A stretch of 60,017 nt of DNA, from NCBI GenBank assembly GCA_021769425.1, contig JAETSX010000028.1:1-60017 (forward strand). Reading direction: 5' to 3'. Shown piece by piece: positions 1 to 60,017 of the stretch. The position numbers and the translations under genes were made by a program. The number at the start of each line of letters is the position of its first letter. Positions within the stretch are counted from its first letter, which is position 1. A model generated the notes under the pieces. The model worked only from the letters and a program-made list of their open reading frames with translations, did not search any database and had not been told where the DNA came from. The stretch is from Eubacterium sp. Lineage in GTDB: Bacteria > Bacillota > Clostridia > Lachnospirales > Lachnospiraceae.

Positions 1-144
1 GTTGCTGAAATCTTCTCTGCATCACCCTGAATACATATCAGAATATCGAGTGAAAAAGCGGCGTTATAGCTCCGCTCTATTTATCGTGTCATCAAATCAA
101 CTGTGAATGGTAACCATATTTTTTACCTCACTTCTTTTTTCTTG

Positions 145-173
145 TTGACATTCCTTGCAAGATAATGTATATT
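145..173 (+). promoter_or_regulatory. Probable sigma-A promoter of the XRE regulator gene
   Basis: TTGACA at 145-150 and TATATT at 168-173 are separated by 17 bases. The predicted start of transcription, near 180, falls on the first palindromic operator-like site, which would suit autorepression by the XRE protein encoded downstream. Confidence 0.65.
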
Positions 174-179
174 TTAATT

Positions 180-292
180 GATAACATTATTATTTTTGTT
201 ATCTGATTAAATCATATCATAACATTTTATAGCGAACAAGCGTTTTATCAGATAATATGCAATTTGATAACTTTTCATATTTTGTTATCAAA
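180..292. promoter_or_regulatory. Two GATAAC/GTTATC palindromes, probable XRE operators
   Basis: Site 1 is GATAACA (180-186) and TGTTATC (197-203). Site 2 is TTTGATAAC (263-271) and GTTATCAAA (284-292), with perfect 9-base arms. Both lie between the promoter and the start codon of the helix-turn-helix gene, and they share the GATAAC/GTTATC half-site. That they bind the adjacent XRE protein is inference from position and symmetry. Confidence 0.6.
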
Positions 293-312
293 TAGAATTA
301 TGGAGGTGCAGT

Positions 313-1143
313 ATGCCATATAGTGCAGATACGTTAAAAAAGCAGTATCAAAAAAAATGTGAAAAGCAACGCATAGAAAATCTTTTAAGATTACGTGCAG
401 AAATAGCAGGACTGTCAGCAACCGAATTTTGCAAACAAACCGGACTACAGAAATCAAATCTATCATCCATAGAAAAAGGCGATAGAGATTTATCTTTGTT
501 CATTATCCAAACATACAAAACCTATTTTTGGGAAGAGCATAATTTAGATATATCTACCGATTTCTTATTAGGTTATACAAGTGTTATGGAAAATGAAAAA
601 TTGAGTGTTAGTGACGAATTGGGATTGAGTGGAAAATCAATAGAAGTATTAAAGAGTTGGAAACATTACAAGGATAATCCCAAAAAATTAATTGTTTCTT
701 ATGGTGTATCAGACCTCGATACATTAAACCTTTTGCTTGAAGATTATTACGATTTACAAGAAAAACACCGTAAAAATGGGAATTATGCTAATTTTTCAAT
801 ATTCCATTATATAGGTACTTACATTTTTTCTGAACGCTTTAAGAAATGCCCTACTAACCTTATTCGATACAGACAAAAATCTAATAACCCGGAAATAGGC
901 GATTCATTAGATTTCTTAAATGCAGACGATAAGATTACCATTAATGGAGAAACCGCAACAATAGTTAATACTTATGATGAAAGTAATAACAAGGCTGATT
1001 CTGATGGTATGACTTTTTATAATGTTGGTAATAAAGAAGAGATTTATCAAGTATCTTTTCAGGATATGCTTAAAGCCTATGCAAAAAGAAATATTGAAGC
1101 AGTTATTGATAGAATTAAGGAACGTATAAAAGAAAGGAAGTGA
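313..1143 (+). CDS. XRE-family helix-turn-helix regulator
   Basis: The 276-residue protein has a helix-turn-helix of the XRE/Cro type near residues 25-65 (LSATEFCKQTGLQKSNLSSI). The remaining 200 residues match no family I recognise and probably form a sensing or dimer domain. The start is supported by GGAGG about 7 bases upstream. The gene is AT-rich compared with rpsI and everything beyond it. After the stop codon a short frame (ATG at 1149, six codons) begins and stops at once, which may be the stump of a lost downstream gene. The context, with a ribbon-helix-helix gene next to rpsI, suggests a regulator carried by an integrative conjugative element. It probably represses its own promoter through the palindromes at 180-203 and 263-292. 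Confidence 0.8.
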   Translation: MPYSADTLKKQYQKKCEKQRIENLLRLRAEIAGLSATEFCKQTGLQKSNLSSIEKGDRDLSLFIIQTYKTYFWEEHNLDISTDFLLGYTSVMENEKLSVSDELGLSGKSIEVLKSWKHYKDNPKKLIVSYGVSDLDTLNLLLEDYYDLQEKHRKNGNYANFSIFHYIGTYIFSERFKKCPTNLIRYRQKSNNPEIGDSLDFLNADDKITINGETATIVNTYDESNNKADSDGMTFYNVGNKEEIYQVSFQDMLKAYAKRNIEAVIDRIKERIKERK

Positions 1144-1164
1144 TTGAATGGCTCTTATTAAACC

Positions 1165-1377
1165 CTAATTTGGATTAAAGCCCTGCTTTTTCTTTGCCAT
1201 TCTGCTTGTACCATCCGCAAGGTCATTACACACAAGCATATAAAGATATTCATTGACACTTGCACCCATTTCAGAACATATTTTCTTTATTCTGTCCTTT
1301 TCGCCTTTGGGAATAACAAAATTTATTCTGTCGTAATGCTCTTTGATATGCTGATTTTTATATGATGTTCGTGTCAT
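1165..1377 (-). CDS. Ribbon-helix-helix (Arc/MetJ-like) small DNA-binding protein
   Basis: This is a 70-residue basic protein. Residues 15-50 (YDRINFVIPKGEKDRIKKIC and what follows) have the strand then two-helix pattern of ribbon-helix-helix proteins common on conjugative elements of Firmicutes. An AGGGG ribosome site lies about 8 bases before the ATG. The gene converges on the XRE gene and is AT-rich like it. The family assignment rests on pattern only. Its likely role is regulation within the mobile element. Confidence 0.65.
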   Translation of the reverse strand: MTRTSYKNQHIKEHYDRINFVIPKGEKDRIKKICSEMGASVNEYLYMLVCNDLADGTSRMAKKKQGFNPN

Positions 1378-1533
1378 AGCTTCGCCCCTTTGCTATCTAT
1401 GATATTTTTTGAGAACCTGCATAATAAGAAACATATCAAAACAGATATTTTAACTGCAAATTCCCTTGTTTACTGGCTTTTAAGCATTTTAACAAAGTCT
1501 TACGCAAGACACAACACAGAAACTATATATAAA

Positions 1534-1566
1534 TGGTGCTGTACTGGTGTTGTAGTGGTGCTATAT
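1534..1566 (+). repeat. Three tandem 11-bp repeats, TGGTGYTRTAB
   Basis: TGGTGCTGTAC, TGGTGTTGTAG and TGGTGCTATAT follow each other without gaps, so they are spaced by one helical turn. They lie 113 bases from the rpsI stop, at the AT-rich end of the probable element. Arrays like this often serve as arm-type binding sites of tyrosine integrases. That role is inferred. Confidence 0.6.
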
Positions 1567-1616
1567 GGCAAAATTTATGACGTTTTATGAAAATTATTGA
1601 ACACTTAGAAAATAAA

Positions 1617-1652
1617 GAAAACTCCCGAAAATACTGGACTTCCGGGAGTTTT
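1617..1652 (-). terminator. Intrinsic terminator after rpsI
   Basis: AAACTCCCG (1619-1627) pairs with CGGGAGTTT (1643-1651). On the minus strand the stem is followed by a T-rich run, which fits termination of the rplM-rpsI transcript. Confidence 0.75.
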
Positions 1653-1678
1653 TAATGCTTTTTGAAATTATAGTAAAA

Positions 1679-2071
1679 TTATCTCTTTGAAAACTGGGGT
1701 GCACGACGCGCAGCTTTCAAACCATATTTCTTTCTTTCCTTCATTCTCGGATCACGGGTCAGATAACCTGCTGTCTTAAGCGTTGGCCTGTAATCAGAAT
1801 CCGCTTCCAGCAATGCTCTGGCAATTCCGTGACGGATTGCGCCTGCCTGCCCGGTGTAGCCGCCGCCCTTTACATTCACAAGGACATCGAATTTATCTAC
1901 GGTATCTGTTGCCACTAAGGGCTGGCGAACGATAACCTTCAGGGTTTCTAATCCCAAATACTCGTCAATATCTCTTTTATTAATGGTAATTTTGCCAGTA
2001 CCCGGCATTAAGTACACTCTGGCAATTGATTTTTTTCTTCTACCTGTTCCATAATATCTTGCATCTGCCAT
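1679..2071 (-). CDS. rpsI: 30S ribosomal protein S9
   Basis: The 130-residue protein is a full-length uS9, with the N-terminal [16 protein letters not shown] block and the basic C-terminal tail ending in QFSKR, which reaches the decoding site in the small subunit. It follows rplM by 17 bases in one transcription unit and has an AGGAGGT ribosome site. The tail is intact although an AT-rich, probably mobile region begins just past the terminator. In other Firmicutes the 3' end of rpsI is used as an integration site, so the location is notable. Confidence 0.97.
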
Positions 2072-2088
2072 TTTATTTTACCTCCTGA

Positions 2089-2517
2089 TTAAAATGTGAA
2101 AGCTTCTGGTTTCTGAGCTGCATGCTTGTGTTCCGGTCCTGCATATACGAATAATTTCTTATACATCTGCCTTCCCAGGGGGCCTTTGGGAAGCATACCT
2201 TTTACAGCAAGTTCAACTACTCTTTCCGGTTTATTTGCCAACATATTTTTCAATGTGGTCTCTTTCATTCCTCCCACATATCCTGAGTGATGATAATAAA
2301 TTTTCTGATTCAATTTCTTACCGGTTACTTTCACTTTCTCAGCATTGACTACAATCACATAATCGCCTGTATCAATATGAGGAGTAAAAATCGGCTTATG
2401 CTTTCCTCTTAATACTTTTGCCACTTCTGATGCCAAACGTCCCAATGTCTTTCCTTCAGCATCAACTACATACCATTTTCTTTCCACTGCCGCTGTGCTG
2501 GCCATAAAAGTTTTCAT
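2089..2517 (-). CDS. rplM: 50S ribosomal protein L13
   Basis: The 142-residue protein has the full uL13 sequence (MKTFMAS at the start, [18 protein letters not shown], and [20 protein letters not shown]), a large-subunit protein. The ATG at 2517 is preferred over an in-frame TTG one codon upstream because ACCTCCTT at 2526-2533 places AAGGAGGT 8 bases before it and because uL13 is normally 142 residues. A consensus promoter about 290 bases upstream would give a long leader that holds one copy of the R1 repeat. L13 genes in Firmicutes often have an autoregulatory leader. I cannot confirm one here. Confidence 0.97.
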
Positions 2518-2608
2518 CAAATGTTACCTCCTTGAATTTTGCAATGTTACTCTGATATCCGGATGCCGTCCTGATTGTATGACAGCAACAGTCAGGCAAA
2601 CTGCCCTG

Positions 2609-2700
2609 TTACTATGAAAGTCTTCGACTTCCACAGCATGGATGGCCATGCGGCCCGTCGCACGACAGGCTGAGGATGATGAGACTTTACTATGAATTCA
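2609..2700. repeat. R1 repeat, locus A (one unit plus the start of a second)
   Basis: One 78-base unit starts with TTACTATGAAAGTCTTCGAC at 2609 and contains the core GGATGGCCATGCGGCC. TTACTATGAA restarts at 2687. The unit belongs to a dispersed family seen also at 33541, 42931 and 50233. Here it lies in the probable rplM leader, antisense to transcription. The CTGTTAC that opens it also opens loci C and D. Confidence 0.9.
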
Positions 2701-2802
2701 CCCGTTCTATCATTTTCGCACCATTTACATTTTTCTTTGTACATCAAAGCAAAAACGCTTCGCCGGAGAAAGGCTTGCATTTCTAACTCGCCATACCCGA
2801 AT

Positions 2803-2831
2803 ATTATATTACATTGCTTCTCCCATGTCAA
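2803..2831 (-). promoter_or_regulatory. Consensus promoter for rplM-rpsI
   Basis: On the minus strand TTGACA (2831-2826) and TATAAT (2808-2803) are separated by exactly 17 bases. This is a perfect sigma-A promoter directed at rplM. The predicted leader is about 280 bases and contains the R1 repeat unit. Confidence 0.85.
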
Positions 2832-2860
2832 TTATTTTTTCTCTATGCTGAGCCCATTAT

Positions 2861-2945
2861 GTAACAGTTCAGCCCAGGAACTTTGCACTTGCTGCAAAGT
2901 CCGTAAGAACGCGAAAATTTGCCAGAAGGGAATCCGCCCCTCGCC
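2861..2945 (+). repeat. R4 dispersed repeat, copy 1
   Basis: The segment starts GTAACAGTTCAG and contains GCTGCAAAGTCCGT and AGGGAATC. It aligns along its whole length of about 84 bases with the reverse complement of 38919-39002. It contains the stem GGAACTTTGCA/TGCAAAGTCC and lies 8 bases past the chemoreceptor stop codon. Confidence 0.75.
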
Positions 2946-2953
2946 GCAGGGCG

Positions 2954-4636
2954 CTACTTTCCGACCCTGAACTGCTGTATCATGCCGCGCAGCGTTTCTG
3001 CCTGTGCCGTCATTTCCTCGCTGGAAGCCGCGCATGCCTCAGAGGTTCCCGTATTCGTCTGCACCACATGATTGATCTGTTCTACACCCTGATTGATCTG
3101 ATCCACTGCTTCTGCCTGTTCTCTGGAGGCTTCCGCAATCAGATTAATTTTATCAATAATGGTCCTGGCGCCTTTTACCACATCCTGCAGCTGACTTGCC
3201 GTCTCATTGGCAATTACCATTCCTTTCTCTACCGCACGGACAGATTCTTCAATCAGCGCTGTAGATTCCGTTGCCGCTTCCGCACTCTGGGAGGCCAGCA
3301 GAGATACCTGATCGGCAACCACTGCAAATCCTCTTCCGGCTTCTCCGGCCCGTGCAGCTTCTATGGAAGCGTTTAACGCCAGAAGGTTTGTCTGGGAAGC
3401 AATCTCATTAATCGCCGCAATAATCTTGCTGATTTCGCTGGAGGACTGGTTAATCTGGTTCATAGATTCCACCATCTCCTGCATCTTGCCGTTGCTGTAT
3501 TCCAGTTCCCGGCCCACCTGCTGCACTTCCCTGCTGATATCAGCCGCCTCTTTGGCATTTCGGTCAATCTGTCCGGAAACATTCTCAATCGTAGTGGAAA
3601 GCTCCTGGGTTACGCCTGCCTGCTCGGACGCTCCCTCTGCCAGTTCGGTGGAATTTGCAGCAATCTGCTCGGATGCTTTTGTCACCTGGTTTGCCACTGT
3701 CTGGATATTTTTCACCATATCTGACATATTTTTCTCAAAATGCATCAGTGATTCTTTAATTCCCACAAAATTGCCACGGTATTCCACGCCGGCCTGGACA
3801 TCAAAATTTCCTTCCGCAAACTCAGACATGGCATGATCGATATCTTCCACATAGGAACTTAAACTTGCGATCGAACTGCGCAGGGCATGGGCCAGTTTCC
3901 CGATTTCATCATCGCTGCGGTATGTAACATCAGTATGAAGATTGCCTCTGGACAGTTCCACAGCCGCTTCCTCAATCTCATTTAACGGCCCTAAAATGCT
4001 TTCCACAATCCGGTTTCCTACTTTTATGGATGTAAATATGGCAAGCCCCAGCGCAAGAAGCATCACAATAATTACAATGATTACCGTCTTCTGATTGATT
4101 TGCAGGGAAGATTTTTTCATTGCATCGGTTACATCGTTGATTTCTTTTGCAATTCCCACAGCTTCTTCCAGAGCCGGAGAACATTCTGTAACTATCAGGG
4201 TGATTCCTTCCGCCCGGTTCCCGGCTTCCAAATCCTCCACAATCCGGTATCCCAATTCCATCCAGTTCACCAGCGCAGTCTCATATTTCTTATCCAATTC
4301 ATTTTCTATCACGCCTGCAGCCTTCAAATCTGCCAGGGCGTTTTCTATGGAAGCCATGCTTTCCTCGATATTTCCCTTATATTCCGCCAGCATATCCTTA
4401 TCATCATTCAGCGCCAGCTCCCGAATCATCCTGGCTGCAATATTGCATTCAATCCGGCATGTCTTTACCGCAGTATCTGCAGCCTGAGCGCCCCTGATAT
4501 AAGAATTCATCTTACCCTGCACCAGAAACAGCCCTATCATGGCAAATATGGTAATTAAAATCATAAGCCCTACGACCAGGCCGTAGCCAAATTGCAGCTT
4601 CTCTTTCATTTTCATCCGATCCATTTTCTTTAACAT
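2954..4636 (-). CDS. Methyl-accepting chemotaxis protein
   Basis: This is a membrane chemoreceptor of 560 residues. A first membrane segment (GLVVGLMILITIFAMIGLFL) is followed by a four-helix extracytoplasmic region, a second segment near residue 190 (VIIVIIVMLLALGLAIF), a HAMP linker, and a long signalling coiled coil with the CheW/CheA-binding hairpin [20 protein letters not shown] and a glutamate-rich methylation helix at the end. The ATG at 4636 is chosen because the AGGAGG overlapping the last codons of truA serves it. A longer frame from 4669 would overlap truA. The ligand is unknown. The gene sits between truA and rplM, genes that are usually adjacent in Clostridia, so it looks inserted. 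Confidence 0.93.
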   Translation of the reverse strand: MLKKMDRMKMKEKLQFGYGLVVGLMILITIFAMIGLFLVQGKMNSYIRGAQAADTAVKTCRIECNIAARMIRELALNDDKDMLAEYKGNIEESMASIENALADLKAAGVIENELDKKYETALVNWMELGYRIVEDLEAGNRAEGITLIVTECSPALEEAVGIAKEINDVTDAMKKSSLQINQKTVIIVIIVMLLALGLAIFTSIKVGNRIVESILGPLNEIEEAAVELSRGNLHTDVTYRSDDEIGKLAHALRSSIASLSSYVEDIDHAMSEFAEGNFDVQAGVEYRGNFVGIKESLMHFEKNMSDMVKNIQTVANQVTKASEQIAANSTELAEGASEQAGVTQELSTTIENVSGQIDRNAKEAADISREVQQVGRELEYSNGKMQEMVESMNQINQSSSEISKIIAAINEIASQTNLLALNASIEAARAGEAGRGFAVVADQVSLLASQSAEAATESTALIEESVRAVEKGMVIANETASQLQDVVKGARTIIDKINLIAEASREQAEAVDQINQGVEQINHVVQTNTGTSEACAASSEEMTAQAETLRGMIQQFRVGK

Positions 4637-4640
4637 CTTA

Positions 4641-5390
4641 TTAACTTCCTCCTTCGTAATTGATTCCAATCATGGTAAGCCCATGGGCCGGCGCTGTAGG
4701 CCCTGCTGCGCCCCGGTCCTTTTTTTGTAAAATCTCCGGTATGGATTCCGGTGCAAATTCTCCTATGCCGACAGAAATCAGCGTTCCTGCGATAATCCTT
4801 ACCATATTATAAAGAAATCCCGTCCCTGTTACCCGAATGGTGACGATGCTGTCCCGGGAGTTTTCAACGGTACAAGATAATATTTCCCGTACCGTATCCT
4901 CTGCGCTTGTCCTTACGGAACAAAAGCTTCTGAAATCATGCTCCCCAACCAGAAAAGCCGCCGCTTTCTGCATATTTTCCAGATTCAACTCTCTGTAATA
5001 AAAATAAGTATTCCGCCGTAGGGTGGGAATTGGTATTTTTCGGTTCAGAATACGGTATTCATATGTTTTTTCGCTGTAACAGCGGCGTGGATGAAAATCT
5101 TCCGGCGCCTGACAGGAACTCTGCACTACAATATCCTCCGGCAGCCGCTGATTCAGCGCATAACATATTTTTTCCGCCGGAATTCTGGTTTCTGTATCAA
5201 AAACCGCTACATTTCCAAGAGAATGCACGCCCGCATCCGTCCTGCTTGCGCCGATTACCTGAATTTGCTCTCCCAGCAGCTCTGACAGAGTCCGGTTTAA
5301 TACTTCTTCAATTGTAATTCCATTAGGCTGAACCTGCCAGCCGCAGTAATTCGTGCCCTCATAGGCAACTGTCAGTTTTATTCTTTTCAA
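4641..5390 (-). CDS. truA: tRNA pseudouridine(38-40) synthase TruA
   Basis: The 249-residue protein makes pseudouridine at positions 38-40 of tRNA anticodon arms. The catalytic aspartate lies in GASRTDAGVHS, and RRNTYFYY and GTGFLYNMVR are typical of TruA. The frame begins with a TTG codon and has no good ribosome site, so translation is probably coupled to ecfT, whose stop lies 12 bases upstream. It is the last gene of the ecfA1-ecfA2-ecfT-truA unit. Confidence 0.95.
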   Translation of the reverse strand: MKRIKLTVAYEGTNYCGWQVQPNGITIEEVLNRTLSELLGEQIQVIGASRTDAGVHSLGNVAVFDTETRIPAEKICYALNQRLPEDIVVQSSCQAPEDFHPRRCYSEKTYEYRILNRKIPIPTLRRNTYFYYRELNLENMQKAAAFLVGEHDFRSFCSVRTSAEDTVREILSCTVENSRDSIVTIRVTGTGFLYNMVRIIAGTLISVGIGEFAPESIPEILQKKDRGAAGPTAPAHGLTMIGINYEGGS

Positions 5391-5402
5391 TGAATTTTGG
5401 CG

Positions 5403-6209
5403 TTAGAACTTCAGCCATATCCGCAGCGCTATGATTCCTGCAAAATACAGGCCAAGCAAAAGATAGGCTGCGCCATCCCTCCTTTCATATTTCAAGGGTT
5501 TCATTTTTGTCCTTCCTGCTCCGCCGTTATAGCATCTCGCTTCCATAGCCAGGGCAAGATCATTGGCGCGCCGGAAAGCGGAAACAAATAACGGCACCAA
5601 AAGAGGCGCCATAGCCTTTGCCCTTTTTATCAGATTCCCGCTTTCAAAATCCGCTCCCCGTGCAAGCTGAGCCTTCATAATCTTGTCAGTTTCCTCCACT
5701 AAAATAGGAATAAAGCGAAGGGCAATGGACATTATCATGGAGATTTCATGCACTGGAACTCCGATTTTGTTCAGGGGCCTTAAGGCTTTCTCTAATCCGT
5801 CGGTCAGCCGATTCGGAGTGGTAGTCAGTGTCAGCACGGAACTGCCCAGAATCAGATAGGTCAGCCGCACCACCATAAATGCCGCGCTTTTTAACCCCTC
5901 GTCTGTAATTTTAAAAATCCCAAAAGCTGCCAGTTCCTCTCCCGGCGTCAGAAACAGATTGAACATTCCGGTCAGCACAAGAATTACTGCAATGGCCCTG
6001 AGCCCCTTTACCATATAGCGAAATGGCGCCTTAGATAAGCGGATCAAAACTGCCAGGCCCAGAGTAACAGCCAAAAATCCCGCCAGGCCCCGAAAGAAAA
6101 ACAGAGACAATACATAAACCAGAGTCCCCATTAGTTTTACCCTTGGGTCCAGTTGATGCAAAACAGAATCTGAAGGATAATATTGCCCGATTGTAATATC
6201 TCTTAACAT
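5403..6209 (-). CDS. ecfT: Energy-coupling factor transporter transmembrane protein EcfT
   Basis: This is the 268-residue scaffold that links the two ATPases to exchangeable vitamin-binding S subunits. It has several hydrophobic segments and the two Ala-Arg motifs of the coupling helices (AQLARGADFESG and AMEARCYNGG; the second has Cys where Gly is usual). It follows ecfA2 by 16 bases with an AGGGAG ribosome site. No S component gene lies in the window, as expected for the group II type, which serves several dispersed S proteins. Confidence 0.93.
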   Translation of the reverse strand: MLRDITIGQYYPSDSVLHQLDPRVKLMGTLVYVLSLFFFRGLAGFLAVTLGLAVLIRLSKAPFRYMVKGLRAIAVILVLTGMFNLFLTPGEELAAFGIFKITDEGLKSAAFMVVRLTYLILGSSVLTLTTTPNRLTDGLEKALRPLNKIGVPVHEISMIMSIALRFIPILVEETDKIMKAQLARGADFESGNLIKRAKAMAPLLVPLFVSAFRRANDLALAMEARCYNGGAGRTKMKPLKYERRDGAAYLLLGLYFAGIIALRIWLKF

Positions 6210-6225
6210 AATATTTCAGCTCCCT

Positions 6226-7086
6226 TTATCCCTGCCTGTGTTTAGAAAATGCCTGCAAAACAGCTTCTCTTGCTTCTTTCAGCGTAGTAACTTCCGGGGA
6301 AACGGGAATTCCCCGGTCTCTCAATTCCTGCATCAGCTCCGTAACCTGGGGAACAGAAAGCCCCGCCGCCTCCAATTCCTGCCGATGGCGGAATACTTCC
6401 TTGGGAGCGCCGTCCAGCAGGATGCTGCCCTGATTCATTACAATAATCCGGTTCACATATTCCGCCACATCTTCCATACTGTGGGACACCAGAAGAACCG
6501 TCATATTTAATTCCTGATGCATAGACGCTATCTGATTCAAAATCTCATCCCTGCCCAAAGGATCTAATCCTGCGGTAGGTTCATCCAGAATCAACACCTC
6601 CGGCTTCATGGCCAGGACTCCTGCAATGGCCGCCCGCCGTTTCTGGCCTCCGGACAATTCAAAGGGCGAACAGTACCAGTATTCTTCCGGCAGCCCCGCT
6701 CCCCGCAGCGCACTGAAGGCCCGAAGCTCTGATTCTTTTCTGGAAAGTCCCAGATTCCTGGGCCCAAAACATACATCAGCAAACACCGTAGGCTCAAATA
6801 ACTGGTGTTCCGGATACTGAAATACCAGCCCTACCTTGCTGCGCAGTTCTTTACGGTCGTAGTCTTCTTCGTAAATATCCCTGCCATTATAATATATTCC
6901 CCCCGAAGATGCCTGAAGCAGTCCGTTTAAATGCTGAATCAGCGTGGATTTGCCGGAACCTGTATGGCCGATTATTCCGATAAACTCACCGTCTTCGATT
7001 TTCAGGCTGACCTGATTCAGCGCCTGCTTTTCATAAGCTGTTCCCCCGCTGTACCTATAATCCACTTTGTCTAATATAATTGACAT
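6226..7086 (-). CDS. ecfA2: Energy-coupling factor ATPase EcfA2
   Basis: The 286-residue ABC ATPase has Walker [10 protein letters not shown], signature [13 protein letters not shown], Walker [13 protein letters not shown] and the switch histidine in LLVSHSM. It is predicted to pair with EcfA1 and drive vitamin uptake through EcfT. Its start overlaps the end of ecfA1 by 16 bases, so translation is probably coupled. Confidence 0.93.
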
Positions 7087-7922
7087 AATGCCTCCGCCAG
7101 TTCCTGTCTCGTGAGAATTCCCTCCGGTATCTTAAGCCCTTCTTTACGCAGTTCATGAGCCAGAAGAGTGATCTGGGGCACATCCAGGCGATAGGATTTC
7201 AGCCGATCCACTTGGGAAAAAATCTCCCTGGGCATTCCCTGCATCACAACTTTCCCATGATCCATCACATAAACCCTGTCTGCCTGCACCGCTTCTTCCA
7301 TATAGTGAGTGATTAAGATCACAGTAATGCCCTTTTCCCTGTTTAATGCCCCTGCCGCTTCCAGAACCTCCCTGCGCCCCTTAGGGTCCAGCATGGCCGT
7401 AGGCTCATCCAATACGATGCATTTCGGCTCCATTGCCATCACGCCGGCAATAGCCACCCGCTGCTTTTGGCCGCCAGAAAGTTTATTGGGAGAATGTTCC
7501 CGGTATTCCAGCATTCCCACGGATTTCAGGCTCTTTTCCACCCGGTTCCAGATTTCGTCTGTGGGCACCCCGATATTTTCCGGGCCGAAAGCCACATCCT
7601 CTTCCACCACTTCTGCAATGATCTGATTATCCGGATTCTGAAATACCATTCCCGTGTTTTTGCGGATATCCCACTGGCAATTGTCATCCAGGGTATCTTT
7701 TCCATCCACCCAAAGGGCTCCTTCGCTGGCTTTTAACAGCACGTTCAGGTGCTTGGCAAGGGTGGATTTACCTGAGCCGTTATGACCTAAAATTGCCACA
7801 AACTCCCCTGCCTTCACTTCCAAATCCACACCGTCTAAGGCCGCCAGGATTCCCTCTACATTGCCCTCTTCATCCCGCCTGATATATTCATGCACCAGCT
7901 TTCTGGCTTCTATAAAATTCAT
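7071..7922 (-). CDS. ecfA1: Energy-coupling factor ATPase EcfA1
   Basis: The 283-residue ABC ATPase has Walker [10 protein letters not shown], signature [13 protein letters not shown], Walker [13 protein letters not shown] and the C-terminal extension typical of EcfA proteins. It is first in the ecfA1-ecfA2-ecfT-truA unit. The start at 7922 follows AAAGGCGG. A 65-bp tandem repeat lies immediately upstream. Confidence 0.93.
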
Positions 7923-7956
7923 GGTTTCCGCCTTTCCTGATTTCTGTCCTCATTCC

Positions 7957-8125
7957 GTCATGCACCCTTCCAGCTCAACCGGTAAAGCTGTCCGATGTTT
8001 TGCGGTTGTGAACCTGCTTCTGTCACGCATCCTCCCAGTTCAGTCAGTGAAGCTGTCCGATGTTTTTGCAGTTGTGAACCTGCCTCTGTCACGCATCCTC
8101 CCAGCTCAGCCGGTGAAGCTGTCCC
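7957..8125. repeat. 65-bp tandem repeat derived from the trmL 3' end
   Basis: Units begin with GTCAYGCA at 7957, 8022 and 8088 (periods 65 and 66). The third, partial unit is the last dozen codons of trmL. The two outer units repeat this coding sequence downstream of the stop, each ending TGTGAACCTGC. The trmL stop codon region therefore appears three times. Confidence 0.88.
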
Positions 8126-8595
8126 TCCAGCCTCATGCCTTTAAATTGGTTCTGCCGCAACGCTTCATACAGTACAATGGCAGCCGAATTGGAAAGATTC
8201 AAAGAGCGGGTTTCTCCAACCATGGGAATCCGCACACAGGCATCCTGATGTTCTTTTAGGATTTTTTCCGGAATACCGCCGCTTTCTTTCCCAAACATCA
8301 GATAACAATCCGGCTCATACTGAACTTCCGTATATATCTTCCTCGCTTTGGTGGTGGCCATATAAATCTTAGCTCCGGAATTTTTTTTAAGAAAATCCTG
8401 CCAGTTCACATACCTTGCCACATCCACATCCCTCCAGTAATCCATGCCGGCGCGTTTAATTGCCTTTTCATTCAGCTGGAATCCCAAAGGCTCTATCAGG
8501 TGGAGCCTGGTTCCGGTGGCTGTGCAGGTACGGCCGATATTTCCCGTATTCGCCGGGATCTCCGGCTCAAAAAGCACAATATTTAAATTTGCCAT
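8089..8595 (-). CDS. trmL: tRNA (cytidine/uridine-2'-O-)-methyltransferase TrmL
   Basis: The 168-residue SPOUT methyltransferase is predicted to methylate the ribose of nucleotide 34 in tRNA-Leu anticodons. It has IPANTGNIGRTC near the N-terminus and the knotted SAM-binding motifs LMFGKESGGIP and VRIPM...RSLNLSNSAAI. The start MANLNIVLF at 8595 is preferred over an upstream ATG because GAGG lies about 8 bases before it and family members start there. Its C-terminal codons are repeated downstream. Confidence 0.93.
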   Translation of the reverse strand: MANLNIVLFEPEIPANTGNIGRTCTATGTRLHLIEPLGFQLNEKAIKRAGMDYWRDVDVARYVNWQDFLKKNSGAKIYMATTKARKIYTEVQYEPDCYLMFGKESGGIPEKILKEHQDACVRIPMVGETRSLNLSNSAAIVLYEALRQNQFKGMRLEGQLHRLSWEDA

Positions 8596-8626
8596 CTTTG
8601 TTTCCTCGCTTTGCACTTCTCTCCCT

Positions 8627-9796
8627 TTATCCTCTTAATTTGCGGATAAAGGCTTCCATCCTGTCCAAAGCCTCCTTCAAGCTTTCCAGGGAATAGGCAT
8701 AGGAGATCCGCAGGAATCCTTCCCCGCAGTCTCCGAAAGCAGTTCCCGGAACTACCACCACTTTTTCTTCCTGCAGCATCCGGGTGGCAAATTCCTCTGA
8801 AGTCATGCCGAACTCCTGAATACAGGGAAAGGCGTAAAAGGCCCCGAAAGGTTCAAAACATTTCAGTCCCATCTCCCGAAACCGGTGCATCAGATAGCGC
8901 CGCCTGCCATTATATTCTTCCCGCATTCCTGCCACATCTGCATCGCCTTCTCTCACCGCCTCCACTGCGGCATACTGACTGGTGGTAGGAGCGCACATAA
9001 TGGCATACTGATGAATTTTCAGCATCTGCTCTAAAATCACCGCAGGCGCACAGACATATCCCAGCCGCCATCCCGTCATGGCATATGCTTTGGAAAATCC
9101 GTTAATTAATACCGTCCGCTCCCGCATTCCCGGAAGTGAGGCAATGGTCACATGATCCTGTCCTTCCACATAAGTAAGTTCCGCATAAATTTCGTCGCTC
9201 AGCACAAACAGATCATGTTTTTTCACCACTTCTGCTATGGCCTCCAAATCCTTCCGTTCCATAACAGCCCCCGTAGGATTATTGGGAAAAGGCAGTACCA
9301 GAAGCTTTGTTTTAGGCGTAATAGACGCTTCCAGCTCTTCCGGCGTCAAGCGGAATTCATTTTCTTCCTTCAGGTTAATAATCACCGGCGCTCCGTTTGC
9401 CAGCGCTGCACAGGGCAGATATGAAACGTAACTGGGCTGGGGAATCAGCACTTCATCTCCGGGATCTAACATGGCGCGCATGGCGATATCTATGGCTTCG
9501 CTGCCTCCTACGGTAATCATCATTTCCGTATCGTAATCATAGGACACCTGAAACCGCCGTTTTAAATATTTTGCAATCTCAATCTTCAGTTCTTTCAAAC
9601 CCGCATTGGAAGTATAAGCTGTCCTGCCTTTTTCCAGCGAATAAATCCCTTCATCCCTGATATGCCAGGGGGTGTCAAAATCCGGTTCTCCCACACCCAG
9701 AGAAATGACATCTTTCATCTCTGCTGCAATATCAAAAAATTTCCGGATTCCGGAAAAAGGAATCTCCACAATGCGCTCCGATAATGGATTTCTCAT
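8627..9796 (-). CDS. PLP-dependent class I/II aminotransferase
   Basis: The 389-residue fold-type I aminotransferase has the PLP lysine in GFSKAYAMTGWRLGY and the PNNPTGAVM loop, plus SDEIYAELTY. The N-terminal block SGIRKFFDIAAEMKDVISLG is usual for the aspartate/aromatic aminotransferase (PatA-like) group of Firmicutes. The substrate cannot be deduced. Its ATG overlaps the stop of the upstream Lrp gene by one base (TAATG), so the two are co-translated, and the regulator probably senses an amino acid related to the enzyme's substrate. Confidence 0.9.
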   Translation of the reverse strand: MRNPLSERIVEIPFSGIRKFFDIAAEMKDVISLGVGEPDFDTPWHIRDEGIYSLEKGRTAYTSNAGLKELKIEIAKYLKRRFQVSYDYDTEMMITVGGSEAIDIAMRAMLDPGDEVLIPQPSYVSYLPCAALANGAPVIINLKEENEFRLTPEELEASITPKTKLLVLPFPNNPTGAVMERKDLEAIAEVVKKHDLFVLSDEIYAELTYVEGQDHVTIASLPGMRERTVLINGFSKAYAMTGWRLGYVCAPAVILEQMLKIHQYAIMCAPTTSQYAAVEAVREGDADVAGMREEYNGRRRYLMHRFREMGLKCFEPFGAFYAFPCIQEFGMTSEEFATRMLQEEKVVVVPGTAFGDCGEGFLRISYAYSLESLKEALDRMEAFIRKLRG

Positions 9797-10281
9797 TAGC
9801 TCACCAACATCCTTTCATCCTCCTGGGGTTTTGCAATTACAGTTCCATGATCTTTGTATTTCTTCAGGATAAAATTCGTCTTGGTACTTAACACAGATTC
9901 CAGCGGAGACAGTTTATCAGAGACAAACTGCGCCACCTCCCGCAATGTTTTTCCTTCTAATGTCACCAGCAAATCATAGCCTCCGGAAATCAGATAAACG
10001 GCATTCACTTCCGGATAGTTATAAACCCGTTCTGCAATACTGTCAAAGCCCCTGCCCCGCTGGGGAGTGACACGGACTTCAATCAGCGCATTTACTTTCT
10101 CTATGCTGGTTTTTTCCCAGTCGATCAGTGTATGATATCCGCAGATAATATGCTCCTGCTCCATAGCCGCCATTTCATTTGCCACTGCCGCTTCATCCAC
10201 CCCCAGCATGATTGCCAGCTCTTTCAGATCCACTCTGCTGTTTTTTTCTATAAAGGTTAAAATTTTCTCTCTCATTTCCAT
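9796..10281 (-). CDS. Lrp/AsnC family transcriptional regulator
   Basis: The 161-residue protein has a winged helix-turn-helix at residues 5-55 (VDLKELAIMLGVDEAAV) and a C-terminal RAM ligand domain (VNAVYLISGGYDLLVTLEG). Lrp/AsnC proteins form octamers that bind amino acids. It is directly coupled to the aminotransferase gene. The region before its start codon is occupied by a 61-bp tandem repeat, so the promoter lies in or beyond the repeat, or the gene reads on from the AIR-synthase-like gene. Confidence 0.9.
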   Translation of the reverse strand: MEMREKILTFIEKNSRVDLKELAIMLGVDEAAVANEMAAMEQEHIICGYHTLIDWEKTSIEKVNALIEVRVTPQRGRGFDSIAERVYNYPEVNAVYLISGGYDLLVTLEGKTLREVAQFVSDKLSPLESVLSTKTNFILKKYKDHGTVIAKPQEDERMLVS

Positions 10282-10291
10282 TCCGGTTTCC

Positions 10292-10440
10292 TTTCTGCCT
10301 CCGGTTCTGATTTCACTTCCAAAACCAGAATCCTTACTTTACTTTTCATTTCTTTCTGCCTCCGGTTCTGATTTCACTTCCAAAACCAGAATCCTTACTT
10401 TACCTTTCATTTCTTGGCCTCCGGTTCTGATTTTATTTTT
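10292..10440. repeat. 61-bp tandem repeat upstream of lrp
   Basis: Units that contain GCCTCCGGTTCTGATT start near 10292, 10353 and 10412 (periods 61 and 59). The first two are nearly identical and the third diverges. Read on the minus strand, each can form a stem between CCGGTTCTG-like and AGAACCGG-like arms. The array fills the gap between the AIR-synthase-like gene and lrp. Confidence 0.88.
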
Positions 10441-10479
10441 TAAGACCGGAGTCCACACTCTGCTTTTTCAGCGCTCTGG

Positions 10480-11463
10480 CTACACCACCTTGTAAAGTTC
10501 ATCTGTCTTCGGCGGCTCCAAAAATCTTCTCTCCTCTTCATTCAGCAGCACACGGTCATTTCCATCCGTTGCTTTTCCAATGATTACTGCATGAATTCCT
10601 TCTTTTTCCAGCTCCCGCACCAGTGCATTTCCATCCGGCGCAGCCATCAGCATACAGCCGCTGGAGATCAGTTCATAGGGATTAATCCCAAAAAATTCAC
10701 ACACTTCTATGGTTTCCTGCTTTACAGGTATTTTCTTCCAATCAATTTCCAGGCCTATCCCGGAGCTTTCCGCCAATTCCCAGAGGGCTCCGAAAATCCC
10801 GCCTTCCGTCACGTCATGCATGGCGCTGACTCCCAACCGGACAGCGATTGCCGCCTCCGGCAATACAGACAGATATCTGTCAAATTCCCGGGCTTTCCGA
10901 ATCAACTGCATGGGATAGCGGCCTGCCAGCTCTTGTTCCTTCTCTTTCGCTATAATAGACGTTCCTTCCAAACCAATCCATTTGCTGACCAGAATATCGT
11001 CTCCCGGCTTTGCCCCTGCAGTGGACACCAATTTCCCTTCTTTGGCTTTCCCCACGCCGCACACATTTACCAATGGCTGGTTCACGGCCCTTGTCACCTC
11101 GGTATGGCCGCCTATAATCTGCACTCTTCCCTGGGCGCAGGCTTCTTCAATCTGCTTCATAATTTCTTTTAAATCCGATTCTTCGGAACCCTCCGGCAAA
11201 AGAATCGTCAGCAGTACTCCCACCGGCTCTGCACCTGCAGAAGCCAAATCATTCATGGTAATATGAATGGCAAGATTGCCGATATCCGTAGACGTACCGG
11301 TAATGGGGTCTGTGGAAATTACAAATATTTCATCCTCTGCCAGTTTCAATGCGGCGCAGTCTTCTCCCACGCCGGCTCCCAGCAGAACTTCTTCCCTTCT
11401 GGTATGTATTTGTCTCAATACGGAACGTTTCAGCACGCTCTCCGGAACTTTTCCTGTTTTCAT
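10480..11463 (-). CDS. AIR synthase-related protein (HypE-like)
   Basis: The 327-residue protein has the AIR synthase/HypE ATP-binding fold: GAGVGEDCAALKL, STDPITGT, HITMNDLASAGAEPVGVLLT and the C-terminal half HDVTEGGIFGALWELAES. Related enzymes activate carbonyl oxygens with ATP (PurM, ThiL, SelD, HypE). The selenocysteine/cysteine motif of SelD and the C-terminal cysteine tail of HypE are absent. No hydrogenase genes are nearby, so the substrate is unknown. Confidence 0.85.
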   Translation of the reverse strand: MKTGKVPESVLKRSVLRQIHTRREEVLLGAGVGEDCAALKLAEDEIFVISTDPITGTSTDIGNLAIHITMNDLASAGAEPVGVLLTILLPEGSEESDLKEIMKQIEEACAQGRVQIIGGHTEVTRAVNQPLVNVCGVGKAKEGKLVSTAGAKPGDDILVSKWIGLEGTSIIAKEKEQELAGRYPMQLIRKAREFDRYLSVLPEAAIAVRLGVSAMHDVTEGGIFGALWELAESSGIGLEIDWKKIPVKQETIEVCEFFGINPYELISSGCMLMAAPDGNALVRELEKEGIHAVIIGKATDGNDRVLLNEEERRFLEPPKTDELYKVV

Positions 11464-11501
11464 CCTTCCAATCCTCTCCGGCTGATTTATAAAAATGGAC
11501 A

Positions 11502-11537
11502 GGATAAGGCTGTCTCACATCTGAAACAGCCTTATCC
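11502..11537 (-). terminator. Hairpin terminator after the VanW gene
   Basis: GGATAAGGCTGT (11502-11513) and ACAGCCTTATCC (11526-11537) form a perfect 12-bp stem 20 bases past the stop codon of the VanW gene. A T-containing run follows on the minus strand. Confidence 0.75.
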
Positions 11538-11556
11538 CTTATGATTATTTCGCTAT

Positions 11557-13266
11557 TTATTCTTCACCTTCGGAACCATTGTCTTCACCGCCATCTTCCG
11601 GTGCATTGCCGCCACCGTCATCTTCTTTCTGCTCATCGTCTTTCTTATCGTTGTCCTTATCGTTGTCCTTCTTGTCGTCTTTATCGTCCTTCTTACCGCC
11701 ATTCTGTTCATCATCGCTCTGCTGCTGTTGCTGTTGTTGCTGCTGTTGCTGCTGAGCTTCCGCCGCTGCTGCCGCTGCCGCCGCCTCTGCCTCCGCCTGC
11801 TGCTGGGCTGCAATGGCTGCATCATTCCACTGGGCTGCCGCCGCACTGATGGCTCCTTCATCCTGAGCGCCGATTGCAGCATTCATGGCATTTACCGCGT
11901 CAGGATTGCCTGAAGCTGTTCCTACTGCAACAATTCTCGGAGACGCTTTATAAGTACTCTTATTAAATATTTCCCGACTCTGTTCTACCCCGTTTACCGT
12001 TACCACTTTCCAAAGCTGAGCAGTATAACCGGTATGGGAGGACTGTGTCTGGCTCATGTAACCGATGGGCTGGCCCGGCGCCGCCTGATACTGGGTGCCC
12101 GGTTCCGTCGTGGACAGCGTCTCGCTGACAAAGCTCACTTCCCTGCCTGCTTCTCTGGTCTCTTCCCCGAATATATTAAAATACAGAGAACGTCCTGAGG
12201 TGTAACCCTCAATATAAATCGGCGCTTTGGTATTATTGACAAATTTTAAATCTTTATAAGTTCCGGCAATCGCTGCATCCGCCGAAGGATCCACATAGCT
12301 TACAATCATGGAATGATTGAAACGTTCCGTAACCTCCAGTTCTGCACGGATCACTGCGTTGTATAGAGTGGTGGACACCTGACAGATTCCTCCGCCGTAA
12401 GTTTCCACCGTAGTTCCGTTCTCGTAAGAGCCTGCCAGCTCATATCCATTCTCCGGCTCAAAGGGGCTTACTGCTTCGTAAACGGAAAAGCTGTCCCCCG
12501 GATATATCACGGAACCATTGATTTTGCTGGCTCCATTTTCCACATTCTTGGAGCGCCCAGCGCCGGATGACGCATAAGAAGTATTAAATCCGCCCAAAAG
12601 ATCCTTAACCTTGCTCAGTTCCTCTTCCGTGCCTTTGGGCTCTACCACATCCGCCACAATCTCAACGGCGCCGGCTCCTTCTTCCCATTCAAGGGAGAAA
12701 TATTTTTCAAGAACGTCTACCGATTCTTCCACATTCACAGTAACGCCCTGGCTTCCCGGAATCACGGTAAAACTGCCGTTTTCTCTGATCAGTCCTGCAT
12801 TTTCTGCTTCTGTATTCAAAACCTCTGCATTATTCTCCAGAACCTTTGCCACCATCTGCTTATCTATCTGAAATGCCAGTTCATAGACTTTATCTTCATT
12901 CTCCAGATCCTTCATGGCTTTGTAACGGGTAATCAGGTTGCCGCTCTTTCCAAGCCCTGCGGCTTCTTCTACGATCTCTTCATTTCTCCAGGTAAGCCCC
13001 ATCTGGGAAACCGGAACCTGAACCGTATTCTTACCGGCCTGCAGGGTAATAATCTCGCTCTGCAGCTTCTCCACATGTTCTTTTACTGCTTCTTTTGCCT
13101 CTTCCTGCGTCATTCCGCCTACGGAAATATCACCGAAATACACCCTCTGGGGAATCGTATCCGTTTCTTTTGTCTCCGCATCCACCGGAATGGTAATGAC
13201 AGCAGTGAGAATCAATGCCAAAGCTGCACCGGCAATTGAAACATACATTTTCCACTTTCTCTTCAT
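11557..13266 (-). CDS. VanW family cell-wall protein with G5 domain and low-complexity tail
   Basis: The 569-residue exported protein has a signal anchor at residues 8-29, a YoaR-type peptidoglycan-binding-like region (about 40-230), a VanW domain (YPGDSFSVYEAVSPF, YGGGICQVSTTLYNAV; about 240-370), and a G5 domain (YTAQLWKVVTVNGVEQSREI). The last 120 residues are unusual: an alanine-rich helix, twelve consecutive glutamines, then an alternating Lys/Asp stretch and an acidic glycine-rich end. Such tails may span or bind the wall. The exact role of VanW domains is not established. The Q run is encoded by CAG/CAA codons and is likely to vary in length. Confidence 0.88.
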   Translation of the reverse strand: MKRKWKMYVSIAGAALALILTAVITIPVDAETKETDTIPQRVYFGDISVGGMTQEEAKEAVKEHVEKLQSEIITLQAGKNTVQVPVSQMGLTWRNEEIVEEAAGLGKSGNLITRYKAMKDLENEDKVYELAFQIDKQMVAKVLENNAEVLNTEAENAGLIRENGSFTVIPGSQGVTVNVEESVDVLEKYFSLEWEEGAGAVEIVADVVEPKGTEEELSKVKDLLGGFNTSYASSGAGRSKNVENGASKINGSVIYPGDSFSVYEAVSPFEPENGYELAGSYENGTTVETYGGGICQVSTTLYNAVIRAELEVTERFNHSMIVSYVDPSADAAIAGTYKDLKFVNNTKAPIYIEGYTSGRSLYFNIFGEETREAGREVSFVSETLSTTEPGTQYQAAPGQPIGYMSQTQSSHTGYTAQLWKVVTVNGVEQSREIFNKSTYKASPRIVAVGTASGNPDAVNAMNAAIGAQDEGAISAAAAQWNDAAIAAQQQAEAEAAAAAAAAEAQQQQQQQQQQQQSDDEQNGGKKDDKDDKKDNDKDNDKKDDEQKEDDGGGNAPEDGGEDNGSEGEE

Positions 13267-13411
13267 ATCTATTCTCCTACCAATCTGCTTCGTTTATTAA
13301 CTACTTACATAATTTTATCATAAAAAAGCAATTTTTCAAGATACGAAACCACGAATTTCGTTGACATAATCACGAACTTTCTGTATATTATGAACAGACA
13401 CAGAACATTGC

Positions 13412-13519
13412 CTATACAAATGCAGAGAGAAAGACGGATACTACCATAGACGCCACCAAAACCAGCGCAATTACTGCGGCAATCGTCTTTTTGGTTTTCG
13501 GATTATGAAAATTAATCAT
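13412..13519 (-). CDS. Small single-pass membrane protein (35 residues)
   Basis: The reading frame starts MINFHNPKTKKTIAAVIALV and ends SVFLSAFV, with a short basic N-terminus and one hydrophobic helix of about 20 residues. The ribosome site GGAGGT lies 7 bases before the ATG, among the best in the region. It is divergent from the TPR-like gene at 13592 and upstream of the VanW gene on the same strand. Its function is unknown. Confidence 0.7.
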   Translation of the reverse strand: MINFHNPKTKKTIAAVIALVLVASMVVSVFLSAFV

Positions 13520-13591
13520 CGGACTCACCTCCATACTGAATAATAAAAGCATACCTGAAATTACATTGCAAAAGAAAGGAAGATGAACGTT

Positions 13592-14218
13592 ATGAAAGTC
13601 CCTGTACTCTTTGGGTGGATTATGATCTTTGTTGTGGTAGTCTCTTACAAGCGCCGGAAAGCCGACCGCACACGCAAGAATACGGAACGTGATTTCTGGG
13701 ATCGGGAAAATGCTGCCAATGCTACCAGAAAACAGGACATTTCCAATCTGAATTATGTGGATTTCACCGGAGTGTCTCTGCCCTTTGCCAGATTTTCGGA
13801 CGATTTCCTGAATCAGTGCGAAGAACGGATCCTGAAATTAAAGGACGAAAAAACTCTGAACCTCACCGGAATCACCAACACCGATTTAAAACTGCTTTAC
13901 GGCGCTGCCAACCTGCCTTTTTTAACCCAGTGCGATCAGAACTTCACGCTGCTGGTGCGTACCCTGAATTCCTGGGGACAGCGTCTGGCAGAACTCTCAC
14001 ACCGGGAAGAAGCCATCCAGGTACTGGCGTTTGCGGTATCTATCGAAAGCGATATCAAAAGCTCCTACCAGCTTCTGGCAGAACTCTACCTTCAGGCCGG
14101 GCAGCCGGATAAGCTGGAAGATTTAAAAACCAGCGCCTCCAACCTGAATTCCCTGATGAAAGAACCGATTCTGACTATGCTGGATAAGATGGAGGCTCAG
14201 GAAGGAAGCTTTCCGTAA
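13592..14218 (+). CDS. Membrane-anchored TPR-like protein
   Basis: The 208-residue protein begins with one N-terminal membrane segment (VLFGWIMIFVVVVSY), followed by a basic charged linker and, in the last 90 residues, helical pairs that resemble tetratricopeptide repeats (HREEAIQVLAFAVSIESDIK, SSYQLLAELYLQAGQPDKLE). The cytoplasmic part probably binds partner proteins. ATG 13592 is preferred over ATG 13583 because the AAGGAAG motif touches the earlier codon. The 3' end overlaps the convergent exonuclease gene by 22 bases. Confidence 0.75.
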   Translation: MKVPVLFGWIMIFVVVVSYKRRKADRTRKNTERDFWDRENAANATRKQDISNLNYVDFTGVSLPFARFSDDFLNQCEERILKLKDEKTLNLTGITNTDLKLLYGAANLPFLTQCDQNFTLLVRTLNSWGQRLAELSHREEAIQVLAFAVSIESDIKSSYQLLAELYLQAGQPDKLEDLKTSASNLNSLMKEPILTMLDKMEAQEGSFP

Positions 14219-14997
14219 GTCCACAGAATCTTATCAGTCATTCTGGAAGCTTCATTTCTGGTAAGGCTGTCCAATTCCACATTTAAATCTATTCTATGCC
14301 AGTCTGCCAGTTCTTGCAAGCGCTTTTTTTGTCTTGCGGAGGCCGGCCCCTGTTTTTTTACCCTGTACAACAGAGGTTTCGGCCGAAAAGCTTCCGGCGC
14401 CTGTCCTTCAAACCGCTCCTGCAGATACTGAAACAAAGAATTTGTCGCCCTGGCGTCCTCTAAGGCCCGGTGATTTTTGCTCCTTGCAATCTGCAAATAT
14501 ACGCAAAGATGATCCAATGTTTTTTTCTCCTCTTCCGGCAGGAATTTCCGCGCCAGCTTTAAGGTATCAACTCCGTCCTTTTCAAAAGTTTCTCCGTGAT
14601 TCACCAGGCATTGCTTTAAAAAACTAAAATCAAATATCAGATTATGCCCTACCAAAGGAAAGCCTTCTGCAAAATCCCGGAACTCCGCCGCCGCCCGCTC
14701 CGGTTCACAGCCGCCTCTCACCATTTCATCAGTAATTCCCGTAAGTTCTGTTACCTCTTTGGAAATTTTCATCCGGGGATTCACCATTCGATGAAAGCTT
14801 TCCTGTTTCCCCGGTTCCACTTTTACTGCGCCGATTTCCAGAATACGGTCTGTCTTTGCATGCAGTCCAGTCATTTCCAAATCCACTGCCACATAACGTT
14901 CCAGCATGGTTTTCCGCCTTTCTGTTTTCCTCACCAGCGCTCCATCCGGGCAGCGTTCCGGTATTTCCTGTAATAGATTGTTGCTCCCCGTTCTCAT
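14197..14997 (-). CDS. DnaQ-like 3'-5' exonuclease (DEDDh)
   Basis: The protein carries an exonuclease fold of the DnaQ/PolC-epsilon type with the acidic metal ligands in AVDLEMTGL, the middle motif VGHNLIFDFSFL and the late NHRALEDARAT (H...D). It probably trims DNA or RNA 3' ends. The start at 14997 overlaps the nth stop as ATGA and has GGAGG 7 bases before it, giving 266 residues. An internal ATG at 14907 would begin directly at the domain (MLERYVAVDLE, 236 residues) and is a fair alternative. Confidence 0.85.
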   Translation of the reverse strand: MRTGSNNLLQEIPERCPDGALVRKTERRKTMLERYVAVDLEMTGLHAKTDRILEIGAVKVEPGKQESFHRMVNPRMKISKEVTELTGITDEMVRGGCEPERAAAEFRDFAEGFPLVGHNLIFDFSFLKQCLVNHGETFEKDGVDTLKLARKFLPEEEKKTLDHLCVYLQIARSKNHRALEDARATNSLFQYLQERFEGQAPEAFRPKPLLYRVKKQGPASARQKKRLQELADWHRIDLNVELDSLTRNEASRMTDKILWTYGKLPS

Positions 14998-15623
14998 CTT
15001 TTATCCTCCGCCCGGCATAAATCGCTCAAAAAGCATTCACTGCATTTGGGGCTTCGGGCCGTACAGATGCTTCTTCCCAATGTGATAATCTGAATATTAT
15101 AAAGAATCCAATGATCTTTGGGCAGCGCCTTCATCAGATCATATTCCACTTTCACAGGATCTTCCTCTTTTGTCAGTCCCAGACGCCTGGAAATCCGTTT
15201 TACATGGGTATCCACCACTACGCTGGGCTCATTGTAGATGTTCCCCCGTATCACATTGGCTGTTTTCCTGCCTACCCCCGGCAGGGAAGTCAGATCCTCA
15301 AGGCTCTTTGGCACCTCCCCGCCGAATTCCTCCACCAGCTTCCTGGCGCAGAGGATAATATTTCTGGCCTTGTTATGGTAGAATCCGATGGAATGGATAT
15401 CCTGCTCCAATTCTTCTATCTTGGCATATGCAAACTTTTCCAGAGTATCATATTTTCGGAATAAATCCTTTGTGACAAGATTTACCCTGGCATCGGTGCA
15501 CTGTGCGCTCATAATTACTGCAATTAAAAGCTGCCAGGCATTGTCATGATTCAGGTAACAGCGGTATTCCCTGCCGTAGGCTTCATCCAGCCGGTCTAAA
15601 ATCTCTTTTGTCCTCTTCTTCAT
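14994..15623 (-). CDS. nth: Endonuclease III
   Basis: This base-excision repair glycosylase/AP lyase of 209 residues removes oxidised pyrimidines. It has the helix-hairpin-helix LPGVGRKTANVI with the catalytic lysine, the catalytic aspartate in VVVDTHVKRI, and the four cysteines of the 4Fe-4S cluster near the C-terminus (C-x6-C-x2-C-x5-C). It overlaps both neighbours by four bases (ATGA), so radical SAM gene, nth and exonuclease are expected to be co-translated. Confidence 0.96.
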   Translation of the reverse strand: MKKRTKEILDRLDEAYGREYRCYLNHDNAWQLLIAVIMSAQCTDARVNLVTKDLFRKYDTLEKFAYAKIEELEQDIHSIGFYHNKARNIILCARKLVEEFGGEVPKSLEDLTSLPGVGRKTANVIRGNIYNEPSVVVDTHVKRISRRLGLTKEEDPVKVEYDLMKALPKDHWILYNIQIITLGRSICTARSPKCSECFLSDLCRAEDKR

Positions 15624-17521
15624 CTCAGTTCCCTCCCTTCCTCCAGCCGTCTTACAAAAGCCTGCCCCGTCAGAGGATTCCGTTTTTCATAGGAAAACAG
15701 ATAAAACTGCCGCTCTTCCTGCTTTTTGGGATAGGAAACCAGCGTCTTCCGTTCTCTGATTCCCTCCATATCATACCAAAAAGGTTCTAAATGAGACAGT
15801 TTTCCTTTCTTGCAATATTTTCTGGAAAACTCTTTATATTCTGCTTGGTCCGGCGCCCAGGCTGGGCGTGTCTTCATATTTTCCCTCGCATACAAATCAA
15901 AGGTCAGCGTTTCCTGATAAAGCTCCAGATGTTTTCCATCCTTTTCGGCTGCAAACTCCAACAGAATCTCACATCTTCTCATACGGGAATGGCTCATGGC
16001 CAAAAATCCCCGATTTTCATAGAATCTCCCCAGTTCCAGATACAGTGCAAAGGGATCCTCTGTGATAAGTTCCAGCGCTTTCACCGTCAATTCAAACTGA
16101 CCGCTGTTATAATATACCTCCAGCATTTCTTCCACCAGCTTAATCTCCAGCAATTCCTCATAAGACAGCCAGTTGGTGGCCATTACCTCATAAGGAGGCT
16201 GATCCCTGTAAATCAGGCCGTATTCTTTCTGATGTTCATACATCCGGGAACCTTTTAACACTTTCAGAAATCCAAGCTGCAATTGTTCCGGCTTCCAGCT
16301 ATACACCTGCCTGAAAGATTCTGCAAAGGAAGCAAAGTCTTCTTTCGGCAGTCCCGCAATCAAATCCAGATGCTGGTGCACATTTCCTGCCTGCTGCACT
16401 CTTTCTACCGCCTGCTCCAGCCGGTTCAGATTCATATTGCGGCAAATTGCCTCTATGGTCGGCTGATGGGTGGACTGCACTCCGATTTCCAATTGGATCA
16501 GGCCGGGACGCAGAGAATGAATCAGTTCCAACTCCTCTTCCGTCAGCAAATCCGCTGAAATCTCAAAATGAAAATTTGTAATTCCGTTATCATGAGCCTT
16601 GAGGTACTGCCAGACAGCCAAGGAGTGTTTGTGATTGCAGTTAAAAGTCCGATCGACAAATTTCACCTGGCGCACACCATGTTCCAGAAAAAACTGCAGT
16701 TCTTTCTCCACCAAGGAAAGAGAACGGAACCGCAGGGTTTTGTCGATAGAGGAAAGACAATAGCTGCAGGAAAAGGGACACCCTCTGCTTGTCTCGTAAT
16801 AAATAATTCTGTTTTGAAATTCCTCCAGATGTTCATAACAAAAGGGAAGTTCATCCATGGGCAGCGGCTCCCGGACTGCCGTCCGTACCAGGGCATTGTC
16901 CTCATTTCGGAATATCAATCCCGGGATCTCTTCCAATGTCCGGAACCGCTTTTCTTCCTCCTGCCCGTCTCCCGGGCTCCCCCATTTTGAGATGCTTCCT
17001 TCGCCCTGCCCGTCTCCTGGCGGCTCCTTTTTTGAGGCGCTTCCTTCGCCCTGCCCGTCTCCTGGCGGCTCCTTTTTTAAGGCGCTTCCTTCACCCTGCG
17101 GGATTCCGGAACTGCCGGCAGGCACAATAGCTCTTTTCATATAGTAAGCGCACAATTCCCGGAACGTCTCTTCTCCTTCTCCTGCCATGATGCCTGCTGC
17201 TCCTGGATTCTCCTCCAGGAAAAGTTCCGATTCATAGGAGACCTCCGGTCCCCCGGCCCAGATAGGAACTTCCGGCAGCAGTTTGTGCAGTTCCGCAATC
17301 AATTCCCGCACATACCGGTAATTCCAGATATAGCAGGAAAAGCACAATACTTCCGGATTCTGTTTATAAATTTCCTGTAAAATATAGTCCAGGGGGTGGT
17401 TAATGGTATATTCCGCTATATGAATCTGTTCCTGATATTCTCCTGCATAAGATTTCAGACTGTGCACAGCAAGATTGGAATGAATGTATTTGGCATTGAT
17501 GGCTACTAATAAGATATTCAC
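15620..17521 (-). CDS. B12-binding radical SAM protein with DUF4080 C-terminus
   Basis: The protein has about 633 residues. An N-terminal cobalamin-binding Rossmann domain (ILLVAINAKYIHSNLAVHSL), a radical SAM core with CPFSCSYCLSS (Cx3Cx2C for the 4Fe-4S cluster) and a C-terminal region of the DUF4080 type are visible. The reaction is unknown. GTG at 17521 is chosen because GGAGG lies 6 bases before it and the B12 domain begins right there. The frame extends further upstream without family similarity. Between the two domains lies an insert of three 15-residue repeats (GEGSALKKEPPGDGQ type), absent from typical members as far as I know. Confidence 0.88.
   Translation of the reverse strand: MNILLVAINAKYIHSNLAVHSLKSYAGEYQEQIHIAEYTINHPLDYILQEIYKQNPEVLCFSCYIWNYRYVRELIAELHKLLPEVPIWAGGPEVSYESELFLEENPGAAGIMAGEGEETFRELCAYYMKRAIVPAGSSGIPQGEGSALKKEPPGDGQGEGSASKKEPPGDGQGEGSISKWGSPGDGQEEEKRFRTLEEIPGLIFRNEDNALVRTAVREPLPMDELPFCYEHLEEFQNRIIYYETSRGCPFSCSYCLSSIDKTLRFRSLSLVEKELQFFLEHGVRQVKFVDRTFNCNHKHSLAVWQYLKAHDNGITNFHFEISADLLTEEELELIHSLRPGLIQLEIGVQSTHQPTIEAICRNMNLNRLEQAVERVQQAGNVHQHLDLIAGLPKEDFASFAESFRQVYSWKPEQLQLGFLKVLKGSRMYEHQKEYGLIYRDQPPYEVMATNWLSYEELLEIKLVEEMLEVYYNSGQFELTVKALELITEDPFALYLELGRFYENRGFLAMSHSRMRRCEILLEFAAEKDGKHLELYQETLTFDLYARENMKTRPAWAPDQAEYKEFSRKYCKKGKLSHLEPFWYDMEGIRERKTLVSYPKKQEERQFYLFSYEKRNPLTGQAFVRRLEEGRELR
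16961..17095. repeat. 45-bp tandem repeat inside the radical SAM gene
   Basis: Units start CTGCCCGTCT at 16961, 17006 and 17051, a period of exactly 45 bases. They encode three copies of a charged, Pro/Gly-rich 15-residue peptide between the B12 and radical SAM domains. The in-frame period should let copy number change without breaking the gene. Confidence 0.92.
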
Positions 17522-17596
17522 GGCTGTCCTCCGGTATGAATTTTGATGTTTTCTACTATAACACCAATTCTGCCGTAGGGCAAGAGCGAAGGAAAT

Positions 17597-17651
17597 GAAA
17601 AAAATACAGGATACGGCATATTTCAAGGGAAACATACCCATATCCTGTATT
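17597..17651 (-). terminator. Terminator of the dhaLMK operon
   Basis: AATACAGGATA (17603-17613) and TATCCTGTATT (17641-17651) form an 11-bp stem 50 bases past dhaK. On the minus strand the stem is followed by a run of T residues. Confidence 0.8.
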
Positions 17652-17702
17652 CCGTTATTCTTAATGCCTCAACCCTGAAAGGATTTCCTGAATCCGCCTT
17701 GC

Positions 17703-18698
17703 TTATACCTGTACAAAGGCAGGAGTGTCTGCCGGAGCAGCCAGATATTTCTTCAACTCATCATCCAGTTTCAGTAAAGATACCGAATATCCTGCCATAT
17801 CAATGGATGTCATAAAGTTACCTACCAATGTCTTGGCAACTTTAATTTTCTTCTCTGCCAAAACTTCAGATACTCTTAAGTTGGCAAGATATAATTCCTG
17901 CAGGGGCGTTCCGCCCAAGCCATTCACCATCACTGCCACTTCATCGCCTTCATGATAGATATCTTCTGCAAAAATTTTGTCTAACAAAGTATCTGTTGTC
18001 TCGCTGACTGTGCGGATCTCCTCTCTGTGGGTTCCTGGCTCTCCATGGATTCCCATTCCGATTTCCACTTCATTCTCACCCAGTTCAAAACTCGGCTTGC
18101 CTGCTGCCGGTACGGTACAGGGCGCAATTGCCATACCCATGGTGCGCACATTGGCAATTACTTTCTCTGCCACTGCCTTAACAGCCTGCAGATCTCCGCC
18201 TGCTTCTGCACATGCGCCTGCAATTTTATGAACGAAAATTGTGCCGGCAATTCCTCTTCTTCCGGTTGTCCATGTGCTGTTCTCCACTGCAACGTCATCA
18301 TTCACAACGACTTTCTCCACTTCAATGCCTTCATCCGCTGCCATGTCTGCCGCCATCTCGAAGTTCATCACATCACCGGTATAATTCTTGATCACCAGAA
18401 GAACGCCCTTGCCGCCGTTGCATGCCTTAATTGCTTCATATACCTGATCCGGTGTGGGAGAGGTAAACATTGCGCCTGCCACTGCTGCATCCAGCATTCC
18501 TTTTCCAACGTATCCGCCGTGTGCCGGCTCATGCCCGCTTCCGCCGCCGCTGACCAATGCAACCTTCCCCTGGGAGCCGCCTGCTCTCACCACAACATCA
18601 CATCCATCTACTCTTTTCACATATTCAGGATGCGCCGCTACCATCCCCTGTAACATTTCTTCTACCACATCATCTGGTTTGTTGATCATTTTTTTCAA
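17703..18698 (-). CDS. dhaK: Dihydroxyacetone kinase subunit DhaK
   Basis: The 331-residue subunit binds dihydroxyacetone. It shows GGGSGHEPAHGGYVGKGML and the active-site histidine region MGIHGEPGTHRE that forms the hemiaminal with the substrate. The start is taken at a TTG (18698), because AAGGAGG lies 8 bases before it and the resulting KKMINKPDDVVEEML matches DhaK N-termini. An ATG at 18719 is the alternative. The product takes phosphate from DhaL-bound ADP/ATP. It is the last gene of the dhaL-dhaM-dhaK unit. Confidence 0.94.
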   Translation of the reverse strand: MKKMINKPDDVVEEMLQGMVAAHPEYVKRVDGCDVVVRAGGSQGKVALVSGGGSGHEPAHGGYVGKGMLDAAVAGAMFTSPTPDQVYEAIKACNGGKGVLLVIKNYTGDVMNFEMAADMAADEGIEVEKVVVNDDVAVENSTWTTGRRGIAGTIFVHKIAGACAEAGGDLQAVKAVAEKVIANVRTMGMAIAPCTVPAAGKPSFELGENEVEIGMGIHGEPGTHREEIRTVSETTDTLLDKIFAEDIYHEGDEVAVMVNGLGGTPLQELYLANLRVSEVLAEKKIKVAKTLVGNFMTSIDMAGYSVSLLKLDDELKKYLAAPADTPAFVQV

Positions 18699-18729
18699 AG
18701 CAAATTCCTCCTTCTCCATGTGCTTCTTT

Positions 18730-19089
18730 CTATGTGTTATACTCACGAGCATACTTATTTGCCACGATGGCCGCCTGTACGGCTGCTCCCACAGCGCCTT
18801 CCAGAATCGGCGCATCCGCAATCACCACTTCAATATCCTCTTCCAGCAAATCAATTGCCACCTGGGAACTTAAAATACCGCTTCCCAGATCCGCCAAAAT
18901 CACAACGCCGTCTCCGTCATTGGCGTCTTTAATCCCCTCACAGATGCGCATAGCGTCTGTCCCAATACTTCCGTCTTCCATGCCGCCCACTGCAACAATC
19001 CGATGATCCTTTCCCGCCATCTGGACTGCCAGCTCAAAGATTCCCTCTGCAGCTTTCTTACTGTGGGATACAATCAATAATCCTACCAT
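18730..19089 (-). CDS. dhaM: PTS-type phosphocarrier subunit DhaM
   Basis: The 119-residue EIIA-like domain carries the phosphorylated histidine in LLIVSHSKKAAEG. It passes phosphate from HPr to the nucleotide held by DhaL. Only the EIIA domain is present, as in Gram-positive DhaM. Its final codons (NKYAREYNT) are made of the end of the R2 palindromic repeat, so the native C-terminus appears to have been replaced. The active site is far from this end and the protein is probably functional. Confidence 0.92.
   Translation of the reverse strand: MVGLLIVSHSKKAAEGIFELAVQMAGKDHRIVAVGGMEDGSIGTDAMRICEGIKDANDGDGVVILADLGSGILSSQVAIDLLEEDIEVVIADAPILEGAVGAAVQAAIVANKYAREYNT
18737..18764. repeat. R2 repeat end fragment inside dhaM
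   Basis: The 28 bases TTATACTCACGAGCATACTT plus ATTTGCCA match the end of the R2 element at 38691 with one mismatch. They also match the reverse complement of the end at 27120 over 27 bases with one mismatch. Only one end is present. The rest of the element is missing. Confidence 0.85.
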
Positions 19090-19096
19090 AATTTCC

Positions 19097-19726
19097 TCAC
19101 TTTATATTTTCCAGATAAAATGCACGAATCGCTTCCAATGTAATCAACGAAGAAGTTGCTCCCGGATCCTGATGCCCGATACTCCGATCTCCCAGATAGC
19201 TGGCGCGCCCTTTGGTTGCACGGATGGTCTTGGTAAATTCCACTCCTTCTTTTGCCGCCTCGCACATATGATTCAGACAGTCTTCTGCACTTTCTCCTGC
19301 CTCTATTCCTTTGCTCAAAGCCTCAAATGCCGGTTCCAGAGCATCCAGCATGGTTTTCTCTCCCCGCTCAGCCTTGCCCCGCATCTTAATGCCGCCAATC
19401 ACTGCTTCCATCATATTCTTACCGTCTTCTAAGGTAATTTCCTTCTTGCCCGTCACAGCGCCGGCTGCTTTCATGTATGCAGTCCCGTAAAGAGGGCCGG
19501 AAGCGCCGCCTACCTTAGACAGCAGAACCATACCGGTTTTCTTCAGGATTACGCTGATATCCTCTTCCTCCTGAGGAAGCTGCTGCAGTACCTCTGTAAA
19601 TCCTCTTGCCATGTTAATGCCGTGATCCGCATCGCCGATGGCAGAGTCCAAATCCGTTAAAAACTCCTTGTTTGCAATAATGTCCTCCCCGATTTTCTGC
19701 ATACACTGATATATCTTGCTTGCCAT
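19097..19726 (-). CDS. dhaL: Dihydroxyacetone kinase ADP-binding subunit DhaL
   Basis: The 209-residue helical-barrel subunit binds ADP through two Mg ions held by the aspartates of LDSAIGDADHGINMARG. GGASGPLYGTAYMKAA is also characteristic. Phosphorylated by DhaM, the bound nucleotide phosphorylates dihydroxyacetone on DhaK. It is first in the unit, followed by dhaM after 7 bases. An AGGAGG-like site (AGGAGGATTC) precedes the ATG. Confidence 0.94.
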   Translation of the reverse strand: MASKIYQCMQKIGEDIIANKEFLTDLDSAIGDADHGINMARGFTEVLQQLPQEEEDISVILKKTGMVLLSKVGGASGPLYGTAYMKAAGAVTGKKEITLEDGKNMMEAVIGGIKMRGKAERGEKTMLDALEPAFEALSKGIEAGESAEDCLNHMCEAAKEGVEFTKTIRATKGRASYLGDRSIGHQDPGATSSLITLEAIRAFYLENIK

Positions 19727-19805
19727 ATGAATCCTCCTGTCTCCTTACCGGTTCCGGCGGCAATTCTGCCTGAAACTCCCACCGGAATGCCCGTTCTTTT
19801 TCTAC

Positions 19806-19886
19806 TATTACTCCGGCGGTTAAATATCGCAGCAGATGGAGATTTGGGCAAATAAGATTCCGTGATATTTAACCGCTGGAATAATA
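19806..19886. repeat. R3 palindromic element, copy 1 (81 bp)
   Basis: Imperfect terminal repeats start TATTACTCCGGCGGTTAAAT at the left and, read on the other strand, TATTATTCCAGCGGTTAAAT at the right. The same 81-bp sequence lies in inverse orientation at 39038-39118. Its size and palindromic ends suggest a MITE. It sits upstream of dhaL. The rest of the gap 19727-20070 holds only the likely promoter region of arsR. Confidence 0.88.
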
Positions 19887-20070
19887 TCTTTTTATAGATT
19901 ATATCACATCCAGGATACAATCTGCAATCCGACAAAAATGCTAAACTGTCTAATTTAAACTTTTTCATAATTCTTTTGACAGCTTTCCTCTTCTATGTTA
20001 TTTTTTTATTAAAGGTTTTTCCATAACGCTGCAGCCTTATCACATTATTAAGGGAAAAGAAGGAATTTTC

Positions 20071-20352
20071 ATGAATAAGAACGAATTTGAGAAACTTGCA
20101 GAACTGTTTAAAATATTCGGAACCCCCACCCGGCTTCAAATCATGTATGCCCTGGTGGACAAAGAAAAATGCGTTTATGACATCGCAAAAGAACTGGGCA
20201 TGTCCCAGAGCGCCATTTCCCACCAGCTCAGTATCCTAAAGCAGAGCCGTCTGGTGAAAAACCGGCGGGACGGAAAAACCATTTACTATTCCCTGTTAGA
20301 TTCCCACGTGCTTACGATTATCGATCAGGGCCTGGAACATATTCGGGAATAA
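20071..20352 (+). CDS. ArsR/SmtB family metal-responsive repressor
   Basis: The 93-residue winged helix protein has its recognition helix at SQSAISHQLSILKQ. The C-terminal helix reads DSHVLTIIDQGLEHIRE, with D, H, H and E at spacings 0, +2, +13 and +16. That is the alpha-5 metal site of SmtB-type zinc sensors. The Cys-Val-Cys box of the arsenic/cadmium type is reduced to one cysteine (KCVYD). An AAGGA ribosome site lies 7 bases before the ATG. No transporter gene follows on the same strand, so the target operon is not visible. The MntP-like gene is 1.4 kb away and separated by another gene. Confidence 0.88.
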   Translation: MNKNEFEKLAELFKIFGTPTRLQIMYALVDKEKCVYDIAKELGMSQSAISHQLSILKQSRLVKNRRDGKTIYYSLLDSHVLTIIDQGLEHIRE

Positions 20353-20435
20353 AATCGCACATTTAAAAATATTAACCGGCTGCTGTTGAAATCCTGAAAT
20401 GTTCCGGCCGCCCCGCTTTTCAGATTTGCAGACGC

Positions 20436-21608
20436 TTACTGGCTGCTGCTGAAATTTTGATAACTGTACTCAGCGTTATCTCCTTTTCTCCAGCCCCGGC
20501 AGACAGTTTTATTTTTTCCCGTCTGCTTTGCCTCATACAGCGCAGAATCCACTTCTTTAAACAGCAGAATTCCGTTTTTATCTCCTGGCTTTACCTCCAG
20601 CATTCCAAGTGAAATCGTAATTCTGCCGGTCACGCCATCTACCGCCGCAGCTTCCACCTCCCGCCGTATCCGCTCCGACACATTATAAGCTTCCATTTCC
20701 GTTTTGCCCGTCAGAATCAAACCGAATTCTTCTCCGCCGTACCGGGCAGCAATGTCTTTATCATCCATATTTTTCTCAATAATGGATACAATTTTCAGAA
20801 TTACGCTGTCCCCGATGGCATGTCCGAAAGTATCGTTGATCCGCTTAAAATTATCAATGTCTATGATAACCAGAGACAGATGGTATTCTTCACTGCATAA
20901 CTGGAGCTGTTCATTCAGCTTATCATAAAACATCTTATGATTATACAACCCCGTCATGGAATCCCTCTGGGAGATCTCTAATATTTTTTCTTTTTCCTCA
21001 TGTATCTTCTGGTTTTCCTCATAGATCTTTTGATTCTCTTTCTCAAAATTCACAACTACCGAAGTCAGAACCTTGCTGAAAGAAAATGCAACAATGGTAA
21101 ATCCCACGAAAATTATCAGATATACTTCTCTGCTGTTGTCCGGCCTGAATTCCGTGGATGGAATGAAGCCGTAGGTAATGCCGGCATAGACCAGAATGCA
21201 GATCACAAAGGCCGCATAACGGAAAATCTTCTCCCGGTAGACATTGGCAAAAATCACAGGATAAGTCAATATCATACACATATAGGGAACAGAACTGTGC
21301 ACTGCCACAACTGTCCCCAACAGCAAAAACTGGATCAAAAGAAACAGAATAGTTGTCACATATCCCCCCAGCGCCTCTCCAAAGAAACGAAAAATCAGCT
21401 CCATACAGCCTGCATACATCACAATCATAATGCTTGGCTTTATCACAAATATATCCAGATATTCTCTTTTGCTGCACTCCGGAACCGGCTGATAGAACAA
21501 AAACAGCAGGAGTTGTATAAATATAACAAGACCTATGCTGATCCATATCCAGCGCATGACTTTCCGGTTCCACTCCGTAATGCTTACGTATGCAATCTTT
21601 TTATTCAT
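20436..21608 (-). CDS. Membrane-bound diguanylate cyclase (GGDEF)
   Basis: The 390-residue protein has about six membrane helices in residues 18-185, a short coiled coil (EKENQKIYEENQKIHEEKEK), and a GGDEF domain with the active site RYGGEEFGLIL. Variant GGEEF is catalytically competent. The product is predicted to be c-di-GMP. I see no RxxD inhibitory site directly before the motif. The membrane part resembles MASE-like sensor modules but I cannot name it. A GGAGAG ribosome site precedes the ATG. Confidence 0.9.
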   Translation of the reverse strand: MNKKIAYVSITEWNRKVMRWIWISIGLVIFIQLLLFLFYQPVPECSKREYLDIFVIKPSIMIVMYAGCMELIFRFFGEALGGYVTTILFLLIQFLLLGTVVAVHSSVPYMCMILTYPVIFANVYREKIFRYAAFVICILVYAGITYGFIPSTEFRPDNSREVYLIIFVGFTIVAFSFSKVLTSVVVNFEKENQKIYEENQKIHEEKEKILEISQRDSMTGLYNHKMFYDKLNEQLQLCSEEYHLSLVIIDIDNFKRINDTFGHAIGDSVILKIVSIIEKNMDDKDIAARYGGEEFGLILTGKTEMEAYNVSERIRREVEAAAVDGVTGRITISLGMLEVKPGDKNGILLFKEVDSALYEAKQTGKNKTVCRGWRKGDNAEYSYQNFSSSQ

Positions 21609-21718
21609 AATCTAACTCTCCGGTCCTCTCTGGCTGCTGTTACCCTTATCTTTTCTCTTTGCCATACCATAATTATATACGATACCAAGTCAGATTACAA
21701 TAAATTGCAAATGATTTA

Positions 21719-22306
21719 TCAGAAAATTATGTCCCCCATATGAATGAAAATAACATCCATCCCTCCTGCCACCAGCAGCATTCCTCCTGCCAGATATGCT
21801 TTCATCTTATGCTCAAATCCCAGCCGATAGCCGGTATACATGCCAAACACAGTGACCAAAACAGTTGTAACCGTAAGCAGAATCAACAATACCCATATGC
21901 TGCTTCCCAGAAATCCAAAGGCAATCCCGGTCAGCAACGTAAATATACTGGTTCTGGCGTGAAGCCTGATAAATTCCGCCGCATCAAACTTTTCTTCCCG
22001 GCGCTCCACAATCCTTTCATTGTGCCAGGCCTTTAGAAAGAGACGCACTCCCTGGCACAGGAAAATCGCCGCTGCAATCACCTGTCCCAGAAAAATGTCA
22101 TCTCCCTGCGCCGCATATTTGCGCAGGAGTGTGGAAATAAAATCTCCGATTCCCAAAGCCAATCCCTGCCCGGCTGCCAGAATGCTGCAAAATGCCAGTA
22201 ATTGTTTTCTCTCTACTTTGGCAACCAGTGAACCCTGACACTCCATCACTGCGAAGACATCCAAAGATATGCCTAATATAATCATCCATTCTTCCACAAT
22301 ACCCAT
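21719..22306 (-). CDS. MntP/YtaF-like putative cation efflux protein
   Basis: The 195-residue hydrophobic protein has six predicted helices. The first carries an aspartate (LGISLDVFAVM) and a later helix carries another (GGMDVIF), the pattern of the MntP manganese exporter family. The start at 22306 is chosen because AGGAG lies 7 bases before it. Members normally have about 185-200 residues. Sequence match to MntP is partial, so the transported ion is uncertain. Confidence 0.65.
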   Translation of the reverse strand: MGIVEEWMIILGISLDVFAVMECQGSLVAKVERKQLLAFCSILAAGQGLALGIGDFISTLLRKYAAQGDDIFLGQVIAAAIFLCQGVRLFLKAWHNERIVERREEKFDAAEFIRLHARTSIFTLLTGIAFGFLGSSIWVLLILLTVTTVLVTVFGMYTGYRLGFEHKMKAYLAGGMLLVAGGMDVIFIHMGDIIF

Positions 22307-22336
22307 AAATTTACTCCTGCGCCCTTTGGCCAAACT

Positions 22337-24862
22337 CTATTCTTCGGTATCCTCAGCTTTGACTGCTTCGGTGCGGAGAATAAATTTAACAGAACCCTTC
22401 GTTCCCTCTGCAACCTTGGTGAAGGTTTGATATTCTTTTCCGGCATCCACTACCGCTTCTAACTTGCTTAAGAGTTCTTTGATATCTCCATTGTAAGCGT
22501 CCAGCAGTTTCTGAATGCCCTCTTCGTCAAACTGAACCATGCCGTCCATCAGCTTCACAGAACCTTCAGCCAGTTTATCTACCCCTTCTTCAATCTGAGC
22601 AGTTGCGCCGGAAAGCTTTCCTGCCCCGTCTACCAATGCGCTGTTATTGGAAACAAGGGTTGCAGCTCCATTGGTTAACTGGGAAATTCCTGCGGTCAAT
22701 GCCGGAATGCTGTTGTTCATGGTCTGTGTTCCGTCACTGAGGGCCTGCATGCCGGATACCAGGCTGTATCCGCTTTCGCCTTTGGCGTTGATTGCCTGGG
22801 AAATCTGAGCCTTTGTAGCGGAAACTGCCGTCAACGTAGCGGATTCCGCTGCCGTCTTAGCTGCTGTTTTGGCTGTATCCGCAACTGCCGCGCCTACGGT
22901 ATCTTTGGCTCCGTCGGCTATTCCTGCCACAATCTGGGATGCCACGTCATTCATACTTGCCTTTAAGGTTTCGTTGGCCATAGCTGCGGCAACCGCCTGC
23001 TGCACCTGGGCATTTACCGTCTGCTGCACCTGGGCCTTGCCCTCCTCGGACTGCAGGCCGGCATTGACAGCGCCTTCTAACTGTGCCATGGTCTGGGCTG
23101 CCGCTCCCTGGGCGTCAACCTGACTTAATACTCCGTCATGGATCTGCGTATTCTGTTTTACGCCTGCAGCCACCTGTGTGCAAATCTCCTGAATTGCCCC
23201 ATTGATGACATCTGTATTCAAAGGCTGGCCGGCTGCAGCCAATGCTTCCAGAGTGGACGCCAGATTCTCCGCCAACGCAGCCGATATAGCGGCAGCCGTA
23301 GCGTCTGCTGTAGCGCCCTGGGTTCCGGCCTCCACGCCTTCCGCCACCTGGCTTAACGCCTGCTGAATTGCAGTGGGTGCATTTTCCACCATCTTCTGAT
23401 TCTTAGCCATCTCCGGCACTGCCGTGCCAAACGCCTGGCTTAATACGTTATTCAACACTCCTTCGGTATAAGCATTCAATCCTGCCGCCACCTGGGCCTT
23501 GGCTCCGTCATTATTTGCCAGACTGTTGTAGAACACCGAAGACGCCTGATTTTTGATGGCTTCTGTTCCGCTTTCAGCGTCGTTAAAGGTACTGTCAATG
23601 GCATCGTCCGCCTGTTTCATCAGAGCATTTTTCTCTTCTTTAGACATTTGGGCTTTCAATGTCTGATCCAGTTCCGCCACACCCTGATTCAGAGTTGCCG
23701 CACTGCTGTTTAATGTGCCCACTCCTTCTGACAATGTGCCGGAAGAATCCGCCAGTGTGTGAATTCCGTCATTTAACCGGGAAGCTCCGTTGGTATAACT
23801 TGCAATTCCATCCTTTAAAGTTCCCACTCCGGAGGCAAATTCCTTCATACTGTCCTTTAAGACGCTAAGCCCCTTTGACAGTTCTTCTGTGCCGTCCAAT
23901 AACTGTTCTGACGCATCTGTCAGCGTATCCATCTCCTCATCCAGACTGCTCAAATCAAAACTGTCTGCCAGACTTGCCTCGCTGACCAGATCATTCATAA
24001 TAATGGACATGCTCATTTCCAGGGAAAAATTCTCCACATCTGCGGTCACTTCCACATACTCCGGAATCTCCAGATTTTCATCCAGATCCCCCTCTTCAAT
24101 TCCCAGACTCTCTTTTAAACCCGGCATTGCCATGCCTACCACAATTTTTTTATCCCCATCGGAAATTACTTTTCCGTTGGTTACCTCCACATTGCTGTAA
24201 TCCTCCGGCAGAATCATGCCTGTCATAACCGTAAAGGGCACATAAACTTCATGCTCTTTTCCGTCAATGACCTGTGTGGTCTTTTCATGGTTGGTATAGT
24301 CAAACCGGATGGTTGCTTTTCCGCTCTTTCCTGCCATTTCCTCCGGCGTCAGTTCTTTGCCGTCCATGAAATACGTCACTTTCTCGGTAACCGGCAGATC
24401 CCTGTCTGTGGTTCCCTGATAATAAATATCTTTGCCCTCTGCCTGCCAGGTAATCTTATCTCCGCTCTGTGTAAACGTCTCGTCGCCCTTTACATTTTCA
24501 ATGTCCTTCAAATCAGAAGCGTCTTCTATGGTAGCCGATCCGTTTTCATTTTTCAGCCATTCGCTGACAATCACATTTTTGGCGCTGCCGTCTGCATTAG
24601 CCACAACATACACTGTTTCTTCTTTACCGGCTTCTTTATTCTCTGTGCCTGTGGTTAAGGCTTTCTCCAGTGTCTCTTTTGCTTCCTCCAGTTCGGAATC
24701 ATCCTCTTTTTCTGATTCCTGTACAGCGGAATTTTTCTCTGCCCTTACGGTGTATGCGCTGACTCCTGCGCTGGTGCCCAGCACTGCAATGGTAACGACC
24801 CCTGCCGCTACACGGATGACATATTTATTTTTGAACATTCTTTTTAATTCCAGATTTTTCAT
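22337..24862 (-). CDS. Exported heptad-repeat coiled-coil protein, partner of the MMPL exporter
   Basis: The 841-residue protein has a signal anchor (residues 16-37), a mixed region that includes beta-like segments to about residue 290, and a long region of heptads with Leu and Gly (LSKGLSVLKDSMKEFASGVG, LNDGIHTLADSSGTLSEGVG) interrupted by an alanine/glutamine-rich helical insert near residues 410-700. This Leu-x-x-Gly pattern is known from YhgE/Pip-like proteins that accompany RND/MMPL genes. It follows the MMPL gene by 22 bases with AGGAGG. A periplasm-equivalent tether or adaptor role is inferred. Confidence 0.75.
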   Translation of the reverse strand: MKNLELKRMFKNKYVIRVAAGVVTIAVLGTSAGVSAYTVRAEKNSAVQESEKEDDSELEEAKETLEKALTTGTENKEAGKEETVYVVANADGSAKNVIVSEWLKNENGSATIEDASDLKDIENVKGDETFTQSGDKITWQAEGKDIYYQGTTDRDLPVTEKVTYFMDGKELTPEEMAGKSGKATIRFDYTNHEKTTQVIDGKEHEVYVPFTVMTGMILPEDYSNVEVTNGKVISDGDKKIVVGMAMPGLKESLGIEEGDLDENLEIPEYVEVTADVENFSLEMSMSIIMNDLVSEASLADSFDLSSLDEEMDTLTDASEQLLDGTEELSKGLSVLKDSMKEFASGVGTLKDGIASYTNGASRLNDGIHTLADSSGTLSEGVGTLNSSAATLNQGVAELDQTLKAQMSKEEKNALMKQADDAIDSTFNDAESGTEAIKNQASSVFYNSLANNDGAKAQVAAGLNAYTEGVLNNVLSQAFGTAVPEMAKNQKMVENAPTAIQQALSQVAEGVEAGTQGATADATAAAISAALAENLASTLEALAAAGQPLNTDVINGAIQEICTQVAAGVKQNTQIHDGVLSQVDAQGAAAQTMAQLEGAVNAGLQSEEGKAQVQQTVNAQVQQAVAAAMANETLKASMNDVASQIVAGIADGAKDTVGAAVADTAKTAAKTAAESATLTAVSATKAQISQAINAKGESGYSLVSGMQALSDGTQTMNNSIPALTAGISQLTNGAATLVSNNSALVDGAGKLSGATAQIEEGVDKLAEGSVKLMDGMVQFDEEGIQKLLDAYNGDIKELLSKLEAVVDAGKEYQTFTKVAEGTKGSVKFILRTEAVKAEDTEE

Positions 24863-24884
24863 GCTATATTCCTCCTGTTATTTC

Positions 24885-26984
24885 CTAAACTGTTTTTACG
24901 GCTGCTGCAGAGCCTTTTTTCTTCACTCCGAATCCCATACTTGTTTTACAAATCACTTTGTCAAATACCATGAACATGGCCGGTAAAATAAAGATTACCA
25001 CGAACATACTAATCAATGCGCCTCTTGCCATTAAGATACACAGCGAACTAATCATATCAATGTTGGAGTACATACCCACGCCAAAGGTCGCTGCAAAAAA
25101 GCTCAAAGCGCTGACAAACACGGACTGCACTGACGCGGAAAGGGCTATGGTAACGGAAGTCTTTTTATCTTCCCCGCGGTTTCTCTCTTTCTTATAACGG
25201 TTCGTCATTAAAATTGCATAGTCTACGGTGGCCCCTAACTGAATGGTTCCAATTACAATAGAGGCGATAAAGGGAAGGGTTGTTCCCGTATAGGCCGGAA
25301 TTCCCATATTGATGAAAATTGCAAACTCAATCACGGATACCAGAATCACCGGCAGTGAAATTGACTTAAACACCAACAGGATAATCAGGAAAATTGCCCC
25401 GATGGAAACCACGCTTACCGTCTTAAAATCCTTATCCGTAATGGTAATCAAATCTCTGGTACAGGGAGCCTCGCCAATCAGCATGGCATTTTTATCATAC
25501 TTTTTGATAATCTTATTCAAATCATCAATCTGGGCGTTTACCTCATCTGACGCCACAGAATATTCTGAACTTACCAGCATAAGCTGCCAGGTGTCATTCA
25601 TCAGCGCCTCTTTGATATCGTCCGGTATCATTTCCTTGGGAACGGCGGAACCTACGATGGAATCCATGCCCATCACCGTTTTTACCCCGTCCACCTCTTT
25701 CATTTCTTCAATCATTGCTGTGGCGTCTTTACTGGAAAGGCCGCTGTCCGCCAAAACCATGTGGGTGGAATTCATATGATAATTCTCTTCCAGTTTGGCA
25801 TTTGCCTGAACACTCAGCAAATCCTTCGGCAAAGTTCCTGCCAGGTCATAATACACGTCTGTATGGGTGTATCCGTAAATTGCAGGCCCTAGAATCAGCA
25901 GAAATATTACAATAAATATTGGAAAACGCTTCGTCACAAAGTTTCCGATGCCGCCCAAATCCGGTATCACCGGCCTGTGTTTTGTTTTTTCAATGGCTTT
26001 ATCAAAAATCAATATCATAGACGGCAGAATCGTAACGCATCCAATCACTCCGAATACCACACCCTTTGCCATCACAATGCCCAGGTCCATCCCTAAAGTA
26101 AAGCTCATAAAGCACAAAGCCACGAATCCCGCTACCGTTGTAATGGAACTTGCCACCACAGAGGTCAGGGTATTGGATACCGCATGAGCCATAGCCCTGC
26201 TCTTATCCTCCGGATAGCGTTCCCGGTTTTCCTCATAACTGTGCCACAGGAAAATGGAATAATCCATGGTAACGCCCAACTGAAGCACTGCGCTTAAGGC
26301 CTTCGTCACATAGGAAATCTCCCCCAGGAAAATATTGCTTCCAAGGTTGTAAAGAATCGCCATTCCTATACTTAACAGGAAGAACACCGGAGCCAGAAAA
26401 GAATCCATAGTCAGCGCCAATACCAGGGAGGACAGCACAACTGCAATCAGCACATAAATCGGCGTTTCCTTATTGGACAGGTTCTTGGTGTCTGTCACAA
26501 TGGCTGACATGCCGCTGACAAAACACTGTTTATCGGCAAGCCCCCGAATCTCTTCTATGGCATCCATGGTTTCATCGGAAGACATGGAAGTCCGGAACAA
26601 AATTGCCATCAGCGTACTGTCGCCGGAATTGAACTTATCCACCAGATTTTCCGGAAGAAACCCCATAGGCATAGACAGGTCTGCAACAGAATCATACCAG
26701 ACAACCGCCTTTACATTTTCCACTTCCTCTATCTGTTTCTTCAGTTCTGACACATCCTTATTTTCCATGCCCTCAATCACGCACATGGAAAATGCTCCTG
26801 TTTCAAAATCGTCTACCAGAATATCCTGGCCGATCATAGTCTCAATATCCTTTGGCAGATAAGTCAGAATATCGTAATTCACTCTGGTAGTTATCATGCC
26901 GATTGCTGCCGGAATCAAAAGCAGTAAACTGATTATAAAAATCGGCACTCTTAACTTTACAACTCCTTTTCCAAATTTAATCAT
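24885..26984 (-). CDS. MMPL/RND family transporter
   Basis: The 699-residue protein has two repeated halves, each with one helix, a large outside loop and five helices (12 in total). Characteristic stretches are LGVTMDYSIFLWHSYEENRE and LGATVDYAILMTNRYKKERN, which hold the proton-relay aspartates of RND pumps. MMPL proteins export lipids or drugs using the proton gradient. The gene lies between a TetR-type regulator and the coiled-coil partner, the usual layout of a regulated exporter. The R2 palindrome separates it from tetR. Confidence 0.9.
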   Translation of the reverse strand: MIKFGKGVVKLRVPIFIISLLLLIPAAIGMITTRVNYDILTYLPKDIETMIGQDILVDDFETGAFSMCVIEGMENKDVSELKKQIEEVENVKAVVWYDSVADLSMPMGFLPENLVDKFNSGDSTLMAILFRTSMSSDETMDAIEEIRGLADKQCFVSGMSAIVTDTKNLSNKETPIYVLIAVVLSSLVLALTMDSFLAPVFFLLSIGMAILYNLGSNIFLGEISYVTKALSAVLQLGVTMDYSIFLWHSYEENRERYPEDKSRAMAHAVSNTLTSVVASSITTVAGFVALCFMSFTLGMDLGIVMAKGVVFGVIGCVTILPSMILIFDKAIEKTKHRPVIPDLGGIGNFVTKRFPIFIVIFLLILGPAIYGYTHTDVYYDLAGTLPKDLLSVQANAKLEENYHMNSTHMVLADSGLSSKDATAMIEEMKEVDGVKTVMGMDSIVGSAVPKEMIPDDIKEALMNDTWQLMLVSSEYSVASDEVNAQIDDLNKIIKKYDKNAMLIGEAPCTRDLITITDKDFKTVSVVSIGAIFLIILLVFKSISLPVILVSVIEFAIFINMGIPAYTGTTLPFIASIVIGTIQLGATVDYAILMTNRYKKERNRGEDKKTSVTIALSASVQSVFVSALSFFAATFGVGMYSNIDMISSLCILMARGALISMFVVIFILPAMFMVFDKVICKTSMGFGVKKKGSAAAVKTV

Positions 26985-27025
26985 CTTTTCCTCGCGCTCC
27001 TCTTTCCTTTATTTTGTTCTGTTTC

Positions 27026-27120
27026 TTATACCCGTGAGCGAAATCATTTGCCAGAAGATCGTTCATAGCTTTGCGGAAAAAAGCAAATGATTCGGCAAAT
27101 AAGTATGCCCGTGAGTATAA
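27026..27120. repeat. R2 palindromic element, copy 1 (95 bp)
   Basis: The left end TTATACCCGTGAGCGAAATC and the right end (reverse strand) TTATACTCACGGGCATACTT are imperfect inverted repeats, with an inner CATAGCTTTGCGGAAAAA. The full element reappears inverted at 38691-38784. It lies between tetR and the MMPL gene and probably belongs to the 5' leader of the latter. The remaining intergenic bases 26985-27248 hold nothing else that I recognise. Confidence 0.9.
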
Positions 27121-27248
27121 CTCCAAGGAAAGTATAAAAAAAAAGATCGAATAAATAAATATTCAATCTTTTCCCTCTGTATCGCTCTGATATACATTTT
27201 GGCCGATTTGTAGTTTTCAAAAAACAAATTTCGTTTATTGTATAGGAT

Positions 27249-27812
27249 TTACAGCTCTTCAATCACCTGACTCATGGAGCGGGTAATCATATAATTATAA
27301 ATATCCATAATTTCCCGGGGTTCCACTTCCATTCCGCTTTTAATCCATTGAATCACCACAAAGGACATAGACTGAGCGTAAAACAATGCAATATGTTCCG
27401 GCGTCAGCCATGGATGCTTCCTGTGAAGAGACGGCCCTCTGCTGCGAATCACTTCCAGAAGAACCTCCCCAATGCAGTTTCTGGTAATAGTTTCAAAGGA
27501 ATTCTGCCCCTCCAGCCGCACTGCTTTCTCATAGAATTCCTTTTCCTTTTTTACGGACGTAAAAACCAAAAGCAAAGCCTCATCCACCATCCCGGCCTGA
27601 ATCAGAGGTCTGGTAGGTTCTAAAATCTGAACCCTGATAATCCACTCCAGAAGCTCATACTTATCCTGAAAATGATTATAAAACGTAGGGCGTATCACGC
27701 CTGCTTTATCTGTAATGGCCTTAATTGTAATTTTCTCAATGGGCTGCTGGCATGCAAGTTCTTTAAAACTCTCTGCCAACAGAAGATCTATCGTTTCCTT
27801 CTGTCCTGTCAC
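27249..27812 (-). CDS. TetR/AcrR family transcriptional regulator
   Basis: The 187-residue protein has an N-terminal helix-turn-helix (ITIKAITDKAGVIRPTFYNH, FQDKYELLEWI) of the TetR type followed by a helical ligand domain. It begins with GTG, with AGGAAG 7 bases before. It is upstream of the MMPL export genes on the same strand and probably represses them. The inducer is unknown. Confidence 0.9.
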   Translation of the reverse strand: MTGQKETIDLLLAESFKELACQQPIEKITIKAITDKAGVIRPTFYNHFQDKYELLEWIIRVQILEPTRPLIQAGMVDEALLLVFTSVKKEKEFYEKAVRLEGQNSFETITRNCIGEVLLEVIRSRGPSLHRKHPWLTPEHIALFYAQSMSFVVIQWIKSGMEVEPREIMDIYNYMITRSMSQVIEEL

Positions 27813-27826
27813 ACTCTCACTTCCTG

Positions 27827-28864
27827 TTATACAAATAATTCCAAAACCGCCAAATTCTTTTCGGATTTCAAATCAATCATCTCCCCATCAGGAAGGGCCA
27901 TAACTTTCGGCTTCAGCATATATTCCGAGTCATTCTCCACCACCAGGGCAGTTCTGCCGTCAGACAGCATCACTTCACATCCGTCGGGATAAATTGCAAT
28001 TTTCCTGGTAAACAATTCCGCCAAATCCGGATCAAATTCGGAGTCTGTATTGCCCAAAATATAATCCACCGCACCGGAAGGGGAAATGGGATCATGATAA
28101 GGCAGTTTAGAAATCAATGCGTCAAACACATCTGCGACCTTAATAATCCTGGCAAAATAAGAAATCTCATATCCGGATCTACGCATGGGATATCCGCATC
28201 CATTGTACCACTCATGATGCTCCAGTACGCCGTCACAAACTTCCGGAGAAAAATTAAAATGCTCCATCAGAAAATCATAGCTCAGTTTTGGGTGTTGGAT
28301 CACAAGAATACGCTCTTCCTCGGTCAGCGAACGTTTGGCATTCAGCACATCTGATTCCACATAGCGCTTTCCCACATCATGCAAAAGGGCGGCAGCAGCC
28401 AGTTTATTCAATTGCTCCAGATCCAGATTGCCAGTTTTCACACCCAACATGACAGACAGCGCCGCCACATTGACTGAATGAAAGTATGTATAGTCGTCAG
28501 CCACCCTGACATTTACCATATGATACATCTTGTCTCTGCCCGCAAGAATCTGACGGGTGATTTTTCTTGCCGTCTCCTGAATATCCTCCTGTTCCACTTC
28601 CCGAAAATCCTCTTCCTGAAACAGGCAGTGCACCAGCCTCAATGCCTCCCGCTCCAATTCCCTGCTGATCAGCCTGGGAACCTTCAAATCCCAACTGATG
28701 TCGTCTTCCACATAAATTCCCGGCAGACCCATCTGAAACAAATTCTGCACATCCTCTTTTTGAAGCTTAGCCTCCTGTTCCAGCAAAATCTTTCCTTCAC
28801 CATTGCATATGTGCTGCCCTACGCTCATTCCCTCTTTCACTTTTGTGATAGGCATATAACGCAT
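27827..28864 (-). CDS. HD-GYP domain c-di-GMP phosphodiesterase
   Basis: The 345-residue protein has a DUF3391-like N-terminal part (MRYMPITKVKEGMSVGQHI) and an HD-GYP domain with LLHDVGKRYV and HHEWYNGCGYP; the GYP is intact. HD-GYP enzymes hydrolyse c-di-GMP to GMP or pGpG. It starts 4 bases after the stop of the GGDEF gene, so the making and the breakdown of the signal are encoded together. It has no membrane segment. Confidence 0.9.
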   Translation of the reverse strand: MRYMPITKVKEGMSVGQHICNGEGKILLEQEAKLQKEDVQNLFQMGLPGIYVEDDISWDLKVPRLISRELEREALRLVHCLFQEEDFREVEQEDIQETARKITRQILAGRDKMYHMVNVRVADDYTYFHSVNVAALSVMLGVKTGNLDLEQLNKLAAAALLHDVGKRYVESDVLNAKRSLTEEERILVIQHPKLSYDFLMEHFNFSPEVCDGVLEHHEWYNGCGYPMRRSGYEISYFARIIKVADVFDALISKLPYHDPISPSGAVDYILGNTDSEFDPDLAELFTRKIAIYPDGCEVMLSDGRTALVVENDSEYMLKPKVMALPDGEMIDLKSEKNLAVLELFV

Positions 28865-28867
28865 ATT

Positions 28868-30553
28868 CTAGTTCCCTCCTCCCTGCACATTCTGAGCCTT
28901 CTGCTTTCTCTTACATTGATACATTTCCTTATCAGCCCGCTCCATGGTATCCAGCAGATTCCTGTCGGTATTTCGGTTAAATGCCGCAAATCCGGAAGCA
29001 ATCTGCATCAGTCCCTCCACATGCGCTCCTTTCAGACTTGACATCCAACTGCACATGCGCTCTGCCCTTTTGCAATAATCCTGTCTGGTAAGTCCATGAG
29101 CAATCAGGCAGAATTCATCCCCTCCAATCCGGTAAATCTCTCCCAGAGAGCCGAACACATCCTGAATAATTTCACTTCCTGAAATAATATAATAATCTCC
29201 CATGTGGTGTCCATACTCATCATTCATCCGTTTTAAATTATTCAGATCATACATGACAATTGCATATTCTTTCAATTTATTCTCCGGAACCCCAATTATA
29301 TCAATCTCAAATATTCTGCGGTTTTTCAGCATGGTAAGCCCGTCCCGCTCCGCTTCCTCTTTCAGTGTCTCCGCTTGTTTGCCCACTTCAATCAAATTCA
29401 TGGAGTCTTCCAGGAACTCCGCCATCAAAATAAGAATAAACAGCAGACATCCGACTCTGGAGAAAGTCGCCACATCGTCATATGACCGGCGGTAATAATT
29501 CACTGCATCCGCCAGCATGCATCCTCCCATCAGGCAGATCCCTATAATATTCCGATATATCTTGCGCCCCCGGCAAAAAATCTCCTTTCTCCGCTCTATC
29601 AGTATCCTGACGCCGCACACCGCCGCGGCCAAAATCACAGCAATGCCCAGTAAGTGCGTAAACCAAATTCCTTCCCGATAATCAAACCAACCCAAAAACT
29701 GTCCTGTGAAACTCACCGCAAAATCCAGAACTCCCAGCCAGGCAAGCGCATTCCACAGACGGCTGCCTTTCATCTGATATACCACCCGGATAAAACATAC
29801 AATGGGAAGTATCATCAGCTTCAGCATCAGAAAAGTAATCTGATTGCACAATAATTCACGCTCAAACACCAGCGCCGGAAGCTGCGTCTCTAACGTGGAC
29901 CATGTGGAAAAATAAACGGTAAAAAGCCCCAGCCACAGGATGCCCTCATGGAAGTGCATTTTCTTCCCAATGGTTACCCAGCTTATGACCAGCATCAGCC
30001 CCACCACCATCATACCGATTCCAAACACCCACAACATGGCTCTTTTTTCCAATTGCTGCACCACGATGGCGGATTGGGGACCATAGGTAAATTTCGGCAG
30101 TCTTATATAATCAAAATTATAACAGTTCCTCAGATGAATTTCCAATAATTTTCCCTGGTAATCCTCCCGAACTGCAATAAAATTCCAGCAATTTCCGGGA
30201 GTTTTGCTTTTCACATGCTTCGGCGCCTTTTTTTGATAAATCAGTTGATGATCTACGAACACGTCCACTTCCTGGTGGGACGTAAAAAAGCCGATGGAAC
30301 TGACATTGTCAACTTCATCCCCCAGTTCCCTTTTCAGCACAACTTCTTCTCTGCCTTCAGGCATCTCAATCAGTTCCGGAAGTACCTGGTATTCTTCCTT
30401 TCCCTCTTCAGTGATACAACTCCAGTTTTCATTATAGGGAATATTTACGCTTCTTTTCTTACCCTCTTCATCTATTCTATAAAAGCAAATCACTAACAGC
30501 ACAAAGAGAACTGCAACCGCCGTTTCTGCCAAATGCATCTTTAAAAGCTTCAT
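28868..30553 (-). CDS. 7TM-receptor diguanylate cyclase (GGDEF)
   Basis: The 561-residue protein has an N-terminal signal anchor (VAVLFVLLVICFY), an extracytoplasmic beta-rich domain (about 35-170), seven membrane helices (about 175-385) of the 7TMR-DISM kind, and a GGDEF domain with RIGGDEFCLIA. It is predicted to respond to an external ligand by making c-di-GMP. The HD-GYP gene follows directly. AAGGAGA precedes the ATG. Confidence 0.9.
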   Translation of the reverse strand: MKLLKMHLAETAVAVLFVLLVICFYRIDEEGKKRSVNIPYNENWSCITEEGKEEYQVLPELIEMPEGREEVVLKRELGDEVDNVSSIGFFTSHQEVDVFVDHQLIYQKKAPKHVKSKTPGNCWNFIAVREDYQGKLLEIHLRNCYNFDYIRLPKFTYGPQSAIVVQQLEKRAMLWVFGIGMMVVGLMLVISWVTIGKKMHFHEGILWLGLFTVYFSTWSTLETQLPALVFERELLCNQITFLMLKLMILPIVCFIRVVYQMKGSRLWNALAWLGVLDFAVSFTGQFLGWFDYREGIWFTHLLGIAVILAAAVCGVRILIERRKEIFCRGRKIYRNIIGICLMGGCMLADAVNYYRRSYDDVATFSRVGCLLFILILMAEFLEDSMNLIEVGKQAETLKEEAERDGLTMLKNRRIFEIDIIGVPENKLKEYAIVMYDLNNLKRMNDEYGHHMGDYYIISGSEIIQDVFGSLGEIYRIGGDEFCLIAHGLTRQDYCKRAERMCSWMSSLKGAHVEGLMQIASGFAAFNRNTDRNLLDTMERADKEMYQCKRKQKAQNVQGGGN

Positions 30554-30664
30554 TCTCTTCTCCTTCCATCCCCATCAAGCCCCCGTCAGTCCTCAGGGCT
30601 TATTTTATCATATATCAGAGAAAAGTGGAATAGTGAAACGCATTTGTGTTTCTTAATTAATATA

Positions 30665-30692
30665 AAAAAGCTCTCGGCATATCCGAAAGCTT
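30665..30692 (-). terminator. Terminator of the tRNA cluster
   Basis: AAGCTCTCGG (30668-30677) pairs with CCGAAAGCTT (30683-30692). On the minus strand the stem is followed by CTTTTTTATA, after the last tRNA. Confidence 0.85.
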
Positions 30693-30702
30693 TCTTCAGA
30701 AG

Positions 30703-30775
30703 AGCGATAGACGGGGCTCGAACCCGCGGTCTCGACCTTGGCAAGGTCGCGCGTTACCAACTACGCCACTATCGC
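30703..30775 (-). tRNA. tRNA-Gly (GCC)
   Basis: The acceptor stem pairs GCGATAG with CTATCGC, the T arm reads GCGGGTTCGAGCCCCGT, and the anticodon loop TTGCCAA gives anticodon GCC. The discriminator base is U, as in glycine tRNAs. CCA is not encoded. Confidence 0.96.
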
Positions 30776-30778
30776 AGA

Positions 30779-30849
30779 AGCGGGTGATGGGAATCGAACC
30801 CACGTATCTAGCTTGGAAGGCTAGTGTTCTACCATTGAACTACACCCGC
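30779..30849 (-). tRNA. tRNA-Gly (UCC)
   Basis: The acceptor stem pairs GCGGGTG with CACCCGC, the anticodon stem is CTAGC/GCTAG, and the loop CTTCCAA gives anticodon UCC. It lies 3 bases from the other glycine tRNA. Together they read all four glycine codons. Confidence 0.96.
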
Positions 30850-30874
30850 AGAACAATATATCATTCAGTCCTAA

Positions 30875-30947
<73 letters not shown>

Positions 30948-30971
30948 CTGCTGTTTTCCAGCAACGATATT

Positions 30972-31000
30972 ATTTTAACTGCTTATTGTCGAAATGTCAA
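30972..31000 (-). promoter_or_regulatory. Promoter of the tRNA-Phe-Gly-Gly cluster
   Basis: On the minus strand TTGACA (31000-30995) and TAAAAT (30977-30972) are 17 bases apart, about 25 bases before tRNA-Phe. Confidence 0.8.
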
Positions 31001-31109
31001 GACCTTTTTTTTATTTTTTTCAATCCTTTTTTATCTTCGTTTCCCCCTCTCTGCCATCAGAAAAACCGCCGGCAAAGAGAGGATTATGACTTCTATTCTG
31101 GCAATATTA

Positions 31110-31790
31110 TTATTTTCCCGGAATCATGCGGGCAATTCTTCCGGCAAATTCATTAAAGTTCTGTGTCTGCAGAACTACTCTGCCCGGCCCGGTCAGTTTC
31201 GTCAGGAACAATCCCTCCCCACCGAAGAAAATATTCTTTAAGCCTTTCACTGTTTCCACTTCATAATTCACGGATTTCTCAAAAGCAACTACATTACCGG
31301 TATCCACCTTAATCACTTCTCCGGGCGCAAGCTGCTTCTCCACTTTATTCCCGTCAATTTCCAAAAATACCATTCCCTTGCCGGAAATATCCTGCAGGAT
31401 AAATCCCTCTCCGCCGAAAAAGCCGGCAGACATTTTCTTGGTGAGGGCAACGCTCAGGTTCACTGTTTCCTCCGCGCACAGGAAAGCTCCTTTCTGGCAG
31501 ATCATTCCTCCGCTTGCTCCCACATCCACAGGAAGAACTTCTCCTGCCACTGTAGATGCAAAAGCAATCATGCTTCCCGGGCGTTCTGCTTTATAGGTAG
31601 CCATAAACAGGGATTCTCCGGAAAACATTCTTCCAATGCTCTTCCCAAATCCTCCCCTCATATTAGAGTCCATGGACACTCCTTCTGACATCCATGCCAT
31701 TCCTCCGGACTGGGTATACATAGTCTCCCCAGCTGCATCAAATACAACTTCCACTGCCGGCATAGTGTCACCGATTACCTGATATCTCAT
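31110..31790 (-). CDS. AIM24/TIGR00266 family protein
   Basis: The 226-residue beta-rich protein has the repeated glycine-rich strands of the AIM24 family (GGGFGKSIGRMFSGESLFMA, FFGGEGFILQDISGKG, FFGGEGLFLTKLTGPG). The family is widespread in bacteria and mitochondria and has no established biochemical function in bacteria. AGGAGA lies 7 bases before the ATG. It is a single-gene unit just upstream of the tRNA promoter on the same strand. Confidence 0.88.
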   Translation of the reverse strand: MRYQVIGDTMPAVEVVFDAAGETMYTQSGGMAWMSEGVSMDSNMRGGFGKSIGRMFSGESLFMATYKAERPGSMIAFASTVAGEVLPVDVGASGGMICQKGAFLCAEETVNLSVALTKKMSAGFFGGEGFILQDISGKGMVFLEIDGNKVEKQLAPGEVIKVDTGNVVAFEKSVNYEVETVKGLKNIFFGGEGLFLTKLTGPGRVVLQTQNFNEFAGRIARMIPGK

Positions 31791-31860
31791 AACTGCTTCT
31801 CCTTTTATGTAATTATAGTTTGAAATTTATGTCAATCCGCTTTTCCGGATAGTGACCCTT

Positions 31861-33351
31861 TTATATATACTGCTCCATTCCTTCTGTTGTATTCTTAATC
31901 AGAGAAATCGCTTCTCTGGTCTGCTCTGCAAATTCCATATTTTTTTCACTGAGCTGGTTCGCCTGCTCCGCACTGGCGGTTACCTGCTCCGTTGTAGCGG
32001 ACAAATGGGCAATATTCTCAACGATTTTATTGTTGGATTCTGACAGATTTCCAATTCTGTAGTCAATTTCCTGAATATCATTAATCAGTTGTGTAATATT
32101 CTGATCCATTTTGCCGAAACTGTCTGCTGCAGTGCGGATCATCTCATTCTGGTTCTCTGTCGCTCCCACAGAATTTTTCACAGAATGCACCACTTCATTG
32201 GCATTCTCATTCAATTCATTTACAATTCTCGTGATATCTTCAGTGGACGCCTTCGTCTGTTCTGACAACTGGCGGATCTGATCTGCCACCACCGCAAATC
32301 CTCGGCCCGCCTCGCCTGCCCGGGCGCTTTCAATGGATGCATTCAGCGCCAGCAGATTCGTCTGGCCGGAAATATCCAGAATCATCCCCGCAATTTCCTC
32401 CACCGCTTTCGTCCGATTCTGCAGTTTGCCCATGGAATCTGTTACCTGTTCATTGGTAGCTGCAATCTGGGCAGAATGCAGCTTCAGATTCTCCATGATC
32501 TGCATATTTTCCTGAATGCTTATATTCGACTCTCTGGCAATATCCACCATCTGGCTGGAACGGCTTCTGGTCTCCTCAATAGATTCCTGAATGTTCTGGG
32601 TCATAATGCTCTGTTCCGAGATATTTTCCGCAGTTGTATTGGCGGCCGCAGAAATCTCCTGCATGCTTCGGGACACCGTCTGGGTGGAATCCACCAGTTC
32701 GCCTACCAGACCAGCGCTTTTATCAGACTCTTCTTTTACCGTCTTGGAAATAGAAATGATGTCCGTAAGCATCACCGTCTGCTTTCCATTCTGCTCCGCA
32801 ATGGCTCCCTGGGCGTGATCGCTGAATTGCTGCGAAATGCTTCCCACTCTGGCAAGTATGAAAAAGATACTGTAGCAAATGACAGTCATACAGACAGAAT
32901 CCGCCTCCAGAACCATGATGCCTTTTGCCGCCCTGATTGCCCCTTCCGCTGCATAGAGGACTGCGTACACAACGGCAAGCCTGTTACAGAATTTCTTATC
33001 ATAATAGGGCACCACAACGGCAATCATTCCGATTAATGTTACATCAATAAACTTTGCATCTGTCTGGGCTGCCAGCATTAAAAATTCAAACCCAATTTCA
33101 AAGGCAATCATCAGCCTCAGAAGAGTTCCGGCCTTATTCCTGACATAGATCGCAAAATTTACAACCGCTGCAAGAACAATTACCACCGTATTTGCATATA
33201 CCGTGACCCGATTAATGTTGCCTGCTGATAATTTCATCCACAGGTAAGCCAGCACAATCAGCAAAGCGGCAAATGCTGTTATCAGATTAAATAGGTTCAT
33301 TCTCTGGTATCGTTCTTCTTTCTTTCGGTACTTAAATTTCTCTTCTCCCAT
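31861..33351 (-). CDS. Methyl-accepting chemotaxis protein with multi-pass membrane domain
   Basis: The 496-residue receptor has five or six membrane helices in residues 20-185, with hardly any extracellular domain, then a signalling coiled coil with [20 protein letters not shown] and [20 protein letters not shown]. No HAMP domain is evident. Such receptors sense membrane or intracellular cues. The start at 33351 is taken because GGAGG lies 8 bases before it. A longer frame from 33366 lacks a site. It differs in architecture from the receptor at 2954. Confidence 0.9.
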
Positions 33352-33479
33352 CCATTCATCCTCCATACAAATCTAATTTATTAGCTTATTATAATACATA
33401 AACGGCATTTCAGCCACACAAATTTATACAATATTTTTATTTCTGAAAAACTTCCTCCATAATTATATGCAGCCATGTA

Positions 33480-33508
33480 TTGACCCCTGTCGAGAAAAAT
33501 GCTAATAT
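33480..33508 (+). promoter_or_regulatory. Promoter of the CoA-transferase gene
   Basis: TTGACC (33480-33485) and TAATAT (33503-33508) are 17 bases apart. Transcription would start near 33515, giving a leader of about 210 bases that contains two R1 repeat units. Confidence 0.7.
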
Positions 33509-33540
33509 GAACGTATGTTACATATTTAACAATCCGTTTC

Positions 33541-33694
33541 TTACTAGAAAGTCTCCGGCTTCCATAGGAGGGTTGGCCATGCGGCCCGCCAAACGGCAGG
33601 CTGAGTATGATGGGAGTTTCCTATGAAAGTCTCCGGCTTCCATAGCAGGAATGGTCATGCGGCCTGCGTACGATAGGTTAAGCATGATGAAAGT
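33541..33694. repeat. R1 repeat, locus B (two units)
   Basis: Two 77-base units begin TTACTAGAAAGTCTCCGGCT at 33541 and TTCCTATGAAAGTCTCCGGC at 33618. A third start, TTACTA, follows at 33695. Both carry the core GGCCATGCGGCC or a one-base variant. They lie between the promoter and the start codon of the CoA-transferase gene. Confidence 0.92.
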
Positions 33695-33723
33695 TTACTA
33701 TTTATTTCAGGGAGGTTTTAACC

Positions 33724-35064
33724 ATGGATTACACACAGGAATATGAGCAGAAGCTTGTAACCGCCGAAGAAGCTGTAAAAATTATCGAGTCCGGCGACTG
33801 GGTAGATTACGGATGGTGCAACGGCACGCCGGATCTTCTGGACCGGGCCCTGGCAGAACGCACCGATGAACTGCATGACATTAATCTTCGGGGCGGCATT
33901 CTTTTAAAACCCCTGGCAGTTTTTGATCGTGAAGACGCTGGGGAACATTTTACCTGGAATTCCTGGCACATGTCCGGAATTGAACGGAAACTGATTAACA
34001 GAGGCTGCGCTTACTATGCGCCCATCCGATATTCGGAACTGCCCCGTTATTACAGGGATTTATCCATAAAAAACAATGTTGCCATGTTTCAGGTTTCCCC
34101 AATGGACAAACACGGATTCTTTAATTTTGGGCCGAATGCTTCCCACATGGCTGCAGTCTGCGAAACATCCGCAAAGATTATCGTAGAGGTCAATGAAAAT
34201 ATGCCCCGCTGTCTGGGCGGATTTGAAAACGGCGTGCACATTTCCGATGTGGATTTCATTGTGGAAGGAGAAAATCCACCCATCGGAGAACTGGGAGCCG
34301 GCGGCCCCGCCACTGACGTAGATAAAGCAGTGGCCGAACTGATTGTGGAGGAAATTCCAAACGGCGCCTGCTTACAGCTCGGCATCGGCGGCATGCCCAA
34401 TGCAGTGGGCTCCTTAATCGCGGAGTCTGATTTAAAAGATCTGGGCGTTCATACAGAAATGTACGTAGATGCTTTCGTTGATATTGCAAAAGCCGGAAAA
34501 ATCAACGGTTCCAGAAAAAATATCGACCGTTACCGCCAGGCTTATGCCTTCGGCGCAGGAACCAAGAAGATGTACGACTATCTGGATGACAATCCGGAAC
34601 TGTTAAGCGCACCTGTAAGCTACACCAACGATATCCGCTCCATTTCCGCACTGGATAATTTTATGTCCATCAACAATGCGGTAGACATTGACCTGTTCGG
34701 ACAGGTAAGCTCTGAATCCTCCGGAATCAAGCATATCAGCGGCGCCGGCGGGCAGCTTGATTTTGTGCTGGGCGCATATCTTTCCAACGGCGGCAAGAGC
34801 TTTATCTGTTGTTCTTCCACCTTCAAAACCAAAGACGGCGAATTAAAATCCAGGATTCTGCCCACTCTGCACCCGGGCTCCATTGTCACAGACACCCGCG
34901 CCAACATTCACTTCCTCGTGACAGAATACGGCAAAGTGAACCTGAAGGGATTATCCGCCTGGCAGAAATGTGAAGCCATTATCTCTGTAGCGCATCCTGA
35001 TTTTCGGGATGAACTAATTAAAGAAGCTGAGAAAATGCACATCTGGAGAAGAAGCAATAAATGA
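33724..35064 (+). CDS. Butyryl-CoA:acetate CoA-transferase-like protein
   Basis: The 446-residue enzyme of the acetyl-CoA hydrolase/transferase family has [51 protein letters not shown], and the tail [11 protein letters not shown], which I associate with the butyryl-CoA:acetate CoA-transferase of butyrate-forming Lachnospiraceae. It would transfer CoA from butyryl-CoA to acetate as the last step of butyrate formation. A closely related 4-hydroxybutyrate or propionate CoA-transferase cannot be excluded. GGGAGG lies 8 bases before the ATG. No other butyrate-pathway gene is nearby. The leader carries two R1 units. Confidence 0.85.
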
Positions 35065-35185
35065 TTCCAACGCTGAAAGCCCAGCTAAAACAATGAGTGC
35101 ACCCTACGCCGGCATTAGAAACAGGAATTCTCTCCGCTGAGGGAGCGGCCCCGTTGCCGTTGGCAGGACTTTTACCCCGTGATCG

Positions 35186-35224
35186 ATATATTGCTGTGAT
35201 TCTTTCATGATCACAGCAATATAT
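35186..35224. terminator. Perfect 15-bp hairpin between convergent genes
   Basis: ATATATTGCTGTGAT (35186-35200) and ATCACAGCAATATAT (35210-35224) are exact complements with a 9-base loop. It lies between the 3' ends of the CoA-transferase and MATE genes. Only short T runs follow, so a bidirectional terminator is likely but not certain. Confidence 0.55.
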
Positions 35225-35326
35225 TGTTTACAAATTTCATGTTCCCACATCTCTTCTTCCTTACTCCCGCTTCTCAGACTCTGCCGGAATTTCAGGCAGT
35301 ATACCGAAAAACAGGATACCGCATCT

Positions 35327-36685
35327 TCACTGTTCTTCATTTCCAATCTTCAGTTCCCGTTGGAATTTCAGATAACATATCGTAAAAAATAAAATGCCGT
35401 AGATGGAAGTAATCGGCACTGCAAGCCCAATGGTAACCAGATTTGCTCCCGGCTGAATGCTGAACAGATAGGACAGGGGCACCCGAACCAGAAAGGATGA
35501 AGTGATTCCCTGTATCATCACCGGCATAGTTTTCCCATGACCATTAAAATACCCGATATAACTGAATACCAGACAAGTCAGAATTGCCTCCGGACTAAAA
35601 CCCTTTAAGTACTCTGCAGATCTGGCGATATAACCCGGATCAGAAGTAAACAGGGCAGAGGGCAGATCCCCCCTGAAGAAGCTGAATCCAAAAATAAAGA
35701 CTCCTATACACACACCAATGGCCATTCCGGTTAGCATCGCCTTTTTTGCCCGCTCTTCTTTTCCAGCTCCTACATTCTGGGCCACAAAGGCTGACATGGA
35801 CTGCATCAGGGCAGAAGGAATCAGCATCACAAAGGCTGTCACTTTCTGCGCAATTCCATACCCGGAAGAAGCCTCCAGACCAATTCCGTTTACAATAGCG
35901 CACAGAATCAAAAAAGAGATATTCACCAACATATCCTGCAGGGCAATGGGAAACCCCAATCTCAGAAATGTCTTGATTTCAGGATGAAATCCAATATCTT
36001 TCCTCGACAGGGTAAAAGGAAGCTGCTGACGCCTGATAATTACCAGCGACATTGCCACGCTGACAAACTGGGCCAGAATCGTGGCAATGGCAGCCCCTGC
36101 CACATTCATCTGAAACACTGCCACAAACAGCAAATCTCCCAGAATATTCACCCCGCAGGCGATAGCAACAAAAATCAATGGCAGCCTGGAATTGCCCAAT
36201 CCCCGAAAAATTCCGCTGATTACATTATAGGCAACCACAAACGCCAGCCCGGCCCCACAGATACGCACATAGATTACCGTAAGATCATACGCTTCCGGGG
36301 GTGCATTCAGCCAGCCCGCGAAGGAGGGTGCAAAAATCAGAAGCGCCGCCATCAGAACTGCTGTCAGCACAAAAAAGAATGCAATGGCGCCGCCGATAAC
36401 TTTTCCAATCTTCCCCGGCGCCTGCTCTCCCAGATAACGGCTGATCAAAACTGTCACGCCCATGGTCAACCCCGTCACTACAAATGTTACGAGATTAATA
36501 ATATTGCTTCCCGTAGATACCGCTGAAATTCCCGCATCCGTTCCAAACTGCCCCACTACCAGAAGATCCACTGCCCCGTACATGGCCTGTAAAATCAGTG
36601 CGCCTAAAATGGGAATCATGAATTTCAATAATTTTCCCCCAATATTTCCCTGAGTGAAATCATCGGACAATTGATTCTCTTCCAT
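35327..36685 (-). CDS. MATE family efflux transporter
   Basis: The 452-residue protein has 12 predicted helices in two halves. Typical MATE segments are ILGALILQAMYGAVDLLVVG near the N-terminus and ALQDMLVNISFLILCAIVNG in the second half. MATE proteins export cationic drugs or metabolites with Na+ or H+. AAGGAAC precedes the ATG. It is 11 bases downstream of galM, so both may share a transcript although their functions seem unrelated. Confidence 0.92.
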   Translation of the reverse strand: MEENQLSDDFTQGNIGGKLLKFMIPILGALILQAMYGAVDLLVVGQFGTDAGISAVSTGSNIINLVTFVVTGLTMGVTVLISRYLGEQAPGKIGKVIGGAIAFFFVLTAVLMAALLIFAPSFAGWLNAPPEAYDLTVIYVRICGAGLAFVVAYNVISGIFRGLGNSRLPLIFVAIACGVNILGDLLFVAVFQMNVAGAAIATILAQFVSVAMSLVIIRRQQLPFTLSRKDIGFHPEIKTFLRLGFPIALQDMLVNISFLILCAIVNGIGLEASSGYGIAQKVTAFVMLIPSALMQSMSAFVAQNVGAGKEERAKKAMLTGMAIGVCIGVFIFGFSFFRGDLPSALFTSDPGYIARSAEYLKGFSPEAILTCLVFSYIGYFNGHGKTMPVMIQGITSSFLVRVPLSYLFSIQPGANLVTIGLAVPITSIYGILFFTICYLKFQRELKIGNEEQ

Positions 36686-36696
36686 ACCGTTCCTTT

Positions 36697-37740
36697 CTAT
36701 TCTGTATAAAAACGATAAATTGTTTTCGTATTAAATGTCTCTCCCGCTTTTACAAGAGAAGATGGGAAATTCTTCTGATTTACTGCATTGGGGTAAAATT
36801 GAGATTCCAGGCAGAACCCGCATCTGTTACAGTAAACCGCCCCACCCTTTCCAGTCTGATCGCCGATGAAGTTTCCTGCGTAAAACTGTACGCCGCAGCA
36901 CTCGGTAGATGCCTCCATGGCAATTCCCGTTTCTTCACAGTAAGCTCTTGCCATTATTTTCATTTCTCCCGGTGTTTCGCTGAGCACATAATTGTGATCA
37001 TAGCCGCCTGCAAACTTCAGTTGCTCAAAATCCGCCCCAATGTCCTGCCCAATGGCTTTCCTGTTCCTGAAATCCATCGGCGTTCCCTCAACCGGTGCAA
37101 TCTCTCCGGTGGGAATGGCTTTCTGATCCTTTACCGGAGTGTAGAATTCTGCCAGAATCTGCAGTTTCTGATTCTCAACTGACCCGCTGTTATGGCCGCC
37201 CAGATTAAAGTAAGAATGATTGGTAAAATTCATGACAGTTGTTTTATCTGCTTTTCCCTGATAGGAAATCTCCACTGCATTTTCCTCCGTCAGAGTATAG
37301 GTAACCTCCACTTCCAGATTTCCCGGAAATCCCTGCTCTTCCTCTGTGCTCAAATGATAAAAGGTAATGCTGTTTTCCGTATGCCCCTTCACTTCCCACA
37401 GTACTCCTTCAAATCCATTAGGACCGCTGTGCAGGTTATGCCCGCCTTCGTTGGGTGTAAGCTGATACTCTTTTCCCTCTATCATAACCCTGGCATTTTC
37501 GATCCGGTTTCCGTTTCTTCCCACCGTCGCGCCGAAATAACAGGTATGGTTCTCATATTCTGACGCCGTATCATACCCCAGCGCCACATCCCGCATGGTT
37601 CCTTTCCTGTCCGGCACCAGCAGAGACACCAGCGTTGCGCCGTGATCCGATACTTTCATCACTCCATGATTTGAATTCTCAAATATGTACAGTGATGTTT
37701 CTTCTCCTTTACGATTCTTTCCAAATGATAGTGTCTGCAT
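36697..37740 (-). CDS. galM: Aldose 1-epimerase (mutarotase)
   Basis: The 347-residue beta-sandwich enzyme interconverts alpha and beta anomers of hexoses. It has GRNGNRIENARV, the histidine-containing GGHNLHSGPNGFEGVLW, NHSYFNLGG with the second histidine, and the catalytic glutamate near ASTECCGVQFYAGN. The start at 37740 (MQTLSFG) follows AGGAGG by 7 bases. An upstream in-frame ATG is unsupported. Confidence 0.92.
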   Translation of the reverse strand: MQTLSFGKNRKGEETSLYIFENSNHGVMKVSDHGATLVSLLVPDRKGTMRDVALGYDTASEYENHTCYFGATVGRNGNRIENARVMIEGKEYQLTPNEGGHNLHSGPNGFEGVLWEVKGHTENSITFYHLSTEEEQGFPGNLEVEVTYTLTEENAVEISYQGKADKTTVMNFTNHSYFNLGGHNSGSVENQKLQILAEFYTPVKDQKAIPTGEIAPVEGTPMDFRNRKAIGQDIGADFEQLKFAGGYDHNYVLSETPGEMKIMARAYCEETGIAMEASTECCGVQFYAGNFIGDQTGKGGAVYCNRCGFCLESQFYPNAVNQKNFPSSLVKAGETFNTKTIYRFYTE

Positions 37741-37819
37741 AATGTTTCCTCCTCCATATTTAAACAGGTGATGATTTGCCTGTGCCCGGCGCAATTTATT
37801 TTACCCATAATCTACCGTC

Positions 37820-38647
37820 TTAGTTCATAGATTCCGCAATCAGTTTATCTGATTTCAGAATATGGTTGGACAGCCATCCAAACAGAAACTCCACCAGTTC
37901 TTCCAGGTATTTCTGCTGATTTTGGTCCACTTGATCCAAATCAATCTCTTCTAACTTGGAGATAAATGCCTGATGCGCCATTTTCTGCGCTTTAATCCCC
38001 GGATACTGAATGCTCTCCATAAACTCTTCTTCATCCTGAAAATGTTCACTGGTATAATTCTTCAATTTTTCCAAAATTCCCACAATTTCATCGTATTTAT
38101 CATGCAGAAGTTCCGCCTTCACCAGCTTATCTGCATCCCCGATGATTTCAAACAATGTCTCATGTTCCCCATCAATCAGGGGAATTCCCGTCATATATTT
38201 TTCCGTGAATACGCAGGGTTCCTCATTCTCTCTCCACTCCTCCAGAGAAGGCATTTTTCCAATCAGGATATCACTGCTTAAAATATGATGATACAGCCAG
38301 CGCACCAGATACTCCAGCAATTCTTCAAGCATTTCATGCTGTTTTTCCAGTTCATCAATACTTGAGAAATCCAGCACATTAATCTTCTCCCGAAACGCTG
38401 CATGCTGCTTCTTCTGCCGTTCCAGCTCCGGATCATTGATAGCCGCCATGTACGCTTCCTCATTAAAAAAATGAGTATCCGCATACCCCTTCAATTCCTC
38501 CATCACTTCCCGCACCTGATGATATTTATCCTGAAGCAAATCATTGTGCAATAATTCCATAGTTCGATTGATCAACTCAAACAGCCTTTCATGCTCTGCA
38601 TCAATCTGTTCGATTCCGGTCAGACAATCCTCTGTAAATTTGTACAT
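37820..38647 (-). CDS. Tandem-domain bacteriohemerythrin
   Basis: The 275-residue protein consists of two hemerythrin domains in tandem (about 1-130 and 140-275). Each has the pattern for a di-iron site: an initial His (DAEHERLFELI; DGEHETLFEII), HFFNEEAYM or HFQDEEEFM, a QHAAF/AHQAF histidine, and LYHHILSSD or LSNHILKSD. Hemerythrins bind O2 or protect iron enzymes. Single-domain forms are usual in bacteria, so the fusion is notable. AGGAGA precedes the ATG. Confidence 0.9.
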   Translation of the reverse strand: MYKFTEDCLTGIEQIDAEHERLFELINRTMELLHNDLLQDKYHQVREVMEELKGYADTHFFNEEAYMAAINDPELERQKKQHAAFREKINVLDFSSIDELEKQHEMLEELLEYLVRWLYHHILSSDILIGKMPSLEEWRENEEPCVFTEKYMTGIPLIDGEHETLFEIIGDADKLVKAELLHDKYDEIVGILEKLKNYTSEHFQDEEEFMESIQYPGIKAQKMAHQAFISKLEEIDLDQVDQNQQKYLEELVEFLFGWLSNHILKSDKLIAESMN

Positions 38648-38690
38648 GTTCTATCTCCTTTCTGTTATTTGCCCAAATATTCCCCCGATA

Positions 38691-38784
38691 TTATACTCAC
38701 GAGCAAACTTATTTGCCAAATCATTTGCTTTTTCCGCAAAGCTATGAAAAACTTGTCAGCAAATGATTTCGCTCACGGGTATAT
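38691..38784. repeat. R2 palindromic element, copy 2
   Basis: This is the inverse-orientation copy of 27026-27120, with ends TTATACTCACGAGCAAACTT and CGCTCACGGGTATA and the inner TTTTTCCGCAAAGCTATG. It lies 43 bases upstream of the hemerythrin gene. Confidence 0.9.
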
Positions 38785-38918
38785 GTCCGCTAAGCATTTT
38801 CTATTATACCACACCTTTCCAAAAAAGAAACAGAATCAGCCCTTTTTTCAGTCCTGTATTTATAACAATTTAACCTTTGGCTTTACTGTTACAGAATCTG
38901 CCCATTCCAAATCGCCTA

Positions 38919-39002
38919 AGCGAGAGCAGATTCCCTCCTGACCAAAATTACACATTCTCACGGACTTTGCAGCCAGGGCAAAGCCCTGGACTGAACTGTT
39001 GC
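38919..39002 (-). repeat. R4 dispersed repeat, copy 2
   Basis: The reverse complement starts GCAACAGTTCAGTCCAGG and contains GCTGCAAAGTCCGT and AGGGAATC, aligned with 2861-2945. The stem CCAGGGC/GCCCTGG is specific to this copy. Apart from this, R2 and R3, the gene-free stretch 38648-39349 shows nothing I recognise. Confidence 0.75.
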
Positions 39003-39037
39003 CTGCACTTTTAGACACTGCCCTGCCGGGCAACATT

Positions 39038-39118
39038 TATTACCCCGGCGGTTAAATATTGCAACATTTTACCTGCCCAAATCTTCATCTGCTGCGATAT
39101 TTAACCGCCGGAGCAATA
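39038..39118. repeat. R3 palindromic element, copy 2 (81 bp)
   Basis: The ends TATTACCCCGGCGGTTAAAT and, on the other strand, TATTGCTCCGGCGGTTAAAT enclose the same core (GCAGCAGATG, GATTTGGGCA) as copy 1, in inverse orientation and with the same length. Confidence 0.88.
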
Positions 39119-39349
39119 CTTGACTATCAGGAATCAAAAGCATATAATGTGCCATAAGAAACCTTTTCCAAGGAGCCTCCGGAATTTGCGGCCAGAGCTG
39201 CGCACGCTGCTGTGCTGTCCACACAGGCCCAGAACTCCACGGCGGGCTCCGTGCATCCGCCAAAGGCTCACAGGAAATCCCTTTTATTCAGGGGAACGCC
39301 GAATGGCATGTTATAACAAAAATTTCATTTCCAGAAAGGACGGAATACT

Positions 39350-39586
39350 ATGGCAGGAATCAATCCTACGCAGCTTTTTCAATTAATGGGAGCATGGCAG
39401 AAGTTCACTGCAAACCATCCCAAATTTCCTAAATTTCTAAAGGCAGTGGCAGCGGAAGGCATTCAGGAAAATACGATTATTGAAGTCAGCGTCACCACAC
39501 CGGAAGGCAAAACCTACTGTTCCAATTTAAAAATTACGCAGTCTGATCTGGATTTGCTGGAAGAATTCAAACATATTTCATCGTAG
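39350..39586 (+). CDS. Small conserved-looking protein of unknown function
   Basis: The 78-residue soluble protein starts MAGINPTQLFQLMGAWQKFT and has a helical N-terminal half and a strand-rich second half (TIIEVSVTTPEGKTYCSNLK). I recognise no domain. AAAGGA lies 8-10 bases before the ATG and a terminator follows at 39696, so expression as a single gene is likely. Confidence 0.65.
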   Translation: MAGINPTQLFQLMGAWQKFTANHPKFPKFLKAVAAEGIQENTIIEVSVTTPEGKTYCSNLKITQSDLDLLEEFKHISS

Positions 39587-39695
39587 TTCATGCAACAACG
39601 GCGATGGCAGGTATTCTTGAAAGGCATATCAGCACCCTGCCTGGAATATCTTACGCATATTCAAAAACAGACTGCCCCATAAAGGAAATATCCTG

Positions 39696-39746
39696 CAGGA
39701 TATGGGAATATATTGTTCTGAAAACCCCATATCCTGTATTTTTATT
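39696..39746 (+). terminator. Terminator after the small gene, facing secA
   Basis: CAGGATATGGG (39696-39706) and CCCATATCCTG (39726-39736) form an 11-bp stem followed by TATTTTTATT on the plus strand. The convergent secA gene may use the same hairpin. The sequence resembles the stem of the dhaLMK terminator. Confidence 0.75.
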
Positions 39747-39776
39747 CCTGTATGTGACAGTCTTTTCTGATATCTT

Positions 39777-42341
39777 TTATTTTCTGCCGCAGCATTGTTT
39801 GTATTTCTTGCCGCTTCCGCACGGGCAGGGATCATTGGGATATACCTTAGCATTCTCCCGTTTCTTGGGACCCTTCTGCAGGGAATCATCCCGATTGGTT
39901 CCCGTTACCTTTGCCACCTGCTCACGCTCTACCTTCTGTTCAATTCTCACATGGAACAAAAGCCGCACCGTATCTTCCTGGATATTGGCAATCATGCCGT
40001 CAAACATGTCATAGCCGCTCATTTTATATTCCACCAGAGGGTCACGCTGTCCGTATGCCTGCAGGCCGATCCCCTGCCGAAGCTGATCCATATCGTCAAT
40101 ATGATCCATCCACTTCCGGTCAATGACTTTTAAAAGCACCATACGCTCTAACTCACGCACTGCCTCCGGCTCCGGAAACTCTGCTTCTTTCATCTCATAA
40201 GCCTTCACAGCCTGCTCTTTCAGACGGTGCTTTAATTCATTGGCCTGAATTCCCTTTACCTCTTCCGGCGTCACCGGCTTTAAGGGAATAATAGGAATCA
40301 AAAGCTGATTCAGCTCATTCAAATCCCATTCTCCGCTGTCCTGATCCGCAGAAATACAGGTATCCACCGTATTCTCTACCCGGTCTGTAATCATCTTATA
40401 AATTACGTCCCGCATGCTTTCTCCGTCTAACACACGGCGGCGTTCTGCATAGATAATCTCCCTCTGCTCGTTCATGACCTGGTCATATTCCAGCAGATTC
40501 TTACGGATTCCAAAGTTATTGCTCTCAATCTTCATCTGAGCTTTCTCAATAGCGCTGGTAAGCATCTTATGCTGAATCTGTTCATTCTCCGGCACGCCCA
40601 GAGCATTAAACATACCCATCAGCTTCTCGGAACCAAACAAACGCATCAGATCATCTTCCAGAGAAATGAAAAACTGGGATTCTCCCGGGTCTCCCTGACG
40701 TCCGGAACGTCCCCGGAGCTGATTGTCAATACGCCTGGATTCATGGCGTTCCGTACCGATAATTTTCAGTCCCCCGACAGCCTTAGCGTCTTCGTCCAAC
40801 TTAATATCCGTACCGCGGCCCGCCATATTAGTGGCAATGGTAACGGCCCCGTGCTGTCCTGCTTCCGCTACAATCTCAGCCTCCAGCTCATGGAACTTGG
40901 CATTCAGAACCTTGTGCTGAATGCCCCGCTTCTTCAGCATTCCGCTGATTAATTCGGAAGTCTCAATGGTAATGGTTCCCACCAGAACCGGCTGCCCTTT
41001 TGCGTGGGCTATTTCAATTTCTTCCACTACAGCATGGAATTTCTCTTTCTTGGTCTTATATACAGCATCCTGCAGATCCTTGCGGATCACCGGCATATTG
41101 GTAGGAATCTCAATAACATCCATTCCGTAAATATCCCGGAATTCTTTTTCTTCCGTCAATGCAGTACCTGTCATGCCGGCTTTCTTATCATATTTATTAA
41201 AGAAATTCTGGAACGTGATATTGGCAAGGGTTCTGCTCTCCCGCTTTACCTTTACATGCTCTTTTGCTTCAATCGCCTGATGCAAACCGTCCGAATAGCG
41301 TCTTCCCGGCATAATACGTCCGGTAAATTCATCTACAATCAGCACTTTCTCGTCCTGCACCACATAGTCCTGATCCCGGAACATCAGGTTGTGGGCGCGG
41401 AGTGCAAGGATCACATTATGCTGAATCTCCAGATTCTCCGCATCGGCAAGATTCTCAATCCTGAAAAAGTGTTCTACCTTCTTCACGCCTTCCGCCGTAA
41501 GATTAACCACTTTATCTTTTTCATTGACAATGAAGTCTCCCGTCTCTTCCTGTTCCACTCCCATCAGGGCGTCCATCTTGGAGAATTCCGGCATATCTTC
41601 TCCCCGGACCAGCTGCCTTGCCAGAATATCGCAGGCTTCATACAGACTGGTGGATTTCCCGCTTTGGCCGGAAATAATCAACGGAGTACGGGCTTCGTCA
41701 ATCAATACGGAGTCTACCTCGTCGATTATGGCGTAATGCAAATCACGCTGTACCAGCTGTTCCTTATAGATCACCATATTGTCACGAAGATAATCAAATC
41801 CCAACTCGTTGTTGGTAACATAAGTAATATCGCAATTGTAAGCTTCCCGGCGTTCATCATTATCCATGGAATTCAGTACCACGCCTACGGTCAGGCCGAG
41901 AAATTCATGCACTTTTCCCATCCACTCCGCATCGCGGTGAGCCAGATAATCATTGACCGTAACAACGTGGACGCCTTTCCCCTCCAATGCATTCAGATAA
42001 GCCGGCAGGGTGGATACCAATGTTTTTCCTTCACCGGTCTTCATTTCTGCAATACGGCCCTGGTGAAGAATCACACCGCCGATTAACTGTACGCGGTAAT
42101 GCTCCATTCCAAGGGTACGTCTTGCCGCTTCCCGCACCACTGCATAAGCTTCCGGAAGAATTCCGTCCAGAGTTTCCCCTTCTTCCAGTCTCTTTTTGAA
42201 CTCTTTCGTCTTGCCTTTCAATTCCTCTTCGGGCATCTCCATCATTGCCGGGCGGTAGGATTCAATCTTATCTATAATAGAATTAATCCTCTTCAGCTCC
42301 CGCTCGCTGTGAGTCCCGAATACTTTATTCATAATACCCAT
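39777..42341 (-). CDS. secA: Protein translocase subunit SecA
   Basis: This is the 854-residue ATPase motor of the Sec pathway. Walker A is in [11 protein letters not shown], Walker B at [15 protein letters not shown], and motifs for the second RecA-like domain include [13 protein letters not shown] and [10 protein letters not shown]. The extreme C-terminus is the zinc-binding SEC-C motif [17 protein letters not shown], which contacts ribosomes and chaperones. Length and order fit the main SecA1 form. AGGAGC precedes the ATG. Confidence 0.97.
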
Positions 42342-42597
42342 ATACTATGCTCCTGTTTTCATTTCAGCAGAAAAACCGCCGTCGATTCTATTCCGTTTAT
42401 GCGGACAACTTCTTATATTGTACCACTGAATGATTTGATTCACAATACTTAATCCCATGAACGATTTATGAATTTTTTATGAAATCCACTTTCCCTGCAG
42501 TTTTATTTATGTTATACTTTCTGTATTCTTTATGGATTTTCAAAATAAATTTCCATAATTCTTACTGCAAAACTTACTGCAAAAGGAGAGGAATCAA

Positions 42598-42855
42598 ATG
42601 AGCTATGTTTATAAGACCAGAGGAACCTGTTCCACATTAATTGAAGTTGAGTTAGAAGGCAATGTTGTCAAGGATGTGAAATTTACCGGCGGCTGCAACG
42701 GCAATCTGCAAGCCATTCCCAAATTGGTGGAAGGCCTTACAGTAGAGCAGGTAGAGGAAAAAATCGGCGGCATTTCCTGCAACGGCCGGCCAACCTCCTG
42801 CGGAGATCAGCTTGCCAAAGCCTGCCGTGCGGCTTATGAAGCTTCTTTGAACTGA
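42598..42855 (+). CDS. TSCPD domain protein (four-Cys TIGR03905-like)
   Basis: The 85-residue protein has conserved cysteines in RGTCSTLIEV, FTGGCNGN, ISCNGRPTSCGDQ and KACRAA. The pattern matches small TSCPD proteins, a domain also found at the end of B12-dependent ribonucleotide reductases. A metal-binding or redox role is plausible, not shown. AGGAG lies 9 bases before the ATG. It is a single gene followed by a strong hairpin. Confidence 0.85.
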   Translation: MSYVYKTRGTCSTLIEVELEGNVVKDVKFTGGCNGNLQAIPKLVEGLTVEQVEEKIGGISCNGRPTSCGDQLAKACRAAYEASLN

Positions 42856-42888
42856 AAGTTTAGGACAATTACATCAGAAAGCCTGTAA

Positions 42889-42932
42889 AACAGCCAGCCA
42901 TTTCCGAATTCTGCGGACAATGGCCGGCTGTT
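42889..42932 (+). terminator. Hairpin after the TSCPD gene
   Basis: AACAGCCAGCCAT (42889-42901) pairs with ATGGCCGGCTGTT (42920-42932) with one mismatch. The closing CTGTT runs straight into the first R1 unit of locus C. No clear T run follows. Confidence 0.55.
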
Positions 42933-43082
42933 ACTGGGTAAGTCTTCAACTTCCATGGTAGGATGGCCATGCGGCCTGCCGGACGGAAGGCTGAGCAAAA
43001 TGGGGTACTAGGTAAGTCTCAGCCTTCCATAGCAGGATGGCCATGCGGCCTGCCGCACGATAGGTTAAGCATGATGGAGGTT
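42931..43082. repeat. R1 repeat, locus C (two units)
   Basis: Units start TTACTGGGTAAGTCTTCAAC at 42931 and TACTAGGTAAGTCTCAGCCT at about 43006, each 75-76 bases, with the intact core GGATGGCCATGCGGCC. A third start, TTACTATTA, follows at 43082. These units are the most diverged in the first hairpin, where changes on both sides keep it paired. Confidence 0.92.
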
Positions 43083-43241
43083 TACTATTACTCCTCTAAG
43101 CCCATCCCTGTTCCTGCCTTTATAGTGGGCTCCTGACATCCCCTCTTCTTATCTTTTCCTTCGAATTTTCAGAATATTTTGCTGCTTATTTATATAATTT
43201 CAATTATAAGTACGTTTAATAAAAATTTTTAAAAATAATTG

Positions 43242-43270
43242 TTGACATTTTAGATTTTATTAGATATAAT
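43242..43270 (+). promoter_or_regulatory. Perfect sigma-A promoter before a gene-free stretch
   Basis: TTGACA (43242-43247) and TATAAT (43265-43270) are exactly 17 bases apart in AT-rich surroundings. No protein gene of credible length follows for 800 bases. Confidence 0.85.
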
Positions 43271-43277
43271 AAACTCA

Positions 43278-43975
43278 ACAAAACAAAAGAAACACAACTT
43301 CAAGAAAAGGAGGTACGGGCCATTGGGAAAGACATGAAACATCTCTTAATTTAAGAAAGCGAGGTATGGACCACCAAAATATTAAATGAACTACTCTCAA
43401 ATTGACATCAAGGTACAAACGTAATAGTTAGAATTAAATTTTCTTCGTAAAAGAATTTTGAAACTGCAGAGAGCGGAAGTTGAATTTTAAAACAGTGAAA
43501 TTTTTTAGATGTTTAGGCAGAAGTTACATTTTCGGAATGGGAAATTATAATAAGGTTATTATCCAACTTGATAGTATTTGAAGTTTAATATTAGCAGACG
43601 TGATAACATCCGACCTTATATTTTCGGAATGGGAAGATGGAAAAATCTCCAGTAGCAGATATTAAGTTTTCTGATAAGGAATTTAAGCAAGCGCTTGGCA
43701 GATGGATAAGTTCAGAACAAAGTAATTTAATATCAGGCAGAAATCAAGAGGATTTTCAAAAGAAGCCCTGAATCAGCAATCAAAAGAAAACAGTGTATGA
43801 TATTCCAGTAGGATACGTTCAATATATGGATACATACCATCGCATTCAGAGGTAGCAAAATTTCCAGAGAAATGAATTAAGATTTCAGAAAGAATGAGGT
43901 AAGAGTCCCATGGACAGCATAGTATAGAAGGCTGCATCAGATGATATTGATATCGGTGCAGCCTTTTAATTTTGT
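43278..43975 (+). ncRNA. Candidate structured non-coding RNA of about 690 nt
   Basis: The stretch lies between a perfect promoter and a strong terminator and is purine-rich and AT-rich, with stop codons in all frames. The longest plausible frame, at 43637, has 44 codons. Internal order is visible. The 16-mer ATTTTCGGAATGGGAA occurs at 43528 and 43620 and flanks a stem (ATAAGGT with ACCTTAT; GTTAT with GATAAC). GAGGTACGGGCCA (43310), GAGGTATGGACCA (43361) and GAGGTAAGAGTCCCA (43896) are related. I recognise no known RNA class. A decayed mobile gene is the main alternative. Confidence 0.45.
43928..43975 (+). terminator. Strong intrinsic terminator
   Basis: AAGGCTGCATC (43928-43938) pairs with GGTGCAGCCTT (43955-43965), followed by TTTTAATTTT. 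It ends the transcription unit that starts near 43278. Confidence 0.85.
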
Positions 43976-44085
43976 AAAATTCTGTGTTTCGCAGCCGGTT
44001 TTCTCATCCCCGTCCGCTGGGGAAATGGCAAAGTCTCTCTCGTATTACCCACTTGAAATACCTTGCCGTTTCGCTGAGAATGATT

Positions 44086-45528
44086 TTAGTATGCTTTTCC
44101 CCAGTAAACCAGTTTATGGGCAGGTTTTCCGCAGCAAACGCACACATCAGAAACCGCTTCCTGATCCTCTAACGGCATGCATCTTGAAGTCGCTGTGGTA
44201 TCCTCTTTAATCTTATTCTCACATTCCTCATCCCCGCACCACATAGCGCGTATAAACCCAGGCTTGTGTTCCACTGCATCCTTAAATTCATCATAAGACG
44301 TTACATCTGTAATATGAGATTCCTGATGCTTCTTTGCCCGTTCAAACATCTCTTTCTGGATCGTTTTTAACAGCTTTGCGGCAACTGCTGCGGCCTCTTC
44401 GATTGGACACTCTGTTTTTTCTCTGGTATCCCGGCGCACCAGCACACACTTTCCTGCTTCTATATCCTTTGGTCCAAGTTCCACGCGGATTGGGATTCCT
44501 CTCATTTCCTGTTCTGAGAATTTCCATCCGGGGCTCTTTTCACTGTCATCCATTTTTACCCGGATTCCTGCCTGTGCCAGCATATCTTTTACTTCTGACG
44601 CTTTGTCCAGAACTCCCTCCTTATGCTGCTGAATGGGAATGACCATAACCTGAACCGGCGCGATCGCAGGAGGCAGCGACAATCCGGAATCGTCTCCATG
44701 CACCATAATAATTGCCCCGATCAAACGGGTCGTCATTCCCCAGGAAGTCTGGTGAACATACTGCAGCTTATTATCCTTATCCGTATACTGAATGCCGAAA
44801 GCCCTTGCAAAGCCATCTCCAAAATTATGGCTGGTGCCGGACTGCAGCGCTTTTCCGTCATGCATCAGGGCCTCGATGGTATAGGTGGCTTCTGCCCCTG
44901 CAAATTTCTCTTTGTCCGTTTTTCTCCCACGAATCACAGGCATTGCCAAAACTTCCTCACAGAAATCTGCATACAGATGCAGCATCTGCCGGGTCCTTTC
45001 CTCTGCTTCCTCTGCCGTTGCATGAGCGGTATGCCCTTCCTGCCACAGAAATTCTCTGGAACGCAGAAACGGCCTTGTTTCTTTTTCCCAGCGGACTACC
45101 GAGCACCACTGGTTATAACATTTCGGCAAGTCGCGGTAGGACTGGATGTCGTTGGCATAAAAGTCACAGAATAATGTTTCTGATGTGGGTCTGACACACA
45201 TCCGCTCCCGCAGGGGATTCAAACCGCCATGGGTCACCCATGCCACTTCCGGCGCAAACCCTTCTACGTGATCTTTTTCTTTCTGCAGCAAACTTTCCGG
45301 AATAAACATGGGCATGTATACGTTTTCCACTCCAGTTTCCTTAAACCTGCGATCCAATTCTTTCTGAATATTTTCCCAGATGGCATAGCCCGCAGGTTTA
45401 ATCACCATGCATCCCTTTACACTGGAATAATCAATTAATTCTGCTTTTTTTACCACGTCTGTGTACCACTGCGCAAAATCCACATCCATGGATGTTATGG
45501 ATTCCACTAACTTTTTGTCCTTTGCCAT
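44086..45528 (-). CDS. proS: Prolyl-tRNA synthetase (archaeal/eukaryotic-like type)
   Basis: The 480-residue class II synthetase charges tRNA-Pro. It lacks the editing insertion of the long bacterial form and has the C-terminal cysteine-containing zinc-type domain ([27 protein letters not shown]) of the ProS3 type. Motif 2 is visible around [20 protein letters not shown] with [13 protein letters not shown] 45528 follows AGGAGG by 8 bases. A longer frame runs into the leader. A T-box riboswitch upstream controls it. Confidence 0.95.
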
Positions 45529-45582
45529 AATTCCTTCCTCCTTTACTGATACGTTTTTTTCTGTTCCTTCCTCTTTCCGATA

Positions 45583-45862
45583 TACCAAAAAGCCGGACAT
45601 CCAAATCCCAATAGGGACCGGACATCCGGCGGTACCACCCTGATTAACAACCTCTCGTCATTCTCTCAACTGCCCTAACGCGGCTTCACGTCGTATTTTC
45701 GTACGCGGCTCCAAGGCGGGTTCCAGATATTCGTATGGGAAATCTCTCACCAGTGATTTCTTCTCTGTGCATCTTCCTGTCTGTACTGATCCTTTTCTTC
45801 GCCAGTTTACCATATATGATTCTGCCTTCAATTCTGCATTCAGGCATCCTTATGCTAAGGGC
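45583..45862 (-). promoter_or_regulatory. T-box riboswitch upstream of proS
   Basis: On the minus strand the leader contains the T-box core AGGGTGGTACCGCCGG. A terminator stem built from GCCGGA and TCCGGC follows, then TTTTT before the start codon. Upstream lies a long region able to form Stem I. Uncharged tRNA-Pro should stabilise the antiterminator and allow expression. I could not place the specifier codon with certainty. The 5' limit is approximate. Confidence 0.9.
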
Positions 45863-45866
45863 TATT

Positions 45867-46925
45867 TTAAGACAATTGTTCGGAATTGTCAAGCAAAGTT
45901 TCAAAATAGATCTCTTTGATAAGGATGTAGGAAAGAGGGCCAAGGGCAAATCCCCACAGCCCGTAAATTTTTAACCCCACATACATGCTTACGATCACTG
46001 CCAAAGGATGCATTCCCAGTTTATTTCCCAGCAGTTTCGGCTCTAAAATCTCACGCATCAAACTGCATATGGTGTAAATGATTGTATATATGGCTGCCAG
46101 CATATATTTTCCCTGAATCAGCTCAATAATGGCCCAGGGCACAAATATGGTTCCGGTGCCCAGAAAAGGCATGGCATCGCAAATCCCTATCCCGCACCCG
46201 GTCAGCAATGCATATTCATTTCCGGAAAAAAACAGCCCTGCCACACAGATCACAGTGATAATGCACATAATTATAATCTGAGATTTGATATAGGCCCCGC
46301 CTGCCTCATAGGTTCTGCGACAAATCTTCAACGCCATATTTCCCACGGGGTGACGCTCCAGAGTCTCACGAATTTTCCCGTAATCTTTTAAAATCAAAAT
46401 GGTGCTGATCCCCACGATAAAGCAGACGCCCAGAAATACAAACATATTTTTCGCATACAAAATGGTACTGGTCATAACGGTGGGAAACGCATTTGTTTTC
46501 ATGCGCTTCATCATTTCCGGTATCTGTTTCTGCACGCCGTCCTGAATCATTTCCGCTTTTATTCCGGTTATATTTTCAATCTGACAGCAGCACTCCTGCC
46601 ATAATTCTCCTGCCTGCCTTTTATACAGTTCCAAATTATCAATCACATTCTTAATTTGATCTGCCAATGTTTTCACAAAAAAGAACACTGCCAGACACAG
46701 CAGCAGCGACAATAATCCCACCAGCAGGGAAGACCAAACGCTTCTTTTCAGTTTTAATTTATTCTCCAGTTTTTCAACAAGCGGATTCAGGAGCTTTGCC
46801 AGTAAAAATGCCGCTAAAAAAGGAATTACCAACGGAAACAGCCAGCGGATGCTGATATAGACTGCAAAGGTAATTCCCAAAATTCTCACTATCCTCCGCA
46901 TGCTTTCTTTCGCTTCTCTGTTCAT
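45867..46925 (-). CDS. AI-2E family transporter (YtvI-like)
   Basis: The 352-residue membrane protein has seven to eight helices and the family motif region MPFLGTGTIFVPWAIIELIQ, followed by LEPKLLGNKLGMHPLAVIVS. The family includes AI-2 exporters and Na+/H+ antiporters. The substrate here is unknown. Start 46925 (MNREAKESMRRIV) is the best place by alignment, though no strong ribosome site is visible. Earlier codons of the same frame overlap the pseudouridine synthase gene. Confidence 0.85.
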   Translation of the reverse strand: MNREAKESMRRIVRILGITFAVYISIRWLFPLVIPFLAAFLLAKLLNPLVEKLENKLKLKRSVWSSLLVGLLSLLLCLAVFFFVKTLADQIKNVIDNLELYKRQAGELWQECCCQIENITGIKAEMIQDGVQKQIPEMMKRMKTNAFPTVMTSTILYAKNMFVFLGVCFIVGISTILILKDYGKIRETLERHPVGNMALKICRRTYEAGGAYIKSQIIIMCIITVICVAGLFFSGNEYALLTGCGIGICDAMPFLGTGTIFVPWAIIELIQGKYMLAAIYTIIYTICSLMREILEPKLLGNKLGMHPLAVIVSMYVGLKIYGLWGFALGPLSYILIKEIYFETLLDNSEQLS

Positions 46926-47011
46926 GAAATCAGTATGCGGTGTTTTTAGCTTTTTATGCCGGAAAAATCTGTCTGCTCCGGTTGACTGCCTTTCTTCCGG
47001 CAGCTGTTTCG

Positions 47012-47713
47012 CTATTTGAAATCCATAAATAATTTTCCTTTGGGCTCTGCCGCAAATTCCATCCGCTCCCCGGTTTTCGGATGACAGAAAGATGTCCGGA
47101 CCGAACACAATCCAACCGGCAGATAGCCTGGAGGGCAATTCTGATTATATTTCTTATCTCCCACCAGCGGATGCCCTGCATGCGCCATCTGTACCCGGAT
47201 CTGATGATGCCGCCCGGTATCCAGCCAGATGCGCACCAGACTGACACTGTCACATTGACACACCGCCTCAAATATACCTGAGGATTGCCCTGATTTTAAA
47301 ATTGTTTTCTGCACTTCATAAGAAAGCTTTGCCGCTTTCGCCCCTTTTGTCCCTTTGGGAACTACCTGAGAAGCATTATTCTTTCCATTCTTTAAAAGAT
47401 AATCTTCCAATTGGCCTGTCTTTTCCTGAAATTGCCCTTCTGCCAAAGCAAGATATTGTTTCTCCACACTCTTTTCCTGCACCTGTCGGCTTAGAATCGC
47501 TGCTGCCTGAGCATTTCTTGCAAATACCATAATTCCTTCCACCGGCTGATCCAGACGCCGGATCACAAAAATCTCTGTGGATTCTTCCTTATCTGCAAAA
47601 TAATTGCGCAGCATACTGACCATATCCTGCTGTCCTATCTTAGCAGTCTGCACGGGAATGCCGGGCATCTTGTGGCAGACAACAATTTCACTGTCCTCAT
47701 AAATAATTTCCAT
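47012..47713 (-). CDS. RluA-family pseudouridine synthase
   Basis: The 233-residue enzyme has the catalytic aspartate in VIRRLDQPVEGIMVFAR and the C-terminal RIWLDTGRHHQIRVQMAHAG and HPLVGDKKY. No S4 domain is present, so this is a short RluA/TruC-like form. Whether rRNA or tRNA is the substrate cannot be told. The start at 47713 follows AAGGAA by about 8 bases. 229 bases to the response regulator gene contain no recognised feature. Confidence 0.9.
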   Translation of the reverse strand: MEIIYEDSEIVVCHKMPGIPVQTAKIGQQDMVSMLRNYFADKEESTEIFVIRRLDQPVEGIMVFARNAQAAAILSRQVQEKSVEKQYLALAEGQFQEKTGQLEDYLLKNGKNNASQVVPKGTKGAKAAKLSYEVQKTILKSGQSSGIFEAVCQCDSVSLVRIWLDTGRHHQIRVQMAHAGHPLVGDKKYNQNCPPGYLPVGLCSVRTSFCHPKTGERMEFAAEPKGKLFMDFK

Positions 47714-47942
47714 TTTGTATTTCCTTATTGATTCATGTAGAAACTCTCTCAGTTTTATTGCATATTTGCGACAGTGCAAGGCGGCGGAAGGAGGCGATGC
47801 GGCAGCGTTTGCCGCAAGGAGAATGAACGCTTCCCAGTTTGCGTCATGGAGAATGCACCTGCATTTCCGTCCGTATTCAAATGCAAAAATTTCATGCTAA
47901 GTTCCAATTCCACTGTCCCTGGCTGCTTCTGCCAAATTCCAA

Positions 47943-48632
47943 TCAGACTTTAAAGCGGTAACCTACGCCCCAGATTGTCTCTATATACTGGGGTTTGGTG
48001 GTGCTGAGTTCAATTTTTTCACGAATTTTCTTAATATGAACTGTAACGGTTGCAATGTCCCCTACCGATTCCAAATCCCAAATCTGACTGAACAGCTCTT
48101 CTTTGGAAAAAACACGGTTGGGATTCTGGGCTAAAAAGGTCAGCAAATCGAATTCCTTGGTGGTAAACTGCTTCTCTTCTTCATTCACCCAGACGCGTCT
48201 TGCCGTTTTGTCTATCTTCAGGCCGCGGATTTCAATTACATCATTTTCCTGGACACTGCTGTTAATCAGACGTTCGTATCGGGAAAGATGCGCCTTCACT
48301 CTTGCCACAAGCTCACTGGGAGAAAACGGCTTCGTAATATAATCATCGGCTCCAAGCCCCAGGCCGCGGATTTTGTCAATATCATCTTTCTTTGCCGATA
48401 CCATCAATATGGGAGTATTCTTATTTTCCCGGATTTTCTTACAGATTTCAAATCCATCCACTCCCGGCAGCATCAAATCCAGGATAAACATATCAAATTC
48501 TTCGCTCAATGCCCTTGCCAGTCCCTGATTGCCGTTATTTTCAATCTCAACGTGAAAACCGCTTAATTCCAGATAATCCTTTTCCAAATCAGCAATTGCC
48601 ACTTCATCCTCGATAATCAATACTTTACTCAA
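47943..48632 (-). CDS. OmpR/PhoB family response regulator
   Basis: The 229-residue protein has an N-terminal receiver with the phosphoacceptor aspartate in MFILDLMLPGVDG and the conserved lysine in DDYITKPFSP, and a C-terminal winged helix (FTTKEFDLLTFLAQNPNRVF, VTVHIKKIREKI, GVGYRFKV). It is the partner of the kinase that follows with a four-base overlap. Target genes are not evident. Confidence 0.94.
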   Translation of the reverse strand: MSKVLIIEDEVAIADLEKDYLELSGFHVEIENNGNQGLARALSEEFDMFILDLMLPGVDGFEICKKIRENKNTPILMVSAKKDDIDKIRGLGLGADDYITKPFSPSELVARVKAHLSRYERLINSSVQENDVIEIRGLKIDKTARRVWVNEEEKQFTTKEFDLLTFLAQNPNRVFSKEELFSQIWDLESVGDIATVTVHIKKIREKIELSTTKPQYIETIWGVGYRFKV

Positions 48633-50116
48633 TTTATTACCTCCTGATACTTCCGGATTACAAAATACATAATAGTTCCGGTTTCTTCTTTACTGTTCGC
48701 CCAAATCTTTCCTCCGTGATCTTCTATAATTTTCTTCACAATGGACAGTCCGATGCCGCTGCCTCCGGTAGCCGAATTTCTGGAAGCGTCTGTGCGGTAA
48801 AACCGATCAAAAATATACGGCAGATCTTTGGCCGCAATTCCTTTTCCATTGTCTTCAATCTCAACTTGAATAAAGTCTCCCACATCACGGATACGGATAT
48901 TAATAAATCCCTGTTCTTTGTCCAGATACTTGACAGAATTTCCAATAATATTATTAATGACGCGCCGAAGCTGTTCCGGATCTGCGATAATCAGCACATC
49001 TTTCTCTGCATAATTGATATAGTTAAGCTTTATATTTTTAGCCTCCAGATCCAAGCCCACTTCCTCTACACAGTCGTCAAAATAATCCGCCACATTGATA
49101 CGGTTAAAATTATAGGGAATCCGGTTGGTGTCGATTTTGGAATACAAGGTCAGTTCATTGATCAGCATGTCCATTTCGTTGGCCTTGTTATATATGGTGC
49201 GGATGTATTTGTCACGCTTTTCCGGCGTGTCGGCTACGCCATCCATGATTCCTTCCACATATCCTTTAATGGCAGTAATGGGCGTCTTCAGATCATGGGA
49301 TATATTACTGATTAAGACTTTATTCTCTTTCTCACCGGATATCTTCTCCTCTTCTGACTCTTTCAGACGATGCCGCATCTCTTCAAAACTCCGGCATAAC
49401 TCTCCTATCTCGTCCTTGCCCTCTGCATCAATGGTAAAATCCAGATTGCCCGCCTTAATATTCTGAGCGGCCGCTTCTAATTTATGAATCGGATTGATAA
49501 TGCCCTGATAAATCCAGACAGTCAGCATTCCTGCGGTAAAAATCAATATTAATACCACAGAAATCATCAAATCCAACAGCACGCCTTTCACATCCGGCAA
49601 AATCTGCTCCATGGAAGTAATAATAAATATACTGCCCTGAGTTCCCTCCGGAAAAGTAAAATCTATCTGCTTCACCAGCGCCTGTTCTTCGCCTTCGATA
49701 TAAAATCCAGAACCTGCGCTTTGGATGGCGTCACTGTCATATTCCGGCAGATTTTCTTCCGGAAAAATTTCATTCTCTTTCCCTATATAGATTAATTCTT
49801 TGTCTTTGCGCAGAATTAAATAAGAATATTTCTCTTTCAGTTCAAGATTGATTTCATCCAAGTAGGCTGTATCTTCCAGCTTTTCCGGTGTTTCCGCCGC
49901 AACTTTCTGCAATTTTTCATAATCCTTTTTGGTAAAATGGCTGAGTACTTTAAAGGAATTGATAAAATAGTCATATGCGCTTCCATCCATATTATAAATT
50001 TGGCGCACTGCTTTCATCTGGTACTGCCCAAATCCCCATACCGTCGCTACTGCCAGCAGAACCGGCACAAATATGATCAGGCAGAATGATATTATTAATC
50101 TGGTTCTTAATTTCAT
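48629..50116 (-). CDS. Membrane sensor histidine kinase
   Basis: The 495-residue protein has an N-terminal membrane segment (LIISFCLIIFVPVLLAVATV), an extracytoplasmic sensor region (about 30-180), a second segment, a HAMP domain, a dimerisation helix with the phosphorylated His in ISNISHDLKTPITAIKG, and a complete ATPase domain (NNIIGNSVKYL, DNGKGI, GGSGIGLSIVKKI). The ligand is unknown. The regulator gene overlaps its 3' end in the ATGA arrangement. The R1 locus D lies 117 bases upstream. Confidence 0.94.
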   Translation of the reverse strand: MKLRTRLIISFCLIIFVPVLLAVATVWGFGQYQMKAVRQIYNMDGSAYDYFINSFKVLSHFTKKDYEKLQKVAAETPEKLEDTAYLDEINLELKEKYSYLILRKDKELIYIGKENEIFPEENLPEYDSDAIQSAGSGFYIEGEEQALVKQIDFTFPEGTQGSIFIITSMEQILPDVKGVLLDLMISVVLILIFTAGMLTVWIYQGIINPIHKLEAAAQNIKAGNLDFTIDAEGKDEIGELCRSFEEMRHRLKESEEEKISGEKENKVLISNISHDLKTPITAIKGYVEGIMDGVADTPEKRDKYIRTIYNKANEMDMLINELTLYSKIDTNRIPYNFNRINVADYFDDCVEEVGLDLEAKNIKLNYINYAEKDVLIIADPEQLRRVINNIIGNSVKYLDKEQGFINIRIRDVGDFIQVEIEDNGKGIAAKDLPYIFDRFYRTDASRNSATGGSGIGLSIVKKIIEDHGGKIWANSKEETGTIMYFVIRKYQEVIN

Positions 50117-50232
50117 AAATCACTGCAACCTCCGACAAATTCCATTATAACAGTTTTCATAAAAAAACATATGGAATTTTTCTAAAATTTTATTAAATTT
50201 GTATAAAACAGCAATGTGGGTTTGCTAAACTG

Positions 50233-50466
50233 TTACTATGAAAGTCTTCGACTTTCACAGCATGGATGGCCATGCGGCCCGTCGCACGAAAGGCAGAGCA
50301 TGACGGGGGTTTACTATGAAAGTCTTCGACTTTCACAGCATGGATGGCCATGCGGCCTGTCGCACGACAAGCTAAGCATGATGGGGGTTTACTATGAAAG
50401 TCTTCGACTTCCAAAGCATGGATGGCCATGCAGCCCGCCAAACGGCAGGTTAAGCATAATGAGAGT
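50233..50466. repeat. R1 repeat, locus D (three units)
   Basis: Three units of exactly 78 bases start TTACTATGAAAGTCTTCGAC at 50233, 50311 and 50389. A fourth start, TTACTATG, follows at 50467. Because 78 is a multiple of three, both strands show repeated-peptide reading frames here. These are by-products, since the units at other loci are 75-77 bases. The remaining bases to 50713 contain no gene that I recognise. Confidence 0.95.
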
Positions 50467-50713
50467 TTACTATGTACATGAAAAATGCTTATCGTTAAGG
50501 ATGCATCTGACGTGAGGTCTGGCGGACCCCTTCGTGCAATGACGCAAACAGCATGCGCTTAGCGTATGAGTATTAATGAATTGGCGCAGAATATTTTTCT
50601 GAAAGCGGTGTTTCACAAACGCAGGCGCAGCGGCGGCTACGCTGAGGCTAGAAAAGCAGCAATCTCAGAAAAATAGACAAGCAAAACGTAAAGATACTTA
50701 GCGCGGGGGGATC

Positions 50714-51154
50714 CTAACACTCCATTAATATTTCCCGCGCCTTCTTATATTTTTTGCGCCAGGCTTCCTTTTTGGCCTCCGTCACCAAAGCAAAGCCCGA
50801 CAGCCTGCTTTCGTCTGAATTATGTTCTAAATCTGCCAATTTTATCAATTTTGCGTCAGGATTTCCCCGTATTCTCCGAATATAATCGAAATAATCTTCC
50901 TGAGGGCTATGGGTCAGCAGCGCCACCAATTCTGTCACCTCCGGAGGAAATTCCTGTTCCAACTTTTCCAGTGTGATATCGGTGTCTTCCACCACATCAT
51001 GCAGAAGGGCTGCACATGTTGTAACTTCTTCTTTCATCTGCTCTGCCACATGAAAGGCATGGAGCACATAAGGAACCCCGCCGGCATCTTCCTGCCCATG
51101 ATGGGCATCGTAGGCAATTTTCATGGCTTTCTTTGTCAATGGTGTATAAATCAC
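50714..51154 (-). CDS. HD-domain hydrolase, small alarmone hydrolase-like
   Basis: The 146-residue single-domain protein has GVPYVLHAFHVAEQM, CAALLHDVVEDTDIT with the HD pair and the adjacent ED pair, and IKLADLEHNSDESR. This is the order seen in RelA/SpoT hydrolase domains and the MESH1-type small alarmone hydrolases, which remove pyrophosphate from (p)ppGpp. It has no synthetase or TGS domain. It begins with GTG after AGGGGA. The substrate is inferred from the motifs. Confidence 0.82.
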   Translation of the reverse strand: MIYTPLTKKAMKIAYDAHHGQEDAGGVPYVLHAFHVAEQMKEEVTTCAALLHDVVEDTDITLEKLEQEFPPEVTELVALLTHSPQEDYFDYIRRIRGNPDAKLIKLADLEHNSDESRLSGFALVTEAKKEAWRKKYKKAREILMEC

Positions 51155-51233
51155 GGCAGTTTCCCCTTTCAGACCAGAGCTGTTTTTGTGAATTTTACAG
51201 GTATACTTTTCTTATTATAGCATGAAAAAGACA

Positions 51234-51269
51234 GAAGAAACATATTTTTCTTGAAAAATATGTTTCTTC
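51234..51269. other. Perfect 16-bp hairpin at the integrase remnant
   Basis: GAAGAAACATATTTTT (51234-51249) and AAAAATATGTTTCTTC (51254-51269) are exact complements with a 4-base loop. The structure overlaps the start of the integrase remnant and lies upstream of the HD hydrolase gene. It may be a terminator or the border of the inserted DNA. Confidence 0.6.
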
Positions 51270-51354
51270 CTACAACGAGACACATGAGGATAATTTGCCG
51301 GAAATCACACTGCATGGCCTGCGGCACACATTTGTAATGCTTCTGACTGCCTAA
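51250..51354 (+). pseudogene. C-terminal remnant of a tyrosine recombinase
   Basis: The frame ending at 51354 encodes NETHEDNLPEITLHGLRHTF followed by VMLLTA and a stop. HGLRHT is the box of tyrosine integrases that includes one catalytic arginine and histidine. The N-terminal catalytic part and the terminal tyrosine are missing, and the frame closes just upstream at 51223. It is a small decayed piece of an integrase, in AT-rich DNA. Confidence 0.75.
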
Positions 51355-51521
51355 ACTGCAGATGTAAAAACCTTTGATTTCACTTACATAAATCATTTAT
51401 AAGCGGCCTAATTAGTTTTCAAACCAGTCAATATTAAATGCTGCTGTATGCTTGATTCTCGATTTTTCTTATCCGAAAATCCCATAAAATAAATCTTTGC
51501 CAACTCTGGATTTTCAGGACG

Positions 51522-51719
51522 TTGTTCTTCTATAGGAGTGTTTATCCACTCGTAAAAAAGTTAGACGGAGTATGCGGAGGAATTGCAGAATATTTTGATA
51601 TTGATGTGACTTTAGTCAGGCTGCTCTGGATTATATTCACAGCTTGTGATGGAAGCGGAATAATCGCTTCTATTATAGCGGCTATTATAATTCCTAATAA
51701 ATCAGATGTAACCTACTAA
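51522..51719 (+). CDS. PspC-domain small membrane protein, possibly 5'-altered
   Basis: The 65-residue protein has LDGVCGGIAEYFDIDVTLVR followed by LLWIIFTACDG and a second helix, which is the PspC domain of small membrane stress proteins. The N-terminus FFYRSVYPLVKK keeps only part of the usual LYRS...K pattern, and the TTG start lacks a good ribosome site. The gene lies between an integrase remnant and a truncated intron and ends one base before the frame of the latter. It may be damaged. Confidence 0.7.
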   Translation: MFFYRSVYPLVKKLDGVCGGIAEYFDIDVTLVRLLWIIFTACDGSGIIASIIAAIIIPNKSDVTY

Positions 51720-52208
51720 TTATTTTGTAAATAATTGCGGCAAATTATTCTGTTGGCTGAAATTATGTACGGATAGTCTGACGCAATGTATGACAGTCAT
51801 TGAAAGGAATGGAATCCTTTTTATTATCAAAGAATTGGATGCTAAACTGATTAACCGATCGAGAAATCGGAAGTTGGGAGAAAAATATAAGAACCGCTCC
51901 TCAAATATTGGAATAAGCGCCTGCGCTACCGCCTGTTGCACAAAGCGGTCTGTTACCGTTGGCACTCCGAGGTTTCTTGTTCCGCCATCCGGCTTTGGTA
52001 TCTCTACCCGTCTGACCGGCTGCGGCTTATATTTTCTCGTCTGCAGCTGTTCCCTGATGTTTTCGCCGTTTTCCGAAAGATATACGCCAAGTTCTTCGAC
52101 AGTCATTCCGTCTACCCCTGCCGCTCCTTTGTTCCTAACGACTTGCAGATACGCCGTATTGAGATTATCTTTGCTTAATATCTGCTCCATGAGACTACTT
52201 GTGTCCAT
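51720..52208 (-). pseudogene. Truncated group II intron reverse transcriptase
   Basis: The first 106 residues are the N-terminal part of an LtrA-type intron protein (VVRNKGAAGVDGMTVEELGV, YKPQPVRRVEIPKPDGGTRN, VQQAVAQALIPIFEERF). After that, at about 51890, similarity ends. The YADD active site, maturase and endonuclease regions are missing. The frame continues into unrelated AT-rich DNA. The intron RNA 5' part lies directly upstream, so the 3' half of the intron has been lost. The protein is not functional. Confidence 0.88.
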
Positions 52209-52680
52209 GCGTTGTTTCCTTTCTGCCCCTTTTGCCCTTGCCGCCTTTGACGTTATCGACAGACGTTGCTCCGGCTACGAAGTGGAACGTACTTCAACTG
52301 ATTGATTGTTCAGCCCTTCACTCCATCCCCATTACAGGAACTTCCTCGCTACTATGGCTTCTGCTGACTTCTCACCGTTCGTTGTTACTCGGCTAATGGA
52401 ACCGCTGTGAGACCTCCCCAGTTAAGGTGTGAACTCTTTCCCTCCATGCACCTGCCGCATCTACTGGTACTTCCAGCAACTTTTGGACTTCATCTTCTTT
52501 TGCAGACTTATCCGTATTTCCCAGCCTTATATGCGGTTTCTGTTCGTCAGGTCAGAGGTTTGCCTACAGCTTCTTTCAGATTCCACCTCACGATGGACAC
52601 CCTTGCTGTTCAGCTATGTGCTTCGTCGTTGCCTACGCGCACTCGGGACTTTCACCCGTTAGAGTTCGCCCATGCTGGGC
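52209..52680 (-). other. 5' part of a group II intron RNA
   Basis: The 470 bases before the reverse transcriptase start have no protein gene. On the minus strand they contain ACGGGTGAAAGTCCCGAGTG, TGTCCATCGTGAGGTGGAAT and similar pieces that I associate with domain I of bacterial group II introns. Domains V and VI, which normally follow the reverse transcriptase gene, are absent. The exact 5' splice border is not determined. It may lie near the GTTCGCCC/GGGCGAAC stem. Confidence 0.6.
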
Positions 52681-52683
52681 GAA

Positions 52684-52715
52684 CAAAAAGAGCAGACTAA
52701 GAAAAAAGTCTGCTC
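52684..52715 (-). terminator. Terminator of the hybrid kinase/receiver operon
   Basis: GAGCAGAC (52690-52697) pairs with GTCTGCTC (52708-52715). On the minus strand TTTTTG follows. The hairpin lies 38 bases past the receiver gene and marks the edge of the intron fragment. Confidence 0.85.
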
Positions 52716-52753
52716 AGATTTTCCATCGGAACATTTTTGGATCTTCAATGTTA

Positions 52754-53128
52754 TTACTTCTTCAAAGCATTTTGAATTGTTTCCAACACCTTATTTTTAT
52801 CTGGCGGCTTTAAAATATAACCGGCAGGCTTTAATCTTAATATGGATTTAATCATGTCGCTGTCGGATACGCTTGTTAGAAAAATCACAGGAATATCTTT
52901 CATGTACTCATCTTTTTGCATTTCTTCGAATACAGTTTTTCCATCTAAATCTGGCATTTTATAGTCCAGCACCACCACATCCGGTTTTTTCTCTGGAATG
53001 GCTTTCAATGCCTGCCGTCCGGAGGTTGTGAGTAAAACCTCATATTTCTGGTCCAAAATACTCTTAATATTTCTAAGCATAATCGGCGAATCATCTACCA
53101 GCATAATCCTTTTTTCGTATTCTTTCAT
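52754..53128 (-). CDS. Stand-alone receiver (CheY-like) protein
   Basis: The 124-residue receiver domain has the acidic pocket [11 protein letters not shown], the phosphoacceptor aspartate in [13 protein letters not shown], and the lysine in [11 protein letters not shown]. There is no output domain. Its ATG overlaps the stop of the hybrid kinase gene by four bases, so it is probably the final or an intermediate receiver of the same phosphorelay. Confidence 0.92.
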
Positions 53129-55749
53129 AATTTCGTTTCCTCCAATTCATCAATTATTTTTATCAATTCTCCTGCCCAGTTTTCTGCCTGTACCAAATCT
53201 ATGTTAACGACAGCAAGGCTAAGATTATTAACAAGGGGGTTCATCTGTTCCGGATACTGATATTTTTTCATTTGGTTCATACTTTCATCTGCTGTATCAA
53301 TGTCCATATCATTCATAGCATCCACAATCTTATGCAAATTTTGGCGCACTTCATTCCAATCTGCTTGAAGTTTGCCATTTCCATCATTTTCCCTGTCATG
53401 ATCCACATAACCTTCTAATATCGCTTTCATCTTTTTCCACTCATTAAGAAATGCCGGAGTCACAGCCTGAATTGTTCCTATTTCCTCATCTTTTGCGGCA
53501 TATTCTAACATTTTTGCCACGCCGGACAGCGGAATAGCGCCAATCATTGCCGAATTGCTTTTCATGGCATGCACCTTGATCTCAAATTGCTTTACGGCCA
53601 TTTTTTGTTGTTCTCCCGATGTCTTTTGCAGCAATTGGAAAAACTGCTCTAGTTCCTCTGCCTCTTTGTCCATGGCCAGATAGAAATGATTCACAGTGTC
53701 TTTTAAAATGCTCTCATCCTTTAAATGCAACATGGCATATTCCCAGTCAATTCCATCTAATTGCGGAAGGCCGGACAGTCCCTTGCTTTCCTCTAACTGT
53801 CCCTTTTGAGTTACTCCATTGTCAGCCGTTCCCTCTGGGAAATCATTCTTGATTTTTTCGTATGTAATTTTATCCTCTGGCAGGAACTGCATCAGCATCT
53901 TTTCCAGTTTATCTGGAATAATGGGCTTAGACAGGAAACTGTCAAATCCTTCTTTTAGATACATTTCCCTTGCGCCAGAGACTGCATTCGCTGTCAGTGC
54001 AATTATCGGAGTGGAATGACAGGGACAATTCTCAATCTCCCGCAGCCGATGCAATGTCTCAATTCCATTTAAGTCAGGCATCATATGATCCAGGAAAATA
54101 ACATCATATTGCTTTTCTCTTACCAGCTTGAGACACTCCATACCGCCAGCCGCTTCATCAATCATCACCTCAGTCGCTTTTAAAAGATTTGCAAAAACTC
54201 TGCGGTTTACGGAATTGTCATCCACTACCAGAATTTGTGCCTTGGGTGCAGTAAATTTCGCCTGATAGGAATACTCCGTTGCCCTTTCTCTGATTCTTTC
54301 CTCCAGATTCCCTATAGGTTCCGCATCTATAACCCTTTGCTCCAATGTAAAATAAAAAGTGGAACCTTCACCATAGACACTCTCTACCTGCAATTTACTT
54401 CCCATCAGCTCCAAGAGCTGTGTAGTAATGCTCATCCCCAGGCCTATTCCCTCAATGTTACGATTCCGCTCTTCCTCAATTCGCTGAAATTCTTGAAATA
54501 GCTTCACAAGATCTTCCTGCCGTATGCCAATGCCGGTATCCTTTACCTGAAAAGTCAATGAGCAAACAGCATCCTCTGTCTGTGCGCTTTTATCGGAAAT
54601 GCCATCGCTTACGCTGTGATCGCTTTTCGTTGCTTTGCCCGTTACCGTTAATGTCACACTGCCTTTTTCTGTATACTTCACGGCATTATTCATAATATTA
54701 ACCAAAACCTGGCGAAGCCTGACATCATCTCCCCAAAATCTGGAAGGCAGATTTTCATCGACGGACAGATGCACAGCAAGGTCTTTGTCTTTCGCCTTCA
54801 TGGCAATCATATTTATAACATCGTGGAGCAGACTGCTGAAATCATATTCCTCTGGAAAGAGTTCCAACTTTCCGGATTCAATTTTGGATAAATCCAGAAT
54901 ATCATTAATCAATGCCAGGAGGCTCTGTCCTGCATCCTGGATATCTAGTGCATATTCACGGATTGTCCTATCCTTGCATTCCCTGAGAATCATGGCATTC
55001 ATGCCAAGGACTGCATTGATGGGCGTTCTGATTTCATGGGACATGTTAGCCAGAAACTTACTCTTGGCTTCACTTGCCATAAGAGCCTGCTGCCGCTTTT
55101 TCTCTATGTTTACCAAATCACGGATAGTATTGGCGGCTGCCAGCAACAGCATGATAGTTAATCCCACCGGCAAAACGGCATCACTTTCCACCCTGTCTCT
55201 TTGAATATAGGAAATAATTCTAAGAAACACTGCAATCCATACACACACCATACCGGCCGCAACGGCAAAATATTCTCTCATATGCCCATGAAAGATATCA
55301 GACAAAAATGTGCAGGTTACGAGCGCTATAAACAGGCAAAAGCAGAGAATGACAGGCAAAAAAATATCCTCATAATCATGCAAATAGAAATAATACAGTC
55401 CGAAAAATAAAACACATTCAGCGCCCTCCAAAACTTCTGCTATCCTGTAAAATTTATGATATCGTTCCATTTGCACCTTATCTATGTAAAACAAAAATGG
55501 CAATGGGAGCAAAAGCATTACGAAAAAAGCGATATCCGCTACAGTCTGAGAGTTATGAAACAAAGCCTGCCCTGCCTGAGAATTTATAATATTCCAGACA
55601 GCGCCAAGAAAAATTCCCCAGCTCAAATATTCCAAATCAATCTTTCTGTGATAATGAAGTCTGAAAACCAGGCTTCCCACAATGCTGATTCCACTGAAAA
55701 TTAATGTGACAAATGTGATCGTCAATTCTATATAACCGGCTGCCTCCAC
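53125..55749 (-). CDS. Hybrid sensor histidine kinase with receiver and Hpt domains
   Basis: The 874-residue protein starts with seven membrane helices (about 5-215). A dimerisation domain with His in LANMSHEIRTPINAVLGMNA, an ATPase domain (VNIMNNAVKYTEKG, VKDTGIGI), a receiver (ILVVDDNSVNRRVF, VIFLDHMMPDLNG, LSKPI) and a C-terminal Hpt-like helical bundle with HAMKSNSAMIGA follow. The order fits a His-Asp-His-Asp relay ending on the separate receiver protein. The start is GTG at 55749 with AAGGAG 9 bases upstream. Confidence 0.93.
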   Translation of the reverse strand: MEAAGYIELTITFVTLIFSGISIVGSLVFRLHYHRKIDLEYLSWGIFLGAVWNIINSQAGQALFHNSQTVADIAFFVMLLLPLPFLFYIDKVQMERYHKFYRIAEVLEGAECVLFFGLYYFYLHDYEDIFLPVILCFCLFIALVTCTFLSDIFHGHMREYFAVAAGMVCVWIAVFLRIISYIQRDRVESDAVLPVGLTIMLLLAAANTIRDLVNIEKKRQQALMASEAKSKFLANMSHEIRTPINAVLGMNAMILRECKDRTIREYALDIQDAGQSLLALINDILDLSKIESGKLELFPEEYDFSSLLHDVINMIAMKAKDKDLAVHLSVDENLPSRFWGDDVRLRQVLVNIMNNAVKYTEKGSVTLTVTGKATKSDHSVSDGISDKSAQTEDAVCSLTFQVKDTGIGIRQEDLVKLFQEFQRIEEERNRNIEGIGLGMSITTQLLELMGSKLQVESVYGEGSTFYFTLEQRVIDAEPIGNLEERIRERATEYSYQAKFTAPKAQILVVDDNSVNRRVFANLLKATEVMIDEAAGGMECLKLVREKQYDVIFLDHMMPDLNGIETLHRLREIENCPCHSTPIIALTANAVSGAREMYLKEGFDSFLSKPIIPDKLEKMLMQFLPEDKITYEKIKNDFPEGTADNGVTQKGQLEESKGLSGLPQLDGIDWEYAMLHLKDESILKDTVNHFYLAMDKEAEELEQFFQLLQKTSGEQQKMAVKQFEIKVHAMKSNSAMIGAIPLSGVAKMLEYAAKDEEIGTIQAVTPAFLNEWKKMKAILEGYVDHDRENDGNGKLQADWNEVRQNLHKIVDAMNDMDIDTADESMNQMKKYQYPEQMNPLVNNLSLAVVNIDLVQAENWAGELIKIIDELEETKL

Positions 55750-55898
55750 TCTTAAAATCTCCTTTCCATTCTCTTTTGTTGTATTTCTGCCACAATAAAA
55801 GCAATGCTATATTGATGAAAGCATATTAACGGCGCCGTACCTCTTTGGCGCTCCATTTTTATACTTTTGCATAAACTTTTTTAACATCTATAAATGAC

Positions 55899-55942
55899 AA
55901 AAACGCCCTTGTCCATGGCTGGCGCCCACAGCTAAGGCGTTT
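55899..55942 (-). terminator. Branched hairpin upstream of the hybrid kinase
   Basis: AAACGCC and GGCGTTT pair over a region with an inner GCTG/CAGC stem. On the minus strand a T run follows (GGGCGTTTTTGTC). It would stop transcripts that come from the IS element or act in the kinase leader. Two GGCGCC sites occur between it and the gene. The remaining bases of 55750-56140 show no gene. Confidence 0.55.
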
Positions 55943-56140
55943 CTGATATTGATTTATTGTATATTATGGTTTAAATTATACGTGATTTTGCTTATTATTT
56001 CAAGATGCAAACGCAATCATTTGTATTCCTTCTTAACAGTTCCTTACTGCTCAGACTATACCTTAGCCGTTATTAGTAAATATGCCGAATTTTTAAGAAT
56101 TTTTATTCACAAAAAATAAGTGAAAATGAAGAATTATAAG

Positions 56141-57947
56141 TTTCCCAATCTGCCGTATTATAGAGCTGCGGCAGATCAGATGTTTTTCCTTGGCCGTCCC
56201 CTTGGTCGCTTAGGTTTGTCTTCCACTGGATTTTTCCTCGGCCTGCCCCGCTTTTTAGGCACTGGCTTAGAAATCGGCTTTGAAAGACCAAGGGCTTCCA
56301 GCTCATCAAACACATAATTCAGCGTGTGTACCCAGAAACCGTCATCTGTGGCAGGCGCTTCTGGCGAGTCAACCATGCGCCATGCACTGGAAAGATCGTC
56401 AAGCAGCTCGCCATAAGTTACCTTTTCCAACAGCCCGGTTTCCCGCGCTTTGCGTAGCATACGGCAGGTGAGCGCCGTAGAAATAAAATTTATAAACTCT
56501 GAGCCAAGCAACGAGAAATCGCCCTGGACTTCTGTCCTGTCAAGGCATTCATCGCTCTTGTAGCGGTTGAACGCCAGCTCCAGCAGCCACCGATCGTCAT
56601 AGCAAAGATAGGCAGCCCTGGGATCGATATCCTGGTCTGATTCGAACACGATCACCCCAAAGACGCGCCGCTTCTTTTCATACGCGTCAGGACGGAAATC
56701 GTTCTGCTTCTCCCTGCGGGCCAGGTAGGAAGCCTCCTCTGCTGCTGCCTTCCTTGCAGACCTGTAGGCATAAAGATAGCGGCCTCCCTGAATAGGGAGC
56801 TTCCTGTACAGGACATGGTCGTCAATGCCGGAGAGCACGCCCTCGAAAGAGAGCATGCCATTGTTGGCAATCCTGACATCGTTCCTTTTTATCGGCGTCA
56901 GGAAGTGCAGGTCAGGCCGTTCCTCCAGCTCCTTTTTGATCTGGCTGGACGGGAACCCTTTGTCGGAGACAATGATTCCCCTGCGGATGTCGTTGTCACG
57001 GATGAAAGCGGCATAGGAACTGGCATCAATGCTGTTGCCGGGGAACACTTCCGCGCAGATCGGCTCCATTGCCTCGATGTCATAGGCATAGAGCACGGAG
57101 ACTTCCTGACAACCTTTCCTCCGCGCCTTGTAAGAAAAGGCCGACAGGTCATTTACTGTGCTGCTGTCCTGTTTGAGCGTTCCGTCAATTGCGATATGGT
57201 GGCTGGCAATGACAGCGGCGGCACGCTTCTGGTAAAAAGCTTTGCGTCTGCCGCCGTCCTGCCCGAGCTTCTGCAGGAAAGTGCAGATGGTATTCGCGGA
57301 CAATGCCGCCCCCGGGTAGTGCTGGCAGACAAATGTGCGTCGATAGTGCGTTCCCATACGGTCAGCCGTGATGGATGGGCGTATGATCCTGAGCGTGGCG
57401 ATCGCCATTACAGTGCATGCGTCCTTTGCGGGATAGACATCCAGAAGGTCAGTCAGGATATCGGCCGAAACGGATCTTGCAAATGCGGCCGCCCCATACG
57501 ATAACATGTCCGGTCCGGATGCGGCTGTTTCTCCATTAAGGGGAATGTATGCCCCATCAAAAATATGGCCGATGACCTTTCCGTTTTTCGGCTGTGGGTT
57601 TCCGTTCCGGATGTATTTTGTCCCGGCTCTTTCGCGGACGGCATATCGGTTTGGGCCATCTTTCCCGTTGTCCACTACAACAGTATTGACAGGTCTCGGC
57701 ACTTTGCGGATGTATTCTGGTATAGCCATAAAATCACCTCTAATATAGTACAGTATAGCATTTTCAGTACTATATTTCAAGAGATTTGAAAAACAATTTG
57801 TCAAAGATTGATGGCCTGATTTCCAGTCAAAACACACTAAACAGAGCATTAGTATACGGAATTCTATATGTAATAAAGTCCGCAAGATGGAAATCAGCAG
57901 TTTTAATGGTTCAAAAAGCAATTTCTATAGTACAGCAGATTGGGAAA
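56141..57947 (-). mobile_element. IS1634-like insertion sequence (IS4 superfamily)
   Basis: The 1807-bp element is bounded by imperfect inverted repeats of about 24 bases: TTTCCCAATCTGCCGTATTA at 56141 and, on the other strand, TTTCCCAATCTGCTGTACTA from 57947. It carries one transposase gene. No target duplication is obvious at the two borders, which may mean a later deletion on one side. Confidence 0.82.
56176..57729 (-). CDS. DDE transposase of the IS1634/IS4 type
   Basis: The 517-residue transposase has the catalytic acidic residues in HIAIDGTLKQDSS, IVSDKGFPSSQ and the YREK-like box YDDRWLLELAFNRYKSD. The C-terminal tail has two AT-hook motifs (KKRGRPRKNP and RPRGRPRKN), which bind minor grooves. 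ATG 57729 follows GAGGTGAT by 4-6 bases. The frame looks intact, so the element may be active. Confidence 0.92.
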   Translation of the reverse strand: MAIPEYIRKVPRPVNTVVVDNGKDGPNRYAVRERAGTKYIRNGNPQPKNGKVIGHIFDGAYIPLNGETAASGPDMLSYGAAAFARSVSADILTDLLDVYPAKDACTVMAIATLRIIRPSITADRMGTHYRRTFVCQHYPGAALSANTICTFLQKLGQDGGRRKAFYQKRAAAVIASHHIAIDGTLKQDSSTVNDLSAFSYKARRKGCQEVSVLYAYDIEAMEPICAEVFPGNSIDASSYAAFIRDNDIRRGIIVSDKGFPSSQIKKELEERPDLHFLTPIKRNDVRIANNGMLSFEGVLSGIDDHVLYRKLPIQGGRYLYAYRSARKAAAEEASYLARREKQNDFRPDAYEKKRRVFGVIVFESDQDIDPRAAYLCYDDRWLLELAFNRYKSDECLDRTEVQGDFSLLGSEFINFISTALTCRMLRKARETGLLEKVTYGELLDDLSSAWRMVDSPEAPATDDGFWVHTLNYVFDELEALGLSKPISKPVPKKRGRPRKNPVEDKPKRPRGRPRKNI

Positions 57948-57950
57948 GTT

Positions 57951-58091
57951 TTATTCAAACTTATCTGTTATTTCCTCTTTTAACTGAGGCGTTATTTCTC
58001 CAAAAAATTTTGTACTCCCACCATTAGAGTTTTTTATAATATCTGATGTTTTTTGAAGAACTAGCTTTATGGGCAAATTATTTTCACTCAT
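57951..58091 (-). pseudogene. N-terminal remnant of an S8-family (subtilisin-like) peptidase
   Basis: A strong site, AGGAGGATAAGTC, precedes an ATG whose product starts MSENNLPIKLVLQKTSDIIK and continues with GGSTKFFGEITPQLKEEITD before a stop after 46 residues, next to the IS end. The sequence resembles the N-termini of large S8 peptidases that occur with AAA ATPases, some reported as anti-phage systems. The catalytic domain is missing on the far side of the IS. The assignment comes from memory of that N-terminal pattern. Confidence 0.55.
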
Positions 58092-58199
58092 GACTTATCC
58101 TCCTAGTATAATAATGGTGTAGTCAAGAATGACTACTGGTTAATAGTTACAAAGTCCAATCTAATAAATCTATATAGATATAACGGAAGGAGGAGTTCC

Positions 58200-58478
58200 C
58201 CCTCCATCAGAAGTTATAAGGCAACATTATTTATCATGTCTGAGGTTTCCTTCATGCACCAGACAAAATATTGAGGTATAATCACTGAGGCAGGATCATT
58301 GACGTTTCCTCCTTGGGAACCGGCCTCCCGGCTGGTGAAGCCTCTTAGAAAGTCTGTCAGTCCATTCGGTGGTGATTTATGTTTTGGCTGGTTGGGAAGC
58401 CCCAGGCTATACCTGTATAAGCCGCCAGGTTGTGTATCCGCCTTCTGGAAATGGATGCCTGCCAGAAAGGATAAAACC
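58200..58478 (+). other. Left end of the IS110 element, possible bridge-RNA region
   Basis: About 280 bases of untranslated sequence precede the transposase start and contain several pairing segments (for example ACCGGC/GCTGGT, and GGCTGGTTGGGAAGCCCC). IS110-type elements encode a guide (bridge) RNA in such a non-coding left end. The RNA and its loops have not been identified here. This is inference from the element type and the unusually long leader. Confidence 0.4.
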
Positions 58479-59812
58479 ATGCAATACCAAAAAGCACTTA
58501 AGATGCTGGAAAGCATCCCTTATCTCTCAGTCGGGCTTGATGTCGGGGCAGACTTCACATGGATGTCCATCATGCTCCCCAATGGCATTCTCACCGGAAA
58601 ACCATTTAAGATCATTCACTCGGATCCTGAGTCCCGTGAGCTTGCCGTCACAAAAATAAAGGAAGCACAAGAAACGTATTCTCTCAAAAGCCGATGCTTC
58701 CTTGAGTCCACCGGGATCTATCACATCCCGCTCCTGTGCTTCCTTCGTGATAAGGGTTTTGACTGCTCCGTCATTAATCCTATCATTACTAAGAATAGCA
58801 CAAATATGAACGTCAGGAAACTGCATAATGATAAATTTGATTCAAAAAAAGCTGCTAAAGTCGGTCTGGATGCCTCCCTTAAGACTTCCATCATTCCGGA
58901 TGATGCGGTCATCGACCTGCGCAACCTGGTCCGGGACTACTATTACTTCAAAGACCTGCAGTCTGCGGCCGTCCTGAAGCTCACCGCAGAACTGAAAGTG
59001 TCCTTCCCCGCATACCTGAAGGTGTTCAGCAAGATCACAACGCAGACTTCCTTAAAGCTTCTGGAAGCTTATCCCCTTGCAGCGGACATGCTTGCCGCGC
59101 CAAAAGACGGGCTTGTGAAAACCATCCGCAGCACGGCGCGCTTTGGGGAAAAGTATGCCCTTGCCAAATATGAGGCCATATGCACCGCCGCAAAGGATGC
59201 CGCTGTTTTCGGACGTGCACTTCCAAGCGACGCGCTCCGGATCCGGCTGTATATCAAAACCTACCGGGAATACCAGGAGCATCTGGACAGCATACTCGAA
59301 GAACTGCAGAAGGCTGTTAATAAGCTGGAAGGAACACCCGTCTATGACCGTATCCTCCTTCTCCAGTCCCTGCGGGGCGTTGGCTTCCTCAGCGCGGTTG
59401 TCCTGATCGCTGAAATGGGTTCCTTTGACCTGTTTCCCTCCCCAAAGAAGCTTTATGCCTACTTCGGTTTGGATCCTGCCGTAAAGCAGTCCGGCAAGTT
59501 CAACGGTGACAAAGTCCACATGTCCAAGAGGGTTCCAGCTTTGCCAGGCGTATCCTGCATATGGTGGCGCTCAATAACCTTAAGGTGGATAAAGGGACAA
59601 AAACACCAGTAAATCCGGTTATCCACAGCTACTATGCCAACAAATGCAAAAGCAAGAAGAAAAACGTGGCTGTCGGGGTTGTCATGCATAAAATCTGCAA
59701 CATCATTTTTGCCATGCTCCGGGATAATAAGCCGTTTAAGATCATCACTCCTCAGGAACACTGTGAGCAGTATCTGGCAGCGCATCCTGACAAGACACGG
59801 AACGCAGCTTAA
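58479..59812 (+). pseudogene. IS110-family transposase, frameshifted
   Basis: The N-terminal part has the DEDD (RuvC-like) domain (SVGLDVGADFTWMSIML, FLESTGIYHIPLLCFL, DKFDSKKAAKVG) and the later Transposase_20 domain (LLLQSLRGVGFLSAVVLIAE, YFGLDPAVKQSGKF). The frame switches near 59533: reading continues in another phase from 59561 with YANKCKSKKKNVAVGVVMHK to the stop at 59812. One missing G in AAGAGGGTTCC would explain it. The ATG at 58479 follows AAAGGA. The enzyme is inactive unless the shift is a sequencing error or is recoded. Confidence 0.88.
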
Positions 59813-59939
59813 CAGGTTCTCATGAGTTTATTAAATTTCCACATGGGTGGGCTTATTAAAGTTACCCTTTTTTACGTCAACTGCTTGAAAAAAAACTTTT
59901 TGTAACAGTTCAGCCTTTCGGGTGACCTAACGGGCATTG

Positions 59940-59962
59940 CACCGGCTAAAAAATAGCCGGTG
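59940..59962. other. Hairpin near the right end of the window
   Basis: CACCGGCTA (59940-59948) and TAGCCGGTG (59954-59962) are exact complements around a five-A loop. A TGTAACAGTTCAGCC string like the R4 start lies just before it at 59901. No gene was recognised between 59813 and the window end. Confidence 0.5.
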
Positions 59963-60017
59963 TCCCCATAAATAACTTTTTTACATTTTCTATAAACCCC
60001 ATATTTCTTCTTTTCAG

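Follow-up and report, generated by a model that had tools for sequence, protein, structure and literature searches.

Relation to described repeat systems

Short palindromic repeats are common in bacteria, and the spread of many of them is unexplained once a RAYT is absent. In the part of PMC3733652 drawn on here, REPs are described as repeats of 20-40 bp and CGTC REPs as lacking a dedicated transposase, and the corresponding part of PMC2817692 links RAYTs both with PF01797 and with inverted REPs that flank them. The repeat described below, found in a window of 60,017 nt of Eubacterium sp. DNA (the window being the whole stretch analysed), resembles REPs and BIMEs, as portrayed in those parts of the two sources, in being high-copy, intergenic, palindromic and non-coding, in forming clusters and in having covarying stems. 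Against the 20-40 bp of REPs, however, it measures 78 nt and has two conserved hairpins, its clusters consist of abutting head-to-tail units, and no RAYT tracks it. The consensus of its minus strand carries GTAA at both ends; REP tags are GTAG or CGTC. Firmicutes, Clostridi-, Eubacterium, Lachnospir- and Roseburia are never named in PMC3733652, according to a word search.

Like MITEs, as outlined in the part of PMC10969869 used, the repeat is small, non-autonomous, mostly intergenic and mobile, but it has no terminal inverted repeats, its inverted repeat being internal at the left end, and its right-flank match is one-sided and graded. The Enterobacterial repeat units, for which part of PMC2759123 serves as the source, are also small, mobile and intergenic, and open frames have been noted in them; they differ in size, sequence and hosts, and the frame of our repeat is lost in about one-third of the units. 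With IS200/IS605 elements, judged from part of PMC6006769, it shares a hairpin near the end, insertion beside a tetranucleotide and strand asymmetry, but most carriers tested have no TnpA, there is homology in the right flank, and a left/right pair of hairpins is missing.

By eye, the two termini of the consensus, TTACTATGAAAG at the start and GATGGGAGT at the end, are not reverse complements of each other. A known Rfam family was considered and rejected: nothing was found at the gathering score, and one of two sub-threshold matches (E up to 10, far below the cut-offs) overlaps the element. The core string was not found in the literature, nor was any known repeat recognised as the same, at the level of titles and the openings of abstracts.

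Eukaryotic SINEs consist of a short structured unit without genes, show primer-like homology at one junction and suffer more losses at the 5′ end. The repeat is likewise short, structured and gene-free, with a primer-like match at one junction and more 5′ losses, but it has no linked reverse transcriptase and no tail, its 5′ end is sharp, its host is bacterial, and an RNA intermediate is hypothetical; if the latter were true, the repeat would be a bacterial counterpart of SINEs. Its apparent self-targeting insertion rule is unusual. Because its junctions can be read, empty sites are at hand and one junction bears a graded, primer-like match, the choice between ‘copied by priming’ and ‘recombined in’ becomes testable.

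Repeat units of the window

A first-pass annotation of the window had listed eight units at four loci (A to D), all on the plus strand, and each of them was located where it had been placed (Table 1). Read in the direction of that annotation, a unit is laid out as TTACTATGAAAGTC-TTC-GACTTCCATAGTAN-GGATGGCCATGCGGCCYGYCNNACGRCAGGCTGAGCATGATGGGAGT, and the moving unit starts with TTACTATGAAAG and ends with GGGAGT. The core GGATGGCCATGCGGCC, which had been described as shared, is indeed recognisable in all eight units, yet it is exact in only five, two having one mismatch and one having two. With up to three mismatches, the window contains 8 matches to this core against a mean of 0.53 in shuffled sequences, none of 100 shuffles reaching 8. 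The second string presented as common, TTACTATGAAAGTC, has exact copies at loci A and D but not at locus B, where TTACTAGAAAGTC and TTCCTATGAAAGTC are found in its place, nor at locus C, which has TTACTGGGTAAGTC and TACTAGGTAAGTC.

Table 1. Coordinates of the repeat units and of adjoining sequences in the window
Feature	Position	Strand	Remarks
Unit A1, 78 nt, single copy	2609..2686	+	92.4 bits, E 2.6e-19; empty site in G023, G015
Right flank of A1, TTACTATGAAT, target-like, resembles element start	2687..2697	+	TATGAATTC native in G023, G015
26 nt upstream of A1	2583..2608 (approximate)	+	absent from empty site in both sisters
Unit B1, 77 nt	33541..33617	+	77.9 bits
Unit B2, 77 nt; target-like TTACTATTT from 33695	33618..33694	+	units absent in G023, G021
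Unit C1, 74 nt	42931..43004	+	
Unit C2, 77 nt; target-like TTACTATTA from 43082	43005..43081	+	77.3 bits
Unit D1, 78 nt	50233..50310	+	
Unit D2, 78 nt	50311..50388	+	96.1 bits
Unit D3, 78 nt, GCC-AAAC-GGC variant of hairpin 3; target-like TTACTATG from 50467	50389..50466	+	

Across genomes, 309 units in 186 distinct arrays were collected, after removal of nhmmer matches below 35 bits and of arrays with duplicate flanks. Single units make up 106 of the 186 arrays, 51 are double and 29 longer, with a maximum of six units. Contig breaks often fall within arrays. Length is 78 nt in 164 of 263 units and 77 nt in 82. Units abut without any spacer, as had been seen in the window, and a CRISPR is thereby rejected.

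Distribution and copy number

With up to two mismatches, the core has 188 matches in the whole host genome, against 3 for a reversed-pattern control. The constant orientation noted earlier holds within the window but not genome-wide, where 79 cores are forward and 109 reverse. Among 29 members of the genus, with one mismatch at most, bursts of 56 to 174 copies (window genome, 174; G021, 58; G023, 56) adjoin near-zero congeners: of the remaining 26, 12 have one to five core matches and 14 have none. High copy number was also noted in G061-G064. Single core matches can be due to chance, the control pattern matching once in 5 of 61 genomes; the loci inspected in the low-copy genomes G015, G014, G025, G003, G010 and G027 hold recognisable units. 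Further carriers are uncultured Lachnospiraceae MAGs, chiefly CANPTH and CANRZW, with several copies each among the matches listed, and a wider scan of contigs gave at least 84 stretches, several of which are chance matches in unrelated bacteria. Two named carriers have isolate genomes, Petralouisia muris NM01_1-7b and Eubacterium sp. 14-2. There was no match to the repeat in plasmid and phage collections; viral contigs gave one, with flanks identical to a locus of Eubacterium sp. 14-2.

A covariance-model search of related Lachnospiraceae had been suggested and was run, with strict filters, on 397 genomes from 334 genera of the family, a set that includes just two members of the genus. Outside the window genome, it retrieved just two single relics, in G359 and G254; a gapped pattern applied to the family genomes found the window genome and G359. 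The G359 relic keeps the architecture but has a different hairpin 3. Patchy copy number, together with sites that are empty in sister genomes (see below), therefore indicates a mobile intergenic repeat. The repeat is real; it is mobile, of the REP/MITE kind and genus-level in its distribution, and it has burst in a few genomes.

The genus seems to be rich in small repeats. A second dispersed family, with ends TTACTCCGGCGGTTA...TAACCGCCGGAGTAA, was encountered in G000 (L034, the L127 site in L011, and L264 at about 3190-3420); one copy occupies the position at which G023 carries the hairpin repeat, and another is joined to a truncated unit of that repeat. More dispersed families, with many copies in G023 and G015, correspond to positions 1699-1822 and 1818-1913 of the L264 query.

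Covariation and folding strand

The first-pass annotation had proposed that paired changes occur in two hairpins. We examined this in the larger alignment that it had called for, namely 66 non-redundant units retained from 199 candidates after the removal of near-identical units and of those in which the start or the end could not be recognised. For hairpin 1 the proposal is borne out: 11 of its 14 pairs are changed on both sides, although such counts are inflated by relatedness, since the window genome contributes 32 of the 66 rows. For the other hairpin (hairpin 3 here, hairpin 2 of the earlier numbering) it was overstated, with a single double-change pair of eight (CG 34, UA 16). Examples from hairpin 1 are columns 15-21 (UA 22, CG 20) and columns 5-31 (AU, GC, CG and UA), the variants at both being scattered over several genomes. 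When hairpins 1 and 3 were taken jointly, none of 500 shuffles attained any of the five observed measures. Slid alignments scored lower on cells paired, double-change cells, further pair types and covariation score; on the number of pairs with a double change, a slide of -1 gave 14, against 12 in the structure itself. The described change from GTC-GCAC-GAC to GCC-AAAC-GGC is present, in units B1 and D3, and amounts to one pair changed on both sides. No such compensation was seen by eye for the GG/CC change said to occur at locus C, where one kept G-C pair lies beside mismatches and wobbles. A competing GCATGG..CCATGC hairpin was rejected, its covariation not exceeding chance, and a minus-strand helix closing hairpin 3 found little support.

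The strand that folds better is the minus strand, i.e. the complement of the one considered earlier: among 245 distinct units, this was so for 214 under RNA parameters and for 209 under DNA parameters, against 44 of 245 when the units were shuffled. For three units, the z-scores were -3.3, -5.4 and -3.3 on the minus strand and -1.8, -1.8 and -1.4 on the plus strand; unit D2, as an illustration, reaches -32.6 kcal/mol (z -5.4) on the minus strand and -24.1 kcal/mol (z -1.8) on the plus strand. Mismatched cells of hairpin 1 point in the same direction, 97 being A.C on the plus strand (thus G.U or G.T on the minus strand) against 27 of the converse type. Those of hairpin 3 are mixed (60 A.C and 86 G.T, with 55 of the G.T cells falling at a single doubtful outer pair), and its wobbles on either strand run counter to the minus-strand reading. 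The relic L302 in G359 is opposite to the main trend, its plus strand folding better. The hairpin 1 fold first noticed is thus correct, but on the less stable strand.

A further observation concerns the left end. In three of 136 array-leading units, hairpin 1 is continued into the left flank, by 10, 9 and 6 bases, and these extended left arms (L072, L094 and L180) are an inverted copy of the core GGATGGCC. Shorter extensions were seen at L258 (4 bases) and L095 (3 bases), and a longer but imperfect one at L091. By our arithmetic, with one quarter per base, about 0.03 to 0.1 units would have an extension of at least 6 bases by chance; a shuffled control is uninformative here because the core with which the arm pairs is constant. 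In 96 later units the stem score was 13 at most, and the best 15 stems all stay within the unit. The extended arms are most naturally read as the product of a free 3′ end on the minus strand, which turned back on itself at the left edge and was then elongated. Fold-back copying can thus create paired changes in the basal part of hairpin 1 without any selection. The paired changes from which a selected fold, in RNA or extruded DNA, had been deduced do hold for hairpin 1, but selection is not their direct consequence, because the opposite strand folds better and fold-back copying can produce them.

Insertion edges, empty sites and growth of arrays

The two edges of the arrays are of different kinds. 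On the left, 160 arrays show no consensus from positions -20 to -2 and a weak T (51%) at -1, and then a sharp edge at TTAC, with TTACTATGAAAG conserved at 81-98% per position. The motif CTGTTAC does stand before loci A, C and D, as had been reported, but the preceding stem that it was said to close is not a general part of the element, given the absence of a consensus in this flank. On the right, the flank resembles the element start TTACTATGAAA, and the match fades over 11 bases: in 169 clean arrays (4 of 173 having been removed because a decayed unit lay behind them), agreement at positions 1-7 is 92, 93, 87, 76, 88, 64 and 78%, and at positions 8-12 it is 50, 61, 64, 58 and 27%. Seven to ten of 12 bases were matched at 139 of the 169 right ends, whereas 3-6 were matched at 153 of 174 control positions located 150 nt downstream. 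With an edge that is sharp on the left and a match that is graded on the right, the left copy is element-like and the right copy target-like; priming would be expected to leave a right-hand match that weakens with distance from the junction. Ends are also lost unequally, in 20 of 177 cases at the 5′ end and in 6 of 177 at the 3′ end, under thresholds that are not strictly alike.

Comparison with sister genomes provides empty sites, the clean cases being few and identity between the genomes at one gene reaching about 92% at most. At L115, an exact gain of 78 nt lies ahead of a TTACTATAATAAC that is native in G015. At locus A of the window, the sequence natively carried by both sisters is TATGAATTC. 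L128 has three units ahead of TTATTATTTTTTTC, and G000 has no unit there. At L264, one old unit in G015 corresponds to several in G000, i.e. to insertion beside an older unit. Locus A has a peculiarity, the 26 extra nt on the left of its unit, for which a search of its own genome gave no second copy. Directly to the right of locus D, about 240 bases (window 50475-50710) are also missing in G023 and G015, which seems to reflect a second, unrelated insertion beside the array.

Within arrays of G000, the mean difference between adjacent units is 7.5 edits, against 12.6 for random pairs. The 76 adjacent pairs include 33 that differ by 0-4 edits, to which plain tandem duplication contributes, and 28 with 9-24 edits between them, a distance that independent insertions would lead one to expect. 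Arrays grow by both local duplication and independent insertion. Simple tandem duplication, which the first-pass annotation had put forward as the alternative that would undo its proposal, is thus insufficient: the family is dispersed by insertion, with local duplication in addition.

Neighbouring genes and the search for a driver

No driving enzyme, whether polymerase or nuclease, was found in the genomes and neighbour ORFs examined. Clustering of 755 distinct ORFs beside arrays revealed no transposase family as a recurrent neighbour in the best 25 clusters, which comprise transporters, regulators and array-derived frames. A Pfam scan of 150 of the 329 neighbour ORFs gave, in the best 25 of 171 families, two tyrosine recombinases and no other mobility family; both match integron integrase models far below cut-off. 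PF01797, compared in 14 genomes and seven more, shows no link with copy number of the repeat: it is present in one of the seven further carriers, and the five matches in the host genome are IS200-like genes without an adjoining core, save one chance-like match with 4 mismatches. A gene-bearing relative of the repeat was sought in the loci inspected, in the 150 of 329 neighbour ORFs scanned and among the matches listed, and none was found. Likewise, no pair of half-elements bounding a gene occurs among the matches listed (nhmmer and the right-end pattern, at least 100 places), which include isolated partial copies.

Two insertions of the repeat, in G000:C24 (L027) and G023:C7 (L121), are independent and lie on different sides of the same gene, presumably a D-aminoacyl-tRNA-deacylase-like one, which adjoins a gene for an XerS-like recombinase. 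At L023, L043, L090, L114, L121 and L122, the last TTACTATG of the array gives an ORF its ATG, and a purine-rich GGGAG or GAGGG lies a few bases ahead of it; the repeat may thus act as a ribosome site there. At L003, L072, L082, L093 and other loci, the minus strand of the array is open in one frame and would encode a repeated peptide, e.g. SCLACRATGRMAIHTMEVGDFHSK; such frames are likely annotated as hypothetical proteins.

How the repeat may spread

We tentatively favour, at somewhat less than even chance, a non-autonomous mobile intergenic element that inserts in a copy-and-return manner, by target-primed copying of one unit. The minus-strand 3′ end of the target, ..TTTCATAGTAA-3′, would anneal to a plus-strand template, either RNA or exposed single-stranded DNA, at the right end of a unit contained in it. 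One unit would be copied, and the new 3′ end, which again reads ..TTTCATAGTAA, would return to the target and be sealed, the expected outcome being one exact unit added ahead of the target and bounded by TTACTATGAAA on either side. The left end of a unit would itself be a perfect target, which could account for head-to-tail arrays. A nascent minus strand with hairpin 1 at its 3′ end might also snap back and copy the internal arm, which could produce the left-arm extensions and some of the paired changes. Such copying would explain why units have an exact length, why the right-hand match decays, why arrays and fold-back cases occur and why 5′ ends are lost more often than 3′ ends; the 26 nt at locus A are left unexplained and count against it. 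A more specific scheme, which we consider rather unlikely, is a bacterial SINE-like retroelement, in which a structured 78-nt array RNA is copied at nicks by a reverse transcriptase acting in trans. The target 3′ end would be the primer, its match to the RNA end (TTACTATGAAA) would set the site, and the cDNA, which would be the folding strand, would snap back and template its own left arm.

The right-hand homology could alternatively originate as the overlap of a recombinase. An Xer-like or integron-like tyrosine recombinase could insert a circular unit with the folded minus strand as substrate and TTACTAT as overlap, and the better folding of the minus strand is reminiscent of integron attC sites. 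Tyrosine recombinases are present in all seven high-copy genomes searched, a gene for an XerS-like protein (354 aa as translated; 206.9 bits for a cut-off of 267) lies near an array in G000, with one of orthologue size also near an array in G023, and a 193-aa recombinase adjoins the array at L095. Yet the family also occurs in all 14 control genomes, its two members among 150 neighbour ORFs are close to chance (our estimate being 1.3), neither flank has a second arm, and the right-hand match fades over its 11 bases instead of stopping after an overlap; we regard this reading as unlikely. Movement of single-stranded DNA by a Y1 (HUH) transposase cutting at TTAC, as for a REP/RAYT-type or IS200/IS605-type element, appears quite improbable. 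It would fit the subterminal hairpin, insertion beside a tetranucleotide, the lack of a long target duplication and the five PF01797 matches of the host, but PF01797 is absent from G023 in spite of its 56 copies, reduced to a sub-cut-off fragment in G021 (58 copies), missing in six of the seven further carrier genomes and matched in five of seven zero-copy genus members tested. Moreover, homology in the right flank is not part of the mechanism in the portion of PMC6006769 that describes it.

Retention for a function, either as a small structured RNA or through a peptide of 19 residues, MKVFDFHSMDGHAARRTTG, that would have a ribosome site of its own ahead of the next start, is very improbable in our estimation. 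Hairpin 1 does covary; of 231 units with the start ATG, 143 read a 19-codon frame and 22 a 21-codon frame; and ORFs of 152-327 aa start at the terminal ATG of the six arrays named above. But the frame is lost in the 82 of 263 units that are 77 nt long, about a third, and the codon-position bias is slight (0.35, 0.44 and 0.51 bits), so that peptide coding is weak and was rejected. No Rfam family matches at the gathering score, 14 of the 29 genus members have no core match at all, and flanking genes show no clear preference of orientation (26 ++, 25 --, 15 -+ and 13 +- of 116 arrays, a neighbour set that, like the 169 leading units, still contains some core-only chance matches). We give almost no credence to an ordinary minisatellite, evolving by tandem duplication and gene conversion without mobility: the closeness of adjacent units would suit it, but the repeat occupies many loci on both strands, more than half of its arrays are single units, and single-unit insertions at sites empty in sisters contradict it.

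Other features of the window

The window also contains a decayed group II intron on the minus strand (51720-52597), with Rfam matches to D1-D4; its maturase, the sole one in the window, stops after about 114 residues of the model match. A T-box leader is located on the minus strand at 45610-45808, and an unrelated 66-bp tandem repeat, in 2.6 copies, at 7957-8124. Finally, an intergenic inverted repeat at 35186-35262 has weak relatives at many places in G015, G023, G021 and G000.
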